Below the pieces are notes generated by a model. The model saw only the letters and a list, made by a program, of their open reading frames with translations. It was not told where the DNA came from and searched no databases. A DNA stretch of 64,000 nucleotides from Streptomyces coeruleorubidus (GTDB taxonomy: Bacteria; Actinomycetota; Actinomycetes; Streptomycetales; Streptomycetaceae). Positions 1-64,000 of this stretch are shown one piece after another. The DNA lies in NCBI RefSeq assembly GCF_008705135.1, contig NZ_CP023694.1, positions 3,825,001-3,889,000 on the forward strand, read 5' to 3'. Position 1 is the stretch's first letter, and the number at the start of each line of letters is the position of its first letter. The translations under genes and the position numbers were made by a program.

Positions 1-140
1 GAGAGGTGCGTGGCGGTGCGCTGGTAGAGGGTGACGAGTTCGTCGGCTTCGGCACCGCTGAGGCGACGCTGGCGACGCAGCAGAGCTTCCAGGCGGTCCC
101 ACTCCGCTCGGTGGGCGGAGACGAAGACGTCGAGGTCCAT
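1..140 (-). CDS. SpoIIM-like (DUF95) membrane protein, N-terminal fragment cut by window edge
   Basis: Only the first 46 codons are present; the gene runs leftwards off the window. The visible peptide starts MDLDVFVSAHRAEWDRLEAL and continues with an Arg-rich helix and a TLYQRTATHLS segment. I recognise this as the usual start of the stage II sporulation protein M / DUF95 family of actinobacterial integral membrane proteins. It is divergent from the RDD-domain gene that begins at 268, a common pairing for this family. The function in actinomycetes is not established. The assignment rests on a short N-terminus and is therefore moderate. Confidence 0.65.
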   Translation of the reverse strand, partial: MDLDVFVSAHRAEWDRLEALLRRQRRLSGAEADELVTLYQRTATHL

Positions 141-267
141 CGGTGTGCCTGCTCCTCGGCTGTTCGTCGGCGGCTCTCGTGGATCAGCTTGTCGTACTGG
201 GGCGCGATGCGCCCTCAGCTTGGCAGACTGGCCCTGTCGGGGGCAGGGCAGGGGAAGGACGGCAGGC

Positions 268-1260
268 GTGAGTGAGCTGGTGACGGGCGAGGCGGTGGCG
301 CTGGAGCTGCGCCCCGCGAGGTTGCCCAGCAGGGCGCTGGCCGTGTTGCTGGATCTTGTGGTGGCCGTGGCCGTCTATGTAGCGGTGACCATCGCGATCG
401 TGGTTTCCACGGCCTCACTGGACGAGGCGGCGCAGACGGCGCTGTCGATCGCGACCTTCGTTCTCGTGCTGGTGGGCGGGCCGATCGCCGTGGAGACGCT
501 CAGTCACGGACGCTCGCTCGGGAAGGTGGCGTGCGGTCTGCGTGTGGTGCGGGACGACGGGGGGCCGATCCGGTTCCGGCATGCGCTGGTGAGGGGCTTG
601 ATCGGAGTGATCGAGATCCTCATGACCTTCGGGGTCGTCGCGTGTATCGCCTCGTTCGTATCGGCGCGTGGGCGGCGGCTGGGGGATGTGTTCGCGGGGA
701 CTCTCGTCGTGAGGGAGCGGATTCCGGTCGCGCGGACCGGCTTCGTGCCGCCTCCTCCGCCCTGGCTGGCGGGGCGGTTCTCGGGGCTCGACCTGTCTGC
801 GGTGCCCGACGGGCTGTGGCTCGCCGTCCGTCAGTACCTGACGCGTATGCAGCAACTGGACCCGCAGGTCGGCTGGTCCATGGCGGAGCGGCTGGCGTCG
901 GATCTCGCCGGACGTACGGGGGTTCCCGTGCCGCAGGGTGTTCCGCCCGCGGCGTATCTGGCGGCGGTCGTGCATGAACGGCAGTCGCGGGAGGCCCGTC
1001 GGGCTTTCGGGAGCGGGCCGGGCTCGTCGACCCCGTCGGCTGCCGGGGCTCCTCCGGCTGCTGAGGCCGGTCCGGCTGCCTATGCGGCTTCAGTTGCTGA
1101 TACCCCTTCGGCAGCGGGCGCGACGTCCGCTGTGTACGGACCGCCGGTCGTGCCGCCCGGCGCGGCTGTTGTCGAGTCGTCCGGCGGGGCCGCGCCCGAG
1201 GAGTCGCATGAGGTGCCGACGGGCGATCGGCCCGGGACCGGGTTCGTGCCGCCGGCGTAG
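268..1260 (+). CDS. RDD-family integral membrane protein
   Basis: A protein of about 330 residues with an RDD domain in its first half: an Arg-x(6)-Asp pattern in the first hydrophobic helix (about residues 22-46), a second helix at about 56-78 followed by GRSLGK, and a third at about 113-133 ending in RRLGDVFAGT. The last 80 residues are an Ala/Pro-rich tail. The GTG at 268 is chosen over an in-frame upstream ATG at 31 because an AAGGA ribosome site lies at 255-259 and the upstream codons do not resemble the family. RDD proteins are poorly characterised; some act in ion exchange or membrane homeostasis. Divergent from the SpoIIM-like gene. Confidence 0.8.
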   Translation: MSELVTGEAVALELRPARLPSRALAVLLDLVVAVAVYVAVTIAIVVSTASLDEAAQTALSIATFVLVLVGGPIAVETLSHGRSLGKVACGLRVVRDDGGPIRFRHALVRGLIGVIEILMTFGVVACIASFVSARGRRLGDVFAGTLVVRERIPVARTGFVPPPPPWLAGRFSGLDLSAVPDGLWLAVRQYLTRMQQLDPQVGWSMAERLASDLAGRTGVPVPQGVPPAAYLAAVVHERQSREARRAFGSGPGSSTPSAAGAPPAAEAGPAAYAASVADTPSAAGATSAVYGPPVVPPGAAVVESSGGAAPEESHEVPTGDRPGTGFVPPA

Positions 1261-1295
1261 GGAGGGCGGGGCTGCCCGTTCAGCGGAGGTTGCGC

Positions 1296-1910
1296 TCAGG
1301 GGAACACCGACGGCGGTGATTCGAGGTCTTCGAGCTCGATGCCGGGGGCCGCGAGCACCACATCGCCGGCGATGTGCACGGAGTGCTGTTCGCCCGTGTC
1401 CAGGGCTGTGACCTGGTATTCGTCCACGGTCAGGGGGCCGTTGTCAGTGGCGTGTGCTTCTCTTTTCAGCAAGGTCCACGACTGGTCCACGGTGCGCGGG
1501 GCGAGGACCGGATCCGTGAAGGCGACGAGGCGTACGCGGGTGCCGGCTGAGGAGGGGGTGAGGCGCAGGAGACGGGTGGTGGCGATGAGGAACGCCGGGG
1601 AGGTGCCGGTGAAGGCGTGGGCGCGCACATTGCCTTCGGTGGCGTCGGTTCCGGTGGGATCGGTGCGGACCCAGGTGACGCCGTCGAGGGCGGCGCCGCG
1701 GACCTGCCAGGCGGCGGCGTGGAGTTCGAGGCGGATGGGGCGGCCGAGTTCGTCGAGGGTGAGGTCGACGGAGCCGTGGTGATCGCCCGAGGGGGTGGTC
1801 AGCTGGGAGACGTAGCGCCAGCCGGAAGGGCCGATGGCGCAGTGGAAGTGCTCTTCTGCGAGGGGGGTGTGATCGTGCGGATCGTGGAGCGAATAACGGC
1901 CGCGGGGCAT
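1296..1910 (-). CDS. conserved hypothetical protein
   Basis: A soluble protein of 204 residues with no signal peptide or membrane segment. It starts MPRGRYSLHDPHDHTPLAEE and is rich in beta-prone stretches, ending in acidic LEDLESPP. I do not recognise a catalytic motif. It lies downstream of ahcY on the same strand, but the strong hairpin at 1961-1995 probably separates the two transcripts. The plain codon usage and intact frame mark it as a real gene, and a function cannot be given from sequence alone. Confidence 0.7.
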   Translation of the reverse strand: MPRGRYSLHDPHDHTPLAEEHFHCAIGPSGWRYVSQLTTPSGDHHGSVDLTLDELGRPIRLELHAAAWQVRGAALDGVTWVRTDPTGTDATEGNVRAHAFTGTSPAFLIATTRLLRLTPSSAGTRVRLVAFTDPVLAPRTVDQSWTLLKREAHATDNGPLTVDEYQVTALDTGEQHSVHIAGDVVLAAPGIELEDLESPPSVFP

Positions 1911-1960
1911 GGGGGTCCTGGGTCTTGACGGGCTGGGCCGGTCGCTGGTCCGTCAAACGG

Positions 1961-1995
1961 GGCAGGCCCCCGGCACGGGGGTGCGGGGGCCTGCC
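1961..1995 (-). terminator. hairpin terminator after ahcY
   Basis: A perfect 12-bp inverted repeat (GGCAGGCCCCCG / CGGGGGCCTGCC) with an 11-nt loop begins 37 bp past the ahcY stop. There is no U-tract, which is normal for Streptomyces terminators. Confidence 0.75.
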
Positions 1996-2031
1996 TCGGG
2001 GGACCTGACCGGCAGCGCTGTGCTGCTCGGC

Positions 2032-3795
<1,764 letters not shown>

Positions 3796-3824
3796 GGGGC
3801 CCGCCGAGTGGTTCGGCGGGCCCC
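3796..3824 (-). terminator. hairpin terminator after the cation-efflux gene
   Basis: A perfect 12-bp stem (GGGGCCCGCCGA / TCGGCGGGCCCC) with a 5-nt loop lies 28 bp past the stop of the cation diffusion facilitator gene and before the ahcY promoter region. Confidence 0.75.
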
Positions 3825-3851
3825 GTGACCGGAGGAGTCGTGCGGAGGGGG

Positions 3852-4832
3852 TCAGTGGTCGGTGGGGTGCGGGACGGGACCGCCGGGGCTTGCCTCGGGG
3901 TCGGGGCCCTTGGCGGCTTCGGCCTCGCTGTAGATGTCCGGCTCGAGGTAGATCACGCGGGCGATCGGGACGGCCTCGCGGATGCGGCCCTCGGCGGCGT
4001 TGATGGCGGCGGCGATCTCGGTGGCCGTCTCCTCGTGGCGGACGGCGATCTTGGCGGCGACGAGGAGTTCCTCGGGGCCGAGGTGGAGCGTGCGCATGTG
4101 GATGATGCGGGTGACCGTGTCGCCGTCGACGACGGCTGCCTCGATCTTCTGGGTCTCCTCGACGCCGGCGGACTCGCCGAGCAGCAGCGACTTGGTCTCG
4201 GCGGCGAGGACCAGGGCGATCAGGATGAGCAGGATGCCGATGCAGAGGGTGCCGATGCCGTCCCAGACGCTGTCGCCGGTGAGCAGGGCGAGGCCGACGC
4301 CGCCGAGGGCGAGGATCAGGCCGACGAGGGCGCCGAGGTCCTCCAGGAGGACGACCGGGAGCTCGGGGGCCTTGGCGTGGCGGACGAACTCCTTCCAGGA
4401 GCGCTTGCCCCGCAGGACGTTGGACTCCTTGATGGCCGTGCGGAAGGAGAAGGACTCGGCGATGATCGCGAAGACCAGGACGCCGACCGGCCAGTACCAG
4501 TGCGTCAGCTCGTGCGGGTGCTTGATCTTCTCGTAGCCCTCGTAGAGGGCGAACATGCCGCCGACCGAGAAGAGGACGATGGAGACGAGGAAGGCGTAGA
4601 TGTAGCGCTCGCGGCCGTAGCCGAAGGGATGTTGCGGGGTGGCCTCGCGCTTGGCCTTCTTGCCGCCGACCAGGAGCAGCGCCTGGTTGCCGGAGTCGGC
4701 GAGCGAGTGGACGGACTCGGCGAGCATCGACGACGAGTTACTGAAGATGAACGCCACGAACTTCGCTACCGCGATCGCGAGGTTGGCGACCAATGCCGCC
4801 ACGATCGCCTTGGTGCCGCCTGACGCGCTCAT
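3852..4832 (-). CDS. cation diffusion facilitator (CDF) family transporter
   Basis: Membrane exporter, 326 residues, of the CDF family, which moves divalent metals (Zn, Mn, Fe, Co) out of the cytosol in exchange for protons. The N-terminus is hydrophobic, and helix II carries the family metal-site pattern HSLAD (His42, Asp46). A second Asp pair lies in EDLGALVGL and WDGIGTLCIG, and the C-terminal cytosolic domain (about 210-300) has the alpha/beta look of CDF dimerisation domains with HMRTLHLGPEELLVAAKI. The substrate metal cannot be read from the sequence. The start at 4832 has a weak AAGG site upstream. Followed by a strong terminator, so probably monocistronic. Confidence 0.9.
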   Translation of the reverse strand: MSASGGTKAIVAALVANLAIAVAKFVAFIFSNSSSMLAESVHSLADSGNQALLLVGGKKAKREATPQHPFGYGRERYIYAFLVSIVLFSVGGMFALYEGYEKIKHPHELTHWYWPVGVLVFAIIAESFSFRTAIKESNVLRGKRSWKEFVRHAKAPELPVVLLEDLGALVGLILALGGVGLALLTGDSVWDGIGTLCIGILLILIALVLAAETKSLLLGESAGVEETQKIEAAVVDGDTVTRIIHMRTLHLGPEELLVAAKIAVRHEETATEIAAAINAAEGRIREAVPIARVIYLEPDIYSEAEAAKGPDPEASPGGPVPHPTDH

Positions 4833-4985
4833 ATGTTCGCGTTGTCCCTTCGTACGCCGTTCCAGGGCCCGGACGCTCGCCTTGCTGCGCCGCCCGCGAC
4901 TTTGCCCGTGCTTGACGGTGGGCCATTGTTGCAGCCCGCTCGGGCCGCGGTGCTTCAGGTCACCAGCAAGGGGTCATCGAAACGG

Positions 4986-6137
4986 TCAGGCGACGACGGT
5001 GGCCCGGAAAAGCGTTCCCGTTCCGGACACTTCGGCCTTTTCGCCGGCCGGGACGAAGACGGACCGGCCCGGGGTCAGGTCGTGCTCGCCCGCCCGGACG
5101 GAACCGGCGGTGCAGAGCAGGATCTGCGGGGTCGCGCGGGTGAGGTCGTGGGCGCTGCCCGCCTCGGGGAGGACGTAGCGGGACAGGCGGAACTCGTCGA
5201 TCGGGGTCTCGTAGAGCTCCTCGCCGTCCGGGGAGGCCTCGGGGCGCAGGACGCCGGGGTCGCTGGGCCGGAATCGGACGATGCGCAGGAGCTCGGGGAC
5301 GTCGACGTGCTTGGGGGTCAGGCCGCACCGCAGGACGTTGTCGGAGTTGGCCATGATCTCGACGCCGAGGCCGTTCAGGTAGGCGTGCGGGACGCCGGCG
5401 CCGAGGTAGAGGGCCTCGCCGGGCTGGAGCCGGACGTGGTTCAGCAGCATGGCGGCGAGGACGCCGGGGTCGCCCGGGTAGTGGTGGGCGATGTCGGCGT
5501 AGGGGGCGTAGGCGCCGCCGAGTCGGGTGCAGGCTGCCGCCGCCTCCGCGACCGTCCGGGACATCTCCTCGGGGTCGGCGGTGAGGATCGCCGTGAGGAC
5601 TTCGCGCAGGGCGGCGTCCTCGGGGTGGGCGTGCAGCAGGTCGACGTACGGCTTGAGGGAGTCGACGCCGAGGTCGTCGAGCAGGCCGGCGGCGGCGAGC
5701 GGGTCGCGGAAGCCGCACAGGCCGTCGAACTCGGTAAGGGCGCAGATCAGTTCGGGCTTGTGGTTGGCGTCCTTGTAGTTGCGGTGCGGGGCGTCCACGG
5801 GGATGCCGCGGCGCTCCTCGTCCGCGTAGCCCTCCTTGGCCTGCTCCAGGTCGGGGTGGACCTGGAGGGAGAGCGGGGCGCCGGCGGCGAGGATCTTGAG
5901 GAGGAAGGGCAGGCGGGGGCCGAACTTGGCGACCGCGGCCGGTCCGAGCTCCTTTTCCGGGTCGGCGTCGATGACCTCGACGAGCGTGCCCCGGTCGGTG
6001 CGTGAGGGCGCGCCCGGGTGGGCGCCCATCCACATCTCCGCCTGTGGCTCGCCGGTCGGTTCGGTACCGAGCAGGTGCGGGATGGCGGTGGGAGAACCCC
6101 AGGCGTAGGGGCGGATGGTGTTGTCGAGGCGGTCCAT
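4986..6137 (-). CDS. manA: mannose-6-phosphate isomerase, class I
   Basis: Zinc enzyme interconverting fructose-6-phosphate and mannose-6-phosphate, the entry step to GDP-mannose. The 383-residue protein shows the type I signature: LQVHPD (Gln92 and His94 as zinc ligands), and the cupin segment with VPHAYLNG and NSDNVLRCGLTPKHVD. Length is normal for the family. The adjacent SIS-domain gene, Trm112-like gene and manB on the same strand form a GDP-mannose supply cluster, with manC 16 kb away. The ATG at 6137 follows GAGAGA. Identification is secure. Confidence 0.95.
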   Translation of the reverse strand: MDRLDNTIRPYAWGSPTAIPHLLGTEPTGEPQAEMWMGAHPGAPSRTDRGTLVEVIDADPEKELGPAAVAKFGPRLPFLLKILAAGAPLSLQVHPDLEQAKEGYADEERRGIPVDAPHRNYKDANHKPELICALTEFDGLCGFRDPLAAAGLLDDLGVDSLKPYVDLLHAHPEDAALREVLTAILTADPEEMSRTVAEAAAACTRLGGAYAPYADIAHHYPGDPGVLAAMLLNHVRLQPGEALYLGAGVPHAYLNGLGVEIMANSDNVLRCGLTPKHVDVPELLRIVRFRPSDPGVLRPEASPDGEELYETPIDEFRLSRYVLPEAGSAHDLTRATPQILLCTAGSVRAGEHDLTPGRSVFVPAGEKAEVSGTGTLFRATVVA

Positions 6138-6192
6138 GGGGTCTCTCTTGCGTGTTCGGGCGTGCTGGCGCGTCAGGTTGTCCCTGGCATGA

Positions 6193-7320
6193 TCAGGCCC
6201 TCGAAGCGAGCGCCAGGTAAACCGCGGCGAAATCCGTGATGGCGATCAGTTCCGCGAGGGTCTCCAGCTCGCCGCCCTCCTCCGGTTCCAGTTCGCTGAT
6301 CGGCGTGTCATGGCTGAGGGCCAGGTCGCGGGCGCCTGGGGCGGCGGTGAGGCCGCCGATGGGGCGGTCGCGGAGGAGCACCACGCGCGCGTGCAGGGCG
6401 GGTGGTTCCTCGACGCGGTCGCGGAAGAAGTCGTCGGGGTCGGCGCTGGCGGCCAGTGGGCCGGCGAGCAGGGCGCTGTGTGCGGCGAGGGCCTCGGGGA
6501 GTTCGGCGACGACCGCGGGGGTGCCGGACAGCTCGGCGAGCGCGGCGGCGAAACGGCGGCCCGCCGGGCCGGCCGAGATGCCCTCGGTCCAGACGATGGG
6601 GAGCGCGTCGGCGAGTTCGGCTGCGAGGGTCTTGGCGGGGTTGCTGTAGGTGGCGATGGCGGGGCCGCAGCGTTCGGCGATGGCTTCGAGGCGGTCGGCG
6701 ACCTTGCCGAGGGCGTCCGGCGGCGCGGCGAGCACTCCCGTACGGTCCAGCAGCGCGAGCAGGGGGGTGAGCAGCGCCCACAGGACGCCGGGGGCGGAGG
6801 CGGCGAGGGGCTCGTCCTCGTCGTACGGGGCGGTCGCCATGGGGACGAACAGGCCGTGCGAGCCGTTCACCGCGTCGGCGAGCGGGGAGCGGCTGGGGGC
6901 CACGGCGACGACGTTGCAGCCGCGGCGGTAGGCCTGTTCGGCGAGGAGGGACAGGCCCGGTTCGCTGCCGTCCGGGGTGGTGATCAGGAGGAGGTCGACG
7001 GAGCCGACCCAGCCGGGCAGTTCCCAGCGCAGGGCGCCCGCGGCGGGGGCGACGCCGGTGGGGGCCAGCCGCGTGACCGGGCTGCCGGCGCCGGCGAGGG
7101 TGCCGATGAGGTCGGCGGCGTGGGTGGCGGCGGCGCCCGGGCCGGCGATGAGGACGGCGCGGGGACGGCCGTCGGGCTTGAGGTCGTTGATGCCGGCCTC
7201 GGCGGAGTGGCGGGCGGCCGTGCGGACGCGGGCGCCGGCTTCTGCGGCGCCGCGGAGCAGCCCGCGGTGGTCGGCCTCGGAGAGGCCTTCCGGGGAGTCG
7301 AGCAGCGATTCGTCGAGCAT
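6193..7320 (-). CDS. SIS-domain phosphosugar isomerase-like protein
   Basis: A 375-residue cytosolic protein with two sugar-isomerase (SIS)-like halves: an N-terminal Rossmann-type segment with AVLIAGPGAAATHAADL and SVDLLLITTPDGSEPG, and a C-terminal half with YSNPAKTLAAELADALPIVW. It resembles the actinobacterial phosphoglucose/phosphomannose isomerase-like family placed between manA and manB in many genomes (sometimes called TobH). The exact reaction is unproven. The ATG at 7320 (MLDESLLDSPEG) is preferred to a longer frame from 7413, whose extra residues are not protein-like. 55 bp upstream of manA on the same strand, so probably co-transcribed. Confidence 0.8.
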   Translation of the reverse strand: MLDESLLDSPEGLSEADHRGLLRGAAEAGARVRTAARHSAEAGINDLKPDGRPRAVLIAGPGAAATHAADLIGTLAGAGSPVTRLAPTGVAPAAGALRWELPGWVGSVDLLLITTPDGSEPGLSLLAEQAYRRGCNVVAVAPSRSPLADAVNGSHGLFVPMATAPYDEDEPLAASAPGVLWALLTPLLALLDRTGVLAAPPDALGKVADRLEAIAERCGPAIATYSNPAKTLAAELADALPIVWTEGISAGPAGRRFAAALAELSGTPAVVAELPEALAAHSALLAGPLAASADPDDFFRDRVEEPPALHARVVLLRDRPIGGLTAAPGARDLALSHDTPISELEPEEGGELETLAELIAITDFAAVYLALASRA

Positions 7321-7449
7321 GGGCGGCAGCCTCCGATGGCCGGGGTCCGTTCCGGGCCCCGCTTTTTGGGGTGTCCTACGATCGGTGCCCGTTGTGCCGG
7401 GGGCTATGTGCACCGGGGTTTCACGCGGGTGTGTCTGCCCGGGCGGGGC

Positions 7450-7620
7450 CTACGCGGGGCGGCGGGCCTCGTCGACCAGGAGGACGGGGATGCCGTCGCG
7501 GACCGGGTAGGCCAGGCCGCAGGTCTGGTCGGTGCAGAGCAGTTCGGTGTCCTGCTCCTTGAGGGGGGCGTGGCAGGCCGGGCAGGCGAGGATGTCGAGG
7601 AGGCCGGCTTCGATGGCCAT
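7450..7620 (-). CDS. Trm112-family zinc-ribbon protein
   Basis: A 56-residue protein starting [20 protein letters not shown], with four cysteines (13, 16, 29, 34) in a zinc-ribbon arrangement followed by [17 protein letters not shown], the hallmark of the Trm112/YcaR family. Eukaryotic Trm112 activates methyltransferases; the bacterial relatives are mostly uncharacterised. The reading frame is clear on the minus strand and is easily missed because of its size. It lies between manB and the SIS-domain gene in the mannose cluster, a conserved position in streptomycetes. GGGACCCC precedes the ATG. Confidence 0.88.
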
Positions 7621-7755
7621 GCGGGGTCCCTTCGGGGATGAAGCGGGGTGGGGCGTTGGTGTTTGGGTGGTGCGGATGTGCCTGGTCAGGGTACCGCCGG
7701 TCGCGGTGAGGCGAGGGTGGTTGGTGGGTGCGGGGGTGGGCGCTGGGCTTTGTGA

Positions 7756-7804
7756 AGGGGCTCCGCCCCCTTGACCCCGATAGGGGCTCCGCCCCCTTGA
7801 CCCC
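7756..7804. repeat. two direct copies of a 23-bp palindromic intergenic element
   Basis: Identical 23-mers lie at 7756-7778 and 7782-7804, each holding GGGGC-TCC-GCCCC (a small hairpin) followed by CCTTGACCCC. They sit between manB and the Trm112-like gene. Elements of this look are frequent between Streptomyces genes; function unknown. Confidence 0.8.
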
Positions 7805-7864
7805 CGGGCCTTTGCCCACCCGCCGCCCGAACCGGTCGGACAAGAGGCTGGGCTCGCCTCCCCG

Positions 7865-9229
7865 TCAGCCCCTGATGATCGCCAGTGCCTCGTCCCGCAC
7901 CCTGGCCATCGTCTCCGGGTCCCTCGCCTCCGCGTTCAGGCGAAGCAGCGGCTCCGTGTTGGAGGGGCGGACGTTGAACCACCAGTCGGTGGCTGAGACG
8001 GTCAGGCCGTCCAGTTCGTCGAGGGTGATGCCCTCGCGGCCCTGGTACGCGGAGCGGATCGCGGCGAGGCGGGCCGCCTGGTCGGTGACCGTGGAGTTGA
8101 TCTCGCCGGAGCCGGCGTAGCGGTCGTACTGGGCGACGAGGGCGGAGAGGGTGCCCGGCTGGCCGCCGAGGGCCGCCAGGACGTGGAGGGCGGCCAGCAT
8201 GCCCGTGTCGGCGTTCCAGAAGTCGCGGAAGTAGTAGTGGGCGGAGTGCTCGCCGCCGAAGATCGCGCCTGAGCGCGCCATCTCCGCCTTGATGAAGGAG
8301 TGGCCCACGCGGGTGCGGACCGGGGTGCCGCCGTTCTCCGCGACGACCTCGGGGACCGACCAGGACGTGATCAGGTTGTGGATGATCGTGCCCTTGCCGC
8401 CGTGTCTGGCCAGTTCGCGGGAGGCCACCAGGGCGGTGATCGCCGACGGGGAGACCGGCTCGCCGCGCTCGTCGACGACGAAGCAGCGGTCGGCGTCGCC
8501 GTCGAAGGCGAGACCCAGGTCGGCGCCCTCCTCCCGGACTCGCTTCTGGAGGTCGACGAGGTTGGCCGGGTCGAGGGGGTTGGCCTCGTGGTTGGGGAAC
8601 GTGCCGTCGAGTTCGAAGTACATCGGGACCAGCGTGAGGGGCAGGCCGGTGAAGACCTCGGGGACCGTGTGGCCGCCCATGCCGTTGCCCGCGTCGACGA
8701 CGACCTTCAGGGGGCGGATGGAGGTCAGGTCGACCAGGGAGCGCAGGTGCGCCGCGTAGTCCGACAACGTGTCGCGGCCGGTGATGGTTCCGGGCGTGAC
8801 GGCCGGCTCGGGGGCGCCCGACTCGCTCCAGCGCTCGACCAGTTCGCGGATCTCGGCGAGGCCGGTGTCCTGGCCGACCGGGGCGGCGCCCATGCGGCAC
8901 ATCTTGATGCCGTTGTACTGCGCCGGGTTGTGGGAGGCGGTGAACATGGCGCCCGGCAGGTTCAGCGCGCCCGAGGCGTAGTAGAGCTGGTCCGTCGAGC
9001 ACAGGCCGATCTCGGTCACGTCGGCGCCCAGCGCCGCCGCCCCGCGCGCGAAGGCGCGTGACAGGCCCGGTGAGGAGGGCCGCATGTCGTGCCCGGTCGC
9101 GATGGCGCTCGCGCCGGTGACCCGCACGAAGGCCGCTCCGAAGAGCTCGGCCAGGGACTCGTCCCACTGGTCGGGGACGACTCCGCGTACGTCGTACGCC
9201 TTCACGACCTGAGACAGATCAGCAGCCAC
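7865..9229 (-). CDS. manB: phosphomannomutase / phosphoglucomutase
   Basis: Converts mannose-6-phosphate to mannose-1-phosphate, the second step to GDP-mannose, and often also acts on glucose phosphates. The 454-residue protein has the alpha-D-phosphohexomutase layout: [11 protein letters not shown] near the N-terminus, the phosphoserine loop [15 protein letters not shown], the metal loop DGDADRC, the sugar loop [10 protein letters not shown] and the phosphate-binding [15 protein letters not shown] at the C-terminus. The GTG at 9229 is chosen because AGGAAGG lies 6 nt upstream; a longer frame to 9265 adds non-conserved residues. First gene of the minus-strand mannose cluster. Confidence 0.95.
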
Positions 9230-9332
9230 GGCCAACCTTCCTGAAAAAGTACTGTCGGTCCGCACAAACTACCCCCGGCCGCTGACAGCGCGCTGGGCGG
9301 ACGCCGAGTCGGCGCCCGGGCGTCGTCTCAGG

Positions 9333-10192
9333 TCACGGCAGCATCCAGTCCAGGACGAGTGTGCTCTGACCGACCACGATCAGGCACATCACCAGCAGCA
9401 GGCCGAGGCTCCACGGCAGTACCTTGCGCAGCAAGTCGCCCTCGCGGCCCGCGAGGGCGACGGCCGCGCAGGCGATGGTGAGGTTCTGCGGGGAGATCAT
9501 CTTGCCGAGGACGCCGCCGGAACTGTTGGCGGCGGCCAGGAGGTCGGGCGGCAGCTCGGCGAGCAGTAGGGGCGATTGACTGCCCCCCGCACCTAGCGTG
9601 GTCGACACCCCGTACAACCGGGTCCACCGGACGTATCCGGAGTTGTGCCTTCAGGGGCTCGCACGCTGGGGTGACGAACGTAGCATCGGCGCCCTCCAGG
9701 TGACCGCAGCCCGTGGGCCCCGGTACTACGACTGGCCCTTCGTCAACTACCCGCTCACGCTGGAGCAGGCTTGCTGCTCGGATCACCGATGGCTTCGATG
9801 GAGACGTAGTTGGAGGCGGCGAACTGGGCGACGGCGAAGGCGACTCCGCAGGCGAGGGCGGGCACCCAGGTCTCGCGCAGACCCCGTCGGCCGTCCACCA
9901 GCCAGACCAGAGACGGTCATCCGGTACACCCGCAGGGCGTTGACGACGATCCACAGGATGGGGAAGAGGCCGAACACGGCGCCCTGCACGGCGCCGGAGA
10001 GCGCCTGCCCCAGGGGCATGCCTACGCGAGCCGGGCGACGAGGACGGCGGCGAGGAGGCCGGTCAGGCCCCCCAGGTGCGCCTTCATGCGGACGCCGCCG
10101 AGCAGGACCAGGACGATCACGAGAGGCAGGGCCGCCACGAGGGCGGACAGGCCCAGTGAGCCGGCGACGGGTTCCAGTTCCTGGACGTACGC
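9333..10192 (-). pseudogene. decayed L-lactate permease gene
   Basis: Four lactate-permease (LctP family) segments lie in order on the minus strand but in broken frames. The N-terminus (YVQELEPVAGSLGLSALVAA, about 10192-10022) has GCG where a start codon is expected. A single missing base then turns an expected TAC GGC ATG into TAG GCATG at about 10020. The next segment, MPLGQALSGAVQGAVFGLFP, breaks off at about 9910, and joins out of frame to VDGRRGLRETWVPALACGVA (about 9903-9800). A stop follows, then about 200 bp of unrelated sequence, then the C-terminus LLAAANSSGGVLGKMISPQN to 9333. Roughly 225 of about 540 residues remain. Clearly non-functional. Confidence 0.85.
9598..9782 (+). other. 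foreign coding-like fragment inside the lactate permease ruin
   Basis: Between the permease fragments the plus strand is open and reads like protein (RTYPELCLQGLARWGDER, then GPRYYDWPFVNYPLTLEQ). It does not belong to the permease in the expected orientation, although a GALQVTAAR string resembles a permease motif and could mark an inverted scrap. It looks like a captured or rearranged fragment of another gene; no start or stop makes it a plausible gene by itself. Confidence 0.45.
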
Positions 10193-10311
10193 GGGCGCCT
10201 CCCCTGGTTTCCGTCACGCGAAAGCGATTTCTCGCGGCCTCAAAACGGAATGGTCATGTCCGCGCCAAGCCCGCGTCAATGGGTGTGCGCGGGGAGGAAC
10301 CGGGGGTGCGG

Positions 10312-10734
10312 TCAGTTGTCGGGCGACCGGAGGACGCGCAGGTGGCCCCGCCGGGCGACCTCCATCGGGTCGGCCGCGCGCCCGCCGCCACCGGCCCCGG
10401 CCGCCCGCTCCTGGGGACGGGCCGCCTCCCGAACGGCGTTCGCAAGCGCTTCCAGGTCGTCGCCGCTGGGGCGCGCCGGAGTCGAGCCGTCGAGGAGCCG
10501 GACGACCTCCCAGCCGCGCGGGGCGGTGAGGCGCTCGGAGTGCTCGGCGCACAGGTCGTAGCAGTGGGGTTCGGCGTAGGTGGCGAGCGGGCCGAGGACC
10601 GCGGTCGAGTCGGCGTAGACGTACGTCAGCGTCGCGACGGCGGGACGGCCGCAGGCGGTGCGCGAACAGCGACGTACAGGGCTCACGACGTTGGACGGTA
10701 CCGCACTCTTGAGCGGGCCGCGACGACTCTCCAC
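10312..10734 (-). CDS. DUF3499 family protein
   Basis: A 140-residue actinobacteria-specific protein. It has two cysteine pairs (RRCSRTACG near the N-terminus and HCYDLCAEH in the middle) that could bind zinc, and conserved TYVYADSTAVLGPLATYAEP between them. The last 45 residues are Ala/Gly-rich. The GTG at 10734 is preceded by a strong GGGGGAG site; a shorter in-frame GTG start (SPVRRCSR) is possible but lacks a ribosome site. No function is known for the family. It faces the zincin-like gene across a 294-bp gap. Confidence 0.85.
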   Translation of the reverse strand: MESRRGPLKSAVPSNVVSPVRRCSRTACGRPAVATLTYVYADSTAVLGPLATYAEPHCYDLCAEHSERLTAPRGWEVVRLLDGSTPARPSGDDLEALANAVREAARPQERAAGAGGGGRAADPMEVARRGHLRVLRSPDN

Positions 10735-11028
10735 CAGGTCACTCCCCCGTGTCGTGCTGTGAAACGCCCCACACCCCCCTTCCGGCCCACCCTGCTGACC
10801 TGCCCGGACATCGCCGTCCGGGATGTCGAACGACCCCTCAAGCGGTCAAGAGTCGTCACAAAACCCTCAATTGCCGTGAGGTCGCCGGTCTCAGCGGGAT
10901 ACGGAATCGAGCCCAACCTTGGCTGGAATGGTCATGTAACGACATGCCGTACCGGTCGGCCGGAAGCCGTCCGTACCGCCGTGCGGTGCGGGGCGCGGGG
11001 GCGCGGCGGGGACTACCCTTCACCAGTG

Positions 11029-11484
11029 ATGGACAAGCCCGTAACGCCCCGAGCCGCCGCCCCCGGGCCCCGCCGCCGTGACCGCCACGGCCGGGGCATG
11101 CGCGGCCCGATCGCACCGCCGCAGGTGCCGCTCGCCGCCAGCCGTGCGGAGGCGTTCGCGGATCTGGTGCAGGACTCCGTGGAACGCCTGGAGCGGCGCT
11201 GGCCGCAGCTCGCCGACATCGATTTCCTGGTGCTGGAGGTGCCGCGGCTCGACGGGCCCGGCCAGGCCTGGAACGACGAGGCCGTTCCGCTGGGCGGCAC
11301 GGTCAGCGCCCGCGAGGGGCGCCCCGCGCGCGTCGTGGTCTACCGGCGGCCGGTCGAGATCCGCACCAAGGGGCGCGACGAGCGGGCGGCGCTGGTGCAC
11401 GAGATCGTCGTCGAGCAGGTCGCCGAGCTGCTGGGGCTGACGCCGGAGACGGTGGATCCGCGGTACGGCGAGGACCAGGGCTGA
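11029..11484 (+). CDS. zincin-like metallopeptidase family protein with degenerate HExxH
   Basis: A 151-residue protein of the minimal zincin-like family (PF06262 type). After a basic N-terminus (PGPRRRDRHGRGMRGP) come helices with ADLVQDSVERLERRWPQL, a beta segment DIDFLVLEVPRLD and the metal-site helix LVHEIVVEQVAELLGL. In this helix the second His of the usual HExxH is replaced (HEIVVE), so peptidase activity is doubtful. The ATG at 11029 lies 10 bp after a TACCCT that could be a -10 element, so the transcript may be almost leaderless. A strong terminator follows. Confidence 0.8.
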   Translation: MDKPVTPRAAAPGPRRRDRHGRGMRGPIAPPQVPLAASRAEAFADLVQDSVERLERRWPQLADIDFLVLEVPRLDGPGQAWNDEAVPLGGTVSAREGRPARVVVYRRPVEIRTKGRDERAALVHEIVVEQVAELLGLTPETVDPRYGEDQG

Positions 11485-11493
11485 GACGGCCGG

Positions 11494-11529
11494 CTGCGGT
11501 CGGGGCTGCTTCCGCAGCACCGACCGCAG
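11494..11529 (+). terminator. hairpin terminator after the zincin-like gene
   Basis: A 10-bp stem (CTGCGGTCGG / CCGACCGCAG) extended by GCTGC/GCAGC across one G-A mismatch, with loop TTCC, 10 bp past the stop codon. It lies in the convergent gap before the DUF5719 gene. Confidence 0.75.
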
Positions 11530-11571
11530 TGGTCAGGGCTGCGCCTGCACCGCCGACCGCAGCGGTCAGGA

Positions 11572-13098
11572 TTACTTCTGCAACACCGACAGGTCCTCGT
11601 CCGCCTCCGGTACCGCGACCGTCCCCCGGTCGTCGGGGAGCGTCTGCACGGTGAAGCCGGGCACGCCGCCCTCCGTCGCCGTCAGGGTGCGGGCGCCGTA
11701 GACCGGACCGCCGGACTTCGGCTCGACCGTGAGCGCGTACCTGCCCTTCAGGCCGCCGGGGACCGGGGGCTCGATGTCCTGCGTCGTGCCCGCCTTGATC
11801 GTGTACGTCTTCGACACCGGTGTGCCGCCCTCGCTGCCCGCCGAGGCGGTGACCTCGACCGTGGCGGCGCGGTCGGGGGCGATCAGGGAGAGCGTGCTGC
11901 CCTTGGCGCTGTTGTCGGCGGACGTCGCGCGCGTGCCGACCGGGCGGGTGGCCGGGATGAACGCCGTCTCCTGCTTGTCGCCCTTGCCGCGTACGACCCG
12001 CAGGGCCGCCACGACCGGCACGGACCGGTCCGTCGGCGTCAGCACCAGGGAGCCCGCCTCGCCGCGTGTCACGTCGCCCAGGTCGACGGCGGTGGTCATG
12101 CCGCCCTTGACGTGCACCGTCTCGTTTCCGGCCGGGGTGATCAGCCCGGAGGGGGAGGCCAGGCGCAGCTTGAGGTCCGCGTCGGCGTCGCCGGGGGTGA
12201 AGGCGACCAGGCGCACGGAGGTGGCGTCCTTGGGGATGCCCGGCAGGACCAGGCTGCCCGACGGGTCCGTGGAAGCGGCCAGCCAGTCGCCGCCGAGCTT
12301 GTCGTCCAGGGCCTGCACGGCGGCGCCGACCCGGCCGCTGCGGACGTTGACGTGCACGGTGAGGTTGGTCTGCTCCTCGTCGGTGAGGGTGGACAGCAGG
12401 ACCGGCTCGCTGGAGTGCGGCTGGACCGTGATGCCCTCCCCCACCGTGGACTGGAGGGCGCCGTCCTTGCCGTAGAGCTCGATGTCGACGACGGCGGCCG
12501 AGTCGTCGGGGTTCGTCAGGTGGACGTAGTCGGTGCGGTCGGCCGCGGTGCTGGCGCCGGCGAACCAGAAACTCGTGTCCGGAGCCGTGCAGTTGACGCC
12601 CTGGAGGCCGCGCCCGGTCCCCGCGGCGACCTCCGTCGTCTGCTGGACGGTCCAGCCGGGCGCGAACCTGCCGTCCGCGGTCCCGACCAGCGCGGGCGAT
12701 TCGGCGCCCGAGCTGTCACCGGTGACCGGCTTGCCGGGCTCCTTGGAGGTCGGCATGGACTTCCCGGTCTTCCGCTCGCCGGACTGCCCGTCGTCCTTGC
12801 CCTTGTCGCCGCCCGCGCCCGAGCCGTCCGCCGACTCCTGGGCGGCCGCCCGGAGTTCGGCCTTGCCGCCGCTCCCGGTGCCCTTCGTGACGGGGGTGAA
12901 GGAGGTGTAGGACGTCTCCGCGATGTCGGACATGCTGGGCGCGGGGCACAGCAGGCTCGTGCGCTCGACGGGCAGTTGGGCTGCCGCCTTGACGGTGGAC
13001 TCCGCGCCCGGGGTGTCCGGGGCGGACAGCGCGGCGAATCCGGTGACGGCGGCGAGCGCGGTCGCGCCGGCGATCAGGGACAGGGTCGTGCGGTTCAC
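11572..13098 (-). CDS. DUF5719 family exported protein
   Basis: A 508-residue protein with an N-terminal membrane or signal segment (LSLIAGATALAAVTGFAALS), a Ser/Gly/Lys-rich linker to about residue 140 and a long beta-rich extracellular region. I recognise the actinobacterial DUF5719 family, which is regularly found directly after a giant glycosyltransferase. Here the GTG start overlaps the glycosyltransferase stop (GTGA, 13095-13098), so the two proteins are translationally coupled and probably work together at the cell surface. The precise role is unknown. Confidence 0.85.
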   Translation of the reverse strand: MNRTTLSLIAGATALAAVTGFAALSAPDTPGAESTVKAAAQLPVERTSLLCPAPSMSDIAETSYTSFTPVTKGTGSGGKAELRAAAQESADGSGAGGDKGKDDGQSGERKTGKSMPTSKEPGKPVTGDSSGAESPALVGTADGRFAPGWTVQQTTEVAAGTGRGLQGVNCTAPDTSFWFAGASTAADRTDYVHLTNPDDSAAVVDIELYGKDGALQSTVGEGITVQPHSSEPVLLSTLTDEEQTNLTVHVNVRSGRVGAAVQALDDKLGGDWLAASTDPSGSLVLPGIPKDATSVRLVAFTPGDADADLKLRLASPSGLITPAGNETVHVKGGMTTAVDLGDVTRGEAGSLVLTPTDRSVPVVAALRVVRGKGDKQETAFIPATRPVGTRATSADNSAKGSTLSLIAPDRAATVEVTASAGSEGGTPVSKTYTIKAGTTQDIEPPVPGGLKGRYALTVEPKSGGPVYGARTLTATEGGVPGFTVQTLPDDRGTVAVPEADEDLSVLQK

Positions 13099-16000
13099 TG
13101 CTGGCTCCCGTCGGGACGCTCACTGCCCGTGCCGTGGGGGTGGTGCTGCTGCGCCGGGTCGTACGGCGTGCCGTAGCCCTGGGGGTAGGCCTGGTCGTAG
13201 CCCGTCTGGTCGTAACCCTGCTGGTCGTACGACGGGTTCTGGGGCTGGCCGCCGTACGCGTACGGGTCGTACTGGCCGCCCTGGTACGGATCCGCCGGGT
13301 ACTGCTGTCCGTAGGCGTCCGCCGGGTACTGGGCGCCCTGGTACTGGTCGCCGTAGTTCGCGTACTCGCCGCTCTGCCGGCCGGCGTGCTCCCACTGTCC
13401 GTGGTTCTGCTGGGGCACGGGTGCCGGCGGCTGCTCGGGCTGCGGGGGCGGGAACTCCTCGGGCTGCGCCGCCCCTTCGGCCTCCGCCTCCGCCTGGGCG
13501 CGCAGGCGGCGGGCTCGGCGGCCCTCGCCCGCGACCGGCTGGGCCGGGACGACCGGCTCCTCGGGCAGGTCGTCGTCGATGTCGCGGCGCCTGCCGGGCA
13601 GGGCCAGCACGACGAGTACGACGGCGAGGAGGCCCTGCGCCCACAGCCACGCGGTGTGGCCGACCGGGTCGTCGTAGGTGACGTCCAGCCTGCCGCCGGT
13701 GGTGGGGAGCTCGAAGCCCTGGGCCCAGCCGTCGACCGTGGTACGGGTCAGCGGCTTGCCGTCGAGCGTGGCGGTCCAGCCGTCGGAGGCGGTGTCGGCC
13801 AGGCGCAGCACGCGTCCGTCGGCGCCGGCCGGGATCGTGGTGTGGATCTCGACGGGCCCGGCGGCGACGGGCTGGGGGGTGCCGGAGCCGGAGGCGGGGA
13901 CGATGGTGGCGCGGGCGACCTCCTGGTCGATCTGCCACAGCGCCCCGCCGTCCTGCTGGCTGAGCCGGGTCAGGCCGGGTGTGGCGTCCAGGACGCGGGT
14001 GACATCGCGGGGCGCGCCCTGGTGGACGAGGACGTAGCGCACGGCGAAGCCGCCGAGCTGGTCGGCCTGGTCGGCGCCGGAGCCGGCGACGAGGTTGGCG
14101 ACGACCTTGTCGAGCCTGCCGTTCTCGCCGTCGGCCGCGGCGATCTCGCCGTCGCCGAGTCGGGCGCCGGAGCCGCGGACCAGCATGTATCCGACGTGGG
14201 AGGGGGAGTCGCTGTCGAGGACGAGGGTGCGGGCCTGGTCGCTGCTGCCGCTCTCCTCGGCGACGAACGCGGGGACATGGGTCGGGTCGCGCCGCTCCAC
14301 GGGGCCGTCGGCGCCGCGGATCATCCAGCCCGCGGCGACGAGCAGCGGGCCCGCGGCCGAGGCGAAGGCGATCAGCACGGCGACCGGCTGGCGCCAGCCG
14401 AAGCTCTGCTCGGCCACGCGCGCGCGTGCCCCGTCGGCGCCGAGCGCGGCGGCCGCCAGCAGGGCGATGCCGTAGACGAGCGTCGCGGGGCCGGACCAGG
14501 TGGAGCTGTTGGACAGGACCGCGAAGACGAAACCGGTCAGGGCGGCCGTCCAGGCCGTCCAGATGCCCAGCCGGCGTTCCGAGCGGAGCAGGGCGGCGAG
14601 TGCGGCCAGCACGATGCCGATCAGCATGAGGCCGCTGACGGTGCCGGGGCCGCCCGGGCTGGCGCCGAGCAGGTCGAGGGCGGAGGCGGCCGAGGGGCGG
14701 TACTCCAGACCGGCTTCCCGGAAGAAGCCGAACGGGATCAGCGACAGCGACCAGGGCGCGAGGACCAGCAGGGGCGTGCCGAGCTGGGCGAGGAACCGCA
14801 GCCCGTACGCCGTGATGTCGGCCCGCCGCAGGACCAGCAGCCCGGCGCCGAGGAGCAGCGCGATGGGCCACACGACCGGGGTGAAGGCGGTGGTGATGGT
14901 CAGCAGCAGCGCGTACGCCCACGTGGCACGCCAACTGCCGCGCGTCCCCGCAGGATTCGCCAGGCCGCTGGCGGCGATGCCCGCGCGGGCGATGAGCGGC
15001 AGCAGCACGGCCAGGACGGCGGTGCCGATCCGGCCGCCGGCGAGGGCGCCGGTGGCGGCGGGCAGGAAGGCGTAGACGACGGCCGCCCACGCGCGCAGCA
15101 GCCTGGACTCGACCAGCGGGCGGGAGGCGAAGTAGGCGCTGAGACCGGCCAGCGGCACCGAGCAGACGAGCAGCAGCGTGACGGCGAGGCCGGTCGAGCC
15201 GAACAACAGGGACGCCAGCATGGCCACGAGCGCGAGGTACGGCGGCGCGGAGGAGGTGCCGCCGGCGGCGACCGGGTGCCAGGCGTCCAGGTAGCGCGCC
15301 CACAGTTCGGAGGAGTCGGACGGGGCCGGCAGCAGGGCGCCGCCCGAGAGCGCGCCGCCGCCGAGGAGTTCGCGGCAGGCGGCCAGGGAGACGAGCAGCA
15401 GCACCAGGAAGAGCACCGGCCCGGGCTTGCGCGCGATGCGCTTGAGCCGGGCGAACTGCTCGATCTCCAGGAAGTCGGCGTCGTCGCCGCCGGGGCCGGA
15501 CTCGACGGCACCGCCGTGCCGTCCGGCGCCGGAGGCGACCTCGGCGTCGGAGCGGCCGACGACGTTGCCCGCGACCTGCTCGACGGTCATGCGGACGGTC
15601 GCGCCGGGCGGCGGGAACAGCGGCCGCAGTTCGTCCTTGTCGATCCGGGGTGTGCCTCTGCCGCGCCGCCCGGCGAGGATCCGCTCGGGCCTGAGCAGCG
15701 TGCCCATGAGGCCGCGGATCTCGTCGACGGCCTGTCCGGGGACCTTGCCGACGACGTAGGCGACGGTCCGCAGCAGTGTGCCGAGCACGATCCGCAGCAG
15801 CACCCAGGGCAGCACGGCCGTACGCGCGTTGACGAGCAGGGTGTAGACGGCGCCGGCCTTGTCGACCTTGTGCGGGGACGCGGCCGTGCGGCCCACGCAG
15901 TCGACCGTGCGGCGCTCGCGGGAGGCCGCCTCGGCGTGCCGGACGACCGCCTCGGGGGCGACCAGGACGCGGTAGCCCGCCGCGTGCGCGCGCCAGCACA

Positions 16001-16766
16001 GGTCGACGTCGTCGCGCATGAGGGGCAGGTGCCGGTCGAAGCCGCCGAGCTGTTCGAAGACGTCGCGGCGGATCAGCATGCCGGCGGTGGACACCGACAG
16101 CACGGGCCGGACGTGGTCGTGCTGGCCCTGGTCCTGCTCGCGGCGGTCCAGGCCGGTCCAGCGGCGGCCGGAGTTGGCGATGCTGACGCCGACCTCGAGC
16201 AGCTGCCGCCGGTCGTACCAGCCGCGGAGCTTGGGGCCCACGACGGCCACGTCCTCGCGGCCCAGCTCGTACTCGTTGTCCACGACCCGCAGCAGCTGGG
16301 CCAGGGCGTCGGGCTCCGGGGCGCAGTCGTCGTGCAGCAGCCACAGCCACTGCACCGGCTCTCCGTGCGGGAGCTCGGGCATGTCGTACGCGTCGTCGCG
16401 CCAGGAGCGGGTGACCGGGTCCCAGCCGCTGGGCCGCTTCAGGTACGGGAGGTGCTCGGGGGTGAGGACCGGGGCGGTGCGGCCGCACTCCTCGACGGCC
16501 TGGCCGAAGCCGGTGCGGCGGGCGAGGTGCAGCACGCGGTCGGCGCCGAGGGCGTCGGTGACCAGCTGGGCGGAGGCGTCCGCGCTGCCGGTGTCGGCGC
16601 CCATCGCGTACTGGACGGGTCGCTCCTGGCCGAGCAGCCCGGCGAGCGCGTCGGGCAGCCAGCGGGCGCCGTCGTGGGAGACGAGGACCGCGGTCACCAC
16701 ATGACGCGGGAACTCAGGTGCGGCAGCGCTGTCGTGATGAGCTGCCGGGTGGCTGTGCACGGACAT
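13095..16766 (-). CDS. giant membrane glycosyltransferase, family 2
   Basis: A 1223-residue protein. Residues about 20-290 form a GT2 domain (VTAVLVSHDGARWLPDALAG, the HDDCAP metal motif and LMRDDVDLCWRAHAAGYRVL). A long polytopic membrane region with a dozen or more hydrophobic helices follows, then an extracytoplasmic beta region, a last helix (about 1045-1065) and a low-complexity Tyr/Gln/Gly/Pro tail of about 90 residues. Such proteins are thought to transfer sugars from nucleotide or polyprenyl donors onto envelope glycans. The tail is unusual for an enzyme. Coupled to the DUF5719 gene through a GTGA overlap; whiB lies upstream on the same strand but 267 bp away. Confidence 0.88.
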   Translation of the reverse strand: MSVHSHPAAHHDSAAAPEFPRHVVTAVLVSHDGARWLPDALAGLLGQERPVQYAMGADTGSADASAQLVTDALGADRVLHLARRTGFGQAVEECGRTAPVLTPEHLPYLKRPSGWDPVTRSWRDDAYDMPELPHGEPVQWLWLLHDDCAPEPDALAQLLRVVDNEYELGREDVAVVGPKLRGWYDRRQLLEVGVSIANSGRRWTGLDRREQDQGQHDHVRPVLSVSTAGMLIRRDVFEQLGGFDRHLPLMRDDVDLCWRAHAAGYRVLVAPEAVVRHAEAASRERRTVDCVGRTAASPHKVDKAGAVYTLLVNARTAVLPWVLLRIVLGTLLRTVAYVVGKVPGQAVDEIRGLMGTLLRPERILAGRRGRGTPRIDKDELRPLFPPPGATVRMTVEQVAGNVVGRSDAEVASGAGRHGGAVESGPGGDDADFLEIEQFARLKRIARKPGPVLFLVLLLVSLAACRELLGGGALSGGALLPAPSDSSELWARYLDAWHPVAAGGTSSAPPYLALVAMLASLLFGSTGLAVTLLLVCSVPLAGLSAYFASRPLVESRLLRAWAAVVYAFLPAATGALAGGRIGTAVLAVLLPLIARAGIAASGLANPAGTRGSWRATWAYALLLTITTAFTPVVWPIALLLGAGLLVLRRADITAYGLRFLAQLGTPLLVLAPWSLSLIPFGFFREAGLEYRPSAASALDLLGASPGGPGTVSGLMLIGIVLAALAALLRSERRLGIWTAWTAALTGFVFAVLSNSSTWSGPATLVYGIALLAAAALGADGARARVAEQSFGWRQPVAVLIAFASAAGPLLVAAGWMIRGADGPVERRDPTHVPAFVAEESGSSDQARTLVLDSDSPSHVGYMLVRGSGARLGDGEIAAADGENGRLDKVVANLVAGSGADQADQLGGFAVRYVLVHQGAPRDVTRVLDATPGLTRLSQQDGGALWQIDQEVARATIVPASGSGTPQPVAAGPVEIHTTIPAGADGRVLRLADTASDGWTATLDGKPLTRTTVDGWAQGFELPTTGGRLDVTYDDPVGHTAWLWAQGLLAVVLVVLALPGRRRDIDDDLPEEPVVPAQPVAGEGRRARRLRAQAEAEAEGAAQPEEFPPPQPEQPPAPVPQQNHGQWEHAGRQSGEYANYGDQYQGAQYPADAYGQQYPADPYQGGQYDPYAYGGQPQNPSYDQQGYDQTGYDQAYPQGYGTPYDPAQQHHPHGTGSERPDGSQQ

Positions 16767-16932
16767 CGAGGTACGGGCCCCGGTTCGGTGGACTGCGGTG
16801 GACGCCTGCGGCCGGTGGGGGCAGCGGGGCGTCTCGGACGAGCGACCACACTATCGGCTGCGCAACAAGGGGGCCCGCCGCCTGTGGATAACCCACCTGC
16901 GACGGGCCGTTCGAACCGTGCGTGCGTACGTA

Positions 16933-17016
16933 TGTGCGCTGTCTGTCGGATGCGCGTTGTCCGTCGGATCGGCGTTGTCCGGATGCGCGTTGCCCGTCGG
17001 GCGCGCGCTGTCGGTG
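16933..17016. repeat. degenerate 15-18 bp tandem repeat, five units
   Basis: Imperfect units of the form TGCGCGTTGTCCGTCGGA run at 16933-16950, 16951-16968, 16969-16983, 16984-17001 and 17002-17016, in the gap between the giant glycosyltransferase and whiB. No open frame of interest crosses them. Confidence 0.75.
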
Positions 17017-17033
17017 TATCGCGCCGTCCGGGA

Positions 17034-17297
17034 TCAGACCGCCGCCTTCTTCAGCCGGCGGCGCTCCCGCTCGGACAGGCCGCCCCAGATGCCGAATCGC
17101 TCGTCGTTGGCGAGGGCGTACTCGAGGCACTCGGAGCGGACCTCACAGGCGAGGCAGACCTTCTTGGCCTCCCTGGTCGAGCCGCCCTTCTCGGGGAAGA
17201 AGGACTCGGGGTCGGTCTGGGCGCACAGTGCGCGCTCCTGCCAGCCGAGTTCCTCGTCCGCGTCGTCGACCAGCAGTTGCTGCACCGTCTCGGTCAT
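17034..17297 (-). CDS. whiB: WhiB, sporulation [4Fe-4S] transcription regulator
   Basis: An 87-residue Wbl protein with the four iron-sulfur cysteines at positions 25, 48, 51 and 57, the GIWGG turn at 69-73 and a basic C-terminal RERRRLKKAAV tail. It matches my recollection of the founding Streptomyces WhiB almost residue for residue. WhiB acts with WhiA to control sporulation septation of aerial hyphae. Start ATG at 17297 with a strong promoter about 75 bp upstream and a long regulatory region beyond, as expected for a developmentally controlled gene. Confidence 0.96.
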   Translation of the reverse strand: MTETVQQLLVDDADEELGWQERALCAQTDPESFFPEKGGSTREAKKVCLACEVRSECLEYALANDERFGIWGGLSERERRRLKKAAV

Positions 17298-17370
17298 GTG
17301 CGCCCCTCGTCCGTCTTTCGCGTCCCCGTGATCTAGCCGTTACCGATTCCGGCTGAACGACACGAGTGAA

Positions 17371-17400
17371 ATTACAAGTGTGCTGCTCCGGGCGAGTCAA
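17371..17400 (-). promoter_or_regulatory. whiB promoter
   Basis: On the minus strand TTGACT (17395-17400) and TGTAAT (17371-17376) are separated by 18 bp, a good match to the vegetative consensus, with the likely transcription start about 65 bp before the whiB ATG. Confidence 0.7.
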
Positions 17401-17738
17401 GCCGAGATCTGCTATTGAGCCCCTTATTCACTCTGCGGAACCAAGGCCAAGCGGAAAGTGTTCAAATCACCATAAAACCTGACACACCGACGGAGCCCGC
17501 AGGGGCTCACGCCGTCCGCCGGACCCCTCGCAGACCTGTACGGAGAAGGACGCTCAGTGGTTCGATCTCGTTCCGACACGCACCTCGAAGCGAAACGGAT
17601 CACAGTCGGATCACGACTACGCAACGGGGTTTGCGCGCCCGGTTGGACGCCATGTGTCCCGGGCGCGGCATGAACAAACCTTTCATCTGAGTGAACGACC
17701 GGATGAGGTGAACCACATCCCACAGAGCGGGTGCCGAG

Positions 17739-17769
17739 TTGACAGTGAGGGTGTGAACCGGTGTCCTAG
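17739..17769 (+). promoter_or_regulatory. promoter for the leader peptide and cysteine dioxygenase
   Basis: A perfect TTGACA at 17739-17744 is followed after 19 bp by TCCTAG (17764-17769). The expected start point, about 6 nt downstream, coincides with the ATG at 17775, so the first ORF would be leaderless. Confidence 0.6.
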
Positions 17770-17774
17770 TGGGC

Positions 17775-17867
17775 ATGCTCGCGAACTTGGCACTCACCTC
17801 GACCCGCACCGCCGGGTCCCTCGGTGCTGCCCGCGCTCGCTGTAGCTGTTGCTGTTCCAGCTGTTGA
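17775..17867 (+). CDS. putative cysteine-rich leader peptide upstream of cysteine dioxygenase
   Basis: A 30-codon frame reading MLANLALTSTRTAGSLGAAR and ending ARCSCCCSSC. Five of the last eight codons are Cys, four of them the TGT codon that is rare in such GC-rich genomes. The ATG lies 6 bp after a -10-like TCCTAG and has no ribosome site, so it would be translated from a leaderless mRNA. Cys-rich leaderless leaders are known in mycobacteria, where they make translation of sulfur genes respond to cysteine supply; the same role here is inference. A stem-loop at 17888-17913 lies between its stop and the downstream start. The caution is that the stretch is a CTGTTG-like low-complexity sequence. 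Confidence 0.6.
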   Translation: MLANLALTSTRTAGSLGAARARCSCCCSSC

Positions 17868-17887
17868 GCTCCACCTGCTCCAGTTGA

Positions 17888-17913
17888 AGGCCGAGCCACC
17901 CGTCTCTCGGCTT
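17888..17913 (+). promoter_or_regulatory. stem-loop between leader peptide and cysteine dioxygenase
   Basis: AGGCCGAG (17888-17895) can pair with CTCGGCTT (17906-17913), 8 bp with one G-U pair and a 10-nt loop. It starts 20 nt after the leader stop codon and is a candidate attenuator or coupling structure. Confidence 0.5.
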
Positions 17914-17956
17914 CTGTTCCCTCTGACCTTCTTTCACTGAGGAACCACCACCACCC

Positions 17957-18463
17957 ATGAACAGCGACAGCGACCTCCAGATCGCCGGCGACATCCTCGA
18001 AGTCCCGCATCTGCTCCAGACCCCGCGCGAGCACCCGGCCACCGTCGCCGAGTTCGTCGGACTCGCCCGCTCCATCGCCGCCGACCGCTCCCAGTGGGAG
18101 CACCTCGTCCGGTACGACGCGACCAGCCGCTGGTACCACCGGCTGCGCACGGGCCCGGGCTACGAGGTGTGGCTGCTGTCCTGGGTGCCCGGACAGGGCA
18201 GCGGGCCGCACGACCACGGCCGCTCCTCCGGTGTGCTGACCGTGCTGGACGGCACGCTGACCGAGCGCACGGAGCGGGGCACACGCGCCTTGCGGGCAGG
18301 CGCGCAGCACGTTTTCGCGCCGGGGTACGTGCACGAAGTCCTGAACGACGCACTGGAGCCGGCGGTCAGCCTGCACGTCTACTACCCGGGCCTGACGGAG
18401 ATGCCGATGCACACGGCCCAGCACTGCGAGGCCCGGAGCGTGCCGGGCGTCGTGACCGCCTGA
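17957..18463 (+). CDS. cysteine dioxygenase
   Basis: A 168-residue cupin-fold, non-heme iron enzyme that oxidises L-cysteine to cysteine sulfinate, the first step of cysteine catabolism. The iron triad is visible as His85 and His87 (GPHDHG) and His126 (YVHEV); RTGPGYEVWLLSW carries the Arg expected to bind the substrate carboxylate. Length is close to other bacterial enzymes of the family. The ATG at 17957 has TGAGGAA upstream with a rather long spacer, consistent with regulated translation. It sits alone behind the Cys-rich leader; cofD follows after a repeat array. Confidence 0.92.
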   Translation: MNSDSDLQIAGDILEVPHLLQTPREHPATVAEFVGLARSIAADRSQWEHLVRYDATSRWYHRLRTGPGYEVWLLSWVPGQGSGPHDHGRSSGVLTVLDGTLTERTERGTRALRAGAQHVFAPGYVHEVLNDALEPAVSLHVYYPGLTEMPMHTAQHCEARSVPGVVTA

Positions 18464-18562
18464 CCGATGGCGTGCCGTGCCCGATCGGTTGGCGTGAGTG
18501 CCTGACCGGTTGCCGTGGCCGCTGACCGGTTGCGGTGGTCGCCGACCGGTTGTCGTAGGCGC
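18461..18562. repeat. degenerate 20-22 bp tandem repeat, five units
   Basis: Units resembling TGACCGGTTGCCGTGGCCGC occur at 18461-18480, 18481-18502, 18503-18522, 18523-18542 and 18543-18562. The array begins inside the stop region of the cysteine dioxygenase gene and ends 17 bp before the cofD start, so it must overlap any cofD promoter. Confidence 0.8.
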
Positions 18563-18579
18563 CTGCAAGACTGGCTTCC

Positions 18580-19539
18580 ATGCGCATTGTGGTTCTGGCA
18601 GGCGGCATCGGTGGTGCCCGGTTCCTGCGTGGTCTGAAGCGGGCCGTGCCGGACGCGGACATCACGGTCATCGGCAACACCGGGGACGACATCCACCTCT
18701 TCGGGCTGAAGGTCTGCCCGGACCTCGACACGGTGATGTACACGCTCGGCGGCGGCATCAACGAGGAGCAGGGCTGGGGGCGCGCCGACGAGACCTTCCA
18801 CCTCAAGGAGGAGCTCGCGGCGTACGGCGTCGGGCCCGAGTGGTTCGGCCTCGGCGACCGGGACTTCGCCACGCACATCGTGCGGACGCAGATGATCGGC
18901 GCGGGATACCCGCTGAGCGCGGTGACCCAGGCGCTGTGCGACCGCTGGGAGCCGGGCGTGCGGCTGATCCCGATGTCCGACGACCGCGTCGAGACGCACG
19001 TGGCCGTCGAGATCGACGGCGAGCGCAAGGCGATCCACTTCCAGGAGTACTGGGTGCGGCTGCGCGCCTCGGTGCCCGCGGAGGCGATCGTGCCGGTGGG
19101 TGCCGACCAGGCGAAGCCGGCGCCGGGGGTGCTGGAGGCGATCGCCGAGGCGGACGTGATCCTCTTCCCGCCGTCCAACCCGGTCGTGTCGATCGGCACG
19201 ATCCTCGCCGTGCCCGGCATCCGGGAGGCCATCGCCGACGCCGGAGTGCCGGTGGTCGGCCTGTCCCCCATCGTCGGTGACGCGCCCGTGCGGGGCATGG
19301 CCGACAAGGTGCTCGCCGCTGTGGGCGTCGAGTCGACCGCGCCGGCGGTGGCCGAGCACTACGGCTCGGGCCTGCTGGACGGCTGGCTCGTCGACACGGT
19401 GGACGCCGGCGCGGTGGAGCGGGTCGAGGCGGCCGGGATCCGCTGCCGGGCCGTGCCGCTGATGATGACCGACACCGACGCGACCGCGCGGATGGCGCGG
19501 GAGGCCCTGACACTGGCGGAGGAGGTGCGGGGAGCTTGA
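18580..19539 (+). CDS. cofD: 2-phospho-L-lactate transferase (F420 biosynthesis)
   Basis: Joins the phospholactyl (or phosphoenolpyruvyl) moiety of an activated guanosine donor to the deazaflavin FO to give (dehydro-)F420-0; called FbiA in actinobacteria. The 319-residue protein begins with the nucleotide-binding [20 protein letters not shown] and contains [19 protein letters not shown] and [14 protein letters not shown], all typical of CofD. The ATG at 18580 lacks a good ribosome site. The stop overlaps the next start by 4 nt (TTGA), coupling it to cofE, so both F420 enzymes are made together. Confidence 0.95.
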
Positions 19540-20864
19540 GCGGCGAGGCCCCGGAGAACCGGCAGGGCGCCGACGGGTACCGGGTCTGGGCCCTGGGCGG
19601 GCTGCCCGAGGTCGCGGCCGGGGACGACCTGGCCAAGCTGATCGCGGCCGCCGAGCCCGGTCTGGCCGACGGGGACGTAGTGCTGGTCACGTCGAAGATC
19701 GTGTCCAAGGCGGAGGGCCGGGCCGTCCGGGCGGCCGACCGGGAAGCGGCCATCGACGCCGAGACGGTACGGGTGGTCGCCCGGCGCGGCAGCCTCCGGA
19801 TCGTCGAGAACCGGCAGGGCCTCGTCATGGCCGCGGCCGGGGTCGACGCGTCCAACACCCCGTCCGGGACGGTGCTGTTGCTGCCCGAGGACCCGGACGC
19901 CTCCGCCCGTGCGATCCGCGCCGGACTGCGGGACGTCCTCGGCGTCGACGTCGGTGTCGTCGTCACCGACACGTTCGGGCGGCCCTGGCGCGCGGGGCTC
20001 ACGGACGTCGCGATCGGCGCCGCCGGAGTGCGCGTACTGGACGACCTGCGCGGCGGCACTGACGCGCACGGCAACCCGCTCAGCGCCACCGTCGTCGCCA
20101 CGGCCGACGAACTCGCCGCGGCCGGCGACCTCGTCAAGGGCAAGGCGGCCGGGCTCCCCGTCGCCGTGGTGCGCGGCCTGCCGCACCTGCTGGCGCGGGA
20201 CGACGGAGAGGGAGCGCGGGCCATGGTGCGCGGCGCGCGCGACGACATGTTCCGGCTCGGTACGTCGGAGGCGGTACGGCTGGCGGTGACCCAGCGGCGC
20301 ACGGTCCGGGCCTTCACGGACGAGCCCGTCGACCCCGGAGCGGTACGGCGGGCGGTGGCCGCGGCGGTGACGGCGCCGGCGCCGCACCACACCACCCCGT
20401 GGCGATTCGTGCTGCTGGAGTCGGAGGAGTCGCGGACGCGGCTGCTCGACGCCATGCGGGACGCCTGGATCGCCGATCTGCGGCGGGACGGCAAGACGGA
20501 GGAGTCCATCGCCAAGCGGGTGCGGCGGGGGGACGTGCTGCGGAACGCGCCGTACCTCGCCGTCCCCTGTCTGGTCATGGACGGCTCGCACACCTACGGC
20601 GACGCGCGGCGCGACGGGGCCGAGCGGGAGATGTTCGTGGTCGCCACCGGCGCCGGCGTGCAGAACTTCCTGGTCGCGCTGGCCGGGGAGCGGCTGGGGT
20701 CGGCGTGGGTGTCCTCGACGATGTTCTGCCGGGACGTGGTCCGCGAGGTGCTGGGGCTGCCGGCGGACTGGGATCCGATGGGCGCGGTGGCGGTCGGGCA
20801 TCCGGCGGAGGAGCCGCGGGCGCGGCCGGAGCGGGACGCGGGGGCTTTCATCGAGGTGCGGTGA
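19536..20864 (+). CDS. cofE: coenzyme F420-0:L-glutamate ligase fused to FMN reductase domain (FbiB type)
   Basis: A 442-residue two-domain protein. The N-terminal half (to about 245) is the CofE GTP-dependent gamma-glutamyl ligase, with [16 protein letters not shown] and [20 protein letters not shown]. The C-terminal half (about 250-430) is a nitroreductase-fold FMN domain ([31 protein letters not shown]-like segment), which in mycobacterial FbiB reduces dehydro-F420-0. The TTG start overlaps the cofD stop, and a GGGGAGC lies just upstream. Actinobacterial fusion architecture, full length. Confidence 0.94.
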
Positions 20865-20912
20865 CCGGCGGCGGTCGGCGCTTACGCTCTTAGCGCTGCT
20901 CCTCTTTTCTCG

Positions 20913-20968
20913 CCTCTCGTGTCTCCCCTCTCGTGTCTCCCCTCTCGTACATCGTCCTCTCGTATCCC
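20913..20968. repeat. 14-bp pyrimidine-rich tandem repeat
   Basis: CCTCTCGTGTCTCC occurs exactly twice (20913-20926, 20927-20940), followed by two decayed units to 20968. It fills most of the gap before the DNA glycosylase gene. Confidence 0.75.
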
Positions 20969-20981
20969 AGGGACTTCGCTC

Positions 20982-21983
20982 ATGGCAGGACGGTTCGCTC
21001 CGCGGCCCACGCGCACGACCGTGCGCGGCGGGCAGGTCGGCGTCGCCGGTGGCGTGCCGCGGCAGGCCGCCGGCCCGGGGCGGGTGCGCGACTGGGTGCC
21101 GGACGGGCCGCTGGATCTCGGTCTGGTGCTCGGGCCGCTGCGGCGCGGGCCGGGTGATCCGACGTTCCGGGCGATGCCGGACGGCTCCGTGTGGCGGGCC
21201 TGTCGTACGCCCGCCGGGCCCGGGACGCTACGGGTCTGCGCGTACGGCGGTGGCGTGCGCGGCCAGGCCTGGGGGCCCGGGGCGGAGTGGCTGCTGGACC
21301 GGTTGCCGGAGCTGCTCGGGGCCGCCGATGATCCGTCCGCGTTCGTGCCCCGGCACCGGCTGGTGGCGCTGGCCCGGCACCGGCGGCCGGGGTTGCGGCT
21401 GACGCGGAGCGGGCTGGTGCTGGAGTCGCTGATTCCGTCGATTCTGGAGCAGAAGGTCACGACCGATGAGGCGTATCGGGCGTGGCGGTTGCTGGTGCGG
21501 AAGTTCGGGGAGCCGGCGCCGGGGCCCGCGCCCGGGCGGATGTATGTGATGCCGGAGCCTCGCGCGTGGGCGCTGATTCCGTCGTGGGAGTGGCATCGGG
21601 CCGGGGTCGACAACAAGCGGGCGTCGACGATTCTGCGTGCGGTGCGGGTGGCCGGGCGGTTGGAGGAGGCGGCCGGGATGGAGCCGGGGGTGGCTCGGGC
21701 GCGGCTTGAGGTGGTGCCCGGTGTTGGGCCGTGGACCTCGGCGGAGACGGTGCAGCGCAGTCATGGGGCGCCGGATGAGGTGACCGTGGGGGATCTGCAT
21801 CTGCCCGGGATCGTGGGGTGGGCGTTGGCCGGGGACCGGGATGCGGATGACTCGGTGATGCTGGAGTTGCTGGAGCCGTATGCGGGGCAGCGGCATCGGG
21901 CGGCTCGGTTGATTCTGCTGAGTGGAAGGGTGCCGGGGCGTCGGGCGCCGAAGATGCCGCGGTGGGATATCGGGAGGTTGTGA
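20982..21983 (+). CDS. DNA-3-methyladenine glycosylase II-like (HhH-GPD) protein
   Basis: A base-excision repair glycosylase of the AlkA type, predicted to remove alkylated bases from DNA. About 333 residues; the N-terminal part is the actinobacterial variant, and the C-terminal half carries SILEQKVTTDEAYRAWRLL, the helix-hairpin-helix VVPGVGPWTSAETVQR and the catalytic-Asp segment VTVGDLHLPGIVGWAL. The ATG at 20982 follows AGGGA; an in-frame upstream ATG at 20919 lies inside the tandem repeat and is less likely. Stands alone on the plus strand after cofE. Confidence 0.88.
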   Translation: MAGRFAPRPTRTTVRGGQVGVAGGVPRQAAGPGRVRDWVPDGPLDLGLVLGPLRRGPGDPTFRAMPDGSVWRACRTPAGPGTLRVCAYGGGVRGQAWGPGAEWLLDRLPELLGAADDPSAFVPRHRLVALARHRRPGLRLTRSGLVLESLIPSILEQKVTTDEAYRAWRLLVRKFGEPAPGPAPGRMYVMPEPRAWALIPSWEWHRAGVDNKRASTILRAVRVAGRLEEAAGMEPGVARARLEVVPGVGPWTSAETVQRSHGAPDEVTVGDLHLPGIVGWALAGDRDADDSVMLELLEPYAGQRHRAARLILLSGRVPGRRAPKMPRWDIGRL

Positions 21984-22011
21984 GCCGACCCGGGTTTCCG
22001 GTGCTGCGGCG

Positions 22012-22209
22012 TTGGCGCTGAGGCCGGGTGGGTCCGCAGCCCGGCGGAACGGGGTGCCGCTGCGCCCACCCGTGCCGCCCCAAGCGGCACGACTGCCCGC
22101 AGCGGCGGCCGGCGGCCGCCAAGCCGAGGGAGTTGCCCTACCCGGCGCCACGGAATGCCGCCGCCCACCCTCCCCCATCGCCCCAGCGGCACGACTGCCC
22201 GCAGCGGCG
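22012..22209. repeat. intergenic palindromic repeat cluster (copies 1 and 2)
   Basis: A unit of about 92 bp (22012-22103) ends in GTGCCGC-CCCAA-GCGGCAC, a 7-bp hairpin, plus GACTGCCCGCAGC. A partial second copy of the hairpin end lies at 22179-22209. The same unit recurs at 25881-25974. Lying between two convergent genes, the hairpins may also end transcription. Confidence 0.8.
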
Positions 22210-22218
22210 GCCTGGGCG

Positions 22219-23301
22219 CTATCGGTCCGAAGAGAAGCGGACCGCTCCCGCTGGGATCTGGGCGTCGCACCAGATGCGGGCGCCGTCGCGGAGTTCGTTG
22301 TCGGGGCCGATGATCGCGCCGTCGCCTATGACCGTGCCGGTGAGGACGGAGCGTTCGCCGACGCGGGCCCGGGTGCCTATGAGGGAGTCGGTGATGACCG
22401 CGCCGGGTTCGATCACGGCGCCCGGAAGGATCGTGCTGCCGAAGACGCGCGCGCCCTCCGCCACGAAGGCGCCCTCGCCGACCACCGTGCCGCCGGACAG
22501 CTTCGCGTCGGCCGCGACCGTCGCCGTCGGCAGGACCAGGCGGTCGCCGCAGCGGCCGGGGACCGCCGGGGACGGGGCCCGGCCCAGGACCAGGTCCGCC
22601 GAGCCCCGGACGAACGCCGCCGGTGTGCCCAGGTCCAGCCAGTACGTCGAGTCGACCATGCCCTGGAGGTGGGCCCCGGCGGTCAACAGTTCCGGAAACG
22701 TCTCGCGCTCCACCGACACCGGCCGGCCCAGCGGGATCGTGTCGATGACCGAGCGCCGGAAGACGTACGCCCCCGCGTTGATCTGGTCGGTGACGATCTC
22801 CTCGGGCGTCTGCGGCTTCTCCAGGAACGCCAGGACCCTGCCCGTGTCGTCCGTGGGGACGAGGCCGTAGGCGCGCGGGTCCGTGACCTTGGTGAGGTGC
22901 AGGGAGACGTCCGCGCCCGTGGTCTCGTGGGTGTCGACCAGGGCCCGGATGTCGAGGCCCGTCAGGATGTCGCCGTTGAAGATGAGGACCGGGTCGTCGG
23001 GGCCCGAGTGCAGCCGGGAGGCGACGTTGCGGATGGCGCCTCCCGTGCCCAGGGGCTCCTCCTCCGTCACGTATTCGAGGTGCAGTCCCAGCGCGGAACC
23101 GTCATCGAAGTACGGCTCGAAGACCTCGGCCAGATAGGACGTGGCCAGGACGATGTGCTCGACACCCGCCGCTCTCGCTCTCGCCAGTTGGTGCGTGAGG
23201 AAGGGCACCCCGGCCGCCGGCACCATGGGCTTGGGCGTGTGCACCGTGAGCGGGCGCAGCCGGGTGCCCTTGCCGCCGACCAGGAGGATCGCTTCTGTCA
23301 C
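22219..23301 (-). CDS. manC: mannose-1-phosphate guanylyltransferase (GDP-mannose pyrophosphorylase)
   Basis: Makes GDP-mannose from mannose-1-phosphate and GTP. The 360-residue protein starts ILLVGGKGTRLRPLTVHTPK, the nucleotidyltransferase signature. It has FNGDILTGLD as the metal-binding segment and FLEKPQTPEEIVTDQINAGA, and from about residue 250 a left-handed beta-helix of hexapeptide repeats (VVGEGAFVAEGARVFGSTIL), as in actinobacterial GDP-Man and related sugar-nucleotide pyrophosphorylases. With manA and manB in the same window the GDP-mannose route is complete. Sugar specificity rests on family resemblance and context. Confidence 0.88.
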   Translation of the reverse strand: MTEAILLVGGKGTRLRPLTVHTPKPMVPAAGVPFLTHQLARARAAGVEHIVLATSYLAEVFEPYFDDGSALGLHLEYVTEEEPLGTGGAIRNVASRLHSGPDDPVLIFNGDILTGLDIRALVDTHETTGADVSLHLTKVTDPRAYGLVPTDDTGRVLAFLEKPQTPEEIVTDQINAGAYVFRRSVIDTIPLGRPVSVERETFPELLTAGAHLQGMVDSTYWLDLGTPAAFVRGSADLVLGRAPSPAVPGRCGDRLVLPTATVAADAKLSGGTVVGEGAFVAEGARVFGSTILPGAVIEPGAVITDSLIGTRARVGERSVLTGTVIGDGAIIGPDNELRDGARIWCDAQIPAGAVRFSSDR

Positions 23302-23435
23302 GTGTCGTCTCTGCTTCCTGCCGGGACCGGCCGAACTGTCTTTCGGCCGGTCAGTGTATGCAGACCGTTCCGTGGCGCCTTCGCTGGCCGTGCGGCATTC
23401 CGCCCGCTGCCCCCCGATGGCGGTGAACGTGATTC

Positions 23436-24953
23436 TCAGCGGCCCTGGTACCGGGCCGCGTTGGAGCGGGCCGAGCCGAGCTTGCCGTAGAGCTTGCGTC
23501 CCGGGCAGGACGTCCTGAATCCGTCCCGGTGACCGGAGATCACGTTCAGTCGTACCTTCTTACCTTTTCGGTGGAGATTGCTGCCAGCCGACTTCAGGTA
23601 TGTCTTCCCCCGCGGATTCATCCCGTACAGGCCCAGCTTCCACGCCGTGAGCCGGGCGATGGCCTTGACTGCGGCGGACGACGGCTTCTTGGCGCCGTAC
23701 GACCCGAGGACGGCGATCCCCATGCTGTTGTTGTTGAAACCAAGAGTGTGGGCACCGAGGACCGGCCTGGACACGCCCCCGGCGCGGCCCTCGTAGATCT
23801 TTCCGCACTTGTCGATGACGAAGTTGTAGCCGATGTCCCGCCAGCCCATGCTCTTGACGTGGTAGCGGTAGATACTGCGGATGAGTGACGGGACCTGCGA
23901 GCAGCGGTAGTTGTTGCCGGAAGCCGTGTGGTGCACGAAGGCCGCCTTGACCTTCTTGGTGTACCGGAAGCCCCGCTCCCGCAGCCCCTCGTTCGCGCCC
24001 CAGCCACGCCGCGTGACGATGCGCGGGCGCGGACCGACGTACGGCCTCGCCTGCTGCTGCTCCGTCAGCTCTCCGGCGTTGAGGGCGAGGAACTCCTGCT
24101 CTGTCTCCGCGCTGTTCAGCGCCGGGATCTCGGTGGCGTCGAGGGGAGCCAGGTCGGCGTTGACGACGGAGGCCTCTGCGGCGGCGGAGGCCCCGGCTGC
24201 GGCGGAGGCCTCGGCGGCGGAGGCCCCGGCTGCGGCGGAGGTCTCGGCGAGGTCGGCGGTGCGGGGGCCGTCCGCGGAGGCGCCGTGCGGCGGGGCGTCA
24301 TCGCCCGGGTCGACGAGTTCGAGGCGGAGGCCGTAGGGGAGCGGCGGGGCGGCGGCCAGATTGCGGATGCCCGTGCCGTGGTGCGCGGAGGCGGCTTCCG
24401 CCTTCTCGGGTTGGGAGCGGACCCGGAGTTCCACGCCGTCGGAGTCCCCCACCCACAGCGGTGCGGTGGCGCCGCGGACGCGGCCCGACGTGCTCTCCGG
24501 GGTCCCCCGGTCGGCCGCGTGGTCGGCGTTGTGCGTCTCGACGTCCTGCCAGCCCGACCAGGTGCCGGTGTCGGCGGCTCGGGTACGGACCTGGACGCGG
24601 CCGTGCAGTTCGGCTTCGGGGTCGTCCCAGACGACGCCGAGGAGGGAGAAGTGGCGTACGGGACGGCGGGTCACGCCCTGCTCGTGGGCATCGGGGGCGG
24701 TGGGGGTGGCGCGGTTGCGGGAGAGGGGTTCGAGAGGGAGGGACTGGGTGCTGCCGGGGGCGTACGGCTCGGCCGCGCGCCGGCCGGCCATGGTCGTGTC
24801 CGGTGTCCCCGCGCGGGGCGCGGGTCTCGCGGCCGTGGCCGCTTCCGTGGCCGGCACCGGTCTCGCCGTGGTCGCGACGGCGGGCGGAGTGAGGGGAAGG
24901 GCCAGAGCGGCCGCACAGGTGACACCGATCGAAGAAACGAGAAATCCACGCAT
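23436..24953 (-). CDS. secreted peptidoglycan recognition (PGRP) N-acetylmuramoyl-L-alanine amidase
   Basis: An exported zinc amidase that cuts the bond between MurNAc and the peptide stem. About 505 residues: a signal peptide (MRGFLVSSIGVTCAAALALP), a long linker and beta-rich region, an Ala/Glu/Ser repeat tract (24166-24255) and a C-terminal amidase-2 domain. The latter contains RRGWGANEGLRERG, FVHHTASGNNY (zinc His), HVKSMGWRDIGYNFVIDKCG and the C-terminal zinc site SGHRDGFRTSCPG. The start at 24953 follows GGGGG; another in-frame ATG at 24971 with AGGA only 2 nt away is possible. It probably trims the wall built by neighbouring genes. Confidence 0.88.
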   Translation of the reverse strand: MRGFLVSSIGVTCAAALALPLTPPAVATTARPVPATEAATAARPAPRAGTPDTTMAGRRAAEPYAPGSTQSLPLEPLSRNRATPTAPDAHEQGVTRRPVRHFSLLGVVWDDPEAELHGRVQVRTRAADTGTWSGWQDVETHNADHAADRGTPESTSGRVRGATAPLWVGDSDGVELRVRSQPEKAEAASAHHGTGIRNLAAAPPLPYGLRLELVDPGDDAPPHGASADGPRTADLAETSAAAGASAAEASAAAGASAAAEASVVNADLAPLDATEIPALNSAETEQEFLALNAGELTEQQQARPYVGPRPRIVTRRGWGANEGLRERGFRYTKKVKAAFVHHTASGNNYRCSQVPSLIRSIYRYHVKSMGWRDIGYNFVIDKCGKIYEGRAGGVSRPVLGAHTLGFNNNSMGIAVLGSYGAKKPSSAAVKAIARLTAWKLGLYGMNPRGKTYLKSAGSNLHRKGKKVRLNVISGHRDGFRTSCPGRKLYGKLGSARSNAARYQGR

Positions 24954-25103
24954 GCCCCCGATCTTTGACATAGTCCTATAAGTCTGTCTATTTGGGACTT
25001 GACGGACCGTCGGCCGTGGTTCGGCCGAACCGGTGGCGGATTCACGGCGGGGCGGTGGCCCGGCCGTTGGGTGGAGGCTTGGGTGCCGCGTACGCTTGAG
25101 CGG

Positions 25104-25859
25104 GTGAACGCCACCGATCGCACCCCTGCCGACCTGCTGAATTCCGCGCTCGCCGCGGATCCGGGACGCCCCCTGGTGACCTTCTACGACGACGCCACGG
25201 GCGAACGTGTCGAACTGTCCGTGGCCACCTTCGCCAATTGGGTGGCCAAGACCGCCAACCTCCTCCAGGACGAGCTGTCCGTCGAGCCCGGGGACCGGGT
25301 GACACTGTTGCTGCCCGCGCACTGGCAGACGGCCGTGTGGCTGCTGGCGTGTTCGTCGGTGGGAGTCGTCGCGGACGTCGCCGGGGATGCGCGGGCGGCC
25401 GATGTCGTGGTGAGCGGCCCGGACGGGCTGGAGGCGGCGCGGGCGTGTTCCGGGGCGCGGGTCGCGATGGCGCTGCGGCCGCTCGGGGGGCGGTTTCCGC
25501 AGGTGCCCGAGGGGTTTGTCGACTACGCGGTGGAGGTGCCGGGGCAGGGGGACCGGTTCGTGCCGTATGCGCCGGTGGATCCGGACGAGCCTGCGCTGAT
25601 CGTGGCGGGGCGGGAGTTCAGCGGGGCGGAGGTCGTCGAGCGGGCCCGGGCGGAGGCGACGGGGCTGGGGTTGACCGGGCCGGGGTCGCGGATTCTGTCG
25701 GGGTTGCCGTACGACACGTGGGAGGGGTTGAACGCGGGGTTGTACGGGCCGTTGGCCACGGGGGGTTCTGTGGTGTTGTGCCGGCATCTGGAGCAAGCGG
25801 GGGACGGAGTGCTGGACAAGCGGGTGGAGAGCGAGCGGGTTACGGTCATTGCCCGGTAG
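25104..25859 (+). CDS. TIGR03089 family protein (truncated AMP-ligase-like)
   Basis: A 251-residue actinobacterial protein resembling the first half of acyl-AMP ligases (LLNSALAADPGRPLVTFYDD, WVAKTANLLQDELSVEPGDR, LPAHWQTAVWLLACSSVG). It has no ATP-binding Ser/Thr-Gly-rich loop or the C-terminal domain, so it is unlikely to activate acids by itself. I recognise it as TIGR03089, a family without a known function that sits near amidase and LCP genes in streptomycetes. The GTG at 25104 follows GAGCGG and fits the family start; the longer frame from 24999 overlaps the divergent promoter region. Confidence 0.8.
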   Translation: MNATDRTPADLLNSALAADPGRPLVTFYDDATGERVELSVATFANWVAKTANLLQDELSVEPGDRVTLLLPAHWQTAVWLLACSSVGVVADVAGDARAADVVVSGPDGLEAARACSGARVAMALRPLGGRFPQVPEGFVDYAVEVPGQGDRFVPYAPVDPDEPALIVAGREFSGAEVVERARAEATGLGLTGPGSRILSGLPYDTWEGLNAGLYGPLATGGSVVLCRHLEQAGDGVLDKRVESERVTVIAR

Positions 25860-26163
25860 GGCGCTTTCGAGCGCCCTGCGTTGGTGCTGAGGGCGGGGCG
25901 ATGCGCAGCCCGGCGCGGCGGGATGCCGCCTCCTTGGGACGGGTGCCGCCCCAAGCGGCACGACTGCCCGCAGCCGAGCGAGACCGGCGGCCGCAGCTCA
26001 GCGGGACCGGCGGCACCAGCTCAGGGGGGCGGGCGGCCGCAGCCAAGGCGAATGCCTCTCCCCCGTTCAGCCCACCCCCACCCCACGCCCACCCCCCATC
26101 CACGCCACAGTCGTAGGAGCAGTGCGCGCGCACGTTCGTACGTCGTGAGGGGTGGTCTCTGTC
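25860..26163. other. intergenic region with palindromic repeat copy 3
   Basis: 304 bp without a gene. Positions 25881-25974 repeat the unit seen at 22012-22103, with the terminal 32 bp identical, and a further GCGGGACCGGCGGC sub-repeat runs to about 26040. The LCP promoter presumably lies in 26050-26150, but no clear -35/-10 pair was seen. Confidence 0.7.
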
Positions 26164-27384
26164 GTGGGCGACACCGGGAGGCTTGGGTCGGGGGCGGGTG
26201 CCTCGGCCAGTGGGCCGGGGCTGGTGCGGCGGCGTCGGCGGCGGTGGGTGCGGATCGGGGCGTTCGGGGTCGCCGGTGTCGTCATCGCGGCCGGCGGGGC
26301 CGGATGGGCCGTGTACGCGAAGCTCAGCGGGAACATCACGCCCGACGAGGCCGCCGCCGCCGAGCTCGCGCGGTACGAGAAGGAGCGGCCGACCTCGCTG
26401 GTCAAGGACGCGCGGAACATCCTGCTGATCGGGTCGGACTCGCGCGAGGGCGACGACAACGCGCGCTACGGGCGTGACTCCGGGACCGAGCGGTCGGACA
26501 CCACGATCCTGCTGCACCTGTCCGCGGGCCGGGACAGCGCCACCGCCGTCTCCCTGCCCCGGGACCTGATGGTGGAACTGCCGGGCTGCCGGCGCCCGGA
26601 CGGCTCGCGCAGCGTGCCGCGGTTCACCATGTTCAACCAGGCCTTCCAGGTGGGCGGTTCCGCCTGCACCATCCGGACCGTCGAGAAGCTCACCGACATC
26701 CGCGTCGATCACCACGTCGTCGTCGACTTCCACGGCTTCAAGGAGATGGTCGACGCCGTCGACGGCGTGGAGGTGTGCCTGCGCGAGCCGATCGACGACC
26801 GGGCCGCCAAGCTGCGGCTCCCCGCCGGACGGGTGACCCTCGACGGCGAGCAGGCGCTCGGCTACGTCCGCGCCCGCAAGACGCTCGGCGACGGCAGCGA
26901 CACGGAGCGCATGGAGCGTCAGCAACGGTTTCTCGGGGCACTCGTCAACAAGGTGCGCAGCAATGACGTCCTGCTGAATCCGGTGAAGCTGTATCCCGTG
27001 CTGGACGCCGCCACGTCATCTCTCACAACCGACCCGGGTCTGGCCAGTCTTCGCGGTTTGTACGAACTCGTGCGCGGGCTGCGCGACATCCCCATGGAAC
27101 GTGTGCAATTCCTGACCGTTCCACGGGAGTCGTACGCGTACGACGCCAATCGCGATCAACTCGTGGAACCCCAGGCGGAGAGGCTGTTCGAGCGGCTGCG
27201 TACGGACACACCCGTGGCGGTGGCCGGGGACGATCCGCGCGGTTCCGCCCCGCCGAGGCCCACCGATTCGCGTGACGGGTCGTACGGGGATTCGTATCCG
27301 GGGCCGTTTGCGAAGCCCGTCGTCACCGTTTCTCCTCCACCGACGTTCCGGGGGAACACGGCAGCCGAGGACACCTGCGAGTAA
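26164..27384 (+). CDS. LCP (LytR-CpsA-Psr) family glycopolymer ligase, single-domain
   Basis: A 406-residue type II membrane protein: an Arg-rich cytosolic start, one helix (IGAFGVAGVVIAAGGAGWAV) and an extracellular LCP domain. The domain has NILLIGSDSREGD, SDTTILLHLSAGRD, VSLPRDLMVELPGC and the late DGEQALGYVRARKTLGDGSD segment with its conserved Arg residues. LCP proteins move polyprenyl-linked wall polymers onto peptidoglycan. The C-terminus is a short Pro/Ser-rich tail without the LytR_C domain seen in the next four genes. GTG 26164 is preferred because GAGGGG lies 11 nt upstream; GTG 26152 is the alternative. Confidence 0.88.
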   Translation: MGDTGRLGSGAGASASGPGLVRRRRRRWVRIGAFGVAGVVIAAGGAGWAVYAKLSGNITPDEAAAAELARYEKERPTSLVKDARNILLIGSDSREGDDNARYGRDSGTERSDTTILLHLSAGRDSATAVSLPRDLMVELPGCRRPDGSRSVPRFTMFNQAFQVGGSACTIRTVEKLTDIRVDHHVVVDFHGFKEMVDAVDGVEVCLREPIDDRAAKLRLPAGRVTLDGEQALGYVRARKTLGDGSDTERMERQQRFLGALVNKVRSNDVLLNPVKLYPVLDAATSSLTTDPGLASLRGLYELVRGLRDIPMERVQFLTVPRESYAYDANRDQLVEPQAERLFERLRTDTPVAVAGDDPRGSAPPRPTDSRDGSYGDSYPGPFAKPVVTVSPPPTFRGNTAAEDTCE

Positions 27385-27432
27385 AGCGGGCACCAACGTA
27401 ACTCCAAGGTAATGAACTCTTCACCCGAGAAA

Positions 27433-27516
27433 TGGGCGAATTGCCCAGGTGTAGGGACGTGGAATTTGTCACCGCCGTCGTTCGGCACTGAACTGGGCGG
27501 TTAGTGTGAGCGATCC
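27433..27516 (+). promoter_or_regulatory. upstream module of LCP pair, copy A
   Basis: Contains the inverted repeat TGGGC-GAATT-GCCCA (27433-27447), then GAATTTGTCA (27462-27471) and AACTGGGCGGTTAGTGTGAG (27491-27510). The same three blocks in the same order and near-equal spacing recur before the second LCP pair at 31134-31220, with unrelated bases between them. That pattern points to regulatory sites. Confidence 0.65.
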
Positions 27517-27572
27517 GGTGCGCCCGGCTCTGAGGACGGTCCTGAGGTCGCGCACTGTGTGACCGAGACCCG

Positions 27573-27595
27573 GGCGCCTTGGAGGGGGAGGCGCC
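27573..27595 (+). promoter_or_regulatory. leader hairpin before LCP gene, copy A
   Basis: GGCGCCT (27573-27579) pairs with AGGCGCC (27589-27595) around a G-rich 9-nt loop. A matching hairpin with altered loop and extended stem precedes the paralogue at 31302. Immediately after it 41 bp are identical in both copies. Confidence 0.6.
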
Positions 27596-27624
27596 GCGTG
27601 CCCCGACGGAGGAAACAGACAACC

Positions 27625-29367
27625 GTGGACGCGCAAGGCCGTGGGCGGGCGGACGATATCGATCCCGCAGACCAGTGGGTGCTCAATCCGAACACCGGCG
27701 AATACGAACTGCGACTGCCTGCTTCCTCACCGCAGTCGGGCGTCCCGAGTCCCCGCAGGCCACCGGCCCCCGACGCGGCCCCGCCGGCGCGCGGCCGTAC
27801 GCAGGCGCCCGGCAGGCCGCGGCCCGAGACGCCGGGCCGTTCGGTGCCGCCGTCGCGCAGGCGCCGCGGGGCGCCGGAGGAGCCGCTGCCGGGGCGGCGC
27901 GGGCGTCGGCCGGCCAAGAAGGCCGCGAAGGGGAAGAAGGCCCTGCTGTGGACCGGCGGCGCGATGGCGTTCGTGCTGGTCGCCGGGGCGGGCGCCGCGT
28001 ACTTCTACATCGAGCACCTGAACGACAACATCGCGTCCGTCTCCGACGACGGCGCGAGCACCGGTGGCTTCCAGAAGGACAAGGCCATCAACATCCTGCT
28101 GATCGGCACCGACAAGCGCACCGGCAAGGGCAACGAGAGCTACGGCGACTCGGGAAGCGTCGGGCACGCCGACACCACGATCCTGCTGCACGTCTCCAAG
28201 GACCGCTCGAACGCGACCGCGCTGAGCATCCCGCGTGACCTCATCGTCGACGTGCCGGACTGCCCGACCACGCAGGAGGACGGGTCGCAGAAGATCATCC
28301 CGGGCACGCAGCAGGCCCGCTTCAACACCAGCCTCGGCCAGGACGGCCGTACCCCCAGCTGCACCATGCGGACCGTGACCGAGCTCACCGGGGTCAAGCC
28401 GGACAACTTCATGGTCGCCGACTTCAACGCGGTCAAGACGCTGACCAGCGCGGTCGGCGGGGTCGAGGTCTGCCTGGGCAAGGACATCGACGACCCGGAC
28501 TCGCACCTGAAGCTGTCGAAGGGCACGCACACGATCGAGGGCGAGCAGGCGCTGGCGTTCGTGCGCACCCGGCACGCCGTGGGCTTCGGCGGCGATCTGA
28601 GCCGGATCGGGCTCCAGCAGCAGTTCCTGAGCGCGCTGATGCGCAAGCTGAAGTCCAACGACACGCTCACCAGCCCCTCGAAGATGCTCGACCTGGCGGA
28701 GGCGGGCACCAAGGCCCTGACCGTCGACTCGCAGCTGGACAGCATCGGCAAGCTCAAGGACCTCGGTCTGGAGCTGGGCAAGCTCGACACCAAGAACCTG
28801 ACGTTCACCACGACCCCGGTGATCGACAACCCGACGGAGAAGGTCAAGAGCACGGTCGTGCTGAACGAGTCGACGGCCCCGCAGGTCTTCGACATGATCA
28901 AGAACGACGTCTCCTTCACCGCGGTCAAGGACAAGAAGAAGAAGGAGGCGGCCGCGGTGGCCGCCCGCCTGAAGGGCAGCAAGGCCCCGGCCTCCGAGGT
29001 CCGGGTGCGGATCCTCAACGGCGGTGCCGATCCCGGCAGCGCCCAGGAGACGCTCAGCTGGCTCCAGGTCGAGGAGGGCGTGACCAAGTCGGAGAACGCC
29101 GGCAACGCGCCCGCCGAGGGGGCGAAGACCACGCTCGAATACGCCCCCGACCAGGCCGACCAGGCCCGCCGCCTCGCCGACATCATGGGCCTGCCAGGGT
29201 CGGCGATGAAGCCGGGCGAGAGCGTCGAGAACGCCCAGGGGGTGCCCGCGATGACCCTGACCCTCGGCAAGGACTTCAAGGGTGCGGGCACCTCCCTCAC
29301 CGCTCCGTCGAAGGCGCCGGAGGGTGTGGACAAGTCCACGGCGGACAAGGTCGAGTGCGCCGAGTGA
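27625..29367 (+). CDS. LCP family protein with LytR_C domain (pair 1, first gene)
   Basis: About 580 residues: cytosolic N-terminus DPADQWVLNPNTGEYELRLP, a Pro/Arg-rich linker, one membrane helix (about 110-130), the LCP domain (NILLIGTDKRTGKGNESYGD, ADTTILLHVSKDRSNATALS, SIPRDLIVDVPDCP, GEQALAFVRTRHAVGFGGDL) and a C-terminal LytR_C domain from about 480 (SEVRVRILNGGADPGSAQET). Predicted ligase of wall glycopolymers to peptidoglycan. GTG 27625 is chosen because GGAGG precedes it and this stretch is conserved with the paralogue; GTG 27598, with an SD-like sequence inside the hairpin loop, is an alternative. A hairpin separates it from the next LCP gene. Confidence 0.88.
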   Translation: MDAQGRGRADDIDPADQWVLNPNTGEYELRLPASSPQSGVPSPRRPPAPDAAPPARGRTQAPGRPRPETPGRSVPPSRRRRGAPEEPLPGRRGRRPAKKAAKGKKALLWTGGAMAFVLVAGAGAAYFYIEHLNDNIASVSDDGASTGGFQKDKAINILLIGTDKRTGKGNESYGDSGSVGHADTTILLHVSKDRSNATALSIPRDLIVDVPDCPTTQEDGSQKIIPGTQQARFNTSLGQDGRTPSCTMRTVTELTGVKPDNFMVADFNAVKTLTSAVGGVEVCLGKDIDDPDSHLKLSKGTHTIEGEQALAFVRTRHAVGFGGDLSRIGLQQQFLSALMRKLKSNDTLTSPSKMLDLAEAGTKALTVDSQLDSIGKLKDLGLELGKLDTKNLTFTTTPVIDNPTEKVKSTVVLNESTAPQVFDMIKNDVSFTAVKDKKKKEAAAVAARLKGSKAPASEVRVRILNGGADPGSAQETLSWLQVEEGVTKSENAGNAPAEGAKTTLEYAPDQADQARRLADIMGLPGSAMKPGESVENAQGVPAMTLTLGKDFKGAGTSLTAPSKAPEGVDKSTADKVECAE

Positions 29368-29379
29368 CCTGACGGGCCC

Positions 29380-29405
29380 GCCGTACGTCTCACAGGGCGT
29401 ACGGC
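29380..29405 (+). promoter_or_regulatory. hairpin between the two genes of LCP pair 1
   Basis: GCCGTACG (29380-29387) pairs with CGTACGGC (29398-29405), and after one mismatch GGCC/GGCC extends the stem. It lies 12 nt after the first stop and 37 nt before the next start, so it may partly terminate transcription or shield mRNA ends. Confidence 0.55.
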
Positions 29406-29442
29406 AGGCCTTGTCCGGTGACGCGGGGGTGGAGAAGAGCAG

Positions 29443-31074
29443 ATGGCACAGAGCAGCAGTGTGTACGGGGAGGGGACGAAGCCGCGTGCCGTCCCGAGCG
29501 AGCCGGTCCCGGGCAGACCCGCCGGGCCGGGGGTCGGCGACGGCCCGGGAGGACGCCGGCCCGGCCGCGGACGCCGCGTCCTGCGCTGGTCGGCGACGTC
29601 CCTCTCGATGCTGATCCTCGCGACCGCCGGTGCCGGCTACCTCTACTACGAGCACCTGAACGGCAACATCGAGAAGGGCCGGCGCAGCAGCGGCGACTCC
29701 AAGGCGCGCAAGTCCGCCCCGAACGAGGCCGGGCAGACGCCCCTGAACATCCTGCTGGTCGGCTCCGACAGCCGTAACTCCGACGAGAACGTGAAGCTGG
29801 GCGGCGCCCGGAAGGACCGGGGCAATCCGCCGCTGGGCGACGTGCAGATGCTCATCCACCTGGCCGCGGACCGCAAGAGCGCCGCCGTGGTGAGCATTCC
29901 GCGCGACACCCGGGTCGACATACCGAAGTGCACCGACCCGAAGACCGGGCGGACGTACCCGCCGGTCAACACGATCATCAACGCCTCACTGGCCCGTGGC
30001 GGAGCGGGCTGCACGCTCGCGACCTGGGAGAACCTCACCGGGGTCTACATCGACCACTGGATGACGATCGACTTCGCGGGCGTGGTGAAGATGGCGGACG
30101 CCATCGGCGGGGTCGAGGTGTGCGTGCGGCAGAACGTGTGGGACCGGCCACTGCCCGGCGTTCCCGGCGGGTCGGGTCTGAAGCTGACGGCCGGCCGGAA
30201 GAAGGTCCAGGGCGAGCAGGCGCTCCAGTGGCTGCGCACCCGGCACGCCTGGGGCAGCGACCCGCTGCGGGCCCGGGCGCAGCACATGTACATGAACTCG
30301 ATGATCCGCACGCTCAAGGCGCAGAACGTCTTCACCGACACCGGCCGGCTGACCGACCTGGCCGAGGCGGCCACCAGGTCGCTGCACGTGTCCGAGGAGC
30401 TCGGCACGGTGAAGAAGCTGTACGACCTGGGAATGCAGCTCAAGACGGTCCCGACGGACCGCATCACCATGACGACGCTGCCCACGGCCGAGGACCCGCA
30501 GGACCGCAACCACCTGGTCCCGGCCGGTGCCGACGCCGACCGGGTGTGGGACATGATCCGCGACGACGTGCCCTTCGACGGCAAGGGCGGGAAGCCTGGC
30601 GCCAAGAAGCCCTCCCAGGCCTCCGAGCAGTCCGAGCAGTCCGAGGATCCGGCCGCGGCGGACGACGCCATCGGCGTCCTGGTGCAGAACGCCACGCGCT
30701 CGGACACCCTCGGTCCGGTGAGCGGGCGCGCGGGCGCCATCGCGCAGTCGCTCGTGGCCAAGGGCTTCGCGAAGGCCGCCGCGGACACCTCCGGCGCGCT
30801 GTCCGAGGACCGGACCGTCGTGCGCTACCCGAGCGCCGAGCTGGCGGGCGACGCGCAGCGTGTCGCCAAGTCGCTGGGCATTCCGGCGAGTTCGGTGCGG
30901 CGGTCGACCGATGTCTCCGGCGTCACGGTCGTCGTGGGCGCCGACTGGCGTACGGGTACGGCCTATCCGAAACAGCCGGCTCCGAAGGCCGGGGACCTGC
31001 CCGGTGACGCGGACGCCCTCAACGGCTCGGACGCCGGGCAGTGCATGGACGTGTACGCGCCCTACCGCTGGTAA
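29443..31074 (+). CDS. LCP family protein with LytR_C domain (pair 1, second gene)
   Basis: 543 residues: basic cytosolic start, helix at about 47-68 (LSMLILATAGAGYLYYEHL), LCP domain (NILLVGSDSRNSDENVKLGG, DVQMLIHLAADRKSAAVVSI, PRDTRVDIPKCTD, GEQALQWLRTRHAWGSDPLR), an Ser/Glu-rich spacer and a LytR_C domain (IGVLVQNATRSDTLGPVSGR). It differs clearly from the first gene of the pair, so the two may take different substrates. ATG 29443 follows TGGAG. Its nearest relative in the window is the gene at 33185, supporting duplication of a two-gene unit. Confidence 0.88.
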   Translation: MAQSSSVYGEGTKPRAVPSEPVPGRPAGPGVGDGPGGRRPGRGRRVLRWSATSLSMLILATAGAGYLYYEHLNGNIEKGRRSSGDSKARKSAPNEAGQTPLNILLVGSDSRNSDENVKLGGARKDRGNPPLGDVQMLIHLAADRKSAAVVSIPRDTRVDIPKCTDPKTGRTYPPVNTIINASLARGGAGCTLATWENLTGVYIDHWMTIDFAGVVKMADAIGGVEVCVRQNVWDRPLPGVPGGSGLKLTAGRKKVQGEQALQWLRTRHAWGSDPLRARAQHMYMNSMIRTLKAQNVFTDTGRLTDLAEAATRSLHVSEELGTVKKLYDLGMQLKTVPTDRITMTTLPTAEDPQDRNHLVPAGADADRVWDMIRDDVPFDGKGGKPGAKKPSQASEQSEQSEDPAAADDAIGVLVQNATRSDTLGPVSGRAGAIAQSLVAKGFAKAAADTSGALSEDRTVVRYPSAELAGDAQRVAKSLGIPASSVRRSTDVSGVTVVVGADWRTGTAYPKQPAPKAGDLPGDADALNGSDAGQCMDVYAPYRW

Positions 31075-31133
31075 CGGCCGGAGAAGCAACTCACACACCG
31101 GTCGACGGCTTCCTTCCCCTTCCCCCCATGGAA

Positions 31134-31220
31134 TTGGGCGGAATTGCCCAAATGTATGGACGCTGAATTTGTCATTCAGTGCACACCGACGTTCAACTGG
31201 GCGGATAGTGTGAGCGATCC
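31134..31220 (+). promoter_or_regulatory. upstream module of LCP pair, copy B
   Basis: Contains TTGGGC-GGAATT-GCCCAA (31134-31151), GAATTTGTCA (31165-31174) and AACTGGGCGGATAGTGTGAG (31195-31214), mirroring copy A at 27433-27516. The inverted repeat is longer here by one pair on each side. Confidence 0.65.
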
Positions 31221-31247
31221 AGTGCTTCTGTGATGACAAGTACCCGT

Positions 31248-31271
31248 GCGCCTTCCGGGGGGAGAAGGCGC
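31248..31271 (+). promoter_or_regulatory. leader hairpin before LCP gene, copy B
   Basis: GCGCCTTC (31248-31255) pairs with GAAGGCGC (31264-31271) around CGGGGGGA. Six base pairs are shared with copy A; stem ends and loop differ, yet pairing is kept. Confidence 0.6.
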
Positions 31272-31301
31272 CGCGTGCCCCGACGGAGGAAACAGACAAC
31301 C

Positions 31302-33092
31302 GTGGACGCGCAACGCCGTGGGCGGGGGGACCAGATCGACCCCGCAGACCAGTGGGTACTGAATCCGAACACCGGTGAATACGAACTGCGACTGACTCCA
31401 TCCGCAGCGCAGTCGCCGGTATCCGGGGCACGTGGAACCACTCCCCCGACGGGGGCGGGCGGCCGTACGGCGGGACCGCGCAAAGCGGCTCCCCGTAACG
31501 GGGCTCCCCGCAACGCGGCCTCCCCCAGCGCGGCATCCCGTGAGGGCGGTGCCACCCGCACCGACGTTCCGCCCCAGCGCCGGCGGCGCGGTGCGCCCGA
31601 GGAGCCGCCGCCCGGGCGGCGCGGCGGGCGCCGGCCGGTGCAGCGGAAGCCCAAGAAGGCCAAGAAGGTGCTGATGTGGACCGGCGGCACGATGGCGTTC
31701 GTGCTGGTCGGGGTCGGCGCGGCCGGCTACTTCTACCTCCAGCACCTGGAGGGCAACGTCACGACGACCGACGTCGGCAGCGCGGGCGCCAGCAACTTCA
31801 GCAAGGACGAGGCCTTCAGCGTCCTCATCATCGGCACGGACAAACGCACCGGTGAGGGCAACGAGGGCTACGGCGACAAGGGCAGCTCCGGCCACGCCGA
31901 CACCACGATCCTGCTGCACGTCGCCAAGGACCGCTCCAACGCGACCGCGCTCAGCATCCCCCGGGACCTGATCGTGGACATCCCCGACTGCCCGACGAAG
32001 CTGGAGGACGGCTCGGAGAAGGTCGTCCCGGGCCTGCGGGGCGTCCGCTTCAACCGGAGCCTCGGGGAGGACGGCCGGGACCCGGGCTGCACGATGCGCA
32101 CGGTGAAGGAGAACACCGGCATCCAGGTCGACCACTTCATGATGGCCGACTTCAACGCGGTGAAGACGCTGACGACGGCGGTGGACGGGGTCGACGTCTG
32201 CGTGGAGAAGCCGGTCAACGACAAGGAGTCCAAACTCGTCCTGCCCGCGGGCCCGTCGACGGTCGAGGGCGAGCAGGCACTCGCGTTCGTCCGTACCCGC
32301 AAGAGCTTCGGCAACAGCGGTGACCTGGACCGGATCAAGGTGCAGCAGCAGTTCCTGGGCTCGCTCATGCGCAAGATGTCCTCCAGTGACACCCTCACCA
32401 GCCCCTCGAAGCTGCTGAAACTGGCCGAGGCCGCCACCAAGGCGCTGACCGTGGACAAGGCCATCGGCAACGTCGGCACGCTCAAGGACATCGCCCTGGA
32501 GCTGAAGAAGGTGCCGACCAAGAACATCGCCTTCGCGACCGTCCCGGTGAAGGACAACCCGGCGGAGACGGTGAAGGCGACGGTCGTCCTGGACGAGTCG
32601 AAGGCTCCCCAGGTGTTCGACATGATCAAGAACGACGTCTCGTTCACCGAGGTCAAGGAGCAGAAGAAGAAGGAGAAGGACGCCGAGGCCGCACGGCTGA
32701 AGGGCAGCAAGGCCCCGGCCTCCGAGGTACGGGTCCGGGTCCTCAACGGCGGGGCCGTCACCGGCAGCGCGCAGAAGACCCTCCAGTACCTCCAGGTCGA
32801 GGAGGGCGTGACCAAGTCCGAGAACGGCGGGAACGCGCCCGCCGCACTGGCGAGGACCACGCTCGAGTACGCCCCCGACCAGGCCGACCAGGCCCGCCGC
32901 CTCGCCGACATCATGGGCCTGCCAGGGTCGGCGATGAAGCCCGGCGAGAGCGTGACCAACTCCCAGGGCGTGCCCGCGATGACCCTGACCCTCGGCAAGG
33001 ACTTCAAGGGCGCCGGCGTGAAGCTCAACGCCCCGGTCGAGGCGGCGGACGTGGAGAAGTCCACCGCCGACAAGGTGAAGTGTGCGAGTTGA
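31302..33092 (+). CDS. LCP family protein with LytR_C domain (pair 2, first gene)
   Basis: About 596 residues with the same plan as the gene at 27625: N-terminal DPADQWVLNPNTGEYELRLT, an Ala/Pro/Arg-rich linker, one helix (about 125-145), LCP domain (SVLIIGTDKRTGEGNEGYGD, ADTTILLHVAKDRSNATALS, GEQALAFVRTRKSFGNSGDL) and LytR_C (SEVRVRVLNGGAVTGSAQKT). A 74-nt stretch (32868-32941) is identical to 29140-29213 of the paralogue, including an uncommon CCA-GGG codon pair, which suggests recent duplication or gene conversion. GTG 31302 is chosen as for its paralogue; 31275 is the alternative. Confidence 0.88.
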   Translation: MDAQRRGRGDQIDPADQWVLNPNTGEYELRLTPSAAQSPVSGARGTTPPTGAGGRTAGPRKAAPRNGAPRNAASPSAASREGGATRTDVPPQRRRRGAPEEPPPGRRGGRRPVQRKPKKAKKVLMWTGGTMAFVLVGVGAAGYFYLQHLEGNVTTTDVGSAGASNFSKDEAFSVLIIGTDKRTGEGNEGYGDKGSSGHADTTILLHVAKDRSNATALSIPRDLIVDIPDCPTKLEDGSEKVVPGLRGVRFNRSLGEDGRDPGCTMRTVKENTGIQVDHFMMADFNAVKTLTTAVDGVDVCVEKPVNDKESKLVLPAGPSTVEGEQALAFVRTRKSFGNSGDLDRIKVQQQFLGSLMRKMSSSDTLTSPSKLLKLAEAATKALTVDKAIGNVGTLKDIALELKKVPTKNIAFATVPVKDNPAETVKATVVLDESKAPQVFDMIKNDVSFTEVKEQKKKEKDAEAARLKGSKAPASEVRVRVLNGGAVTGSAQKTLQYLQVEEGVTKSENGGNAPAALARTTLEYAPDQADQARRLADIMGLPGSAMKPGESVTNSQGVPAMTLTLGKDFKGAGVKLNAPVEAADVEKSTADKVKCAS

Positions 33093-33109
33093 CCCGCTGA
33101 GGGCAACTG

Positions 33110-33151
33110 ACAGGCCCGTCGTGCGTCTAACAGGGGGCAGGGCGGGCCTGT
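33110..33151 (+). promoter_or_regulatory. hairpin between the two genes of LCP pair 2
   Basis: ACAGGCCCG (33110-33118) pairs with CGGGCCTGT (33143-33151), a 9-bp stem with a 24-nt loop, at the position equivalent to the hairpin in pair 1 though the sequence is different. Confidence 0.5.
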
Positions 33152-33184
33152 TGCATGCGCCGGGGGGCGGGAAGGACCGGGGAA

Positions 33185-34786
33185 GTGACGCAGAGCGGTG
33201 TGCGGGAGAACGAAACGCGGCAGGGCGTCCGCCAGGAACCGGGCCCGGGCGGGACCACGTCGGCGACGGGCGGCACCCCCGGCGGCCCGAGCGGCGAGGG
33301 CCGGCCTCGGCGTACCCGGCGGTTGCTGAGGTGGTCCGCCGCCGTGCTCGCCCTTCTCATACTCGGGACAGCCGGGGCCGGATACCTCTACTACCGGCAC
33401 CTCAACGGCAACATCAAGAAGGACGCGCTGAACCTCGGCGACAACAAGGTCGCCGCACCGACGCCGAACGCCGCCGGGCAGACCCCGCTGAACATCCTGC
33501 TCATCGGCTCGGACGCACGGGACAGCAAGGAGAACCAGAAACTCGGCGGCGCCCGTGAGACGTTCGGCGCCGCGCCGCTGGCGGACGTGCAGATGCTGCT
33601 GCACCTGTCCGCCGACCGCACCAACATGTCGGTCATCAGCATGCCCCGCGACACGCTCGTGAAGATCCCGAAGTGCACCGACCCGGACGACGGGAAGGTG
33701 TACCCGGGAACCCAGGGGCGGACGATGACCAACCAGAGCCTCGGCAACGGCGGCCCGGGCTGCACCGTGGCCACCTGGCAGGAGCTCACCGGCATCCACA
33801 TCGACCACTTCATCATGGTCGACTTCGCGGGCGTGGTGTCCATGGCCGACGCCGTCGGCGGCGTCCCGGTGTGCGTCGACGCCAACATCCACTCGCGCAC
33901 CTCCGACGGCAAGGGCTCGGGCCTGAAGCTGGAGAAGGGCACCTCGTACATCCAGGGCGAGCAGGCCCTCCAATGGCTGCGCACCCGTTACGGCTTCGAG
34001 GACGGCAGCGACCTCGCCCGCGCCAAGGCCCAGCACATGTACATGAACGCGATGGTCCGCCAGCTGCGCGAGAACGCCACCCTCAGCAGCCCGAACAAGC
34101 TCCGCCGACTGGCCGAGGAGGCCACCCGGGCCCTGACCGTCGACCCCGGCCTCGACACCGTCAAGAAGCTCTACGACCTCAGCGACGAGCTGCGCAAGGT
34201 GGAGCCCGAGCGCATCACCATGACCACGATGCCCAACCGGTACGTCGGCGCCCGCGTGGAGCCCACGGAGGACGCCGAGCAGCTGTTCCGGCTGGTGCGG
34301 GAGGACATCGCGCTGGACGGCAAGGACAAGGACGGGAAGAAGGCGGCGGAGAAGGCCTCCGCCGACCCGGCCGCGGCCGACGGCGAGATCCCCGTCCAGG
34401 TCCGCAACGGCACCCGGACCGACACCCGGGCCGCGGCACGCGGGCGCGCGAGCACGGTGGCCGGACTGCTGACGGGGCAGGGCTTCACCCAGGCCGTCGC
34501 CGACACCACCGGCTCGTGGAGCGAGGAGCGGACCGTCGTCCGCTACCCGAGCGCCGACCTGGAGGGCGACGCCCAGCGGATCGCCAAGGCCCTCGGGATT
34601 CCGCTCGGTTCGGTGAAGCGGTCGACCGACGTCTCCGGCGTCACGCTCGTCGTGGGCGCCGACTGGCGGGAGGGCACGGCCTACAAGGCACCGAAGCGTA
34701 ACAACAAGACCCCGAAGTCGGCCCAGGCGCTCAACGGCGCGGACGACAAGGCCTGTATGCACGTGAACCCGAACTTCACCTGGTGA
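33185..34786 (+). CDS. LCP family protein with LytR_C domain (pair 2, second gene)
   Basis: 533 residues, paralogue of the gene at 29443: helix at about 40-60 (LALLILGTAGAGYLYYRHL), LCP domain (NILLIGSDARDSKENQKLGG, DVQMLLHLSADRTNMSVISM, PRDTLVKIPKCTD, GEQALQWLRTRYGFEDGSDL), Lys/Ala-rich spacer and LytR_C (IPVQVRNGTRTDTRAAARGR). GTG 33185 follows AAGGA at a good distance and matches the paralogue start (VTQSG against MAQSS); the frame is open from 33155 but without support. A near-perfect terminator follows, closing the four-gene LCP block. Confidence 0.88.
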   Translation: MTQSGVRENETRQGVRQEPGPGGTTSATGGTPGGPSGEGRPRRTRRLLRWSAAVLALLILGTAGAGYLYYRHLNGNIKKDALNLGDNKVAAPTPNAAGQTPLNILLIGSDARDSKENQKLGGARETFGAAPLADVQMLLHLSADRTNMSVISMPRDTLVKIPKCTDPDDGKVYPGTQGRTMTNQSLGNGGPGCTVATWQELTGIHIDHFIMVDFAGVVSMADAVGGVPVCVDANIHSRTSDGKGSGLKLEKGTSYIQGEQALQWLRTRYGFEDGSDLARAKAQHMYMNAMVRQLRENATLSSPNKLRRLAEEATRALTVDPGLDTVKKLYDLSDELRKVEPERITMTTMPNRYVGARVEPTEDAEQLFRLVREDIALDGKDKDGKKAAEKASADPAAADGEIPVQVRNGTRTDTRAAARGRASTVAGLLTGQGFTQAVADTTGSWSEERTVVRYPSADLEGDAQRIAKALGIPLGSVKRSTDVSGVTLVVGADWREGTAYKAPKRNNKTPKSAQALNGADDKACMHVNPNFTW

Positions 34787-34792
34787 CGGAAA

Positions 34793-34820
34793 CGGGCCCC
34801 TCCCGAAGGGGAGGGGCCCG
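34793..34820. terminator. bidirectional hairpin terminator
   Basis: A perfect 12-bp stem (CGGGCCCCTCCC / GGGAGGGGCCCG) with a GAAG tetraloop in the 52-bp convergent gap between the last LCP gene of pair 2 and the glycosyltransferase. Confidence 0.85.
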
Positions 34821-34838
34821 CAAGGCGTGCGGTGTGCG

Positions 34839-35897
34839 TCAGCCGGTGGTCGCGTCCGCGTCCGCCCGGACCGCCGGACGCCGGGACGCGATGACCTTCT
34901 TCGCCAGCGACCGCGGGCTGGTCAGGAAGCCCCAGCCCCACGACATGTGCATGGTGGCCAGCGCCACGGGGATCTGGAGCCGAGCCTTCAGCGGCAGCCC
35001 CTTGCCCGCCGGGACCGAGCCGAGCAGGATCGCCGCGAGATAGCCGCCGGGCACCACGAAACCCCACGGCGTCAGCAGCGCGCCCACCAGGGTCCCGGCC
35101 GCGATCGCGCACACGGCGGTCGGCGGGGCGAGGTAGCGCAGGTTGATCGAGCCCTCGTGGTACCGGGCGACGACGTGCCGCCAGCGGCCGTAGTCCTTGT
35201 ACTGCTTGGCGAGCGCCTTCACGCTCGGCCGGGGCCGGTACGACACCTTCAGCTCGGGCGAGAACCAGATGAGGCCCCCGGCCTCCCGGATCCGGAAGTT
35301 CAGCTCCCAGTCCTGGGCGCGGATGAACTCCACGTTGTAGCCGCCCTGCTGCTCCAGCGCCTCGCGCCGGAAGACTCCGAGGTAGACGGTCTCGGCCGGG
35401 CCGGCCTGTCCGCCCGTGTGGAAGGAGGCGTTGCCGACCCCGATCTTCGAGGTCATCGCGGCGGCGACGGCGTGCTCCCAGTCGTTCTCGCCCTCGGCGT
35501 GCATGATGCCGCCGACGTTCTGCGCGCCGGTCTCCTCCAGGAGCCGCACCGCGGTGGCGATGTAGTTGGGCGAGAGCATGCCGTGCCCGTCGACGCGGAC
35601 GACGATCGGGTGACGGGAGGCGTTGATCGCCGCGTTCAGGGCGGCCGGCGTACGGCCGGTCGGATTCGGAACGGTATGCACGCGCTTGCTTTTGAGAGAC
35701 GCAGTTTCGGCCACGAGTTCGGCGGCGATCTCGTCCGTGCGGTCCGTGGACGGACCGAGGGCGATCACGACCTCCATCTCGCCGGCGTACTCCTGCGCGA
35801 GGATCGCTTGGACTGCTCCCCGCAGGTGCCGTTCCTCGTCGAGGACGGGCATGATCACGGAAACGGCGGGGAGCCGCACGTCGGGATTGGCGTTCAT
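34839..35897 (-). CDS. membrane-associated glycosyltransferase, family 2
   Basis: A 352-residue GT2 enzyme: AVSVIMPVLDEERHLRGAVQ at the N-terminus, the donor-site Asp in IVVRVDGHGMLSPNYIATAV, and FIRAQDWELNFRIREAGGLI, whose Asp-Trp-Glu resembles the catalytic ED region. Two or three hydrophobic helices close the protein (about 275-325). Such enzymes transfer sugars to lipid carriers on the cytosolic side. The donor is unknown; GDP-mannose and UDP-sugars are both made by genes in the window. It is divergent from the next LCP gene, supporting a joint role in wall polymer assembly. Confidence 0.88.
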   Translation of the reverse strand: MNANPDVRLPAVSVIMPVLDEERHLRGAVQAILAQEYAGEMEVVIALGPSTDRTDEIAAELVAETASLKSKRVHTVPNPTGRTPAALNAAINASRHPIVVRVDGHGMLSPNYIATAVRLLEETGAQNVGGIMHAEGENDWEHAVAAAMTSKIGVGNASFHTGGQAGPAETVYLGVFRREALEQQGGYNVEFIRAQDWELNFRIREAGGLIWFSPELKVSYRPRPSVKALAKQYKDYGRWRHVVARYHEGSINLRYLAPPTAVCAIAAGTLVGALLTPWGFVVPGGYLAAILLGSVPAGKGLPLKARLQIPVALATMHMSWGWGFLTSPRSLAKKVIASRRPAVRADADATTG

Positions 35898-36024
35898 AGG
35901 GGCCTCACGTTACCGCGAACGGGGGACACCGGTGCGCGCCGCCGGGGCGCTACCGCGGGCCGCAGATCGTATCGGCCTACGGTTTCACGGATCCCACGTA
36001 CGGCCGTCGTCCGGAGGTGCCCCC

Positions 36025-37509
36025 TTGCCCACGCCGCCGCGGTCCCCTCGGTCCACCGCCGCTCCGCAGCGCCGCCCGCAGCCCTCCCCCGGGCGCGCCC
36101 CGCGCAGGTCCGCCCCGCCCGTACGGCGCCGGAAGCCGCGCTGGGGCGTGCGGGTGGTCACCACCCTGTCCGTGGTGGTCCTCGCGTCCGCCGGTATCGG
36201 GCACGCGGTGATGACCAGCCTGGACGCGGACATCGCCCGGGTCGACCCCTTCAAGGACATGAAGAACCGGCCACAGGCGGGCCACGGCATGAACGTGCTG
36301 CTGGTCGGCACCGACGGCCGCGAGAAGATCGGCAAGGAGGAGCGGCGGAAGTACCGGCTGGGCGGGGAGCCCTGCCACTGCACCGACACGATCATGATCG
36401 TGCACATCTCGGAGGACCGGGAGCGGGCGAGTGTGGTGAGCCTGCCGCGCGACTCGTACGCCGTGATGCCCGCGCACGTCGACCGAACGACGGGCAAACG
36501 GCACGGCGGGCACCCGGTCAAGCTGAACGCGGCGTACGCCGAGGGCGGGCCGCAGCTGACCGTGCGGACGGTCGAGAGCATGACGAAGGTGAAGATCGAC
36601 CACTACCTGGAGGTCGACTTCACCAGCTTCATGCGGACCGTGGACGTGGTCGGCGGCGTACCGATCTGCACCGCGGACCCCCTGAAGGACAGCTACACCG
36701 GCCTGGACCTCCCGGCCGGGCGGCACACGCTGGCGGGCGGGCAGGCGCTCCAGTACGTACGCGCACGGCACGTCGACGGGGCGTCGGACCTCGGCCGGAT
36801 GAAACGGCAGCAGCGCTTCATGGCGGCGCTCGTGGAGCGGATCACCTCCTCTGGGATCCTCCTCAACCCGATGAAGTTCCGGGACGTGGCGCGGGCCGTG
36901 CTCGGCTCGGTGCGGGCCGACAAGGGCTTCGGCACGGACGAGATGCTGGACCTGGGCCGGGCCATGCGGAACTTCTCCCCCTCCTCCTCCGAGTTCACGA
37001 CCGTCCCGATCGGGCGGATCGGATACGTCGTGAAGGACGTCGGCTCCACGCTGAAGTGGGACCCCGTGAAGGCGGAGCGGCTCTTCAACGCCCTGCGCCA
37101 GGACCGGCCGCTGTCCGCGCACCGGTCGCGCAGCGCGGCACGGATCGTGTCGGTCGCCCCCCAGCAGATCCACGTCCAGGTGGAGAACGGCACCCGCACG
37201 CCCGGGCTGGGCCGCCGTGTCGACACGGCCCTGGCCTCGACGGGCTTCCGCACGACCCGGGCTCCGGTGAACGCCGCCGCCCGCGACGTCAAGCGCACCG
37301 TCGTCGCCTACGACCCCCGCTGGGACCGCTCGGCCAAGTCCCTCGCCACCGCCCTGCCGGGCAGCGAACTCCGCCCGGTCGAGGGCCTCGGGGCGACCCT
37401 GAAGGTCATCGCCGGCACGGACTTCGAACGCGTACGCAAGGTACGGGCCGAGGACCCGGGGCAGGGCGAGGCCGGGGTGGTGCGGGGGGACGAGGTGGCG
37501 TGCTCGTAG
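36025..37509 (+). CDS. LCP family protein with LytR_C domain
   Basis: About 494 residues: Pro/Arg-rich cytosolic start (PTPPRSPRSTAAPQRR), helix at about 45-65 (VVTTLSVVVLASAGIGHAVM), LCP domain (MNVLLVGTDGREKIGKEERR, HCTDTIMIVHISEDRERASV, SLPRDSYAVMPAHVD, GGQALQYVRARHVDGASDLG) and LytR_C (IHVQVENGTRTPGLGRRVDT). The TTG at 36025 is chosen because GGAGGT lies 6 nt upstream; the open frame further upstream runs into the divergent glycosyltransferase. The CHCTD cysteine in the LCP core is unlike the other copies. Confidence 0.86.
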   Translation: MPTPPRSPRSTAAPQRRPQPSPGRAPRRSAPPVRRRKPRWGVRVVTTLSVVVLASAGIGHAVMTSLDADIARVDPFKDMKNRPQAGHGMNVLLVGTDGREKIGKEERRKYRLGGEPCHCTDTIMIVHISEDRERASVVSLPRDSYAVMPAHVDRTTGKRHGGHPVKLNAAYAEGGPQLTVRTVESMTKVKIDHYLEVDFTSFMRTVDVVGGVPICTADPLKDSYTGLDLPAGRHTLAGGQALQYVRARHVDGASDLGRMKRQQRFMAALVERITSSGILLNPMKFRDVARAVLGSVRADKGFGTDEMLDLGRAMRNFSPSSSEFTTVPIGRIGYVVKDVGSTLKWDPVKAERLFNALRQDRPLSAHRSRSAARIVSVAPQQIHVQVENGTRTPGLGRRVDTALASTGFRTTRAPVNAAARDVKRTVVAYDPRWDRSAKSLATALPGSELRPVEGLGATLKVIAGTDFERVRKVRAEDPGQGEAGVVRGDEVACS

Positions 37510-37632
37510 GGGCCGCGGCGCACGCATGGCGGAATTCTTCCTTCCGCCCCATGGCGGTGCGGGCCGGGCAGGCGTAGGACGGAAGGGCACGAGGGCCGGC
37601 CCCCGGCCCTCACCGCCCACCCGGGAGGAATC

Positions 37633-37995
37633 ATGACCCAGCAAGCCGACATGACCCCGCTGAGCAAGGAGATGCAGGACTGCGTCCAGGCGTGCATGAC
37701 CTGCCACAGCGTGTGCGAGGAGACCATGAGCTCCTGCCTCCAGATGGGCGGCCAGGCCCAGATGCAGATCATGCGCGCGGTCATGGACTGCGCCGAGATG
37801 ACGCGCATGTGCGCCGACATGATGATGCGGCGCTCGCCGCTGTCGGCCGAGATGTGCGCGATGTGCGCCCGGGCCTGTGACATGTGCGCCGAGGCGTGTA
37901 TGTCGATGCCGGACGACGCCCAGATGATGCGCTGCGCCGAGGCGTGTCGCCGCTGTGCCGAGACGTGCCGCACGATGTCGGCCGCCACGATGTGA
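37633..37995 (+). CDS. cysteine-rich four-helix-bundle copper-storage-type protein
   Basis: A 120-residue protein with 16 cysteines and many methionines, arranged along helices as CxxxC and CxxC patterns (DCVQACMTCHSVCEE, MCAMCARACDMCAEACM, RCAEACRRCAETC). This is the pattern of Csp-type proteins, which bind many Cu(I) ions inside a four-helix bundle. No signal peptide, so it should act in the cytosol (Csp3-like). ATG 37633 follows GGAGGAA. It sits between two LCP genes, unrelated in function, while an exported copper operon lies 5 kb further on. Confidence 0.9.
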   Translation: MTQQADMTPLSKEMQDCVQACMTCHSVCEETMSSCLQMGGQAQMQIMRAVMDCAEMTRMCADMMMRRSPLSAEMCAMCARACDMCAEACMSMPDDAQMMRCAEACRRCAETCRTMSAATM

Positions 37996-38025
37996 GGACC
38001 GCGGTGTGAGGGCCGCCTCACAGCA

Positions 38026-38055
38026 GTCGGGGGCACCCCCGTGGGTGCCCCCGAC
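38026..38055. terminator. bidirectional hairpin terminator
   Basis: A perfect 13-bp stem (GTCGGGGGCACCC / GGGTGCCCCCGAC) with a 4-nt loop, between the convergent copper-protein and LCP genes. Confidence 0.85.
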
Positions 38056-38067
38056 GCATGCCGGTGC

Positions 38068-39369
38068 TCAGTTGCCCGAGACGGTGACCGTCTCGTCGTT
38101 CTTCAGCTGGCTGACCAGCGTCTTCAGCTTCACGCTGTCCCACTGGAGGTTGCCGTTCGGGGAGTTGCCCGAGATCGGCATGTTCATCGACTTGCCCTCG
38201 CCGCCGCTGACGCCCTTCATCGCCCAGAACATCGACGCCAGGTCGAACAGGCCCATGTCCTTGTCGACCACGAGGGAGTCCAGGCCCGCGCCCATGGTCG
38301 GGTACAGCTTGAACGGGTTGAGGATCGTGCTCGGGGTGGCGACCTGGTTGGCCAGGGCCGACAGGAACTTCTGCTGGTTCTTCGTACGGTCCAGGTCGGA
38401 ACCCCTGAGCGCGTAGCGGGTGCGGACGAAGGCGAGGGCCTGCTCGCCGTTGAGGGTCTGCTTGCCCTTCTTGAGGTCCGCGCCCGACTTGGTGTCCTTG
38501 ATGTCCTGCGGGATGTCCATCTCGACACCGCCGACCGCGTCCACGATGTTCGCGAAGCCGCCGAAGCCGATCTCCACGTAGTGGTCGATGTGCAGTCCGG
38601 TGTTGGCCTCGACGGTACGGACCAGCAGTTCGGGGCCGTCCTCCGCGTACGCCGCGTTCAGCTTCGTCTGGCGGCCGGTGGCCTGGTAGAGCTTGCCGGA
38701 GTCGGACCCCTTGTACGACGGGATCGTGACGTTCGAGTCACGCGGCAGCGAGATCAGCGTCGGGCCGTTGCTGCCGGTGTGCAGGATCATCATCGAGTCC
38801 GTGCGCTTGCCCTCGGCGGACCCGGTGCGCAGCCTCTTCTTGTCCTCGGCCGACAGGCCCGCGCGGCTGTCGGAGCCGACGATCAGGTAGTTCGTGCCCT
38901 CGCCCGCCTCCGGCCGGTCGATGACCTTCGACAGGTCGACGTCGCGGTTGAGCTTGGAGTCGGCCCAGAAGTACGTGGCGACGCTCGTCACGACCAGCAC
39001 CGTCACGACCGTGATCGCCGTCACCTTGATACGGCGGCGCCAGTTGGGCGCGGGGCGCGGCTCGTACAGGTCGTCGCCCGGACCGCCGGGGCCTCTGCCA
39101 CCGGGGGATCCGTAGACCTGGCCGGTGTTGTAGCCGCTGTCGTAGCCGCCCGGCGGCTCGGCGTAGCCGCCGTTGACGTACGAAGGCTGCTGCGGTACTC
39201 CGCCGCCGTACGGCGGGGCGCCTCCGTAGCCGGCCTGCCCGGGCGACGGCGCCGGACCGCGGCGGACCTGCCGCATCACGCGGGCGCTCTCGGGCTGTGC
39301 GCTCGCGCTTCCGCGTCCGTACCGGCTGCCGCGGTTGTCGTCGGACCATCCCTCGGGCCAATTGTTCAT
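38068..39369 (-). CDS. LCP family protein, single-domain
   Basis: 433 residues: a long Gly/Tyr/Pro-rich cytosolic region (MNNWPEGWSDDNRGSRYGRG onward), a helix at about 130-150 (VTAITVVTVLVVTSVATYFW), then the LCP domain (TNYLIVGSDSRAGLSAEDKK, RTDSMMILHTGSNGPTLISL, PRDSNVTIPSYKG, GEQALAFVRTRYALRGSDLD). No LytR_C domain; the protein ends NDETVTVSGN. The ATG 39369 is chosen because the region upstream is not protein-like. Only LCP gene of the window on the minus strand, divergent from the thioesterase gene. Confidence 0.88.
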   Translation of the reverse strand: MNNWPEGWSDDNRGSRYGRGSASAQPESARVMRQVRRGPAPSPGQAGYGGAPPYGGGVPQQPSYVNGGYAEPPGGYDSGYNTGQVYGSPGGRGPGGPGDDLYEPRPAPNWRRRIKVTAITVVTVLVVTSVATYFWADSKLNRDVDLSKVIDRPEAGEGTNYLIVGSDSRAGLSAEDKKRLRTGSAEGKRTDSMMILHTGSNGPTLISLPRDSNVTIPSYKGSDSGKLYQATGRQTKLNAAYAEDGPELLVRTVEANTGLHIDHYVEIGFGGFANIVDAVGGVEMDIPQDIKDTKSGADLKKGKQTLNGEQALAFVRTRYALRGSDLDRTKNQQKFLSALANQVATPSTILNPFKLYPTMGAGLDSLVVDKDMGLFDLASMFWAMKGVSGGEGKSMNMPISGNSPNGNLQWDSVKLKTLVSQLKNDETVTVSGN

Positions 39370-39488
39370 GCGCCCCAGTGTGCCGGTCCCGGTAGTGGGC
39401 CATACAAGAGTCGTCGGAAAATCAGAGCACGGCTGTGGCGAAGCTGACACAAAAACCCCTCATACCGCCTCGGCATAAGGTAGGGGCC

Positions 39489-40046
39489 ATGACAGACCAG
39501 GCCCCAGCTGCGGATTCCGGCACTCCGGATATCCCGGGCAAGCCGACTTCGGCCTCCCGCACCACCCTCAGCCACATCATGACCCACAACGACACGAACC
39601 TTCTGGGGACGGTGCACGGTGGCGTGATCATGAAGCTGGTGGACGACGCGGCGGGTGCCGTGGCCGGGCGGCACTCCGGCGGGCCGGCCGTCACCGCGTC
39701 CATGGACGAGATGGCGTTCCTGGAGCCGGTCCGCGTCGGCGACCTGGTCCACGTCAAGGCACAGGTCAACTGGACCGGCCGCACCTCCATGGAGGTCGGC
39801 GTCCGTGTCCTGGCCGAACGCTGGAACGAGTCCGCCCCGCCCACCCAGGTCGGCTCCGCCTACCTCGTCTTCGCGGCCGTGGACGCCGACGGCAAGCCCC
39901 GCCGGGTGCCCCCGGTCCTCCCGGAGACCGAACGCGACAAGCGCCGCTACCAGGAGGCCCAGATCCGCCGCACCCATCGCCTGGCCCGCCGCCGGGCGAT
40001 CATGGAACTGCGGGAGAAGCGGGCGGCGGAGGGGTTCGAGGACTGA
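39489..40046 (+). CDS. acyl-CoA thioesterase, hotdog fold
   Basis: A 185-residue cytosolic protein of the BFIT/YciA-like acyl-CoA thioesterase family, which hydrolyses acyl-CoA to free acid and CoA. HIMTHNDTNLLGTVHGGVIM with its Asn-Asp and His-Gly-Gly residues marks the hotdog active-site region; FLEPVRVGDLVHVKAQVNWT and SMEVGVRVLAE are the following strands. The C-terminal tail (RRYQEAQIRRTHRLARRRAI) is strongly basic and helical. ATG 39489 follows AAGGTAGGGG. Monocistronic: divergent promoter on one side, terminator on the other. Confidence 0.9.
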   Translation: MTDQAPAADSGTPDIPGKPTSASRTTLSHIMTHNDTNLLGTVHGGVIMKLVDDAAGAVAGRHSGGPAVTASMDEMAFLEPVRVGDLVHVKAQVNWTGRTSMEVGVRVLAERWNESAPPTQVGSAYLVFAAVDADGKPRRVPPVLPETERDKRRYQEAQIRRTHRLARRRAIMELREKRAAEGFED

Positions 40047-40075
40047 GTGAGCCTCCCGCGGGACGGGAGGCTCAC
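40047..40075. terminator. bidirectional hairpin terminator
   Basis: A perfect 12-bp stem (GTGAGCCTCCCG / CGGGAGGCTCAC) with a 5-nt loop immediately after the thioesterase stop, facing the acyl-CoA dehydrogenase stop at 40095. Confidence 0.85.
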
Positions 40076-40094
40076 CAGCTGACGCAGGGGCCTG

Positions 40095-41252
40095 TTACGG
40101 CAGGTTGCGCGCCATCACGATCCGCTGGACCTGGTTCGTGCCCTCGTAGATCTGTGTGATCTTGGCGTCGCGCATCATGCGCTCCACCGGGTAGTCGCGG
40201 GTGTAGCCGTACCCGCCGAGGAGCTGGACCGCGTCCGTGGTGACCTCCATCGCCGCGTCCGAGGCGAAGCACTTGGCGGCGGCGCCCAGGTAGGTGAGGT
40301 CGGCGTCGCCGCGCTCGGAGGCGGCGGCGGCCTGGTAGGTCAGGGCGCGGGCGGCCGAGATCTTCATGGCCATGTCGGCGAGCATGAACTGGATGCCCTG
40401 GAAGTCGGCGATCGGCTTGCCGAACTGCTTGCGCTCCTGGACGTAGCCCTTGGCGTAGTCGAGGGCGCCCTGGGCGATGCCGAGGGCCTGGGCGGCGATC
40501 GTGATGCGGGTGTGGTCGAGGGTCTTCATCGCCGTGGCGAAGCCGGTGCCCTCCTCGCCGATCATGCGGTCGGCGGGGATGCGGACGTTGTCGAGGTAGA
40601 CCTCGCGGGTCGGGGAGCCCTTGATGCCGAGCTTCTTCTCGGGGGCGCCGAAGGAGACGCCCTCGTCGGACTTCTCGACGACGAAGGCCGAGATGCCCTT
40701 GGAGCGCTTGGCCGGGTCGGTGACCGCCATCACCGTGTAGAACTCGGACTCGCCCGCGTTGGTGATCCAGCGCTTCACGCCGTTGAGGACGTAGTGGTCG
40801 CCGTCGCGGACGGCCTTCGTCTTCATGCCGGCGGCGTCGGATCCGGCGTCCGGCTCGGACAGGCAGTACGAGAACATGCCGTCGCCCTTGGCGAGCGGGG
40901 TCATGTACCGCTTCTTCAGGTCCTCGGAGCCGGAGAGGATCACCGGGAGCGAGCCCAGCTTGTTCACCGCGGGAATGAGGGAGGACGAGGCGCAGACCCG
41001 CGCGACCTCCTCGATCACTATGACGGTCGCCAGTGCGTCGGCGCCCGAGCCGCCGTACTCCTCGGGTACGTGCACGGCGTGCAGGTCGTTCGCGGCCAGC
41101 GCCTCGAGGGCCTCCTGCGGGAAGCGGGCCTCCTCGTCCACCGCGGCGGCGTACGGCGCGATCTTCGCCTCGGCCAGTGAGCGGACGGCGTCGCGGAGCA
41201 TGTCGTGCTCCTCGGACGGGCGGTACAGGTCGAAGTCAGCCGATCCGGCCAA
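40095..41252 (-). CDS. acyl-CoA dehydrogenase
   Basis: A 385-residue FAD enzyme that introduces the alpha,beta double bond in acyl-CoA. Visible motifs: FSYCLSEPDAGSDAAGMKT and YVLNGVKRWITNAGESEFYT (FAD and substrate region), RIPADRMIGEEGTGF, RKQFGKPIADFQGIQFMLAD, and the C-terminal VQLLGGYGYTRDYPVERMMR with DAKITQIYEGTNQVQR, whose Glu in YEGT is the usual catalytic base of short-chain enzymes. Start TTG at 41252 with GAGAG upstream. Substrate chain length cannot be fixed from sequence. Monocistronic by position. Confidence 0.93.
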   Translation of the reverse strand: MAGSADFDLYRPSEEHDMLRDAVRSLAEAKIAPYAAAVDEEARFPQEALEALAANDLHAVHVPEEYGGSGADALATVIVIEEVARVCASSSLIPAVNKLGSLPVILSGSEDLKKRYMTPLAKGDGMFSYCLSEPDAGSDAAGMKTKAVRDGDHYVLNGVKRWITNAGESEFYTVMAVTDPAKRSKGISAFVVEKSDEGVSFGAPEKKLGIKGSPTREVYLDNVRIPADRMIGEEGTGFATAMKTLDHTRITIAAQALGIAQGALDYAKGYVQERKQFGKPIADFQGIQFMLADMAMKISAARALTYQAAAASERGDADLTYLGAAAKCFASDAAMEVTTDAVQLLGGYGYTRDYPVERMMRDAKITQIYEGTNQVQRIVMARNLP

Positions 41253-41437
41253 GGTCTCTCACGCTCCAAAACGCTGCGATGGTGGCGCTAACTACCGTTA
41301 AGTAATCAAAAGTTTATGGGGTCGCTCACCGGAGGGATACGTGAGCTAGACGACAGCGGGAAAGTTGCCCTGTGAAGCGCGCTCCCATGCCCCGGATATG
41401 CTCGGGCGCGCACCTGCCGTAGACCCCTGGAGCACCC

Positions 41438-42781
41438 ATGGCCCTGAAGATCACCGTGATCGGCACCGGTTATCTCGGCGCGACACACGCGGCGGCCATG
41501 GCCGAGCTGGGTTTCGAGGTGCTCGCCCTCGACGTCGTGCCCGAGAAGATCGAGAAGCTGGAGCGCGGCGAGGCCCCGATGTACGAGCCGGGGCTCGATG
41601 AGCTGCTGCGCAAGCACGTCGCCGGTTTCGAGGGCTCCAGCGGGCGGCTGCGCTTCACCCAGGACTGGGCCGAGGTCGGCGCCTTTGGGGATGTGCACTT
41701 CGTCTGCGTGAACACCCCGCAGCGGCACGGCGAGTACGCCTCCGACATGAGTTACGTCGACTCCGCGTTCGCCTCGCTCGCCCCGCATCTGCACGGCCCC
41801 GCCCTGGTCGTCGGCAAGTCGACCGTGCCCGTGGGTACCGCCGACCGGCTGGCGTCCTACCTGGCCGCGCACGCGCCGGCCGGCGAGGACGCCGAGCTGG
41901 CGTGGAACCCGGAGTTCCTGCGCGAGGGCTTCGCCGTCAAGGACACGCTGCACCCCGACCGGATCGTGGTGGGCGTGCGCAGCGAGCGGGCCGAGAAGTT
42001 GCTGCGGGAGGTGTACGCCACGCCGATCACCGAGGGATCGCCGTTCGTCGTCACGGACTTCCCGACCGCCGAGCTGGTGAAGACCTCAGCGAACTCCTTC
42101 CTCGCCACGAAGATCTCCTTCATCAACGCCATGGCGGAGGTATGCGAGGCCGCGGGCGGTGACGTGGCCAAGCTGGCGGAGGCCATCGGGTACGACGACC
42201 GGATCGGGAAGAAGTTCCTGCGGGCCGGGATCGGGTTCGGTGGCGGATGTCTGCCGAAGGACATTCGCGCCTTCATGGCGCGGGCCGGTGAGCTGGGTGC
42301 CGACCAGGCGCTGACGTTCCTGCGCGAGATCGACTCCATCAACATGCGCCAGCGCGGGCAGATGGTGGAGCTGACCCGGCAGGCGCTGGGCGGCGGGCCG
42401 TTCCTCGGCAAGCGGGTGGCGGTCCTGGGCGCGACCTTCAAGCCCGACTCGGACGACGTACGGGACTCCCCCGCGCTGAACGTCGCCGGGCAGATCCACC
42501 TCCAGGGCGGACAGGTCACGGTCTACGACCCCAAGGGCATGGAGAACGCCCGCCGCGTCTTCCCGACCCTCGGCTACGCCGACTCGGCGCTGGACGCCGT
42601 GCGGGGCGCCGACATCGTGCTGCATCTGACGGAGTGGCGGGAGTTCCGCGAGCTGGACGAGGAGGCGCTCGGGGAGGTCGCGGCGGCCCGGATCATCCTC
42701 GACGGCCGCAATGCCCTCGACCCGGAGCGCTGGCGCAAGGCCGGGTGGACGTACCGGGCGATGGGGCGGCCGACCGCCTGA
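41438..42781 (+). CDS. UDP-glucose/GDP-mannose 6-dehydrogenase family (likely UDP-glucose 6-dehydrogenase)
   Basis: A 447-residue NAD-dependent enzyme, predicted to oxidise UDP-glucose to UDP-glucuronate for surface polysaccharide synthesis. The N-terminal Rossmann motif is VIGTGYLGATHAAAMAELGF; the central domain has ELVKTSANSFLATKISFINA, and the catalytic cysteine lies in GIGFGGGCLPKDIRAF. The C-terminal domain carries VLGATFKPDSDDVRDSPALN. GDP-mannose as substrate is the main alternative given manABC in the window. ATG 41438 follows TGGAG. Divergent from the acyl-CoA dehydrogenase. Confidence 0.92.
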   Translation: MALKITVIGTGYLGATHAAAMAELGFEVLALDVVPEKIEKLERGEAPMYEPGLDELLRKHVAGFEGSSGRLRFTQDWAEVGAFGDVHFVCVNTPQRHGEYASDMSYVDSAFASLAPHLHGPALVVGKSTVPVGTADRLASYLAAHAPAGEDAELAWNPEFLREGFAVKDTLHPDRIVVGVRSERAEKLLREVYATPITEGSPFVVTDFPTAELVKTSANSFLATKISFINAMAEVCEAAGGDVAKLAEAIGYDDRIGKKFLRAGIGFGGGCLPKDIRAFMARAGELGADQALTFLREIDSINMRQRGQMVELTRQALGGGPFLGKRVAVLGATFKPDSDDVRDSPALNVAGQIHLQGGQVTVYDPKGMENARRVFPTLGYADSALDAVRGADIVLHLTEWREFRELDEEALGEVAAARIILDGRNALDPERWRKAGWTYRAMGRPTA

Positions 42782-43197
42782 GTTCCGGCCGCACGAGCTC
42801 GAATCCGGTCCGGTTCCGTGAATTCCTGACGGCTTCGCGGCAGATTCGGGAATTCTCGCGGGATCGGTGAAGGAGCGAGCGGATCCGCGCGGATTTTCTG
42901 TGCTTCTTTCGCTGTCGCGCCCGGGCGCCGAGGCCGCGCTCGGGCAGGCCCCCCAAGGCCAGCAGCCTCCTCCGGGCCCGACATATGCCGTCGCCCTCGA
43001 AATCACCAATATGAGTTCGAATTTCATTCGAGTGGCACGCGGAATCGACCGATTTCTCGGGTCGGCCCACCGGGAGAGAGGGTCAGGAAACAATCGATTA
43101 ACCGACGCGTAGTTGCGCGGAATCCCCCTTCCACTCCACTGGTCGTCATTCGCCACACCTTCAGTGTGGCTTGACTTGACCATGCCAGGAGTGCCCC
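42782..43197. other. intergenic region before the copper operon
   Basis: 416 bp, noticeably AT-richer than its surroundings, without a convincing gene. A 7-bp hairpin (GCCACAC / GTGTGGC, 43152-43170) lies 28 bp before the first start and may be an operator or mRNA structure. GGGAATTC-like and TTCGAATTTC palindromic patches occur at about 42850 and 43018. The operon promoter was not located. Confidence 0.55.
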
Positions 43198-43818
43198 ATG
43201 CCCTTGTTCTCCCGGGCGGAGTGGCCGCGGGATCACCGCGACGAGTTGGTGGCCGGAGCGCTTGTCGGCGCCGTGGTCATCGTGCTGGGTTACGCGTCGG
43301 GCATCGGTGCCCCCTCCGCCTCCGGCGGCACGCAGACGGCCGCTCCCCCGACATCACCGCCCGCGGCCACCGCGCCGGCGAACCCCGCGCCGGACGCGCC
43401 GGGTGACCCGGGCGTATCGGATCCGGGCGCCGGGGCGGGCCAGGTTCCCATCGGCGGCGGCCCGTTGCCGGGGTACGGCGCAATCGGCGCGGGTCCCGGG
43501 TACGGCACCGGCGGTGCGGGCGGGTCCGGCCACACCGGCCATACGGCCTCCCCGCCCTCCGACCCCGGTGCCGGCTCCCCCTCCCCCTCCCCCACGCCCA
43601 CCCCGTCGGGGTCCGCCCCCGCCGACGGCGACACCTGCGAGGACGGCGAGGTCACCCTCGTACAACCGCTCCTCGGCGGGCTCACCGAGCCCGTGTTCGG
43701 GCTGCTCGACGGTACGGGCGAGACGCCCACGCCGCAGCCCTCCCCCTGTGTCGGCCTGGCCCCGGTCGGCAGCCTCCTCGGCGGCATCGCGTCCCCCGGG
43801 CCGGAGGCGACCCCGTGA
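43198..43818 (+). CDS. membrane-anchored Pro/Gly-rich hypothetical protein
   Basis: A 206-residue protein: a short basic/acidic cytosolic start (PLFSRAEWPRDHRDEL), one helix (VAGALVGAVVIVLGYASGIG), a long Pro/Ala/Gly/Ser linker and a small C-terminal region containing two cysteines (TCEDGEVTLVQPLLGGLTEP and a later PSPC), which could form a disulfide. I do not recognise the family. ATG 43198 follows AGGAG. The stop overlaps the CopC-CopD start (GTGA), so it is the first gene of the copper operon and may be an accessory surface protein. Confidence 0.75.
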   Translation: MPLFSRAEWPRDHRDELVAGALVGAVVIVLGYASGIGAPSASGGTQTAAPPTSPPAATAPANPAPDAPGDPGVSDPGAGAGQVPIGGGPLPGYGAIGAGPGYGTGGAGGSGHTGHTASPPSDPGAGSPSPSPTPTPSGSAPADGDTCEDGEVTLVQPLLGGLTEPVFGLLDGTGETPTPQPSPCVGLAPVGSLLGGIASPGPEATP

Positions 43819-45149
43819 CCACGACCGCTCGCCGCGCCCTGCTCCTCCTCCTGCTCACCCCCCTCCTCTACGTCCTGGCCGGAGCGCCCCAGGCCGCCTC
43901 CGCCCACACCGAGCTGGTCTCCTCCTCCCCGAAGGACGGGGCGGAGCTGAACAAGGCCCCCGGCCACCTCACCCTCACCTTCGACGAGGCCGTCGACCTC
44001 GCCGACGTCCGTGTGCTGACGATGGGCGGCGACCGGCTGCCGGTGTCCCGTACGCCGGGCGGCGGGGCCGACGCCGTCCGGGTCGCGCTCGACGCCCCGG
44101 AGCACGGTGAGTTCGCCGTCATGTGGTCCGTCGTCGACGCGGAGGACGGGCACGCCTCTTCCGGCCGGATCGCCCTCACCATCGGCGCTGCGGCCGCCGG
44201 GACCGGCGGCGACGAGGCCGCCGCCTCCGCTCCCGCTGCCTCCCCCTCGGTGCGCAAAGGTCTCGCCGCCGCCCGCTGGGCCGGTTATCTCGCGCTGGCC
44301 CTGTTCGTCGGCGGTCTCGCCTTCGTCGTGCTGCTGTGGCCGCGCGGCGCCCAGGAGCCACGGTCCCGGGCGCTGCTCGTCTTCGCCTGGACGGTCGGGC
44401 TGCTGGCCACCGTCGCGACCATCGGTCTCCAGGGCGCCTACGGCACGCTCGGCGGACTGCGGGACGCGCTGCGCCCTGGGACGTACGCCGATCTGCTGGC
44501 CACCGAGCCCGGGGTCGTGCTCGCCGCCCGCGCTCTGGTGTGGGTGCTGGCGGCCGTGGTGCTCGGCGCCCTCCTCCAGGGCGGGGCCAGCACCTCCCGC
44601 TCCCCGGGCTGGCGGGTGGGCGCCCTCGCGGTGACGTTCGGGCTGCTGCGGACGACCGGTATGACGGGTCACAGCTCCGAGGGCGCCGAGCCCACGTGGG
44701 GTGCCGTCGCCGACTTCGTCCATCTGCTCGGCGCCTCGCTGTGGATCGGCGGGCTGGCCGTGCTCACGCTGGCCGTGCTGCCGCGTCGGCGAGCCCGGGA
44801 GCTGGCGGTGGTGGTGCCGGGTTACTCACGGCTCGCGGCGGTGAGTGTCACCGGGATCGTCGGCGCCGGGCTGGTGCTCGCCTGGCAGGTGGTGGGGTCG
44901 TACGACGCCCTGCTGCACACCTCGTACGGGCAGCTGCTCCTGCTGAAGACGGGCGTGCTCGGGGCCGTCCTGCTCGCCGCGTTCGCGAGCCGTCAGTGGG
45001 TGCGCACCCGACTCGATCTCGCCGTGCTGCTGCGCGGCGACGCCGCCACCGTGCGGCCCTTCGGTTACTCGGTCGCGGTCGAGACGGGGCTCGTCCTCGT
45101 CGTGCTCGCCGTGACGAGCCTGCTGGTCACGGCCGACCCCGGCCGCTGA
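43815..45149 (+). CDS. CopC-CopD fusion copper-handling membrane protein
   Basis: 444 residues. A signal peptide ends at about ASA-HTELV so the mature protein begins with His31, as needed for the CopC Cu(II) site; the CopC domain runs to about 125 (SSPKDGAELNKAPGHLTLTF, SVVDAEDGHASSGRIALTIG). A Ser/Ala linker leads to about eight membrane helices of the CopD type (ARWAGYLALALFVGGLAFVV, ADFVHLLGASLWIGGLAVLT, with His residues in helices). Such fusions import or shuttle copper across the membrane. Starts at a GTGA overlap with the gene before; the cupredoxin gene follows after 25 bp. Confidence 0.92.
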   Translation: MTTTARRALLLLLLTPLLYVLAGAPQAASAHTELVSSSPKDGAELNKAPGHLTLTFDEAVDLADVRVLTMGGDRLPVSRTPGGGADAVRVALDAPEHGEFAVMWSVVDAEDGHASSGRIALTIGAAAAGTGGDEAAASAPAASPSVRKGLAAARWAGYLALALFVGGLAFVVLLWPRGAQEPRSRALLVFAWTVGLLATVATIGLQGAYGTLGGLRDALRPGTYADLLATEPGVVLAARALVWVLAAVVLGALLQGGASTSRSPGWRVGALAVTFGLLRTTGMTGHSSEGAEPTWGAVADFVHLLGASLWIGGLAVLTLAVLPRRRARELAVVVPGYSRLAAVSVTGIVGAGLVLAWQVVGSYDALLHTSYGQLLLLKTGVLGAVLLAAFASRQWVRTRLDLAVLLRGDAATVRPFGYSVAVETGLVLVVLAVTSLLVTADPGR

Positions 45150-45174
45150 ACTCCCCCAAGCACAAGGAGCACAA

Positions 45175-46179
45175 GTGAAACGAAGCAACGACAGCGACGA
45201 GACCGGACACGGGCGGCGCAGGCCGCCCGCCGGGAACCGGGGTCTGCTGGTCGCCGGGCTCGGCGCGGCGCTGGCCGCCGTCCTGAGCCTCGGGTTGTTG
45301 AGCGCGGTCTCCGGTTCCACGCCGGCCGGCTCGGAGCAGACCACGGGCGCGGCTCAGGCGCCCGTGGCCGCCGCCGAGGCACAGCCCGCCGCCGCCAAGG
45401 CCGACCACCAGGTCGACATCATGGGCAACAAGTTCGGCGACGGGAAGCAGCTCGTCGTCGAGGTCGGCCAGACCGTCCAGTGGACCAACCACGACAGCGT
45501 GCCGCACACGGTCACCACCACCAAGGCCCCGGTGAAGTTCGACTCGGGGACGCTGGAGCAGGGCGACTCCTGGTCGTACACCTTCAGCAAGGCGGGGACG
45601 TACGAGTACTACTGCGCCGTGCACCCGGACATGGTGGCATCGGTGAAGGTCGTCGAGGGCTCCGGCGGCGGTGGCGGCGGATCGACGCCCGCCCCCACGC
45701 CCACCTCCACGCCCACTCCTACGGCCCCGCCGACGACCGGCCCCACACCCACTCCCCCCTCGTCACCGGCCCCCACGCCGACTCCCACGGGCGGTACCGG
45801 CGGTGGCGGCTCCGGTGACGACGAGCAGTGCACCAGCGTCCAGAACGTGCTGCTGCCGATCCTCCAGCACCTCTACGTGGCACACCTGGAGCGGTCCCCG
45901 GGCGAGCAGGTGCAGGACGCACTCGCGCTCGACTCGTACATCAAGATGCACACGGTGTGGGTCGAGAGCATCCTCAAGCCCGCCGTCGAAGGCGGCGGCA
46001 CGGTGCTCGACGACACCCTCAGCGCGCTGCTGAACCACGTCAACAAGGCACATCTGGAGGAATCGCTCGGACAGCAGGTCACGGACCTGCTCAACCCCGA
46101 CAGCTACGTGAAGATGCACACCGTCTGGGCCGGGCAGATGCTCACGCCCACCACGGACTTCCTCACGAACAACTGCTGA
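45175..46179 (+). CDS. exported cupredoxin with a duplicated His/Met C-terminal motif
   Basis: 334 residues. An N-terminal membrane helix (about 23-47), a plastocyanin-like domain (about 75-162) with type 1 copper ligands His111, Cys147, His150 and Met153 (VPHT, EYYCAVHPDM), then a Pro/Thr linker, and a C-terminal region made of two related units (about 224-268 and 280-325). The units share AHLE-x-S-x-G-x-QV and DSY-x-KMHTVW. Cys219 and the terminal Cys334 flank this region and could pair. I do not recognise the repeated domain; its His and Met residues suggest metal binding. GTG 45175 follows AAGGAG. Confidence 0.88.
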   Translation: MKRSNDSDETGHGRRRPPAGNRGLLVAGLGAALAAVLSLGLLSAVSGSTPAGSEQTTGAAQAPVAAAEAQPAAAKADHQVDIMGNKFGDGKQLVVEVGQTVQWTNHDSVPHTVTTTKAPVKFDSGTLEQGDSWSYTFSKAGTYEYYCAVHPDMVASVKVVEGSGGGGGGSTPAPTPTSTPTPTAPPTTGPTPTPPSSPAPTPTPTGGTGGGGSGDDEQCTSVQNVLLPILQHLYVAHLERSPGEQVQDALALDSYIKMHTVWVESILKPAVEGGGTVLDDTLSALLNHVNKAHLEESLGQQVTDLLNPDSYVKMHTVWAGQMLTPTTDFLTNNC

Positions 46180-46290
46180 CGGGACAGAGGTGGACGCCGC
46201 TCCGGCCGGGGCTCAGCCGGCCGGAGCGGCGCCCGCTCCATTCTCCACACCATCGCCATGCTTCGGGAACCGCCTTCCAAGGAGACCGGG

Positions 46291-46791
46291 ATGACGACCG
46301 TCACCCTGCCCACCGTCCCTCCCCCGCCCCGGTCGCGCGACGGCGCCGGCCGCCGGCTGCCGCTGCCCGGCCGGTACACCGTGGCCCCCGGCCGCTCGCT
46401 CACCGAACTCACCGCCTGGTACGGGCCGTTGCCGGTGCTGCGCCGTCGCGTCACGCTCGGCGGGGCGTCCCTCACCGTGCCGGAGGACGCCGAACGCCCT
46501 TCGTTCCGCTACGAGTTCGACGACCGCCTGCTGTCCGCCGTGTTCACCTCGGAGCAGGTCGACGAGGTCCACGGCGGCCGTCTCCAGCTCACCGGCGACC
46601 TCGGCCTGAACGGCTCGGCCTTCCCCGTCCTGCTGCGGCTGCGGGTGGTCGAGCGGGCCGACGACCGGCTGCTGGTCGTCGGGCACGCCCGGCTGCCGTA
46701 CCGGCTGCTGCGCCGCGCCACGGAATTCCGGCTGCCGTGGCGCCGGCCGGCCACCCGGCTGCGGCTGCTGGTCGCGGCGGAGTTCGCGTGA
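46291..46791 (+). CDS. YceI-like protein
   Basis: A 166-residue protein without a signal peptide whose strand pattern resembles the YceI lipocalin-like family: GRYTVAPGRSLTELTAWYGP near the start, then FDDRLLSAVFTSEQVDEV and the late GGRLQLTGDLGLNGSAFPVL strand pair. Many canonical YceI residues are missing, so the assignment is tentative. YceI proteins bind polyisoprenoid or similar lipids and recur near copper and redox genes. ATG 46291 follows AAGGAG; the stop overlaps the next start (GTGA). Confidence 0.6.
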   Translation: MTTVTLPTVPPPPRSRDGAGRRLPLPGRYTVAPGRSLTELTAWYGPLPVLRRRVTLGGASLTVPEDAERPSFRYEFDDRLLSAVFTSEQVDEVHGGRLQLTGDLGLNGSAFPVLLRLRVVERADDRLLVVGHARLPYRLLRRATEFRLPWRRPATRLRLLVAAEFA

Positions 46792-47525
46792 GGGCGGCCC
46801 GGCGGACGGCCCGGAGCGCCGCCGCGTCCGCCGTCCTGACGCTCCTCGCCCTGCCGCTGCTGCCGGCCGGGCAGGCGTCGGCGGCCTCGTACAGCGTGAC
46901 GATGAAGGGGTACGCCTTCTCGCCCGCGAGCCTGAGCGTCCCGGCCGGGTCCACGGTGACCTGGACCAACCAGGACACGGCTCCGCACGACGTGAAGACC
47001 ACCTCGGGCCCGGTCTCGGTCCACTCCCCGATGCTCGACAAGGGGCAGAGCTGGAGTTTCACGTTCACCACGGCCGGGTCGTACGGCTACGTCTGCACCG
47101 TCCACCCGAACATGACGGCCGGGATCACGGTCCGCGCGGCGGCACCGGCGACGACGGCGGCACCGACGGCGCACGAGCATCACACCGGCTCCGACTCCGG
47201 ACACCGGGCGACCGCGCCGAGCCTCACCACGCCGGGCAGCGGGCCGCCGACGACGCGCAGGCCGTCCCCGTCACCGCCCTCCGCCGCGTCCACGGCCTCC
47301 TCGGCGGCCGCGGGCCAGTCACCGCAGGCCTCCCCTTCGCCCCCGGCCGCACAGGTCGCGCAGCAGCCGCAGACCCAGACGACCGCCTCCGTCACCCGCC
47401 CCCTCGACCCGTTGCTCGTACTGACCGGCATCGTCGCCGGGGTCGCGGTGCTGTGCCTGCTCCTGGTCGGCTCCCGGGCGTCCGCTCCTCAGGCGCCCCA
47501 CGCGCCCCGGGAGGAGGAAGCGTAG
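46788..47525 (+). CDS. exported cupredoxin with C-terminal membrane anchor
   Basis: 245 residues: signal peptide (ASAVLTLLALPLLPAGQASA), a plastocyanin-like domain (about 33-115) with ligands His67, Cys103, His106 and Met109 (APHD, YVCTVHPNM), a His-containing linker (PTAHEHHTGSDSGHR), a long Ser/Pro/Thr stretch and a C-terminal helix (LLVLTGIVAGVAVLCLLLVG) ending in a short tail. It would hold copper on the outer face of the membrane. GTG 46788 overlaps the YceI-like stop. Second cupredoxin of the operon, more similar in its core than in its tail to the first. Confidence 0.85.
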   Translation: MRAARRTARSAAASAVLTLLALPLLPAGQASAASYSVTMKGYAFSPASLSVPAGSTVTWTNQDTAPHDVKTTSGPVSVHSPMLDKGQSWSFTFTTAGSYGYVCTVHPNMTAGITVRAAAPATTAAPTAHEHHTGSDSGHRATAPSLTTPGSGPPTTRRPSPSPPSAASTASSAAAGQSPQASPSPPAAQVAQQPQTQTTASVTRPLDPLLVLTGIVAGVAVLCLLLVGSRASAPQAPHAPREEEA

Positions 47526-47538
47526 GCCTTCGCGCAGG

Positions 47539-48042
47539 TCAGCCCTTCGCCCGGTAGCGGCGCATCTTCGCCCGGGCCCCGCAGACCTGCATCGAGCACC
47601 AGCGGCCGCGGCCGGCCGGACTGCGGTCGTAGTACGCCCAGAGGCAGTCGGTGGCCTCGCAGGCCTTGAGCCGGGCCCAGGTGCCGGCGACCAGGGCCTC
47701 GGCGACGGCGGCCGCGACGCGGGAGACCAGGGGGCCCTCGTCGGCCGGGGCGAGGGTCGCCGAGCCGTCCCGCCGGTCGACCGACACCACCAGCGGTGCC
47801 CCGGCCAGCAGGTCGCCCAGCGGGGTCACCTCGCGGTGCGGCGGGTGCCCCGCGTGGGCGAGCAGGGCCACGCGCAGGGACTCGCGCAGTGCGCGGACGT
47901 CCTCGACCTCGTCGCGCGTGATCCCGAAGCGTGCCCGGCCCTCCGCCGTGTCCAGCGAGTCGGCACCCGACTCGATGTCCAGCGTGTTCACCAGGGCCTC
48001 GACCAGGGCCAGGCCGCCGGGGGCGGGCGATCTCTCCGTCAT
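47539..48042 (-). CDS. CGNR zinc-finger (ABATE domain) putative transcription regulator
   Basis: A 167-residue protein with an N-terminal ABATE-type region (LALVEALVNTLDIESGADSL, GITRDEVEDVRALRESLRVA) and a C-terminal zinc finger CEATDCLWAYYDRSPAGRGR followed by WCSMQVCGARAKMRRY; the family name-giving CGNR is CGAR here. Such proteins are presumed stress-responsive DNA-binding regulators. ATG 48042 is chosen over 48087. It faces the glyoxalase-fold genes across a gap filled with GTAAC/GTTAC elements, which are good candidates for its operator. Confidence 0.85.
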   Translation of the reverse strand: MTERSPAPGGLALVEALVNTLDIESGADSLDTAEGRARFGITRDEVEDVRALRESLRVALLAHAGHPPHREVTPLGDLLAGAPLVVSVDRRDGSATLAPADEGPLVSRVAAAVAEALVAGTWARLKACEATDCLWAYYDRSPAGRGRWCSMQVCGARAKMRRYRAKG

Positions 48043-48075
48043 GGCTGGACCGTACCTCTCGGATTCCCCTTGCGA

Positions 48076-48150
48076 GGTTACCGCCAATGGGCCAGCATGG
48101 AGTAACGGTTACCGGTTATCCGCGATGTGCAGGTAACGCTGACGGGTAAC
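48076..48150. promoter_or_regulatory. cluster of GTAAC/GTTAC operator-like elements
   Basis: GGTTACC (48076-48082), the perfect palindrome GTAACGGTTAC (48102-48112), GGTTATC (48114-48120) and two direct GGTAAC copies 13 bp apart (48132-48137, 48145-48150) fill the divergent gap between the CGNR gene and the first glyoxalase gene. Confidence 0.6.
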
Positions 48151-48171
48151 AGCGACTTCAAGGAGGAAGTC

Positions 48172-48543
48172 ATGGCTCTCGCCAAGCTGGGTGTCGTCGT
48201 CCTGGACTGTCCCGACCCTCACGCACTGGCCGGCTTCTACGCCGAGGTGCTCGGCGGCACTCCCACGGTGGAGGCCGACGACTCGGGCGAGTGGGTCGAC
48301 CTGAAGGTGCCGGGCGGACCGGCGCTGGCCTTCCAGGAAGCTCCCGGGTACGTACCGCCGCAGTGGCCCTCGCCCGACGGCTCGCAGCAGTTCCATCTCG
48401 ACCTGGACGTGGAGGACCTGGACGCGGCCGAGAAGGGCGTGCTGGCGCTCGGCGCGAAGCCGCTGGACACCGAGGACCGGACGCGGACCTTCCGGGTTTA
48501 CGCCGATCCGGCCGGGCACCCGTTCTGCCTCTGCGCCTGCTGA
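48172..48543 (+). CDS. VOC (glyoxalase/bleomycin-resistance fold) protein, first of a tandem pair
   Basis: A 123-residue single-domain VOC protein: KLGVVVLDCPDPHALAGFYA, then EWVDLKVPGGPALAFQEAPG, QQFHLDLDVEDLDAAEKGVL and the closing FRVYADPAGHPFCLCAC. The His of QQFHLD and the Glu/His positions of the fold suggest a metal-binding lyase, isomerase or resistance role, but the substrate is unknown. ATG 48172 has AAGGAGG at ideal spacing. The tandem neighbour is 14 bp downstream, so they share a transcript. Confidence 0.88.
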   Translation: MALAKLGVVVLDCPDPHALAGFYAEVLGGTPTVEADDSGEWVDLKVPGGPALAFQEAPGYVPPQWPSPDGSQQFHLDLDVEDLDAAEKGVLALGAKPLDTEDRTRTFRVYADPAGHPFCLCAC

Positions 48544-48557
48544 CACCGGGAGGCTTC

Positions 48558-48953
48558 ATGTCCGCTGTGGCACGTTTCCGTTCCGTCGTCGTCGACTGCC
48601 CCGACCCGCGCGAGCTGGCCCGTTTCTACGCGCAGGTCGGGGGCGGTACTCCCGAGGACGACGACCCCGACTGGGTGGTGCTGCGGATCCCCGACGGGCC
48701 GCGGCTCGCCTTCCAGCGCTCGCCCGGGTACTCCCCGCCGGAGTGGCCCAGGGCCGACCACAACGCCCAGCAGTTCCACCTGGACTTCGACGGCGGGTCG
48801 ACCTGGGAGGAGATCGACGCGGCCGAGGAGCGGGTGCTGGCGCTGGGGGCGCGGGTGCTGGACCGGGAGGACTACGAGAAGAAGGACTTCCGGGTGTACG
48901 CCGACCCGGTGGGGCATCCGTTCTGCCTGTGCCGGATCGAGCACACCACCTGA
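48558..48953 (+). CDS. VOC (glyoxalase/bleomycin-resistance fold) protein, second of a tandem pair
   Basis: 131 residues, clearly duplicated from the gene before: shared CPDPxxLAxFYA, GTPxxDD, LAFQxxPGYxPPxWP, QQFHLDxD, VLALGA and FRVYADPxGHPFCLC. It differs by an insertion (GGSTWEEI) and a short C-terminal extension. Domain pairs in this family often form the active site at their interface, so the two products may associate. ATG 48558 follows GGGAGG. The next gene is convergent. Confidence 0.88.
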   Translation: MSAVARFRSVVVDCPDPRELARFYAQVGGGTPEDDDPDWVVLRIPDGPRLAFQRSPGYSPPEWPRADHNAQQFHLDFDGGSTWEEIDAAEERVLALGARVLDREDYEKKDFRVYADPVGHPFCLCRIEHTT

Positions 48954-48969
48954 GTCACCCACCTGCCGG

Positions 48970-50103
48970 TCACCCGTCCAGCTCGGAAATCGTCGCCGCC
49001 GACGGCTCGCGTCGCTGCTGGGCGGCGCGGGCGGTGAAGTCGGCGCCGCGCAGCATCCGCTGGACGTTACCCCAGGTCAGAAGGGCCACGTCGGCCTCGT
49101 CCCAGCCGCGCCGCAGCAACTCGGCGATCAGCCGCGGGTAGCAGGAGGTGTCGCCGAGCTCCTGTGGGTGGGCCGAGCCCGAGTCGTACGTGCCGGACAG
49201 CCCGACGCACTGCGCACCGGCCACGGCCCGGATGTGGTCGAGATGGTCGGCGACGTCGCGGACGGTCGGGCCGGTCTGCTCGGCGGTCAGCGGCACCAGG
49301 CACAGCCCCTTGGCCGCGCCCAGCTCCGCCAGCAGGTCGTCGGGGAGGTTGACCGGGTGGGGACGGAGGGCACGGGCGCCGGAGCGGCTGCACAGCACGG
49401 GCGCCCGGGAGAGGCTCAGCACACGGCGGACGGTCGGCGCGGAGGCACCGGAGAGGTCCACGATGACGCCGAGCCGGTTCATCTCGCGCACGACCTCCTC
49501 ACCGAACCGTGTCAGCCCCGCGTCGCTCGCCCAGGACACCCCGGTCAGCGTCAGCACACGCAGGCCGAGGAAGTGCAGCTGGCGCAGGATGCCCAGCGAG
49601 TCGCCCACGGCCGGGGCCCCGGCGGGCCCGAGGAGCACGGCGACGCGGCCGCAGTTGCGGGCGTCCGCGACCTGCCCCGCTGTGCAGGCCGGCCGCAGTC
49701 CCTCGTCGCAGGTCCGGGCGACGGCCTTGGCCAGGTCCAGCTGCTCCAGCGTGGCGCCGACGGCCCGGTCGCCGTCGAGGCCGTCGGGCAGGTGCAGCGA
49801 CCAGAACAGCGCGCCCACATGCCCTCGGCGCAGGCGGGGCACGTCCGTGTCGACGGTGCTCTCGCCCTCCTCCAGGTCGTAGTGGGACAGGCGCTTGAGC
49901 GCCCAGGGCAGTCCGTTGTAGCCGTCGGCGACGGGGTGGGCGGCGAGGATGGCGTGGGCCCGGGTCATCGGCGCGTCGTCCGGATCGGAGACGGGCTCGT
50001 AGGGATCCGCCGCCATGACGGCCTCGTCCGAGTACGGCTCGGCCAGGTCGTCGAACTCACCGGCCGCGGCGGTGGTGCGCAGGTCGTCCTGGAGGTCTGC
50101 CAT
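48970..50103 (-). CDS. membrane-dipeptidase-like (M19) protein lacking the metal ligands
   Basis: A 377-residue M19-fold protein with an acidic N-terminal extension of about 45 residues. Compared with the intact paralogue at 51711-52907, DGHND reads DGYNG, the Glu-Gly-Gly-His patch reads AGAP, VDLSH reads VDLSG, the FSHSSAR His reads CSRSGAR and GGDYDG reads SGTYDS. Every zinc or substrate ligand position I can align is changed, yet the frame is intact and the surroundings are well conserved (LPWALK, PVNLPDDLL). Peptidase activity is therefore very unlikely; a binding or regulatory role is possible. ATG 50103 follows GGAG. Confidence 0.85.
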   Translation of the reverse strand: MADLQDDLRTTAAAGEFDDLAEPYSDEAVMAADPYEPVSDPDDAPMTRAHAILAAHPVADGYNGLPWALKRLSHYDLEEGESTVDTDVPRLRRGHVGALFWSLHLPDGLDGDRAVGATLEQLDLAKAVARTCDEGLRPACTAGQVADARNCGRVAVLLGPAGAPAVGDSLGILRQLHFLGLRVLTLTGVSWASDAGLTRFGEEVVREMNRLGVIVDLSGASAPTVRRVLSLSRAPVLCSRSGARALRPHPVNLPDDLLAELGAAKGLCLVPLTAEQTGPTVRDVADHLDHIRAVAGAQCVGLSGTYDSGSAHPQELGDTSCYPRLIAELLRRGWDEADVALLTWGNVQRMLRGADFTARAAQQRREPSAATISELDG

Positions 50104-50215
50104 GGCGACTCCGTACGGTCGTTCGTGAGGTACGGTCACCGTCGCACGGAGCGCTGAAGGGTTCCTGGTGGGCGGGGCGTTCGGAGTACGGTCCCGGGCT
50201 CGCGCAGCGACGCTC

Positions 50216-50575
50216 TCAGGGCAGCCGGGCCGCCTCGATCACCTCGTCGAGTGTGTCCCGGGAGCGGACCAGGTCGGCGATCATCCGGTCGATGCGGGCG
50301 CGCTCGGTGGTGAGTTCGGCGACCAGGTTGGGCGTGGCGCGGGCCGAGGGCCGGCCGTCCGAGTCCCGCATGCACGGCAGCAGCTGGACGATCTTCTCGC
50401 TGCACAGTCCCGCCGCGAACAGCTCCTGGATCCGGATGACCCGGTCCACGGCCGCCTCCGGGTACTCCCGGTGCCCGCCGGCCGTCCGCTCGGCGGTGAG
50501 CATCCCCTGCTTCTCGTAATAGCGCAGCGACCGCTCGCTCACGTTGGTGCGCCGGGCCAGTTCACCGATCCGCAC
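50216..50575 (-). CDS. MerR family transcription regulator
   Basis: 119 residues: the MerR winged-helix start MRIGELARRTNVSERSLRYY, then EKQGMLTAERTAGGHREYPE, and a C-terminal coiled-coil dimerisation helix (TTERARIDRMIADLVRSRDT). Two cysteines (GLCSEKI and LPCM) could sense electrophiles or metals, but only the second is common in related regulators. GTG 50575 follows GGGGAG. It is divergent from the old-yellow-enzyme gene and probably controls it through the palindrome at 50597-50612. Confidence 0.92.
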   Translation of the reverse strand: MRIGELARRTNVSERSLRYYEKQGMLTAERTAGGHREYPEAAVDRVIRIQELFAAGLCSEKIVQLLPCMRDSDGRPSARATPNLVAELTTERARIDRMIADLVRSRDTLDEVIEAARLP

Positions 50576-50590
50576 GTCCCACTCCCCGAC

Positions 50591-50619
50591 TTGAATCTGA
50601 CATGAGTGTCAGGTTCTAG
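50591..50619 (+). promoter_or_regulatory. MerR-type promoter and operator of the reductase gene
   Basis: TTGAAT (50591-50596) and TTCTAG (50614-50619, or a -10 shifted 2-3 bp right) enclose the perfect palindrome CTGACA-TGAG-TGTCAG (50597-50612), the classical layout of a MerR-activated promoter. The ATG at 50629 lies only 9 bp past the -10, so the transcript has almost no leader. Confidence 0.7.
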
Positions 50620-50628
50620 CGTACGGGC

Positions 50629-51771
50629 ATGACGCAGCACACGACAGCACTCTTCGAACCGGCTCGTCTCCCCGGGCTGGACCTGCCCAACCGGCTCGTG
50701 ATGGCCCCGCTGACCCGCAACCGGGCCGAGGCCGACGGCACCCCGACCCCGCTCATGGCCACGTACTACGCCCAGCGCGCCTCCGCGGGACTGATCATCG
50801 CCGAGGCCGCGACGCCGAACGCGGTCGGGCAGACGTACCCGAACATCACCGCCGTCCACAGCCCGGCGCATGTGGCCGGCTGGCGGCAGGTCACGGACGC
50901 GGTCCGGGACGCGGGCGGACGGATGTTCCTCCAGCTCCAGCACGGCGGTCGGGTCGGCCACCCCGCGACCAGCGGGCTCACCCCGGTCGCGCCCTCGCCC
51001 GTCCCACTGCCCGAGACGATCTTCACGCCGGAGGGTCACCGGCCGGCCGTGGTGCCCAGGGAGATGACCGCCGAGGACATCCGCACCACCGTCGCCGACT
51101 TCGCACGCGCCGCCCGGAACGCGATCGACGCGGGTTTCGAGGGCGTGGAGGTGCACTCCGCCAACGGCCATCTGCTCCACCAGTTCCTCGCCCGCAACAC
51201 CAACCTCCGCACCGACGGCTACGGCGGGCCGGTCGCCGCCCGGATCCGGTTCACGGCCGAGGTGACCGAGGCCGTGGCCGCCGAGATCGGGGCCGGGCGA
51301 GTGGGTCTGAGGGTCTCCCCCGGCAACACCGTCAACGGCATCGAGGAGGGCGAGACCGAGGAGATCTACCCGGCGCTCGTCGAACGGCTCGGCGGGCTGG
51401 GGCTCGCCTACCTGCACCTGGGGTACGCCGACCCGGACACGCCGGTGTTCCGGAAGGTGCGCGCCGGCTGGCCCGGGGTGATCGTCGCCAACCCCGTGCT
51501 GAAGGAGATCTCCACGGACGGCGTGCACCGGGCGTCCGAGGCGCTGCTGGCCGCCGGAGCCGACCTGATCGCCCTGGGCCGGCCCTTCCTCGCCAACCCC
51601 GACCTGGTGACGCGGCTGCGGCACCGGGCGCCGCTGAACGAGATGCGCGACCGGTACTTCATGTACGTGGGCGGGGCGACCGGCTACACCGACTACCCCA
51701 CCCTCGACGCTCAGCCGTCGAGCGAGTCGAGCGACTCGATGGTGGCGTTGGACGGCGGCCGCGTGGCCTGA
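50629..51771 (+). CDS. old yellow enzyme family alkene reductase
   Basis: A 380-residue FMN-dependent, NADPH-using reductase of electrophilic alkenes (NemA/OYE type). Motifs: [20 protein letters not shown] at the flavin site, [13 protein letters not shown], the active-site [20 protein letters not shown] with its substrate-binding His and Asn, and the C-terminal [19 protein letters not shown]. Under control of the divergent MerR gene it fits a reactive-electrophile defence unit. The last 61 bp overlap tail-to-tail with the dipeptidase gene on the other strand. Confidence 0.93.
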
Positions 51772-52907
51772 AGGCCCCGTGCCACGTCCTCGGCCGCGTC
51801 GAGCACCCGCACCGCGTTCTTCCAGGTCAGTTTCGCCAGGTCGGCCTTCGACCAGCCGCGGTCCAGCAGCTCCGCGATCAGGTTCGGGTAGCCGGAGACG
51901 TCGTCCAGGCCGTCGGGCGTGAAGGCCGTGCCGTCGTAGTCGCCGCCGATGCCGAGGTGGTCGATGCCGGCGGCCTCGCGCATGTGGTCCAGATGGTCGG
52001 CGACCGTGGACACCGTGGCGACCGGGCGCGGGTGCCGCTCCTCGAAGGCGCGGTGGACCTTCATGGCCTCCGCGGTGGTGTCGAGGTGGTGGAGGCCGTG
52101 GGCGCGCATGTTCTCGTCGGCTGCGGCGGTCCAGTCGACGGCGGCCTGGAGCACGAACTTCGGCACGAACGTCACCATCGCCATGCCGCCGTTGGCGGGC
52201 AGCCGCTCCAGGACGTCGTCCGGGATGTTGCGCGGGTGGTCGCACACGGCCCGCGCCGAGGAGTGGGAGAAGATCACCGGGGCGGAGCTCGCGTCGAGCG
52301 CGTCGCGCATGGTCGTCGCCGCCACGTGGGACAGGTCGACGAGCATCCCGAGCCGGTTCATCTCCCGCACGACCTGCCGGCCGAACGCGGTGAGGCCGCC
52401 GGCCCGCGGCTCGTCGGTCGCGGAGTCCGCCCAGTCCACGTTGTCGTTGTGGGTGAGGGTCAGATAGCGCACGCCGAGCCCGTACAGACCGCGCAGGGTG
52501 CCCAGGGAGTTGGCGATGGAGTGGCCGCCCTCCGCTCCCATGAGGGAGGCGATACGGCCCTCCCGGCGCGCGGCCTCCATGTCGGCGGCCGTCAGCGCGG
52601 GCCGCAGGTCCTCCGGGTGCCGGTCGATCAACTGCCGTACGCAGTCGATCTGTTCGAGCGTGGCCGCGACCGGGTCGGGCGAGTCCGTGCGGACGTACAC
52701 CGACCAGTACTGCGCACCGACCCCGCCCGCGCGCAGCCGCGGGATGTCGGTGTGCAGGTGGGCGCTCTGGTCGGCGGCGACATCGCGGGCGTCGAGGTCG
52801 TAGCGGACCTGCTCGCGCAGCGCCCAGGGCAGGTCGTTGTGCCCGTCGGCGACGGGGAACTCGGCGAGGAGCGTGCGGGCGTCGTCGAGGGACGTCATGG
52901 GGGTCAC
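51711..52907 (-). CDS. membrane dipeptidase (renal dipeptidase, M19), catalytically intact
   Basis: A 398-residue zinc dipeptidase, predicted to hydrolyse dipeptides including D-amino-acid or dehydro forms. All family ligands are visible: [12 protein letters not shown] (His23, Asp25), [13 protein letters not shown] (Glu), [13 protein letters not shown] and [20 protein letters not shown] (His), and [12 protein letters not shown] (Asp). No signal peptide, so cytosolic in spite of the family name. The GTG start overlaps the purE stop by 4 nt; ATG 52898 is the alternative. Its 3' end overlaps the reductase gene by 61 bp. Confidence 0.93.
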
Positions 52908-53428
52908 TTCCCGAAACCGAAACCGCCGCTCGCGCCCTCGACCTTGGAGCGCAGGCGCTTGCCCTTCTCGGTGGCCTGGTCGTTCAGCTCCTGCTGGAAC
53001 TCGCGCATGCGGGCGCGCAGTTCCTCGTCGTGCGCGGCGAGGATGCGGGCTGCGAGCAGACCGGCGTTGCGGGCACCGGCGACGGAGACCGTGGCGACCG
53101 GGACGCCGGCCGGCATCTGCACGATCGACAGGAGACTGTCCATGCCGTCGAGGTACTTCAGCGGCACGGGCACGCCGATGACGGGCAGCGGGGTCACGGA
53201 GGCGAGCATGCCGGGCAGGTGGGCGGCGCCGCCGGCCCCGGCGATGATGACCTTGAGCCCGCGCTCGTCGGCCTGTTCGCCGTACGCGACCATCTCGCGC
53301 GGCATGCGGTGCGCGGAGACGACGTCGACCTCGTAGGCGATCTCGAACTCGTCGAGGGCCTTGGCGGCGGCCTCCATGACGGGCCAGTCGCTGTCCGACC
53401 CCATGACGATGCCAACAACAGGGCTCAT
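52904..53428 (-). CDS. purE: N5-carboxyaminoimidazole ribonucleotide mutase
   Basis: Moves the carboxyl group of N5-CAIR to C4 to give CAIR in purine synthesis. 174 residues with [40 protein letters not shown] and [20 protein letters not shown], the class I PurE hallmarks including the active-site Ser-Asp and His. A Lys-rich C-terminal extension ([20 protein letters not shown]) goes beyond the core fold. ATG 53428 overlaps the purK stop (ATGA), coupling it to its partner enzyme. Confidence 0.96.
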
Positions 53429-54600
53429 TCGGTGATGGTGCCTCTCAGGTAGCCGGCTGCGTGACGGGCGCGCTCCAGCACGTCGTCCAGGTCGTCGCCG
53501 TAGGTGTTGACGTGGCCGACCTTGCGGCCGGGCTTCACGTCCTTGCCGTACATGTGGATCTTGAGCTGGGGGTCGCGGGCCATGCAGTGCAGGTACGCGG
53601 AGTACATGTCCGGGTAGTCGCCGCCGAGGACGTTGACCATGACCGTCCACTTCGCGCGCGGGCGCGGGTCGCCGAGGGGCAGGTCCAGGACCGCCCGGAC
53701 GTGGTTGGCGAACTGGCTGGTGACGGCGCCGTCCATCGACCAGTGGCCGGAGTTGTGCGGGCGCATCGCGAGTTCGTTGACGAGGATGCGGCCGTCGCGG
53801 GTCTGGAACAGCTCGACGGCGAGGTGGCCGACGACGCCGAGCTCCTTGGCGATGTTGAGCGCCATCTCCTCGGCCCGCAGGGCGAGGGCCTCGTCGAGGC
53901 CGGGGGCGGGCGCGATCACCGTGTCGCAGACGCCGTTCACCTGGCGGGACTCGACGACCGGGTAGGCGACGGCCTGCCCGTGCGGGGAGCGTACGACGTT
54001 GGCGGCGAGCTCGCGGACGAAGTCGACCTTCTCCTCGGCGAGCACGGGGACACCGGCCTTGAACGGGTCGGCGGCCTCCTCGACGGAGTCGACGACCCAC
54101 ACGCCCTTGCCGTCGTAGCCGCCGCGGACGGTCTTGAGGACGACGGGGAATCCCCCACTCTCGGCTTCGCTCGAGCGGGAGGTGCCCCCACCGCCCTCCG
54201 CCGCGAAGGCGGCCACGTCCTGCGGATCGGAAACGATCCTGTGTCTCGGGCAGGGCACGCCGATCGCGTCGAGCTTCGCGCGCATCACGCCCTTGTCCTG
54301 GGCGTGCACGAGCGCGTCGGGGCCCGGGCGCACGGGGATGCCGTCCGCCTCCAGGGCCCTGAGGTGCTCGGTGGGTACGTGTTCGTGATCGAAGGTGATC
54401 ACGTCGCACCCGCGGGCGAACTCGCGCAGCGTGTCGAGGTCGCGATAATCGCCGACGACGACATCGCTCACGACCTGCGCAGCGGAGTCCTGCGGGGTGT
54501 CACTGAGGAGCTTGAACCTGATGCCGAGCGGGATGCCTGCCTCGTGTGTCATACGAGCGAGCTGGCCCCCGCCGACCATGCCGACTACCGGGAACGTCAC
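53425..54600 (-). CDS. purK: N5-carboxyaminoimidazole ribonucleotide synthase
   Basis: ATP-grasp enzyme that carboxylates AIR to N5-CAIR, supplying PurE. 391 residues: [40 protein letters not shown], the ATP-grasp segment [40 protein letters not shown] and the metal-binding [20 protein letters not shown]. Just before the FPVVLK strand a Gly/Ser-rich stretch ([15 protein letters not shown]) interrupts the family alignment. It is encoded by the palindromic element at 54151-54190, which keeps the frame. GTG 54600 follows CTGGGGG and is the natural family start. Confidence 0.95.
54151..54190. repeat. palindromic repeat element inserted in frame in purK
   Basis: A 40-bp stretch with imperfect dyad symmetry (plus strand TCCCCCACTC...GCGGGAGGTGCCCCCA around CTCGGCTTCGCTCGAG) that I recognise as a very common Streptomyces intergenic repeat. 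Here it lies inside purK and adds about 13 residues without breaking the frame. Confidence 0.75.
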
Positions 54601-54762
54601 GCCCCCAGGGTATCGGCCGCGCCAGGGTGGCCGGTTTCCTGCCCCTCCCCGGCCCTGCCCGGACCGTCTCCGGCCGTCCACCGGTGTCCGCAGGAAGATC
54701 GCGCGGGAGGGTGGTTAGCATGGCTGAGTTGACGCCAACCACGGACGGGGGCCTGCACGACC

Positions 54763-55269
54763 ATGGGACATGGTGCTTCGCGGCTCCGACGGTTCCTCCA
54801 CGAAGTCGCCAAGTTCGGCGCGGTGGGCGGTGCCGGGGTGCTGGTCAACCTCCTCGTGTTCAACCTGGTACGGCACGTCACCGACCTCCAGGTGGTGCGC
54901 GCGAGCGTCATCGCGACCGTCGTCGCGATCGTCTTCAACTACGTCGGCTTCCGCTACTTCACCTACCGCGACCGCGACAAGACCCGCCGTACGCGGGAGA
55001 TGTCGCTGTTCCTGCTGTTCAGCGCGGTCGGGCTGGTCATCGAGAACGGCGTCCTGTACGCGGCCACGTACGGTTTCGGCTGGGACACCCCGCTGCAGAA
55101 CAACATCTTCAAGTTCCTCGGCATCGGCATCGCCACGCTGTTCCGCTTCTGGTCGTACCGAAGCTGGGTGTTCCGCGCCCTTCCGCCCCGTGAGGCGGTG
55201 GCGGACGCGGAATCGATCCTGAAGGGCGAACGCGCCAGGCGCTCGCGGGCCGGGCAGCGGGTGCCGTAA
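54763..55269 (+). CDS. GtrA family membrane protein
   Basis: A 168-residue protein with four membrane helices of the GtrA family: EVAKFGAVGGAGVLVNLLVF, ASVIATVVAIVFNYVGFRYF, LFLLFSAVGLVIENGVLYAA and FKFLGIGIATLFRFWSYRSW, plus the YRDRDKTRR loop. GtrA proteins help move polyprenyl-linked sugars across the membrane for wall or O-antigen modification; in mycobacteria Rv3789 anchors arabinogalactan enzymes. That fits the envelope theme of the window. ATG 54763 has only a weak G-rich site. Convergent with the sensor kinase, 16 bp apart. Confidence 0.9.
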   Translation: MGHGASRLRRFLHEVAKFGAVGGAGVLVNLLVFNLVRHVTDLQVVRASVIATVVAIVFNYVGFRYFTYRDRDKTRRTREMSLFLLFSAVGLVIENGVLYAATYGFGWDTPLQNNIFKFLGIGIATLFRFWSYRSWVFRALPPREAVADAESILKGERARRSRAGQRVP

Positions 55270-55285
55270 GCCGTCGTGAGCCGCG

Positions 55286-56563
55286 TCAGCGGATCATCGG
55301 CTCGTCCGCGCCGCCGCGGGACTTCCCGACGGGCGTGCGGGACAGGAACAGGGCGAACACCGGGGGCTTGGTCTGGAGCATCTCCAGGCGGCCGCCGTCC
55401 GCTTCCGCCAGGTCGCGGGCCACGGCCAGGCCGATGCCCGTGGAGTTGCGGCCGCTGATCGCCCGCTCGAAGATGCGGGCGCCGAGGTCGGCGGGGACGC
55501 CGGGGCCCTCGTCCGTCACCTCGATGACGGCCTGGTTGCCGGTGACGCGGGTGCGCAGCGCCACCGTGCCGCCGCCGTGCATCAGGGAGTTCTCGATCAG
55601 CGCGGCCAGCACCTGCGCGACCGCTCCCGGCGTGCCCACGGCCTCCAGATGCCGCTTGCCGGAGCTGACGATCGCCCGGCCCGCGCTGCGGTAGGCGGGA
55701 CGCCACTCGGCGAGCTGCTGCTGGATGACCTCGTCGAGGTCGAAGGTGACGGCGGAGCCGGTGCGCGGATCGCGGGAGTTCGTCAGCAGCCGCTCCACGA
55801 CGTCCGTGAGCCGCTCGACCTGCGTCAGCGCGATCGTCGCCTCGTCCTTCACCGTGTCCGGGTCGTCGGTGAGGGTGATCTCCTCCAGCCGCATCGACAG
55901 CGCCGTCAGCGGCGTCCGAAGCTGGTGGGAGGCGTCCGCGGCCAGCCGCCGCTCGGCGGTCAGCATGCGCGCGATGCGCTCGGCCGAGCCGTCCAGCACA
56001 TCCGCCACCCGGTCCAGCTCGGGCACGCCGTACCGCTTGTGCCGGGGGCGCGGATCGCCCGAGCCGAGCCGCTCGGCCGTCTCCGCGAGGTCGGTCAGCG
56101 GCGACGCCAGCCGGTTCGCCTGGCGGACCGCCAGCAGCACCGCGGCCACCACCGCCAGCAGCGCGACCAGCCCGATGATCAGCAGCGTGCGGCCGACCTC
56201 CCGGGTCACCGAGGAGCGCGGCTCCTGGACGGTGACGGTCTCGCCCTCCTCGCCGGGCGCGGTCGCGGTGATCACGTCACCGGACGGCTTGGAGCCCACC
56301 TCGATGGGCTCCTCGCCGGGGATCCGGATCACCGCGTAGTAGCGGTCCTGCGTGACCTGCTTGCGCAGCACCTCCGCGTCGACCTGCTGCGCGACGAAGA
56401 GCCGGCTGTCGACGATGCTGGCCAGCCGGACCGCCTCGGACTCCACCCGCTCCTGGGCGCTGTTGCTGATCGTCCTGGTCTCGACGATGACGAGGGAGAC
56501 GCCGAAGACGGCGATCACGACGAGGACCACGGCGAGCGTGGACTGGATCAGTCGGCGGCGCAT
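55286..56563 (-). CDS. two-component sensor histidine kinase
   Basis: 425 residues: helix 1 (about 5-28), an extracytoplasmic sensor region of about 90 residues, helix 2 (TLLIIGLVALLAVVAAVLLA), HAMP, the H-box ADASHQLRTPLTALSMRLEE, N-box AALIENSLMHGGGTVALRTR, G1 TDEGPGVP and G2 GRNSTGIGLAVARDLAEADG. In the H-box the usual HELRTPL is HQLRTPL. Together with the response regulator 38 bp upstream on the same strand it forms a standard OmpR-type pair; the signal is unknown. Confidence 0.94.
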   Translation of the reverse strand: MRRRLIQSTLAVVLVVIAVFGVSLVIVETRTISNSAQERVESEAVRLASIVDSRLFVAQQVDAEVLRKQVTQDRYYAVIRIPGEEPIEVGSKPSGDVITATAPGEEGETVTVQEPRSSVTREVGRTLLIIGLVALLAVVAAVLLAVRQANRLASPLTDLAETAERLGSGDPRPRHKRYGVPELDRVADVLDGSAERIARMLTAERRLAADASHQLRTPLTALSMRLEEITLTDDPDTVKDEATIALTQVERLTDVVERLLTNSRDPRTGSAVTFDLDEVIQQQLAEWRPAYRSAGRAIVSSGKRHLEAVGTPGAVAQVLAALIENSLMHGGGTVALRTRVTGNQAVIEVTDEGPGVPADLGARIFERAISGRNSTGIGLAVARDLAEADGGRLEMLQTKPPVFALFLSRTPVGKSRGGADEPMIR

Positions 56564-56601
56564 GTCCTGTTACCCGTGTTTACCCGTGCCTGCCCCGCGG
56601 C

Positions 56602-57279
56602 TCAGCTCTTCTCGAAGCGGAAGCCCACACCGCGCACCGTGGCGATGTAGCGGGGGTTGGCCGCGTCGTCGCCGAGCTTCTTGCGCAGCCAGGAGATGTG
56701 CATGTCGAGGGTCTTGGTCGACGACCACCACGTCGTGTCCCAGACCTCGCGCATGAGCTGGTCGCGGGTGACGACCCGGCCGGCGTCGCGCACCAGCACC
56801 CGCAGCAGGTCGAACTCCTTGGCGGTGAGCTGGAGCTCCTCCTCGCCCATCCAGGCGCGGTGCGACTCGACGTCGATGCGCACGCCGTGGGTGGCGGGCG
56901 GCTGCTGCGGCTCGGCGGCGCCGCGGCGCAGCAGGGCGCGGACGCGGGCGAGCAGCTCGGCGAGCCGGAACGGCTTGGTGACGTAGTCGTCGGCGCCCGC
57001 GTCGAGCCCGACGACGGTGTCCACCTCGTCGGCGCGCGCGGTCAGGATGAGGATCGGGATGCTGTGGCCTTCGCCTCGCAGGCGGCGGGCGACCTCCAGA
57101 CCGTCCATGCCGGGCAGACCCAGGTCGAGCACGACCAGGTCGACGCCGCCCTGCAATCCGGCGTCGAGAGCGGTGGGGCCGTCCTCACGCACCTCGACCT
57201 CGTAGCCCTCCCGGCGCAGAGCACGGGCCAGCGGCTCCGAGATGGACGCGTCGTCCTCGGCGAGCAGTACACGGGTCAT
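56602..57279 (-). CDS. OmpR/PhoB family response regulator
   Basis: 225 residues: receiver domain with VLLAEDDASISEPLARALRR, the phosphoacceptor Asp in VVLDLGLPGMDGLEVARRLR, the switch residues in ILTARADEVDTVVG and the Lys of DDYVTKPFRLAELLARVRAL; then a winged-helix DNA-binding domain (LTAKEFDLLRVLVRDAGRVV, LDMHISWLRKKLGDDAANPR, IATVRGVGFRFEKS). ATG 57279 (MTRVLLAEDD) is the natural start. First gene of the kinase operon; a 518-bp gap to the transporter lies upstream. Confidence 0.95.
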   Translation of the reverse strand: MTRVLLAEDDASISEPLARALRREGYEVEVREDGPTALDAGLQGGVDLVVLDLGLPGMDGLEVARRLRGEGHSIPILILTARADEVDTVVGLDAGADDYVTKPFRLAELLARVRALLRRGAAEPQQPPATHGVRIDVESHRAWMGEEELQLTAKEFDLLRVLVRDAGRVVTRDQLMREVWDTTWWSSTKTLDMHISWLRKKLGDDAANPRYIATVRGVGFRFEKS

Positions 57280-57797
57280 GAGGTGATGGTAGACCTGCAA
57301 GGCCCTGAGCTGGGGTGTGACCGGAAGCCTTGATTCTTACCCGCGGCATACCCGCTTCTTACGTTCCGCGGGTACGCATACAAACCTCTGGCTATGGGGT
57401 GCGATCCTGGTAAGGACCATGGAAATGGGGCTTACGGTTCCCCCTGCACCTGTGATCCGTGTCTCAAGTCCTTCCATATGCGGCAGTGTCCTGCCGTATG
57501 GTGAATCAACGCCTGTAGCACCATGGCGACCTTCGGAGGCCGTTTGCCCCTGGAGGTCTCTTTTGTGTGCGGGCTGGTTCCCCGCCAGCCCTGAACCGGA
57601 AAACGACCTGTGGCCGGGCCTCGTCGTGCGGATACGCGCGTAGAGGCGTGGATCCCGGTGGCGACCGCCCACCGCTCCTGACCCGGAGCGGCCCCCCGTA
57701 GGCGTCGGACGGACGGCCGTACGCACCGGTGCCGGCTGCCCCCCACCGGGCGCACCACCGCTGCTGCGGGGCGCGTCCCGACCAGCAAGGAACGACC
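57280..57797. other. long divergent region between the response regulator and POT transporter
   Basis: 518 bp without a convincing gene; locally AT-richer in its first half. It contains an inverted repeat TACCCGCGG / CCGCGGGTA (57338-57346, 57366-57374), a strong hairpin at 57477-57500 and another 7-bp hairpin GGGCTGG / CCAGCCC (57571-57591). The array of structures suggests a long regulated leader for the transporter mRNA. Confidence 0.6.
57477..57500 (+). promoter_or_regulatory. strong hairpin upstream of POT transporter
   Basis: TATGCGGCAG pairs with CTGCCGTATG (10 bp with one G-U pair) around a TGTC loop, about 300 bp before the transporter start. Confidence 0.55.
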
Positions 57798-59303
57798 ATG
57801 GCGTCCAGCCTGACGAAGGACTCGGCCCGTCCGGGCACCCCCGGCCCCGAGAAGACCTTCTTCGGCCACCCCCGCGGACTGGCCACTCTGTTCATGACCG
57901 AGATGTGGGAGCGGTTCTCCTACTACGGCATGAGGGCCCTGCTCCCGCTGTACCTGGTGGCCCCTGGTGGCCTGCACCTGAGCGCGGGCGCGGCGACGGC
58001 GATCTACGCCGTGTACCTGTCGCTGGTGTACCTGCTCACCCTGCCCGGCGGCTGGTTCGCCGACCGTGTGCTCGGCCCCCGCAAGACCGTCGCCGTCGCG
58101 GGCCTGGTCATCATGCTCGGCCACCTGTGCCTGGCGCTGCCCGCGGCCGCGAGCTTCTACGTCGGCCTGGGCCTGGTCGCCATAGGCTCCGGTCTGCTGA
58201 AGGCCAACATCTCCACGATGGTCGGCCACCTCTACGACGGTCCGGAGGACCCGCGCCGGGACGGCGGCTTCACCGTCTTCTACATCGGCATCAACCTCGG
58301 CGCCTTCGTCGCCCCGCTGGTCATCGGCACCGTGGGTGAGAACGTCAACTGGCACCTGGGCTTCGCCCTGGCCGCGCTCGGCATGGCGCTGGGCCTCGTC
58401 CAGTTCCTGCTGGGCGGCCGCCACCTGAACCCGAAGAGCAGCGAGGTCCCCACCCCGCTGTCGCCCGCCGAGAAGGCCGCCACCCTGCGCAAGGGCCTGA
58501 TCTGGCTGGCCGTCGCCGTGGTCTTCTACGCGCTGGTCGGCGGCACCGGCCACTTCACCCTGAACTGGGCGCTGATCCCGCTCACGCTCCTCGGCCTGAT
58601 CGTGCCGATCCTGGTCATCACCCGCATCCTGCGCGACAAGGACCTGGACGCCGGCGAGCGCTCGAAGGTGTCGGCGTACATCTGGTTCTTCGTCGCCGCC
58701 GCCGTCTTCTGGATGATCTACGACCAGGGCGGCTCGACCCTGTCGCTCTTCGCCAGCGAGAAGGCCGACAACACCGTCTTCGGCTGGGAGTTCCCGGTCT
58801 CCTGGTACCAGTCGGTCAACCCGGTGCTGATCATGGCCCTGGCGCCCGTCTTCGCCTGGCTGTGGCTGTGGCTGAACCGGCGCGGCAAGGAGCCGAGCAC
58901 CATCGTGAAGTTCGCCTCCGGCCTGATGCTGGTGGGTGCGTCCTTCTTCCTCTTCCTCGCTCCGCTGTCGATCGCGGAGGGCGGTCACAAGGCCGCGGCG
59001 ATGTGGCTGGTCGCGATCTACTTCGTGCAGACCGTCGGCGAGCTGACGCTGTCGCCGGTGGGTCTGTCCGTGACGACGAAGATGGCGCCGGCGAAGTACG
59101 CGTCGCAGATGATGGGCGTCTGGTTCCTCGCGGTCACCGCGGGCGACTCCGTCACCGCGCTGCTGTCCAACCCGGCCGTCGGCGGGATCAACCTCGACCG
59201 GGCCGGCTTCGTGGCCCTGGAGGCGGCGCTGGCCGTGGTCGCCGGTTTCGCGGTGTACATGTTCCGCAAGAAGGTCAAGGGGCTCATGGGCGACGTCCGC
59301 TGA
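57798..59303 (+). CDS. proton-dependent oligopeptide transporter (POT/PTR family)
   Basis: A 501-residue inner-membrane symporter for di- and tripeptides. The first helix bears the family signature MTEMWERFSYYGMRALLPLY with the ExxER proton-coupling residues; GGWFADRVLGPRKTVAVAGL and GGFTVFYIGINLGAFVAPLV are the PTR2 motifs. The C-terminal half has SWYQSVNPVLIMALAPVFAW and the closing helices. ATG 57798 follows AAGGA. A terminator closes the unit. Confidence 0.94.
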   Translation: MASSLTKDSARPGTPGPEKTFFGHPRGLATLFMTEMWERFSYYGMRALLPLYLVAPGGLHLSAGAATAIYAVYLSLVYLLTLPGGWFADRVLGPRKTVAVAGLVIMLGHLCLALPAAASFYVGLGLVAIGSGLLKANISTMVGHLYDGPEDPRRDGGFTVFYIGINLGAFVAPLVIGTVGENVNWHLGFALAALGMALGLVQFLLGGRHLNPKSSEVPTPLSPAEKAATLRKGLIWLAVAVVFYALVGGTGHFTLNWALIPLTLLGLIVPILVITRILRDKDLDAGERSKVSAYIWFFVAAAVFWMIYDQGGSTLSLFASEKADNTVFGWEFPVSWYQSVNPVLIMALAPVFAWLWLWLNRRGKEPSTIVKFASGLMLVGASFFLFLAPLSIAEGGHKAAAMWLVAIYFVQTVGELTLSPVGLSVTTKMAPAKYASQMMGVWFLAVTAGDSVTALLSNPAVGGINLDRAGFVALEAALAVVAGFAVYMFRKKVKGLMGDVR

Positions 59304-59321
59304 TCACCGGAGCCTGACAGA

Positions 59322-59352
59322 GGGCCGTCGCACCCGCGTGGTGCGGCGGCCC
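59322..59352. terminator. bidirectional hairpin terminator
   Basis: A 13-bp stem (GGGCCGTCGCACC / GGTGCGGCGGCCC, one G-U pair) with loop CGCGT followed by TTCTTC, between the convergent POT transporter and surface-protein genes. Confidence 0.85.
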
Positions 59353-59356
59353 TTCT

Positions 59357-60391
59357 TCATGTCCGCATGTCCTTCATGTCCTTCATGTCCTTCGTCGGTC
59401 TCGGCGGTTCGGCGTCCGGGGCGACCCACGGCAGGTCCGAGGGCCGGCGTGCGGCGGGCAGGCGCGGGAGCAGGCGGCGCGGCGGGCGGGCCGCGTGGAC
59501 GGGGTGACGGGGGCGTGCGTGGTCCACGACGGCCAGGCCGGCGCGGAACAGCGCCGCCGGGACGACCAGGCAGACGAGGACCCAGAACAGGGTCACCCCC
59601 CACGGGCGGCCCACGCCCCAGGGGTGCTCGGCGAGGACCTTGCCGCCGTACTTCAGGGACACGGTGTAGTCGCCGTGCGCCCCGGATGCGAGTTCCACGG
59701 GAAGTTCGATGCGCGCCTTGCCACCGGGCCGGATCGTGCCGCGCCAGCGCTGGTCCTGCCACTGCGGGGCGAACACGCCGTGGGAGGTGCCGACCTGGAA
59801 GACGGGGTCCTTCACGGGGGACGTCCCGACGTTCCCGACGGTGACCACGAGCGTCCGGGCGGGCGGGGAGCCGAACCAGGTCAGCAGCCCGCCGGAGCCG
59901 CGCAGCCGGGTGTCCGCGAGCAGGGACAGCCGCCCGCCGGCCCGGTCCGCGGGCAGCGGCTCGACCGCGTGCCCGGCGACCTGGAGAACCGCGTCGGCCT
60001 CGGCCTCGGCCTCGGCCCCGGCCCCGGTCACCGTCGCCACGTGCACCACGCAGGGGCACGGCACGGGCGGTTCCACGACGGGCAGTTCGCGGCGAAAGCG
60101 CCCCTCGGCGTCCGTGGTGACGGCCCGGCCGTCGGCGTTGGCGCAGGAGTTGGTGCCGCCGGTCACGCCCCGGGACGGCTCAGCCTGCCCGCAGACCAGC
60201 AGCGTCAGCAGGGCACGCGGGCGCCAGCCGCTGCCGGTGACGGTGACCGAACCGCCGGTCCCGGCCTGGGCCCTGGACAGCTCGACGACGGGCCGGTCCA
60301 CCGCCCCGGCGGGCCCGGCGCCCGCCAGGCCCAGCAGGAGCACCAGCAGAAGGGGCACTGAGAGGTACGGAACACGGACGACGTACGGCAT
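59357..60391 (-). CDS. exported membrane-anchored protein with neocarzinostatin-like N-terminal domain
   Basis: 344 residues: signal peptide (LSVPLLLVLLLGLAGAGPAG), an Ig-like domain resembling the neocarzinostatin family (VELSRAQAGTGGSVTVTGSG, with cysteines in LLVCGQ, NSCANAD and PCPC), a second beta domain (about 150-255), a membrane helix (GVTLFWVLVCLVVPAALFRA) and a basic cytosolic tail ending in a KDM-KDM-KDM repeat encoded by three exact CATGTCCTT copies (59366-59392). No enzyme motif is visible. It lies 31 bp downstream of the LPQTG protein gene, so the two are probably co-transcribed surface proteins. Confidence 0.75.
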   Translation of the reverse strand: MPYVVRVPYLSVPLLLVLLLGLAGAGPAGAVDRPVVELSRAQAGTGGSVTVTGSGWRPRALLTLLVCGQAEPSRGVTGGTNSCANADGRAVTTDAEGRFRRELPVVEPPVPCPCVVHVATVTGAGAEAEAEADAVLQVAGHAVEPLPADRAGGRLSLLADTRLRGSGGLLTWFGSPPARTLVVTVGNVGTSPVKDPVFQVGTSHGVFAPQWQDQRWRGTIRPGGKARIELPVELASGAHGDYTVSLKYGGKVLAEHPWGVGRPWGVTLFWVLVCLVVPAALFRAGLAVVDHARPRHPVHAARPPRRLLPRLPAARRPSDLPWVAPDAEPPRPTKDMKDMKDMRT

Positions 60392-60422
60392 CGGCGGCTC
60401 CAGCGGTCGTACGGGGGTGCGC

Positions 60423-61124
60423 TCAGTGGCGTGCTCGCGCCCCCTGGTGACGTCGCGTCAGCCACAGGGCACCCGCCGCGCCGGCGAGCAGGACCGTCCC
60501 GCCGAGGGTGCCGAGGGCGACGGCCGAGTCCTCCGGCCCGGTCTGCGGGAGTTCGGCGCCGGATCCCGAGCCGGAGCCGCCGCCCTGGGTGGAGCCGGTG
60601 GCGCCGCCGCCGCTCGCGGCCGTGACGTCGAGGGTCAGGGACGGGCCCGGGTCGTTCGTCGGCGTGCACGTGGTGGTCGTGCCGAGCGCCTTGATGGTGA
60701 GCACGCCGGCCGTGAAGGTGACCTCGCCGCTCTTCTTCGGCGTGTACGTGCCGCTCAGGTCGTTGATCTTGATCGGCGTGTTGGCGGGGATCGCGGCGTC
60801 GTTGGCGGGGCCGGTCACCGTCATGGTGCCGCCGTCCGCGCCGCCCAGGGCGATGGTGGCGCTCGGGGTCATCGCGCCCTTGCCCAGTTCGACCGGGCTG
60901 GAGGAGACGCCCTTCTGCCAGGACATGGTGATCCGGTAGCCGTCGCCGCTCTTGGCACCCTTGATGTCGATGGGCGAGACGGCGCTCTTGTCGCCGATCG
61001 GCGTCTTGCACTGGTAGTTGACGTCGACGACCTCGGCCCGGGCCACGGGGGCGGCCATCAACACCACCGAGCCGGCCAGGGCCGCGGCGGACGCGAGCGC
61101 GGCGGTTCGATTCCGGTACGACAC
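60423..61124 (-). CDS. LPXTG-anchored cell surface protein
   Basis: 233 residues: signal peptide (ASAAALAGSVVLMAAPVARA), a beta-rich domain with two cysteines (NYQCKTPIG and TTTCTPTNDP) that may pair, a Gly/Ser-rich spacer and a complete sorting signal LPQTGPEDSAVALGTLGGTV followed by a hydrophobic helix and RRH. A class E/F-type sortase should link it to peptidoglycan. GTG 61124 follows GGGGAG. The binding role is unknown; the downstream membrane protein may be its partner. Confidence 0.82.
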   Translation of the reverse strand: MSYRNRTAALASAAALAGSVVLMAAPVARAEVVDVNYQCKTPIGDKSAVSPIDIKGAKSGDGYRITMSWQKGVSSSPVELGKGAMTPSATIALGGADGGTMTVTGPANDAAIPANTPIKINDLSGTYTPKKSGEVTFTAGVLTIKALGTTTTCTPTNDPGPSLTLDVTAASGGGATGSTQGGGSGSGSGAELPQTGPEDSAVALGTLGGTVLLAGAAGALWLTRRHQGARARH

Positions 61125-61461
61125 GGTGCCGCTCCCCTTCCTGTTCCTGACGGAGTATCAGATCGGGCCGTCAAGGTACGCCCGGGGCGTCGAGGAAGGA
61201 AGACACGTGCGCGCGGGAACCGTGGGGATCCGGCGCGTGAGGGGTGACGGAGGGGGGATGTGCGGCGGAGGTTCCGTGGGGCAGCCGGGCACTCAGGCCT
61301 CTGGGCCGCAGGCATTCACGCACTCGGGCACTCGGGCACTCAGGCACTCAGGCACTCAGGCACTCAGGCACTCAGGCACTCAGGGGGCGAACTGCCCGCT
61401 CCCCTTCACCCGAACGGCCGAGGGAGGAACCCGCGTCCGGCGTGCGCGCGACGCCGCCGGA
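61125..61461. other. intergenic region with octamer repeat array
   Basis: 337 bp between two minus-strand genes without a convincing gene; its main content is the octamer array at 61321-61384. The promoter of the surface-protein genes must lie in 61125-61250 but was not identified. Confidence 0.6.
61321..61384. repeat. 8-bp tandem repeat, eight units
   Basis: Two units CACTCGGG followed by six exact CACTCAGG units, 64 bp in all, with looser half-units upstream. It lies 77 bp downstream of the anti-sigma kinase stop codon. Perfect short arrays of this sort can change length by slippage. Confidence 0.9.
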
Positions 61462-62016
61462 TCAGGCAGGGGCTCCCAGTTCGGCCCACACCGTCTTGCC
61501 GGCGACTCCCGGCGTGCGGACGACGCCCCAGTCCAGGCACAGACGCTGGACGATGAACATGCCGTGGCCGCCCGGGCGGCCCGCCCGGTGCGGGGTGCGG
61601 GGTGACGGCTGGCCGGTGCCCCGGTCGGCGACCTCGATGCGGATCACCTTGTTGTCGCAGGTGATCCAGAGCTGGTCCGGCCCCTCGGCGTGCAGGCAGG
61701 CGTTGGTGACCAGCTCGGAGACGACGAGCAGCACGTCCTCGGCGGCGGCCCGCTGGTCCGCGGAGGCGGCCGGCAGCCAGCCCCACGCGTACAGCGCCTG
61801 GCGGGCGAAGTCGCGGGCGAGCGGAACGACACCGCTCGCCCCGTCGAAGCTCAGCCGGCGCACCTGCCGGCCCCCCGGCGGTGCCGCGGCTCCGGACGGC
61901 GCGGACACGCCCTCGCCGGACGCACCGCCCGCCGGTACGCCACCCTCGGACGCCCCGGAAGCGCCGCTGGGCTCCGGCCCGCGGTCGCCCGGCGAGTAGG
62001 GCCGGGTGGTGCTCAT
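61462..62016 (-). CDS. anti-sigma factor kinase-like ATP-binding protein (RsbW/SpoIIAB type)
   Basis: 184 residues: a Ser/Gly/Pro-rich N-terminus of about 50 residues, then a GHKL ATPase domain (LLVVSELVTNACLHAEGPDQ N-box, IEVADRGTGQPSPR G1-box, GGHGMFIVQRLCLDWGV G2-like). Such proteins hold a SigF/SigB-type sigma factor inactive and phosphorylate its antagonist. With the STAS and sigma genes that follow it completes a partner-switching unit; in S. coelicolor the matching genes are called prsI, arsI and sigI as I recall. No membrane segment. Confidence 0.85.
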   Translation of the reverse strand: MSTTRPYSPGDRGPEPSGASGASEGGVPAGGASGEGVSAPSGAAAPPGGRQVRRLSFDGASGVVPLARDFARQALYAWGWLPAASADQRAAAEDVLLVVSELVTNACLHAEGPDQLWITCDNKVIRIEVADRGTGQPSPRTPHRAGRPGGHGMFIVQRLCLDWGVVRTPGVAGKTVWAELGAPA

Positions 62017-62259
62017 CAGCGCTTCACCTCACCGATTCACCAGTTCACGATTCAAAAAATTCACTGCACAGTCAGTCACGCGGTGCGCGGCACGACGGTT
62101 TCGCGGCGCCCTTGCCGCCCTGATGGACGACCGTTTCAGGATGTCTCCTGCCCGACGGGACCGGCGGAACACCCCCGTATTCGACACGAAGGGCGTGACA
62201 GGCGTAGGGCATCGGTCACAGGGGGATGGCCGAGGCTCGGCGCGCCGACACACCGCCGG

Positions 62260-62637
62260 TCAGCCCGACTCGTCGGCCAAGGCCGCCTCAAGCGTGTCAT
62301 GGACGCTGAAGACCGCATCCGCACCCGTGATCTCGAACACGCGTGCCACCACCGGCTGCATCCCGGCGAGTGTCACGCCACCACCGGCGGCCTCTGCCTT
62401 CAGTCGCGCCCCCAGGAGCACGTTGAGTCCCGTGGAGTCGCAGAACTCCAGGCGCGCGCAGTCGATGACCAGACGCTTGAATCCCTTGGCGAGGCAGTCG
62501 TCGAGTGGCTCACGCAACAGATCGGCGGTGTGGTGATCCAACTCACCCGCCGGGGTCACGACGGCACTAGAGCCCTCTTCCCGCACCTCCACCAGAAGCC
62601 GGCCAGACTGTGCGCTGCCGACTGTCCCGCGGTCCAT
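62260..62637 (-). CDS. anti-anti-sigma factor (STAS domain)
   Basis: A 125-residue SpoIIAA/RsbV-type protein: VVTPAGELDHHTADLLREPL, then FKRLVIDCARLEFCDSTGLN with the phosphorylatable Ser of DSTGL, and VTLAGMQPVVARVFEITGAD. Unphosphorylated it would bind the anti-sigma kinase and free the sigma factor. ATG 62637 follows GAGAGACGG. Separated by 243 bp from the kinase gene, so it may have its own promoter, and divergent from the sigma gene. Confidence 0.92.
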   Translation of the reverse strand: MDRGTVGSAQSGRLLVEVREEGSSAVVTPAGELDHHTADLLREPLDDCLAKGFKRLVIDCARLEFCDSTGLNVLLGARLKAEAAGGGVTLAGMQPVVARVFEITGADAVFSVHDTLEAALADESG

Positions 62638-62887
62638 GCCGTCTCTCTCTCCCGACGTCGTGACTGCTGCTGACGCCCACGAACACTACGCCTTCCCTCC
62701 ACGCTTCGACACCCGAACAACCACGCACAAACGGACATATGCCCACAAAACGCACTTGCGGTGGGCTCGGGAAAGCGGGTAGGCCTAGTAAGGACACGTA
62801 ACCGACACGGCCGGCTTTGGAGGCGCCGCACACCGCAGTGCACGTACTGGCTCCGGCAGCCATATGCCGAGAACGATGGAGGACATC

Positions 62888-63802
62888 ATGTCACCCCGGC
62901 TCGACGCATCGCGTACCCAGGAAGCGACGTCGACACCCCCTCCGGAACATCTGGATCCCATCGAGCAGGTTGAGACGCTCGTCACACCGGACGACCTTCT
63001 CGCCGGACTTCCGGACATCCCCCCGTACGAGGAAGTCGGCGCGGTCGACGCACGGGCCCTGTCCAAGACCCTCTTCGAGCGCCTCGAATCGCTGGAGGAA
63101 GGCACCCACGAGTACTCGTACGTCCGCAACACGCTCGTCGAACTGAACCTCGCACTGGTCAAGTTCGCCGCCTCCCGGTTCCGCTCCCGCAGCGAGCCGA
63201 TGGAGGACATCATCCAGGTCGGCACCATCGGCCTGATCAAGGCGATCGACCGCTTCGAGCTGTCTCGGGGTGTCGAGTTCCCCACTTTCGCGATGCCGAC
63301 CATCGTCGGCGAGATCAAGCGCTTCTTCCGCGACACCTCGTGGTCCGTGCGCGTTCCGCGGCGGCTCCAGGAGCTGCGGCTCGACCTGGCCAAGGCCGGT
63401 GACGAGCTGGCCCAGAAGCTGGACCGCGCCCCGACGGTGACCGAGCTGGCCGAGCGCCTCGGCATCTCCAACGACGAGGTCGTCGAGGGCATGGCCGCGT
63501 CGAACGCCTACACCGCCTCCTCGCTGGACGCCCAGCCGGAGGAGGACGACTCCGAGGGCGCCCTCGCGGACCGCATCGGCTACGAGGACCACGGGCTCGA
63601 AGGCATCGAGTACGTCGAGTCGTTGAAGCCGCTGATCGCCGAACTTCCCCCGCGTGACCGGAAGATCCTGTCGCTGCGCTTCGTCGCGGGCATGACCCAG
63701 TCGGAGATCGGCGAGGAACTGGGCATCTCCCAGATGCACGTGTCGCGTCTGCTGTCCCGGACGCTGGTACGGCTGCGCAAGGGGCTGACTGTCGAGGAGT
63801 GA
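62888..63802 (+). CDS. SigB/SigF-family RNA polymerase sigma factor (SigI-like)
   Basis: About 304 residues with complete sigma-70 regions: region 2 (EPMEDIIQVGTIGLIKAIDR, FELSRGVEFPTFAMPTIVGE, RFFRDTSWSVRVPRRLQELR), region 3 (PTVTELAERLGISNDEVVEG) and region 4 (LPPRDRKILSLRFVAGMTQS, GISQMHVSRLLSRTLVRLRK). This is the stress/development group present in many copies in streptomycetes. The ATG at 62888 is chosen because GGAGG lies 6 nt upstream; ATGs at 62864 and 62876 are in frame. A GGGTAG at 62777 might be a -10 of the same sigma class. A perfect terminator follows. Confidence 0.92.
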   Translation: MSPRLDASRTQEATSTPPPEHLDPIEQVETLVTPDDLLAGLPDIPPYEEVGAVDARALSKTLFERLESLEEGTHEYSYVRNTLVELNLALVKFAASRFRSRSEPMEDIIQVGTIGLIKAIDRFELSRGVEFPTFAMPTIVGEIKRFFRDTSWSVRVPRRLQELRLDLAKAGDELAQKLDRAPTVTELAERLGISNDEVVEGMAASNAYTASSLDAQPEEDDSEGALADRIGYEDHGLEGIEYVESLKPLIAELPPRDRKILSLRFVAGMTQSEIGEELGISQMHVSRLLSRTLVRLRKGLTVEE

Positions 63803-63858
63803 TCCTCACCTGACGAGATCCTCACCGGACGACGCTGTACCGGGTGAACGCTTCCTTC

Positions 63859-63884
63859 GGGGGCGGACCGAACGGTCCGCCCCC
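63859..63884. terminator. bidirectional hairpin terminator after the sigma gene
   Basis: A perfect 12-bp stem (GGGGGCGGACCG / CGGTCCGCCCCC) with an AA loop, between the sigma gene and the stop of the partial gene on the other strand. Confidence 0.85.
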
Positions 63885-63904
63885 AGGCGCGTGCCGTCGG
63901 CGGT

Positions 63905-64000
63905 CTACCAGGGGTTCAGGATCAGCGCGGCCGTCGGGACGAGCGGAGCCGCCAGGCTCAGCAGCCAGTACGTGCGCGGAGCGAGGGCCGTCCGGTGGCG
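63905..64000 (-). CDS. C-terminal fragment of an unidentified protein
   Basis: Only the last 31 codons lie in the window; reading ends RTYWLLSLAAPLVPTAALIL and NPW before TAG at 63905-63907. The hydrophobic ending suggests a membrane protein, but the family cannot be told from so little. Confidence 0.55.
   Translation of the reverse strand, partial: RHRTALAPRTYWLLSLAAPLVPTAALILNPW

Follow-up and report, generated by a model that had tools for sequence, protein, structure and literature searches.

The locus described here raises the question of why a gene for a cysteine-degrading enzyme should be preceded by a short open reading frame (ORF) ending in cysteine codons, and whether that frame could control the gene. 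It lies in a stretch of 64,000 nucleotides of Streptomyces coeruleorubidus (the window, from whose first letter all positions are counted). A cysteine dioxygenase (CDO) family gene (17957..18463, + strand, start codon ATG at 17957) encodes a protein of 168 aa matching Pfam CDO_I (PF05995, E 1.6e-19). The protein also matches solved CDO structures; the best of these, 8qfr among them, carry the label cysteine dioxygenase and may act on ergothioneine. By eye, the active-site arginine is probably the one in Y-H-R. Upstream on the same strand, direct reading gave a leader ORF at 17775..17867 with its ATG at 17775, 30 codons and a TGA at 17865-17867. Its frame is MLANLALTSTRTAGSLGAARARCSCCCSSC and its C-terminus CSCCCSSC, encoded by TGT AGC TGT TGC TGT TCC AGC TGT (17841..17864, +). 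The first-pass annotation had described such a 30-codon frame with five Cys in its last eight codons, and the direct read confirmed it (four TGT, one TGC). A WhiB-family gene on the opposite strand lies upstream, and a CofD gene follows CDO. The two strands of the window contain 170 ORFs of 5-60 aa that start with ATG, and the leader is the sole one with at least five Cys in its last eight residues; since it is unique in this respect and conserved across the genus, it is not a chance frame. With a probability that we put at roughly 0.55, we infer, down to translation, sensing, output and sign, a leader that would sense charged tRNA-Cys through its Cys codons and control CDO.

For the comparison within Streptomyces, contigs were scanned with the CDO protein; the best 80 of at least 494 related stretches were taken, the window was added and one locus at a contig edge (L078) was dropped, giving a set of 80 loci that is biased toward close relatives because of this choice. 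All 80 testable loci carry the leader ORF upstream of CDO, with an ATG, a TGA, a length of 28-36 aa and 3-7 Cys. The alignment suggested earlier as a check on start, frame and C-terminal Cys run accordingly found all of them conserved in 80/80 loci. A sequence-only model of the leader region matched 186 of 199 Streptomyces genomes (E 0.01; a few marginal), adjacency of leader and CDO being confirmed for the fetched loci only and not for all 186; CDO itself was detected in 197 of the 199. Among 40 further loci, the majority of them divergent, a script found a Cys-tailed ORF in 39, the sole exception (L174) having a longer frame with three scattered Cys as seen by eye. Many species have a wholly different set of first 20 residues (e.g. 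MPATSAPLATRLRGFRSAVQARCCCCCSSC), yet the position of the ATG, the frame, the Cys tail and the TGA are kept. The 13 model-negative Streptomyces genomes comprise four with short or long Cys leaders (L085, L086, L093, L094), one with an ambiguous ORF upstream of CDO (L082), one without a CDO match, and seven in which no Cys-tailed ORF was found upstream of CDO (L087, L089, L090, L091, L092, L095, L096). TTGACA still stands shortly before CDO in L087, L090, L092 and L095, the four printed of these seven. At the level of the family, with Streptomyces counted in, matches to the model came from 41 of 121 genomes, spread over 5 of 17 genera, and the weakest of them were marginal. Judged from these comparisons, the leader ORF is real and conserved in most Streptomyces examined.

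The constraint on the leader was assessed by codon position. Over codons 2-20, 79 close relatives differ by 0.086, 0.108 and 0.079 at codon positions 1, 2 and 3, with 10348 non-synonymous against 3674 synonymous codon differences summed over all pairs, while the same comparison of CDO gave 0.059, 0.061 and 0.22, the usual third-position excess. The synonymous drift that had been anticipated for the leader did not appear: its three codon positions diverge about equally and non-synonymous differences exceed synonymous ones. This equality implies that in close relatives the N-terminal part is held at the nucleotide level, and it implies no function of the peptide. Within this part, an inverted repeat GACCCG...CGGGTC (17801..17818, +) varies little or not at all in most of its columns, whichever the codon position. 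By this comparison, it is not the peptide that is conserved but nucleotides, frame and Cys codons. Leader Cys codons number 353 TGT to 74 TGC; for the CDO genes of these loci the figures are 0 and 83, and for five long window genes 2 and 14. A set of 144 distinct leaders (from 147; L109, the window locus repeated, and three identical segments were dropped), drawn only from loci with a Cys-tailed ORF, has 572 TGT and 149 TGC in the last ten codons. The final residue is Cys in 135 of them, and all 144 have 3-7 Cys within the last 14 residues, the set having been preselected for at least three. Gaps in the leader alignment are whole codons by eye, and whole Cys codons are gained and lost. Adjacent Cys codons alternate in these 144 leaders, 247 of 302 pairs being TGT-TGC or TGC-TGT, 52 TGT-TGT and 3 TGC-TGC, and the stop after the Cys run is TGA in 144/144.

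Two alignments served for promoter and spacer, one of 56 rows (24 of the 80 loci dropped) and one of 27 of the 35 short-spacer loci (8 dropped). The -35 element TTGACA (17739..17744, +), read likewise in the first-pass annotation, is identical in all 56 rows. The -10 element given there, TCCTAG with a 19-bp spacer, is replaced here by TGTCCT (17762..17767, +; 17-bp spacer), which is preferred because bases 17762-17767 are invariant or nearly so and base 17768 varies among relatives (A, T or G in the 56-row alignment). TGTCCT is a weak match to TAnnnT, and a simple sigma-70 scan, which demands an A at -10 position 2, gave no promoter at the leader; the promoter is thus a likely one, assigned on conservation alone. 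The ATG follows TGTCCT after 7 nt and TCCTAG after 5 nt, in place of the 6 bp given before. From the first base of TTGAC to the ATG there are 36 nt in 76 of the 80 loci and 35 or 37 nt in the other four, a constancy that fits a transcript beginning at the ATG. The start codon is therefore probably at +1, in line with the leaderless reading proposed at first. Of a second group of 68 loci, most of them divergent, 57 have the last TTGAC 36-37 nt from the ATG; seven more have an extra TTGAC 8 nt before the ATG, three a distance of 30-31 nt, and one has no TTGAC. For S. lividans, the available part of a published study gives 17% leaderless transcripts and an average of 6.3 nt from the -10 element to the start. 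In the DNA that separates the divergently oriented WhiB-family gene from the CDO promoter, a block at 17660-17730 (AAACCTTTC ... GGATGAGGTGAACCACATCCCACA) is conserved in its -35-proximal part, and similar blocks are present in those species inspected that have lost the leader. The conserved block could possibly be an operator.

The spacer between leader and CDO measures 87 to 196 nt. A stem-loop had been reported there; pairing was indeed found, in the form of two hairpins, B and S, the latter involving the CDO Shine-Dalgarno (SD) stretch. Hairpin B (17889..17912, +; GGCCGAG/CTCGGCT, 17889-17895 with 17906-17912, then TCTGTT) is terminator-like and shows changes on both sides. In the alignment of 27 short-spacer relatives it holds all 12 cells with both-side changes, where 2.7 were expected from whole-structure shuffles, 0/500 of which were as high. 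A U-rich tail accompanies it in some of nine loci tried. No standard terminator was found in the window by a scanner, and by eye no hairpin B could be made out in the MPAT-type sequences inspected. Hairpin S (17916..17945, +; GTTCCCTC, 17916-17923, with GAGGAAC, 17939-17945) lies over the SD stretch; its cells are 95.8% paired in the 27 short-spacer relatives, with zero both-side changes and hence no covariation support.

A further candidate hairpin, H2 (17858..17886, +), pairs CAGCTG TT GAGC (17858-17869) with GCTCCAGTTG (17877-17886), spanning the last Cys codon and the stop. It is nearly invariant and 99.6% paired in the same 27 relatives. H2-like pairing was observed in 90/95 MLAN-type leaders (60.8 expected), 30/44 of MPAT type (32.6 expected) and 3/5 others (3.6 expected); H2 was rejected as a universal structure, being enriched over expectation in the MLAN type only. 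A cruder test placed 111 of 144 leaders under the shuffle mean, with p 0.05 or less in 19/144. H2 and hairpin B are adjacent and do not overlap, and no conserved alternative fold was noticed by eye. A post-stop motif GCTCC[AG]GC, here GCTCCAGT with a deviating final base (17877..17884, +), begins 9 nt past the stop and is able, as in H2, to base-pair with the last part of the Cys run. The full motif occurs no more than 45 nt past the stop in 79/95 MLAN-type, 34/44 MPAT-type and 3/5 other leaders, and exactly at +9 in 53, 28 and 0 of these (81/144 in all). The front edge of a terminating ribosome lies about where a motif at +9 begins. Other pairings were tried and rejected: one between GUUCC in the Cys run and GGAAC in the SD is, by eye, broken in many relatives, the post-stop motif forms about 4 pairs with the SD stretch and fails in many relatives (by eye), and an antiterminator made of leader CUCGG and the hairpin B 5' arm does not suit the many relatives that read CACGG.

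Folding of the 80 Streptomyces loci predicted that the CDO SD pairs mid-spacer (0.74) and hardly with the Cys run (0.01). With a masked ribosome, predicted SD access was 0.18 for a position at the first Cys and 0.21 for the stop, and 0.26 and 0.28 in 29 divergent loci (the MPAT group, whose leaders do not start with ML and in which a GAGGA[AC]C stretch and a start codon could be recognised). An earlier scoring of the 80 loci favoured the stop by more than 0.1 in 16 and the stall in 3. SD-access folding was set aside as evidence for the sign of control, since the first scoring gave a weak trend and the second almost no difference. In these models, ribosome position has no clear effect on the CDO ribosome binding site (RBS) in Streptomyces. 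In seven Ms5788A-leader loci of genus g6, by comparison, the SD is predicted to pair with the Cys run at a mean of 0.46, which fits the mycobacterial scheme, in which the SD pairs with the Cys run. As the Streptomyces SD pairs mid-spacer instead, the output step there looks different from the g6 and mycobacterial scheme, and termination is our best guess for it.

Cys leaders were also found before CDO-like genes elsewhere. Outside Streptomyces, 77 genomes had a CDO match, and the upstream DNA of 54 loci was examined by filter or by eye. A Cys-bearing candidate leader was present in 18 of the 54 (seven in g39, six in g6, and L132, L185, L193, L196 and L205), and by the filters used the other 36 had no Cys leader. 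Genus g39 has this CDO in 8 of 12 genomes, and seven share a promoter pattern. Its leaders (L136, L137, L178, L181, L183, L187, L189) read MRCCC, five codons, in 4/7 and MQSCR in one; the two others are of a longer HIDL type that resembles the Ms4527A family and scores under its cut-off. In all seven, an anti-SD CTCCGG complementary to the CDO RBS starts at most 1 nt from the stop, and folding of the free RNA gives GGAG no access. In g6, where Ms5788A leaders are present, all six CDO-like loci examined (L203, L208, L210, L211, L212, L216) have a short frame ending in CC and a few residues. These frames end ECCR or GCCG plus a few residues, and the three tried gave zero NCBIfam matches. Ten second or more distant Streptomyces CDO-like loci (L099-L108) include five with HVDL-motif leaders; two of these were scored, both above the cis_reg_atten cut-off. 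In two genomes (G049, with L105 and L086; G053, with L108 and L083) the second CDO-like gene has an HVDL-type leader, and two CDO-like genes in one genome can thus bear two unrelated Cys leaders. Since the g39, g6, HVDL-type and Streptomyces versions differ, Cys leaders on CDO genes arose or persisted in several forms.

In the mechanism proposed, the CDO transcript would begin at or beside the ATG of the short ORF, whose sole selected message would be the Cys codons ending at the stop. Ribosomes loading on the 5' end would translate the leader, and their dwell in the Cys run would be a readout of the supply of charged tRNA-Cys. Depending on where the ribosome stands, the RNA that follows, with its hairpins B and S and a spacer rich in C, poor in G and possibly bound by Rho, would behave differently, and CDO mRNA would be made or used to match. 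Under the ordinary sign, CDO would go up on Cys shortage in step with sulfur assimilation, and the role of the enzyme would then be sulfur or redox turnover, not mere disposal of excess cysteine. Given control of this kind, the ordinary sign is somewhat more likely than the inverted one. SCO3035 of S. coelicolor is taken here to be the present CDO from gene numbering beside whiB (SCO3034). In the available part of a published study of S. coelicolor treated with H2O2, SCO3035 rose 6.54-fold as one of 28 genes past the rise threshold, about half of them sulfur-assimilation genes or their neighbours, and the up-regulation was lost in an hbpS-senS-senR mutant. According to the accessible part of a report on strain KK, expression of the sulfate-assimilation genes was reduced at 24-48 h and variably raised at 96 h, with cysM unchanged, and both CDO genes stayed basal until 48 h and were up 21.65- and 6.36-fold at 96 h. 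The rise of CDO with cysteine-biosynthesis and sulfur genes in two transcriptomes speaks for the ordinary sign, or else for a transcription factor common to these genes.

The opposite sign had been the expectation of the first-pass annotation. Under inverted control, ample cysteine would bring the ribosome to the stop and switch CDO on, and a stall at the first Cys codon would keep it off. Such control would be sensible metabolically for a cysteine-degrading enzyme, and CDO genes are up 50.2- and 8.3-fold on cysteine-rich feather medium in strain SCUT-3 in the part of that report available, although feather and LB media differ far beyond cysteine. The g39 loci, with their anti-SD at most 1 nt from the stop, lean the same way in mean SD access over seven loci (0.26 at the stop, 0.18 at the first Cys), but a stall at the last Cys opens the SD nearly equally (0.24 against 0.26) and one g39 locus (L255) gains nothing at the stop. 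The first Streptomyces scoring (16/80 for the stop against 3/80 for the stall) agrees, the second being nearly flat (0.18 against 0.21). As no anatomy identified here enforces this sign in Streptomyces and CDO rises alongside cysteine-biosynthesis genes in two transcriptomes, as far as the available parts of these go, the expectation is unsupported and inverted control is held unlikely. It is doubtful to the same degree that a backwards leader, in which a free run through the Cys codons turns on a cysteine-destroying enzyme, operates while other Cys leaders of the same genome raise sulfur assimilation on shortage, a single signal then driving two opposed branches by nothing but ribosome speed. 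Rho-dependent attenuation of the TnaC kind, compatible with either sign, can be entertained tentatively, with slightly more readiness than inverted control: the C-rich, G-poor spacer would be a Rho loading site gated by a ribosome at or near the leader stop. Averaged over 80 loci, C:G is 2.09 in the spacer and 1.01 in the DNA that precedes the promoter, and C minus G of the window spacer is in the top 2% of the window's 89-nt stretches. The +9 motif in 81/144 leaders, near the front of a terminating ribosome, would suit it too. The published changes, in the parts of the sources at hand, are in mRNA level and not in translation alone. Skew by itself is nevertheless weak evidence, and the length of the spacer varies.

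It is improbable that the conserved feature is a promoter-proximal DNA or RNA element, with the ORF accidental and CDO under transcription factors only. All three codon positions are conserved over codons 2-20, a conserved block lies upstream of the -35 element, and induction in S. coelicolor needs a two-component system according to the available part of that study, all of which would agree with such an element. Divergent species, however, swap nucleotides yet keep the ATG position, frame, Cys tail and TGA, and whole Cys codons come and go. Still less probable is identity with the mycobacterial polycysteine system, the Cys run itself sequestering the CDO RBS. The layout is alike, a probably leaderless Cys-tailed ORF ahead of a cysteine-metabolism gene, and cysteine-dependent attenuation is described for M. 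smegmatis in the available parts of citing papers. Against this stand the SD-Cys run pairing of 0.46 in the seven g6 Ms5788A loci compared with 0.01 in the 80 Streptomyces loci, and the lack of a match of any NCBIfam leader model to the window leader or to three divergent Streptomyces-family leaders, the models NF042933 and NF042936 giving 0 matches for the window leader, one MPAT-type leader and the leaders of L241 and L093.

Returning to the Cys-codon leader as the favoured reading, an unannotated family across Streptomyces joins the few known cysteine-sensing leaders. If the inverted sign were true, ribosome speed alone could balance making against destroying one amino acid; if the ordinary sign is true, simple disposal is probably not what the enzyme does, and its substrate or role in Streptomyces merits renewed attention. 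With the divergent leaders and the anti-SD layout of g39, direct and cheap tests are at hand.

The closest known systems are the polycysteine leaderless short ORFs Ms5788A and Ms4527A, reportedly described in mycobacteria by Canestrari et al. 2020. Mycobacterial poly-Cys leaders are covered by NCBIfam models. The Streptomyces leader resembles them in being an ORF that is probably leaderless, to judge from the TTGAC-ATG spacing, in its Cys codons right before the stop and in the cysteine-metabolism gene that follows (CDO_I by Pfam). It differs from them in a peptide family without an NCBIfam match, in a downstream enzyme that oxidises cysteine, and in an SD predicted by folding to be held by a local mid-spacer hairpin instead of the Cys run. 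The tnaC leader of the E. coli tryptophanase operon stalls at its own stop on free tryptophan via the nascent peptide, with involvement of Rho. It, too, precedes a gene for the breakdown of the amino acid that is sensed, whereas the Streptomyces CDO leader has an unconserved peptide and many Cys codons. The cis_reg_atten 'putative leader peptide' family (NF042934, RRHVDL..R..SA.C type) also consists of short actinobacterial leaders; the CDO leader lacks its motif, falls below its cut-off and is not among its 11 matches in the same genome. Cis_reg_atten Cys leaders of this genome include L271 and L275 (at about 4443450 and 184590), followed by genes whose products resemble, on inspection by eye, a thiosulfate sulfurtransferase and a flavin reductase. 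The window leader had no match in NCBIfam, Pfam or Rfam (Rfam to E 1). Candidate cys leaders were described by Seliverstov et al. 2005 (PMC1262725) for Mycobacterium, Propionibacterium and Bifidobacterium cbs, with Rho suggested. These share the Cys-codon runs near the stop, but in the available part of that text they precede cys operons and cbs, no Streptomyces cys leader is named and the word dioxygenase is absent. A table of eight S. lividans leader peptides, in the part of its source available, has none for cysteine or CDO. Among the matches listed from the open-licence literature (titles and starts of abstracts), no leader on a CDO gene appeared, though Canestrari et al. 2020 may include a CDO-like locus. 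Set beside these systems, the Streptomyces leaders belong to a known kind but form a new family in it, and the gene they precede is an unexpected one.
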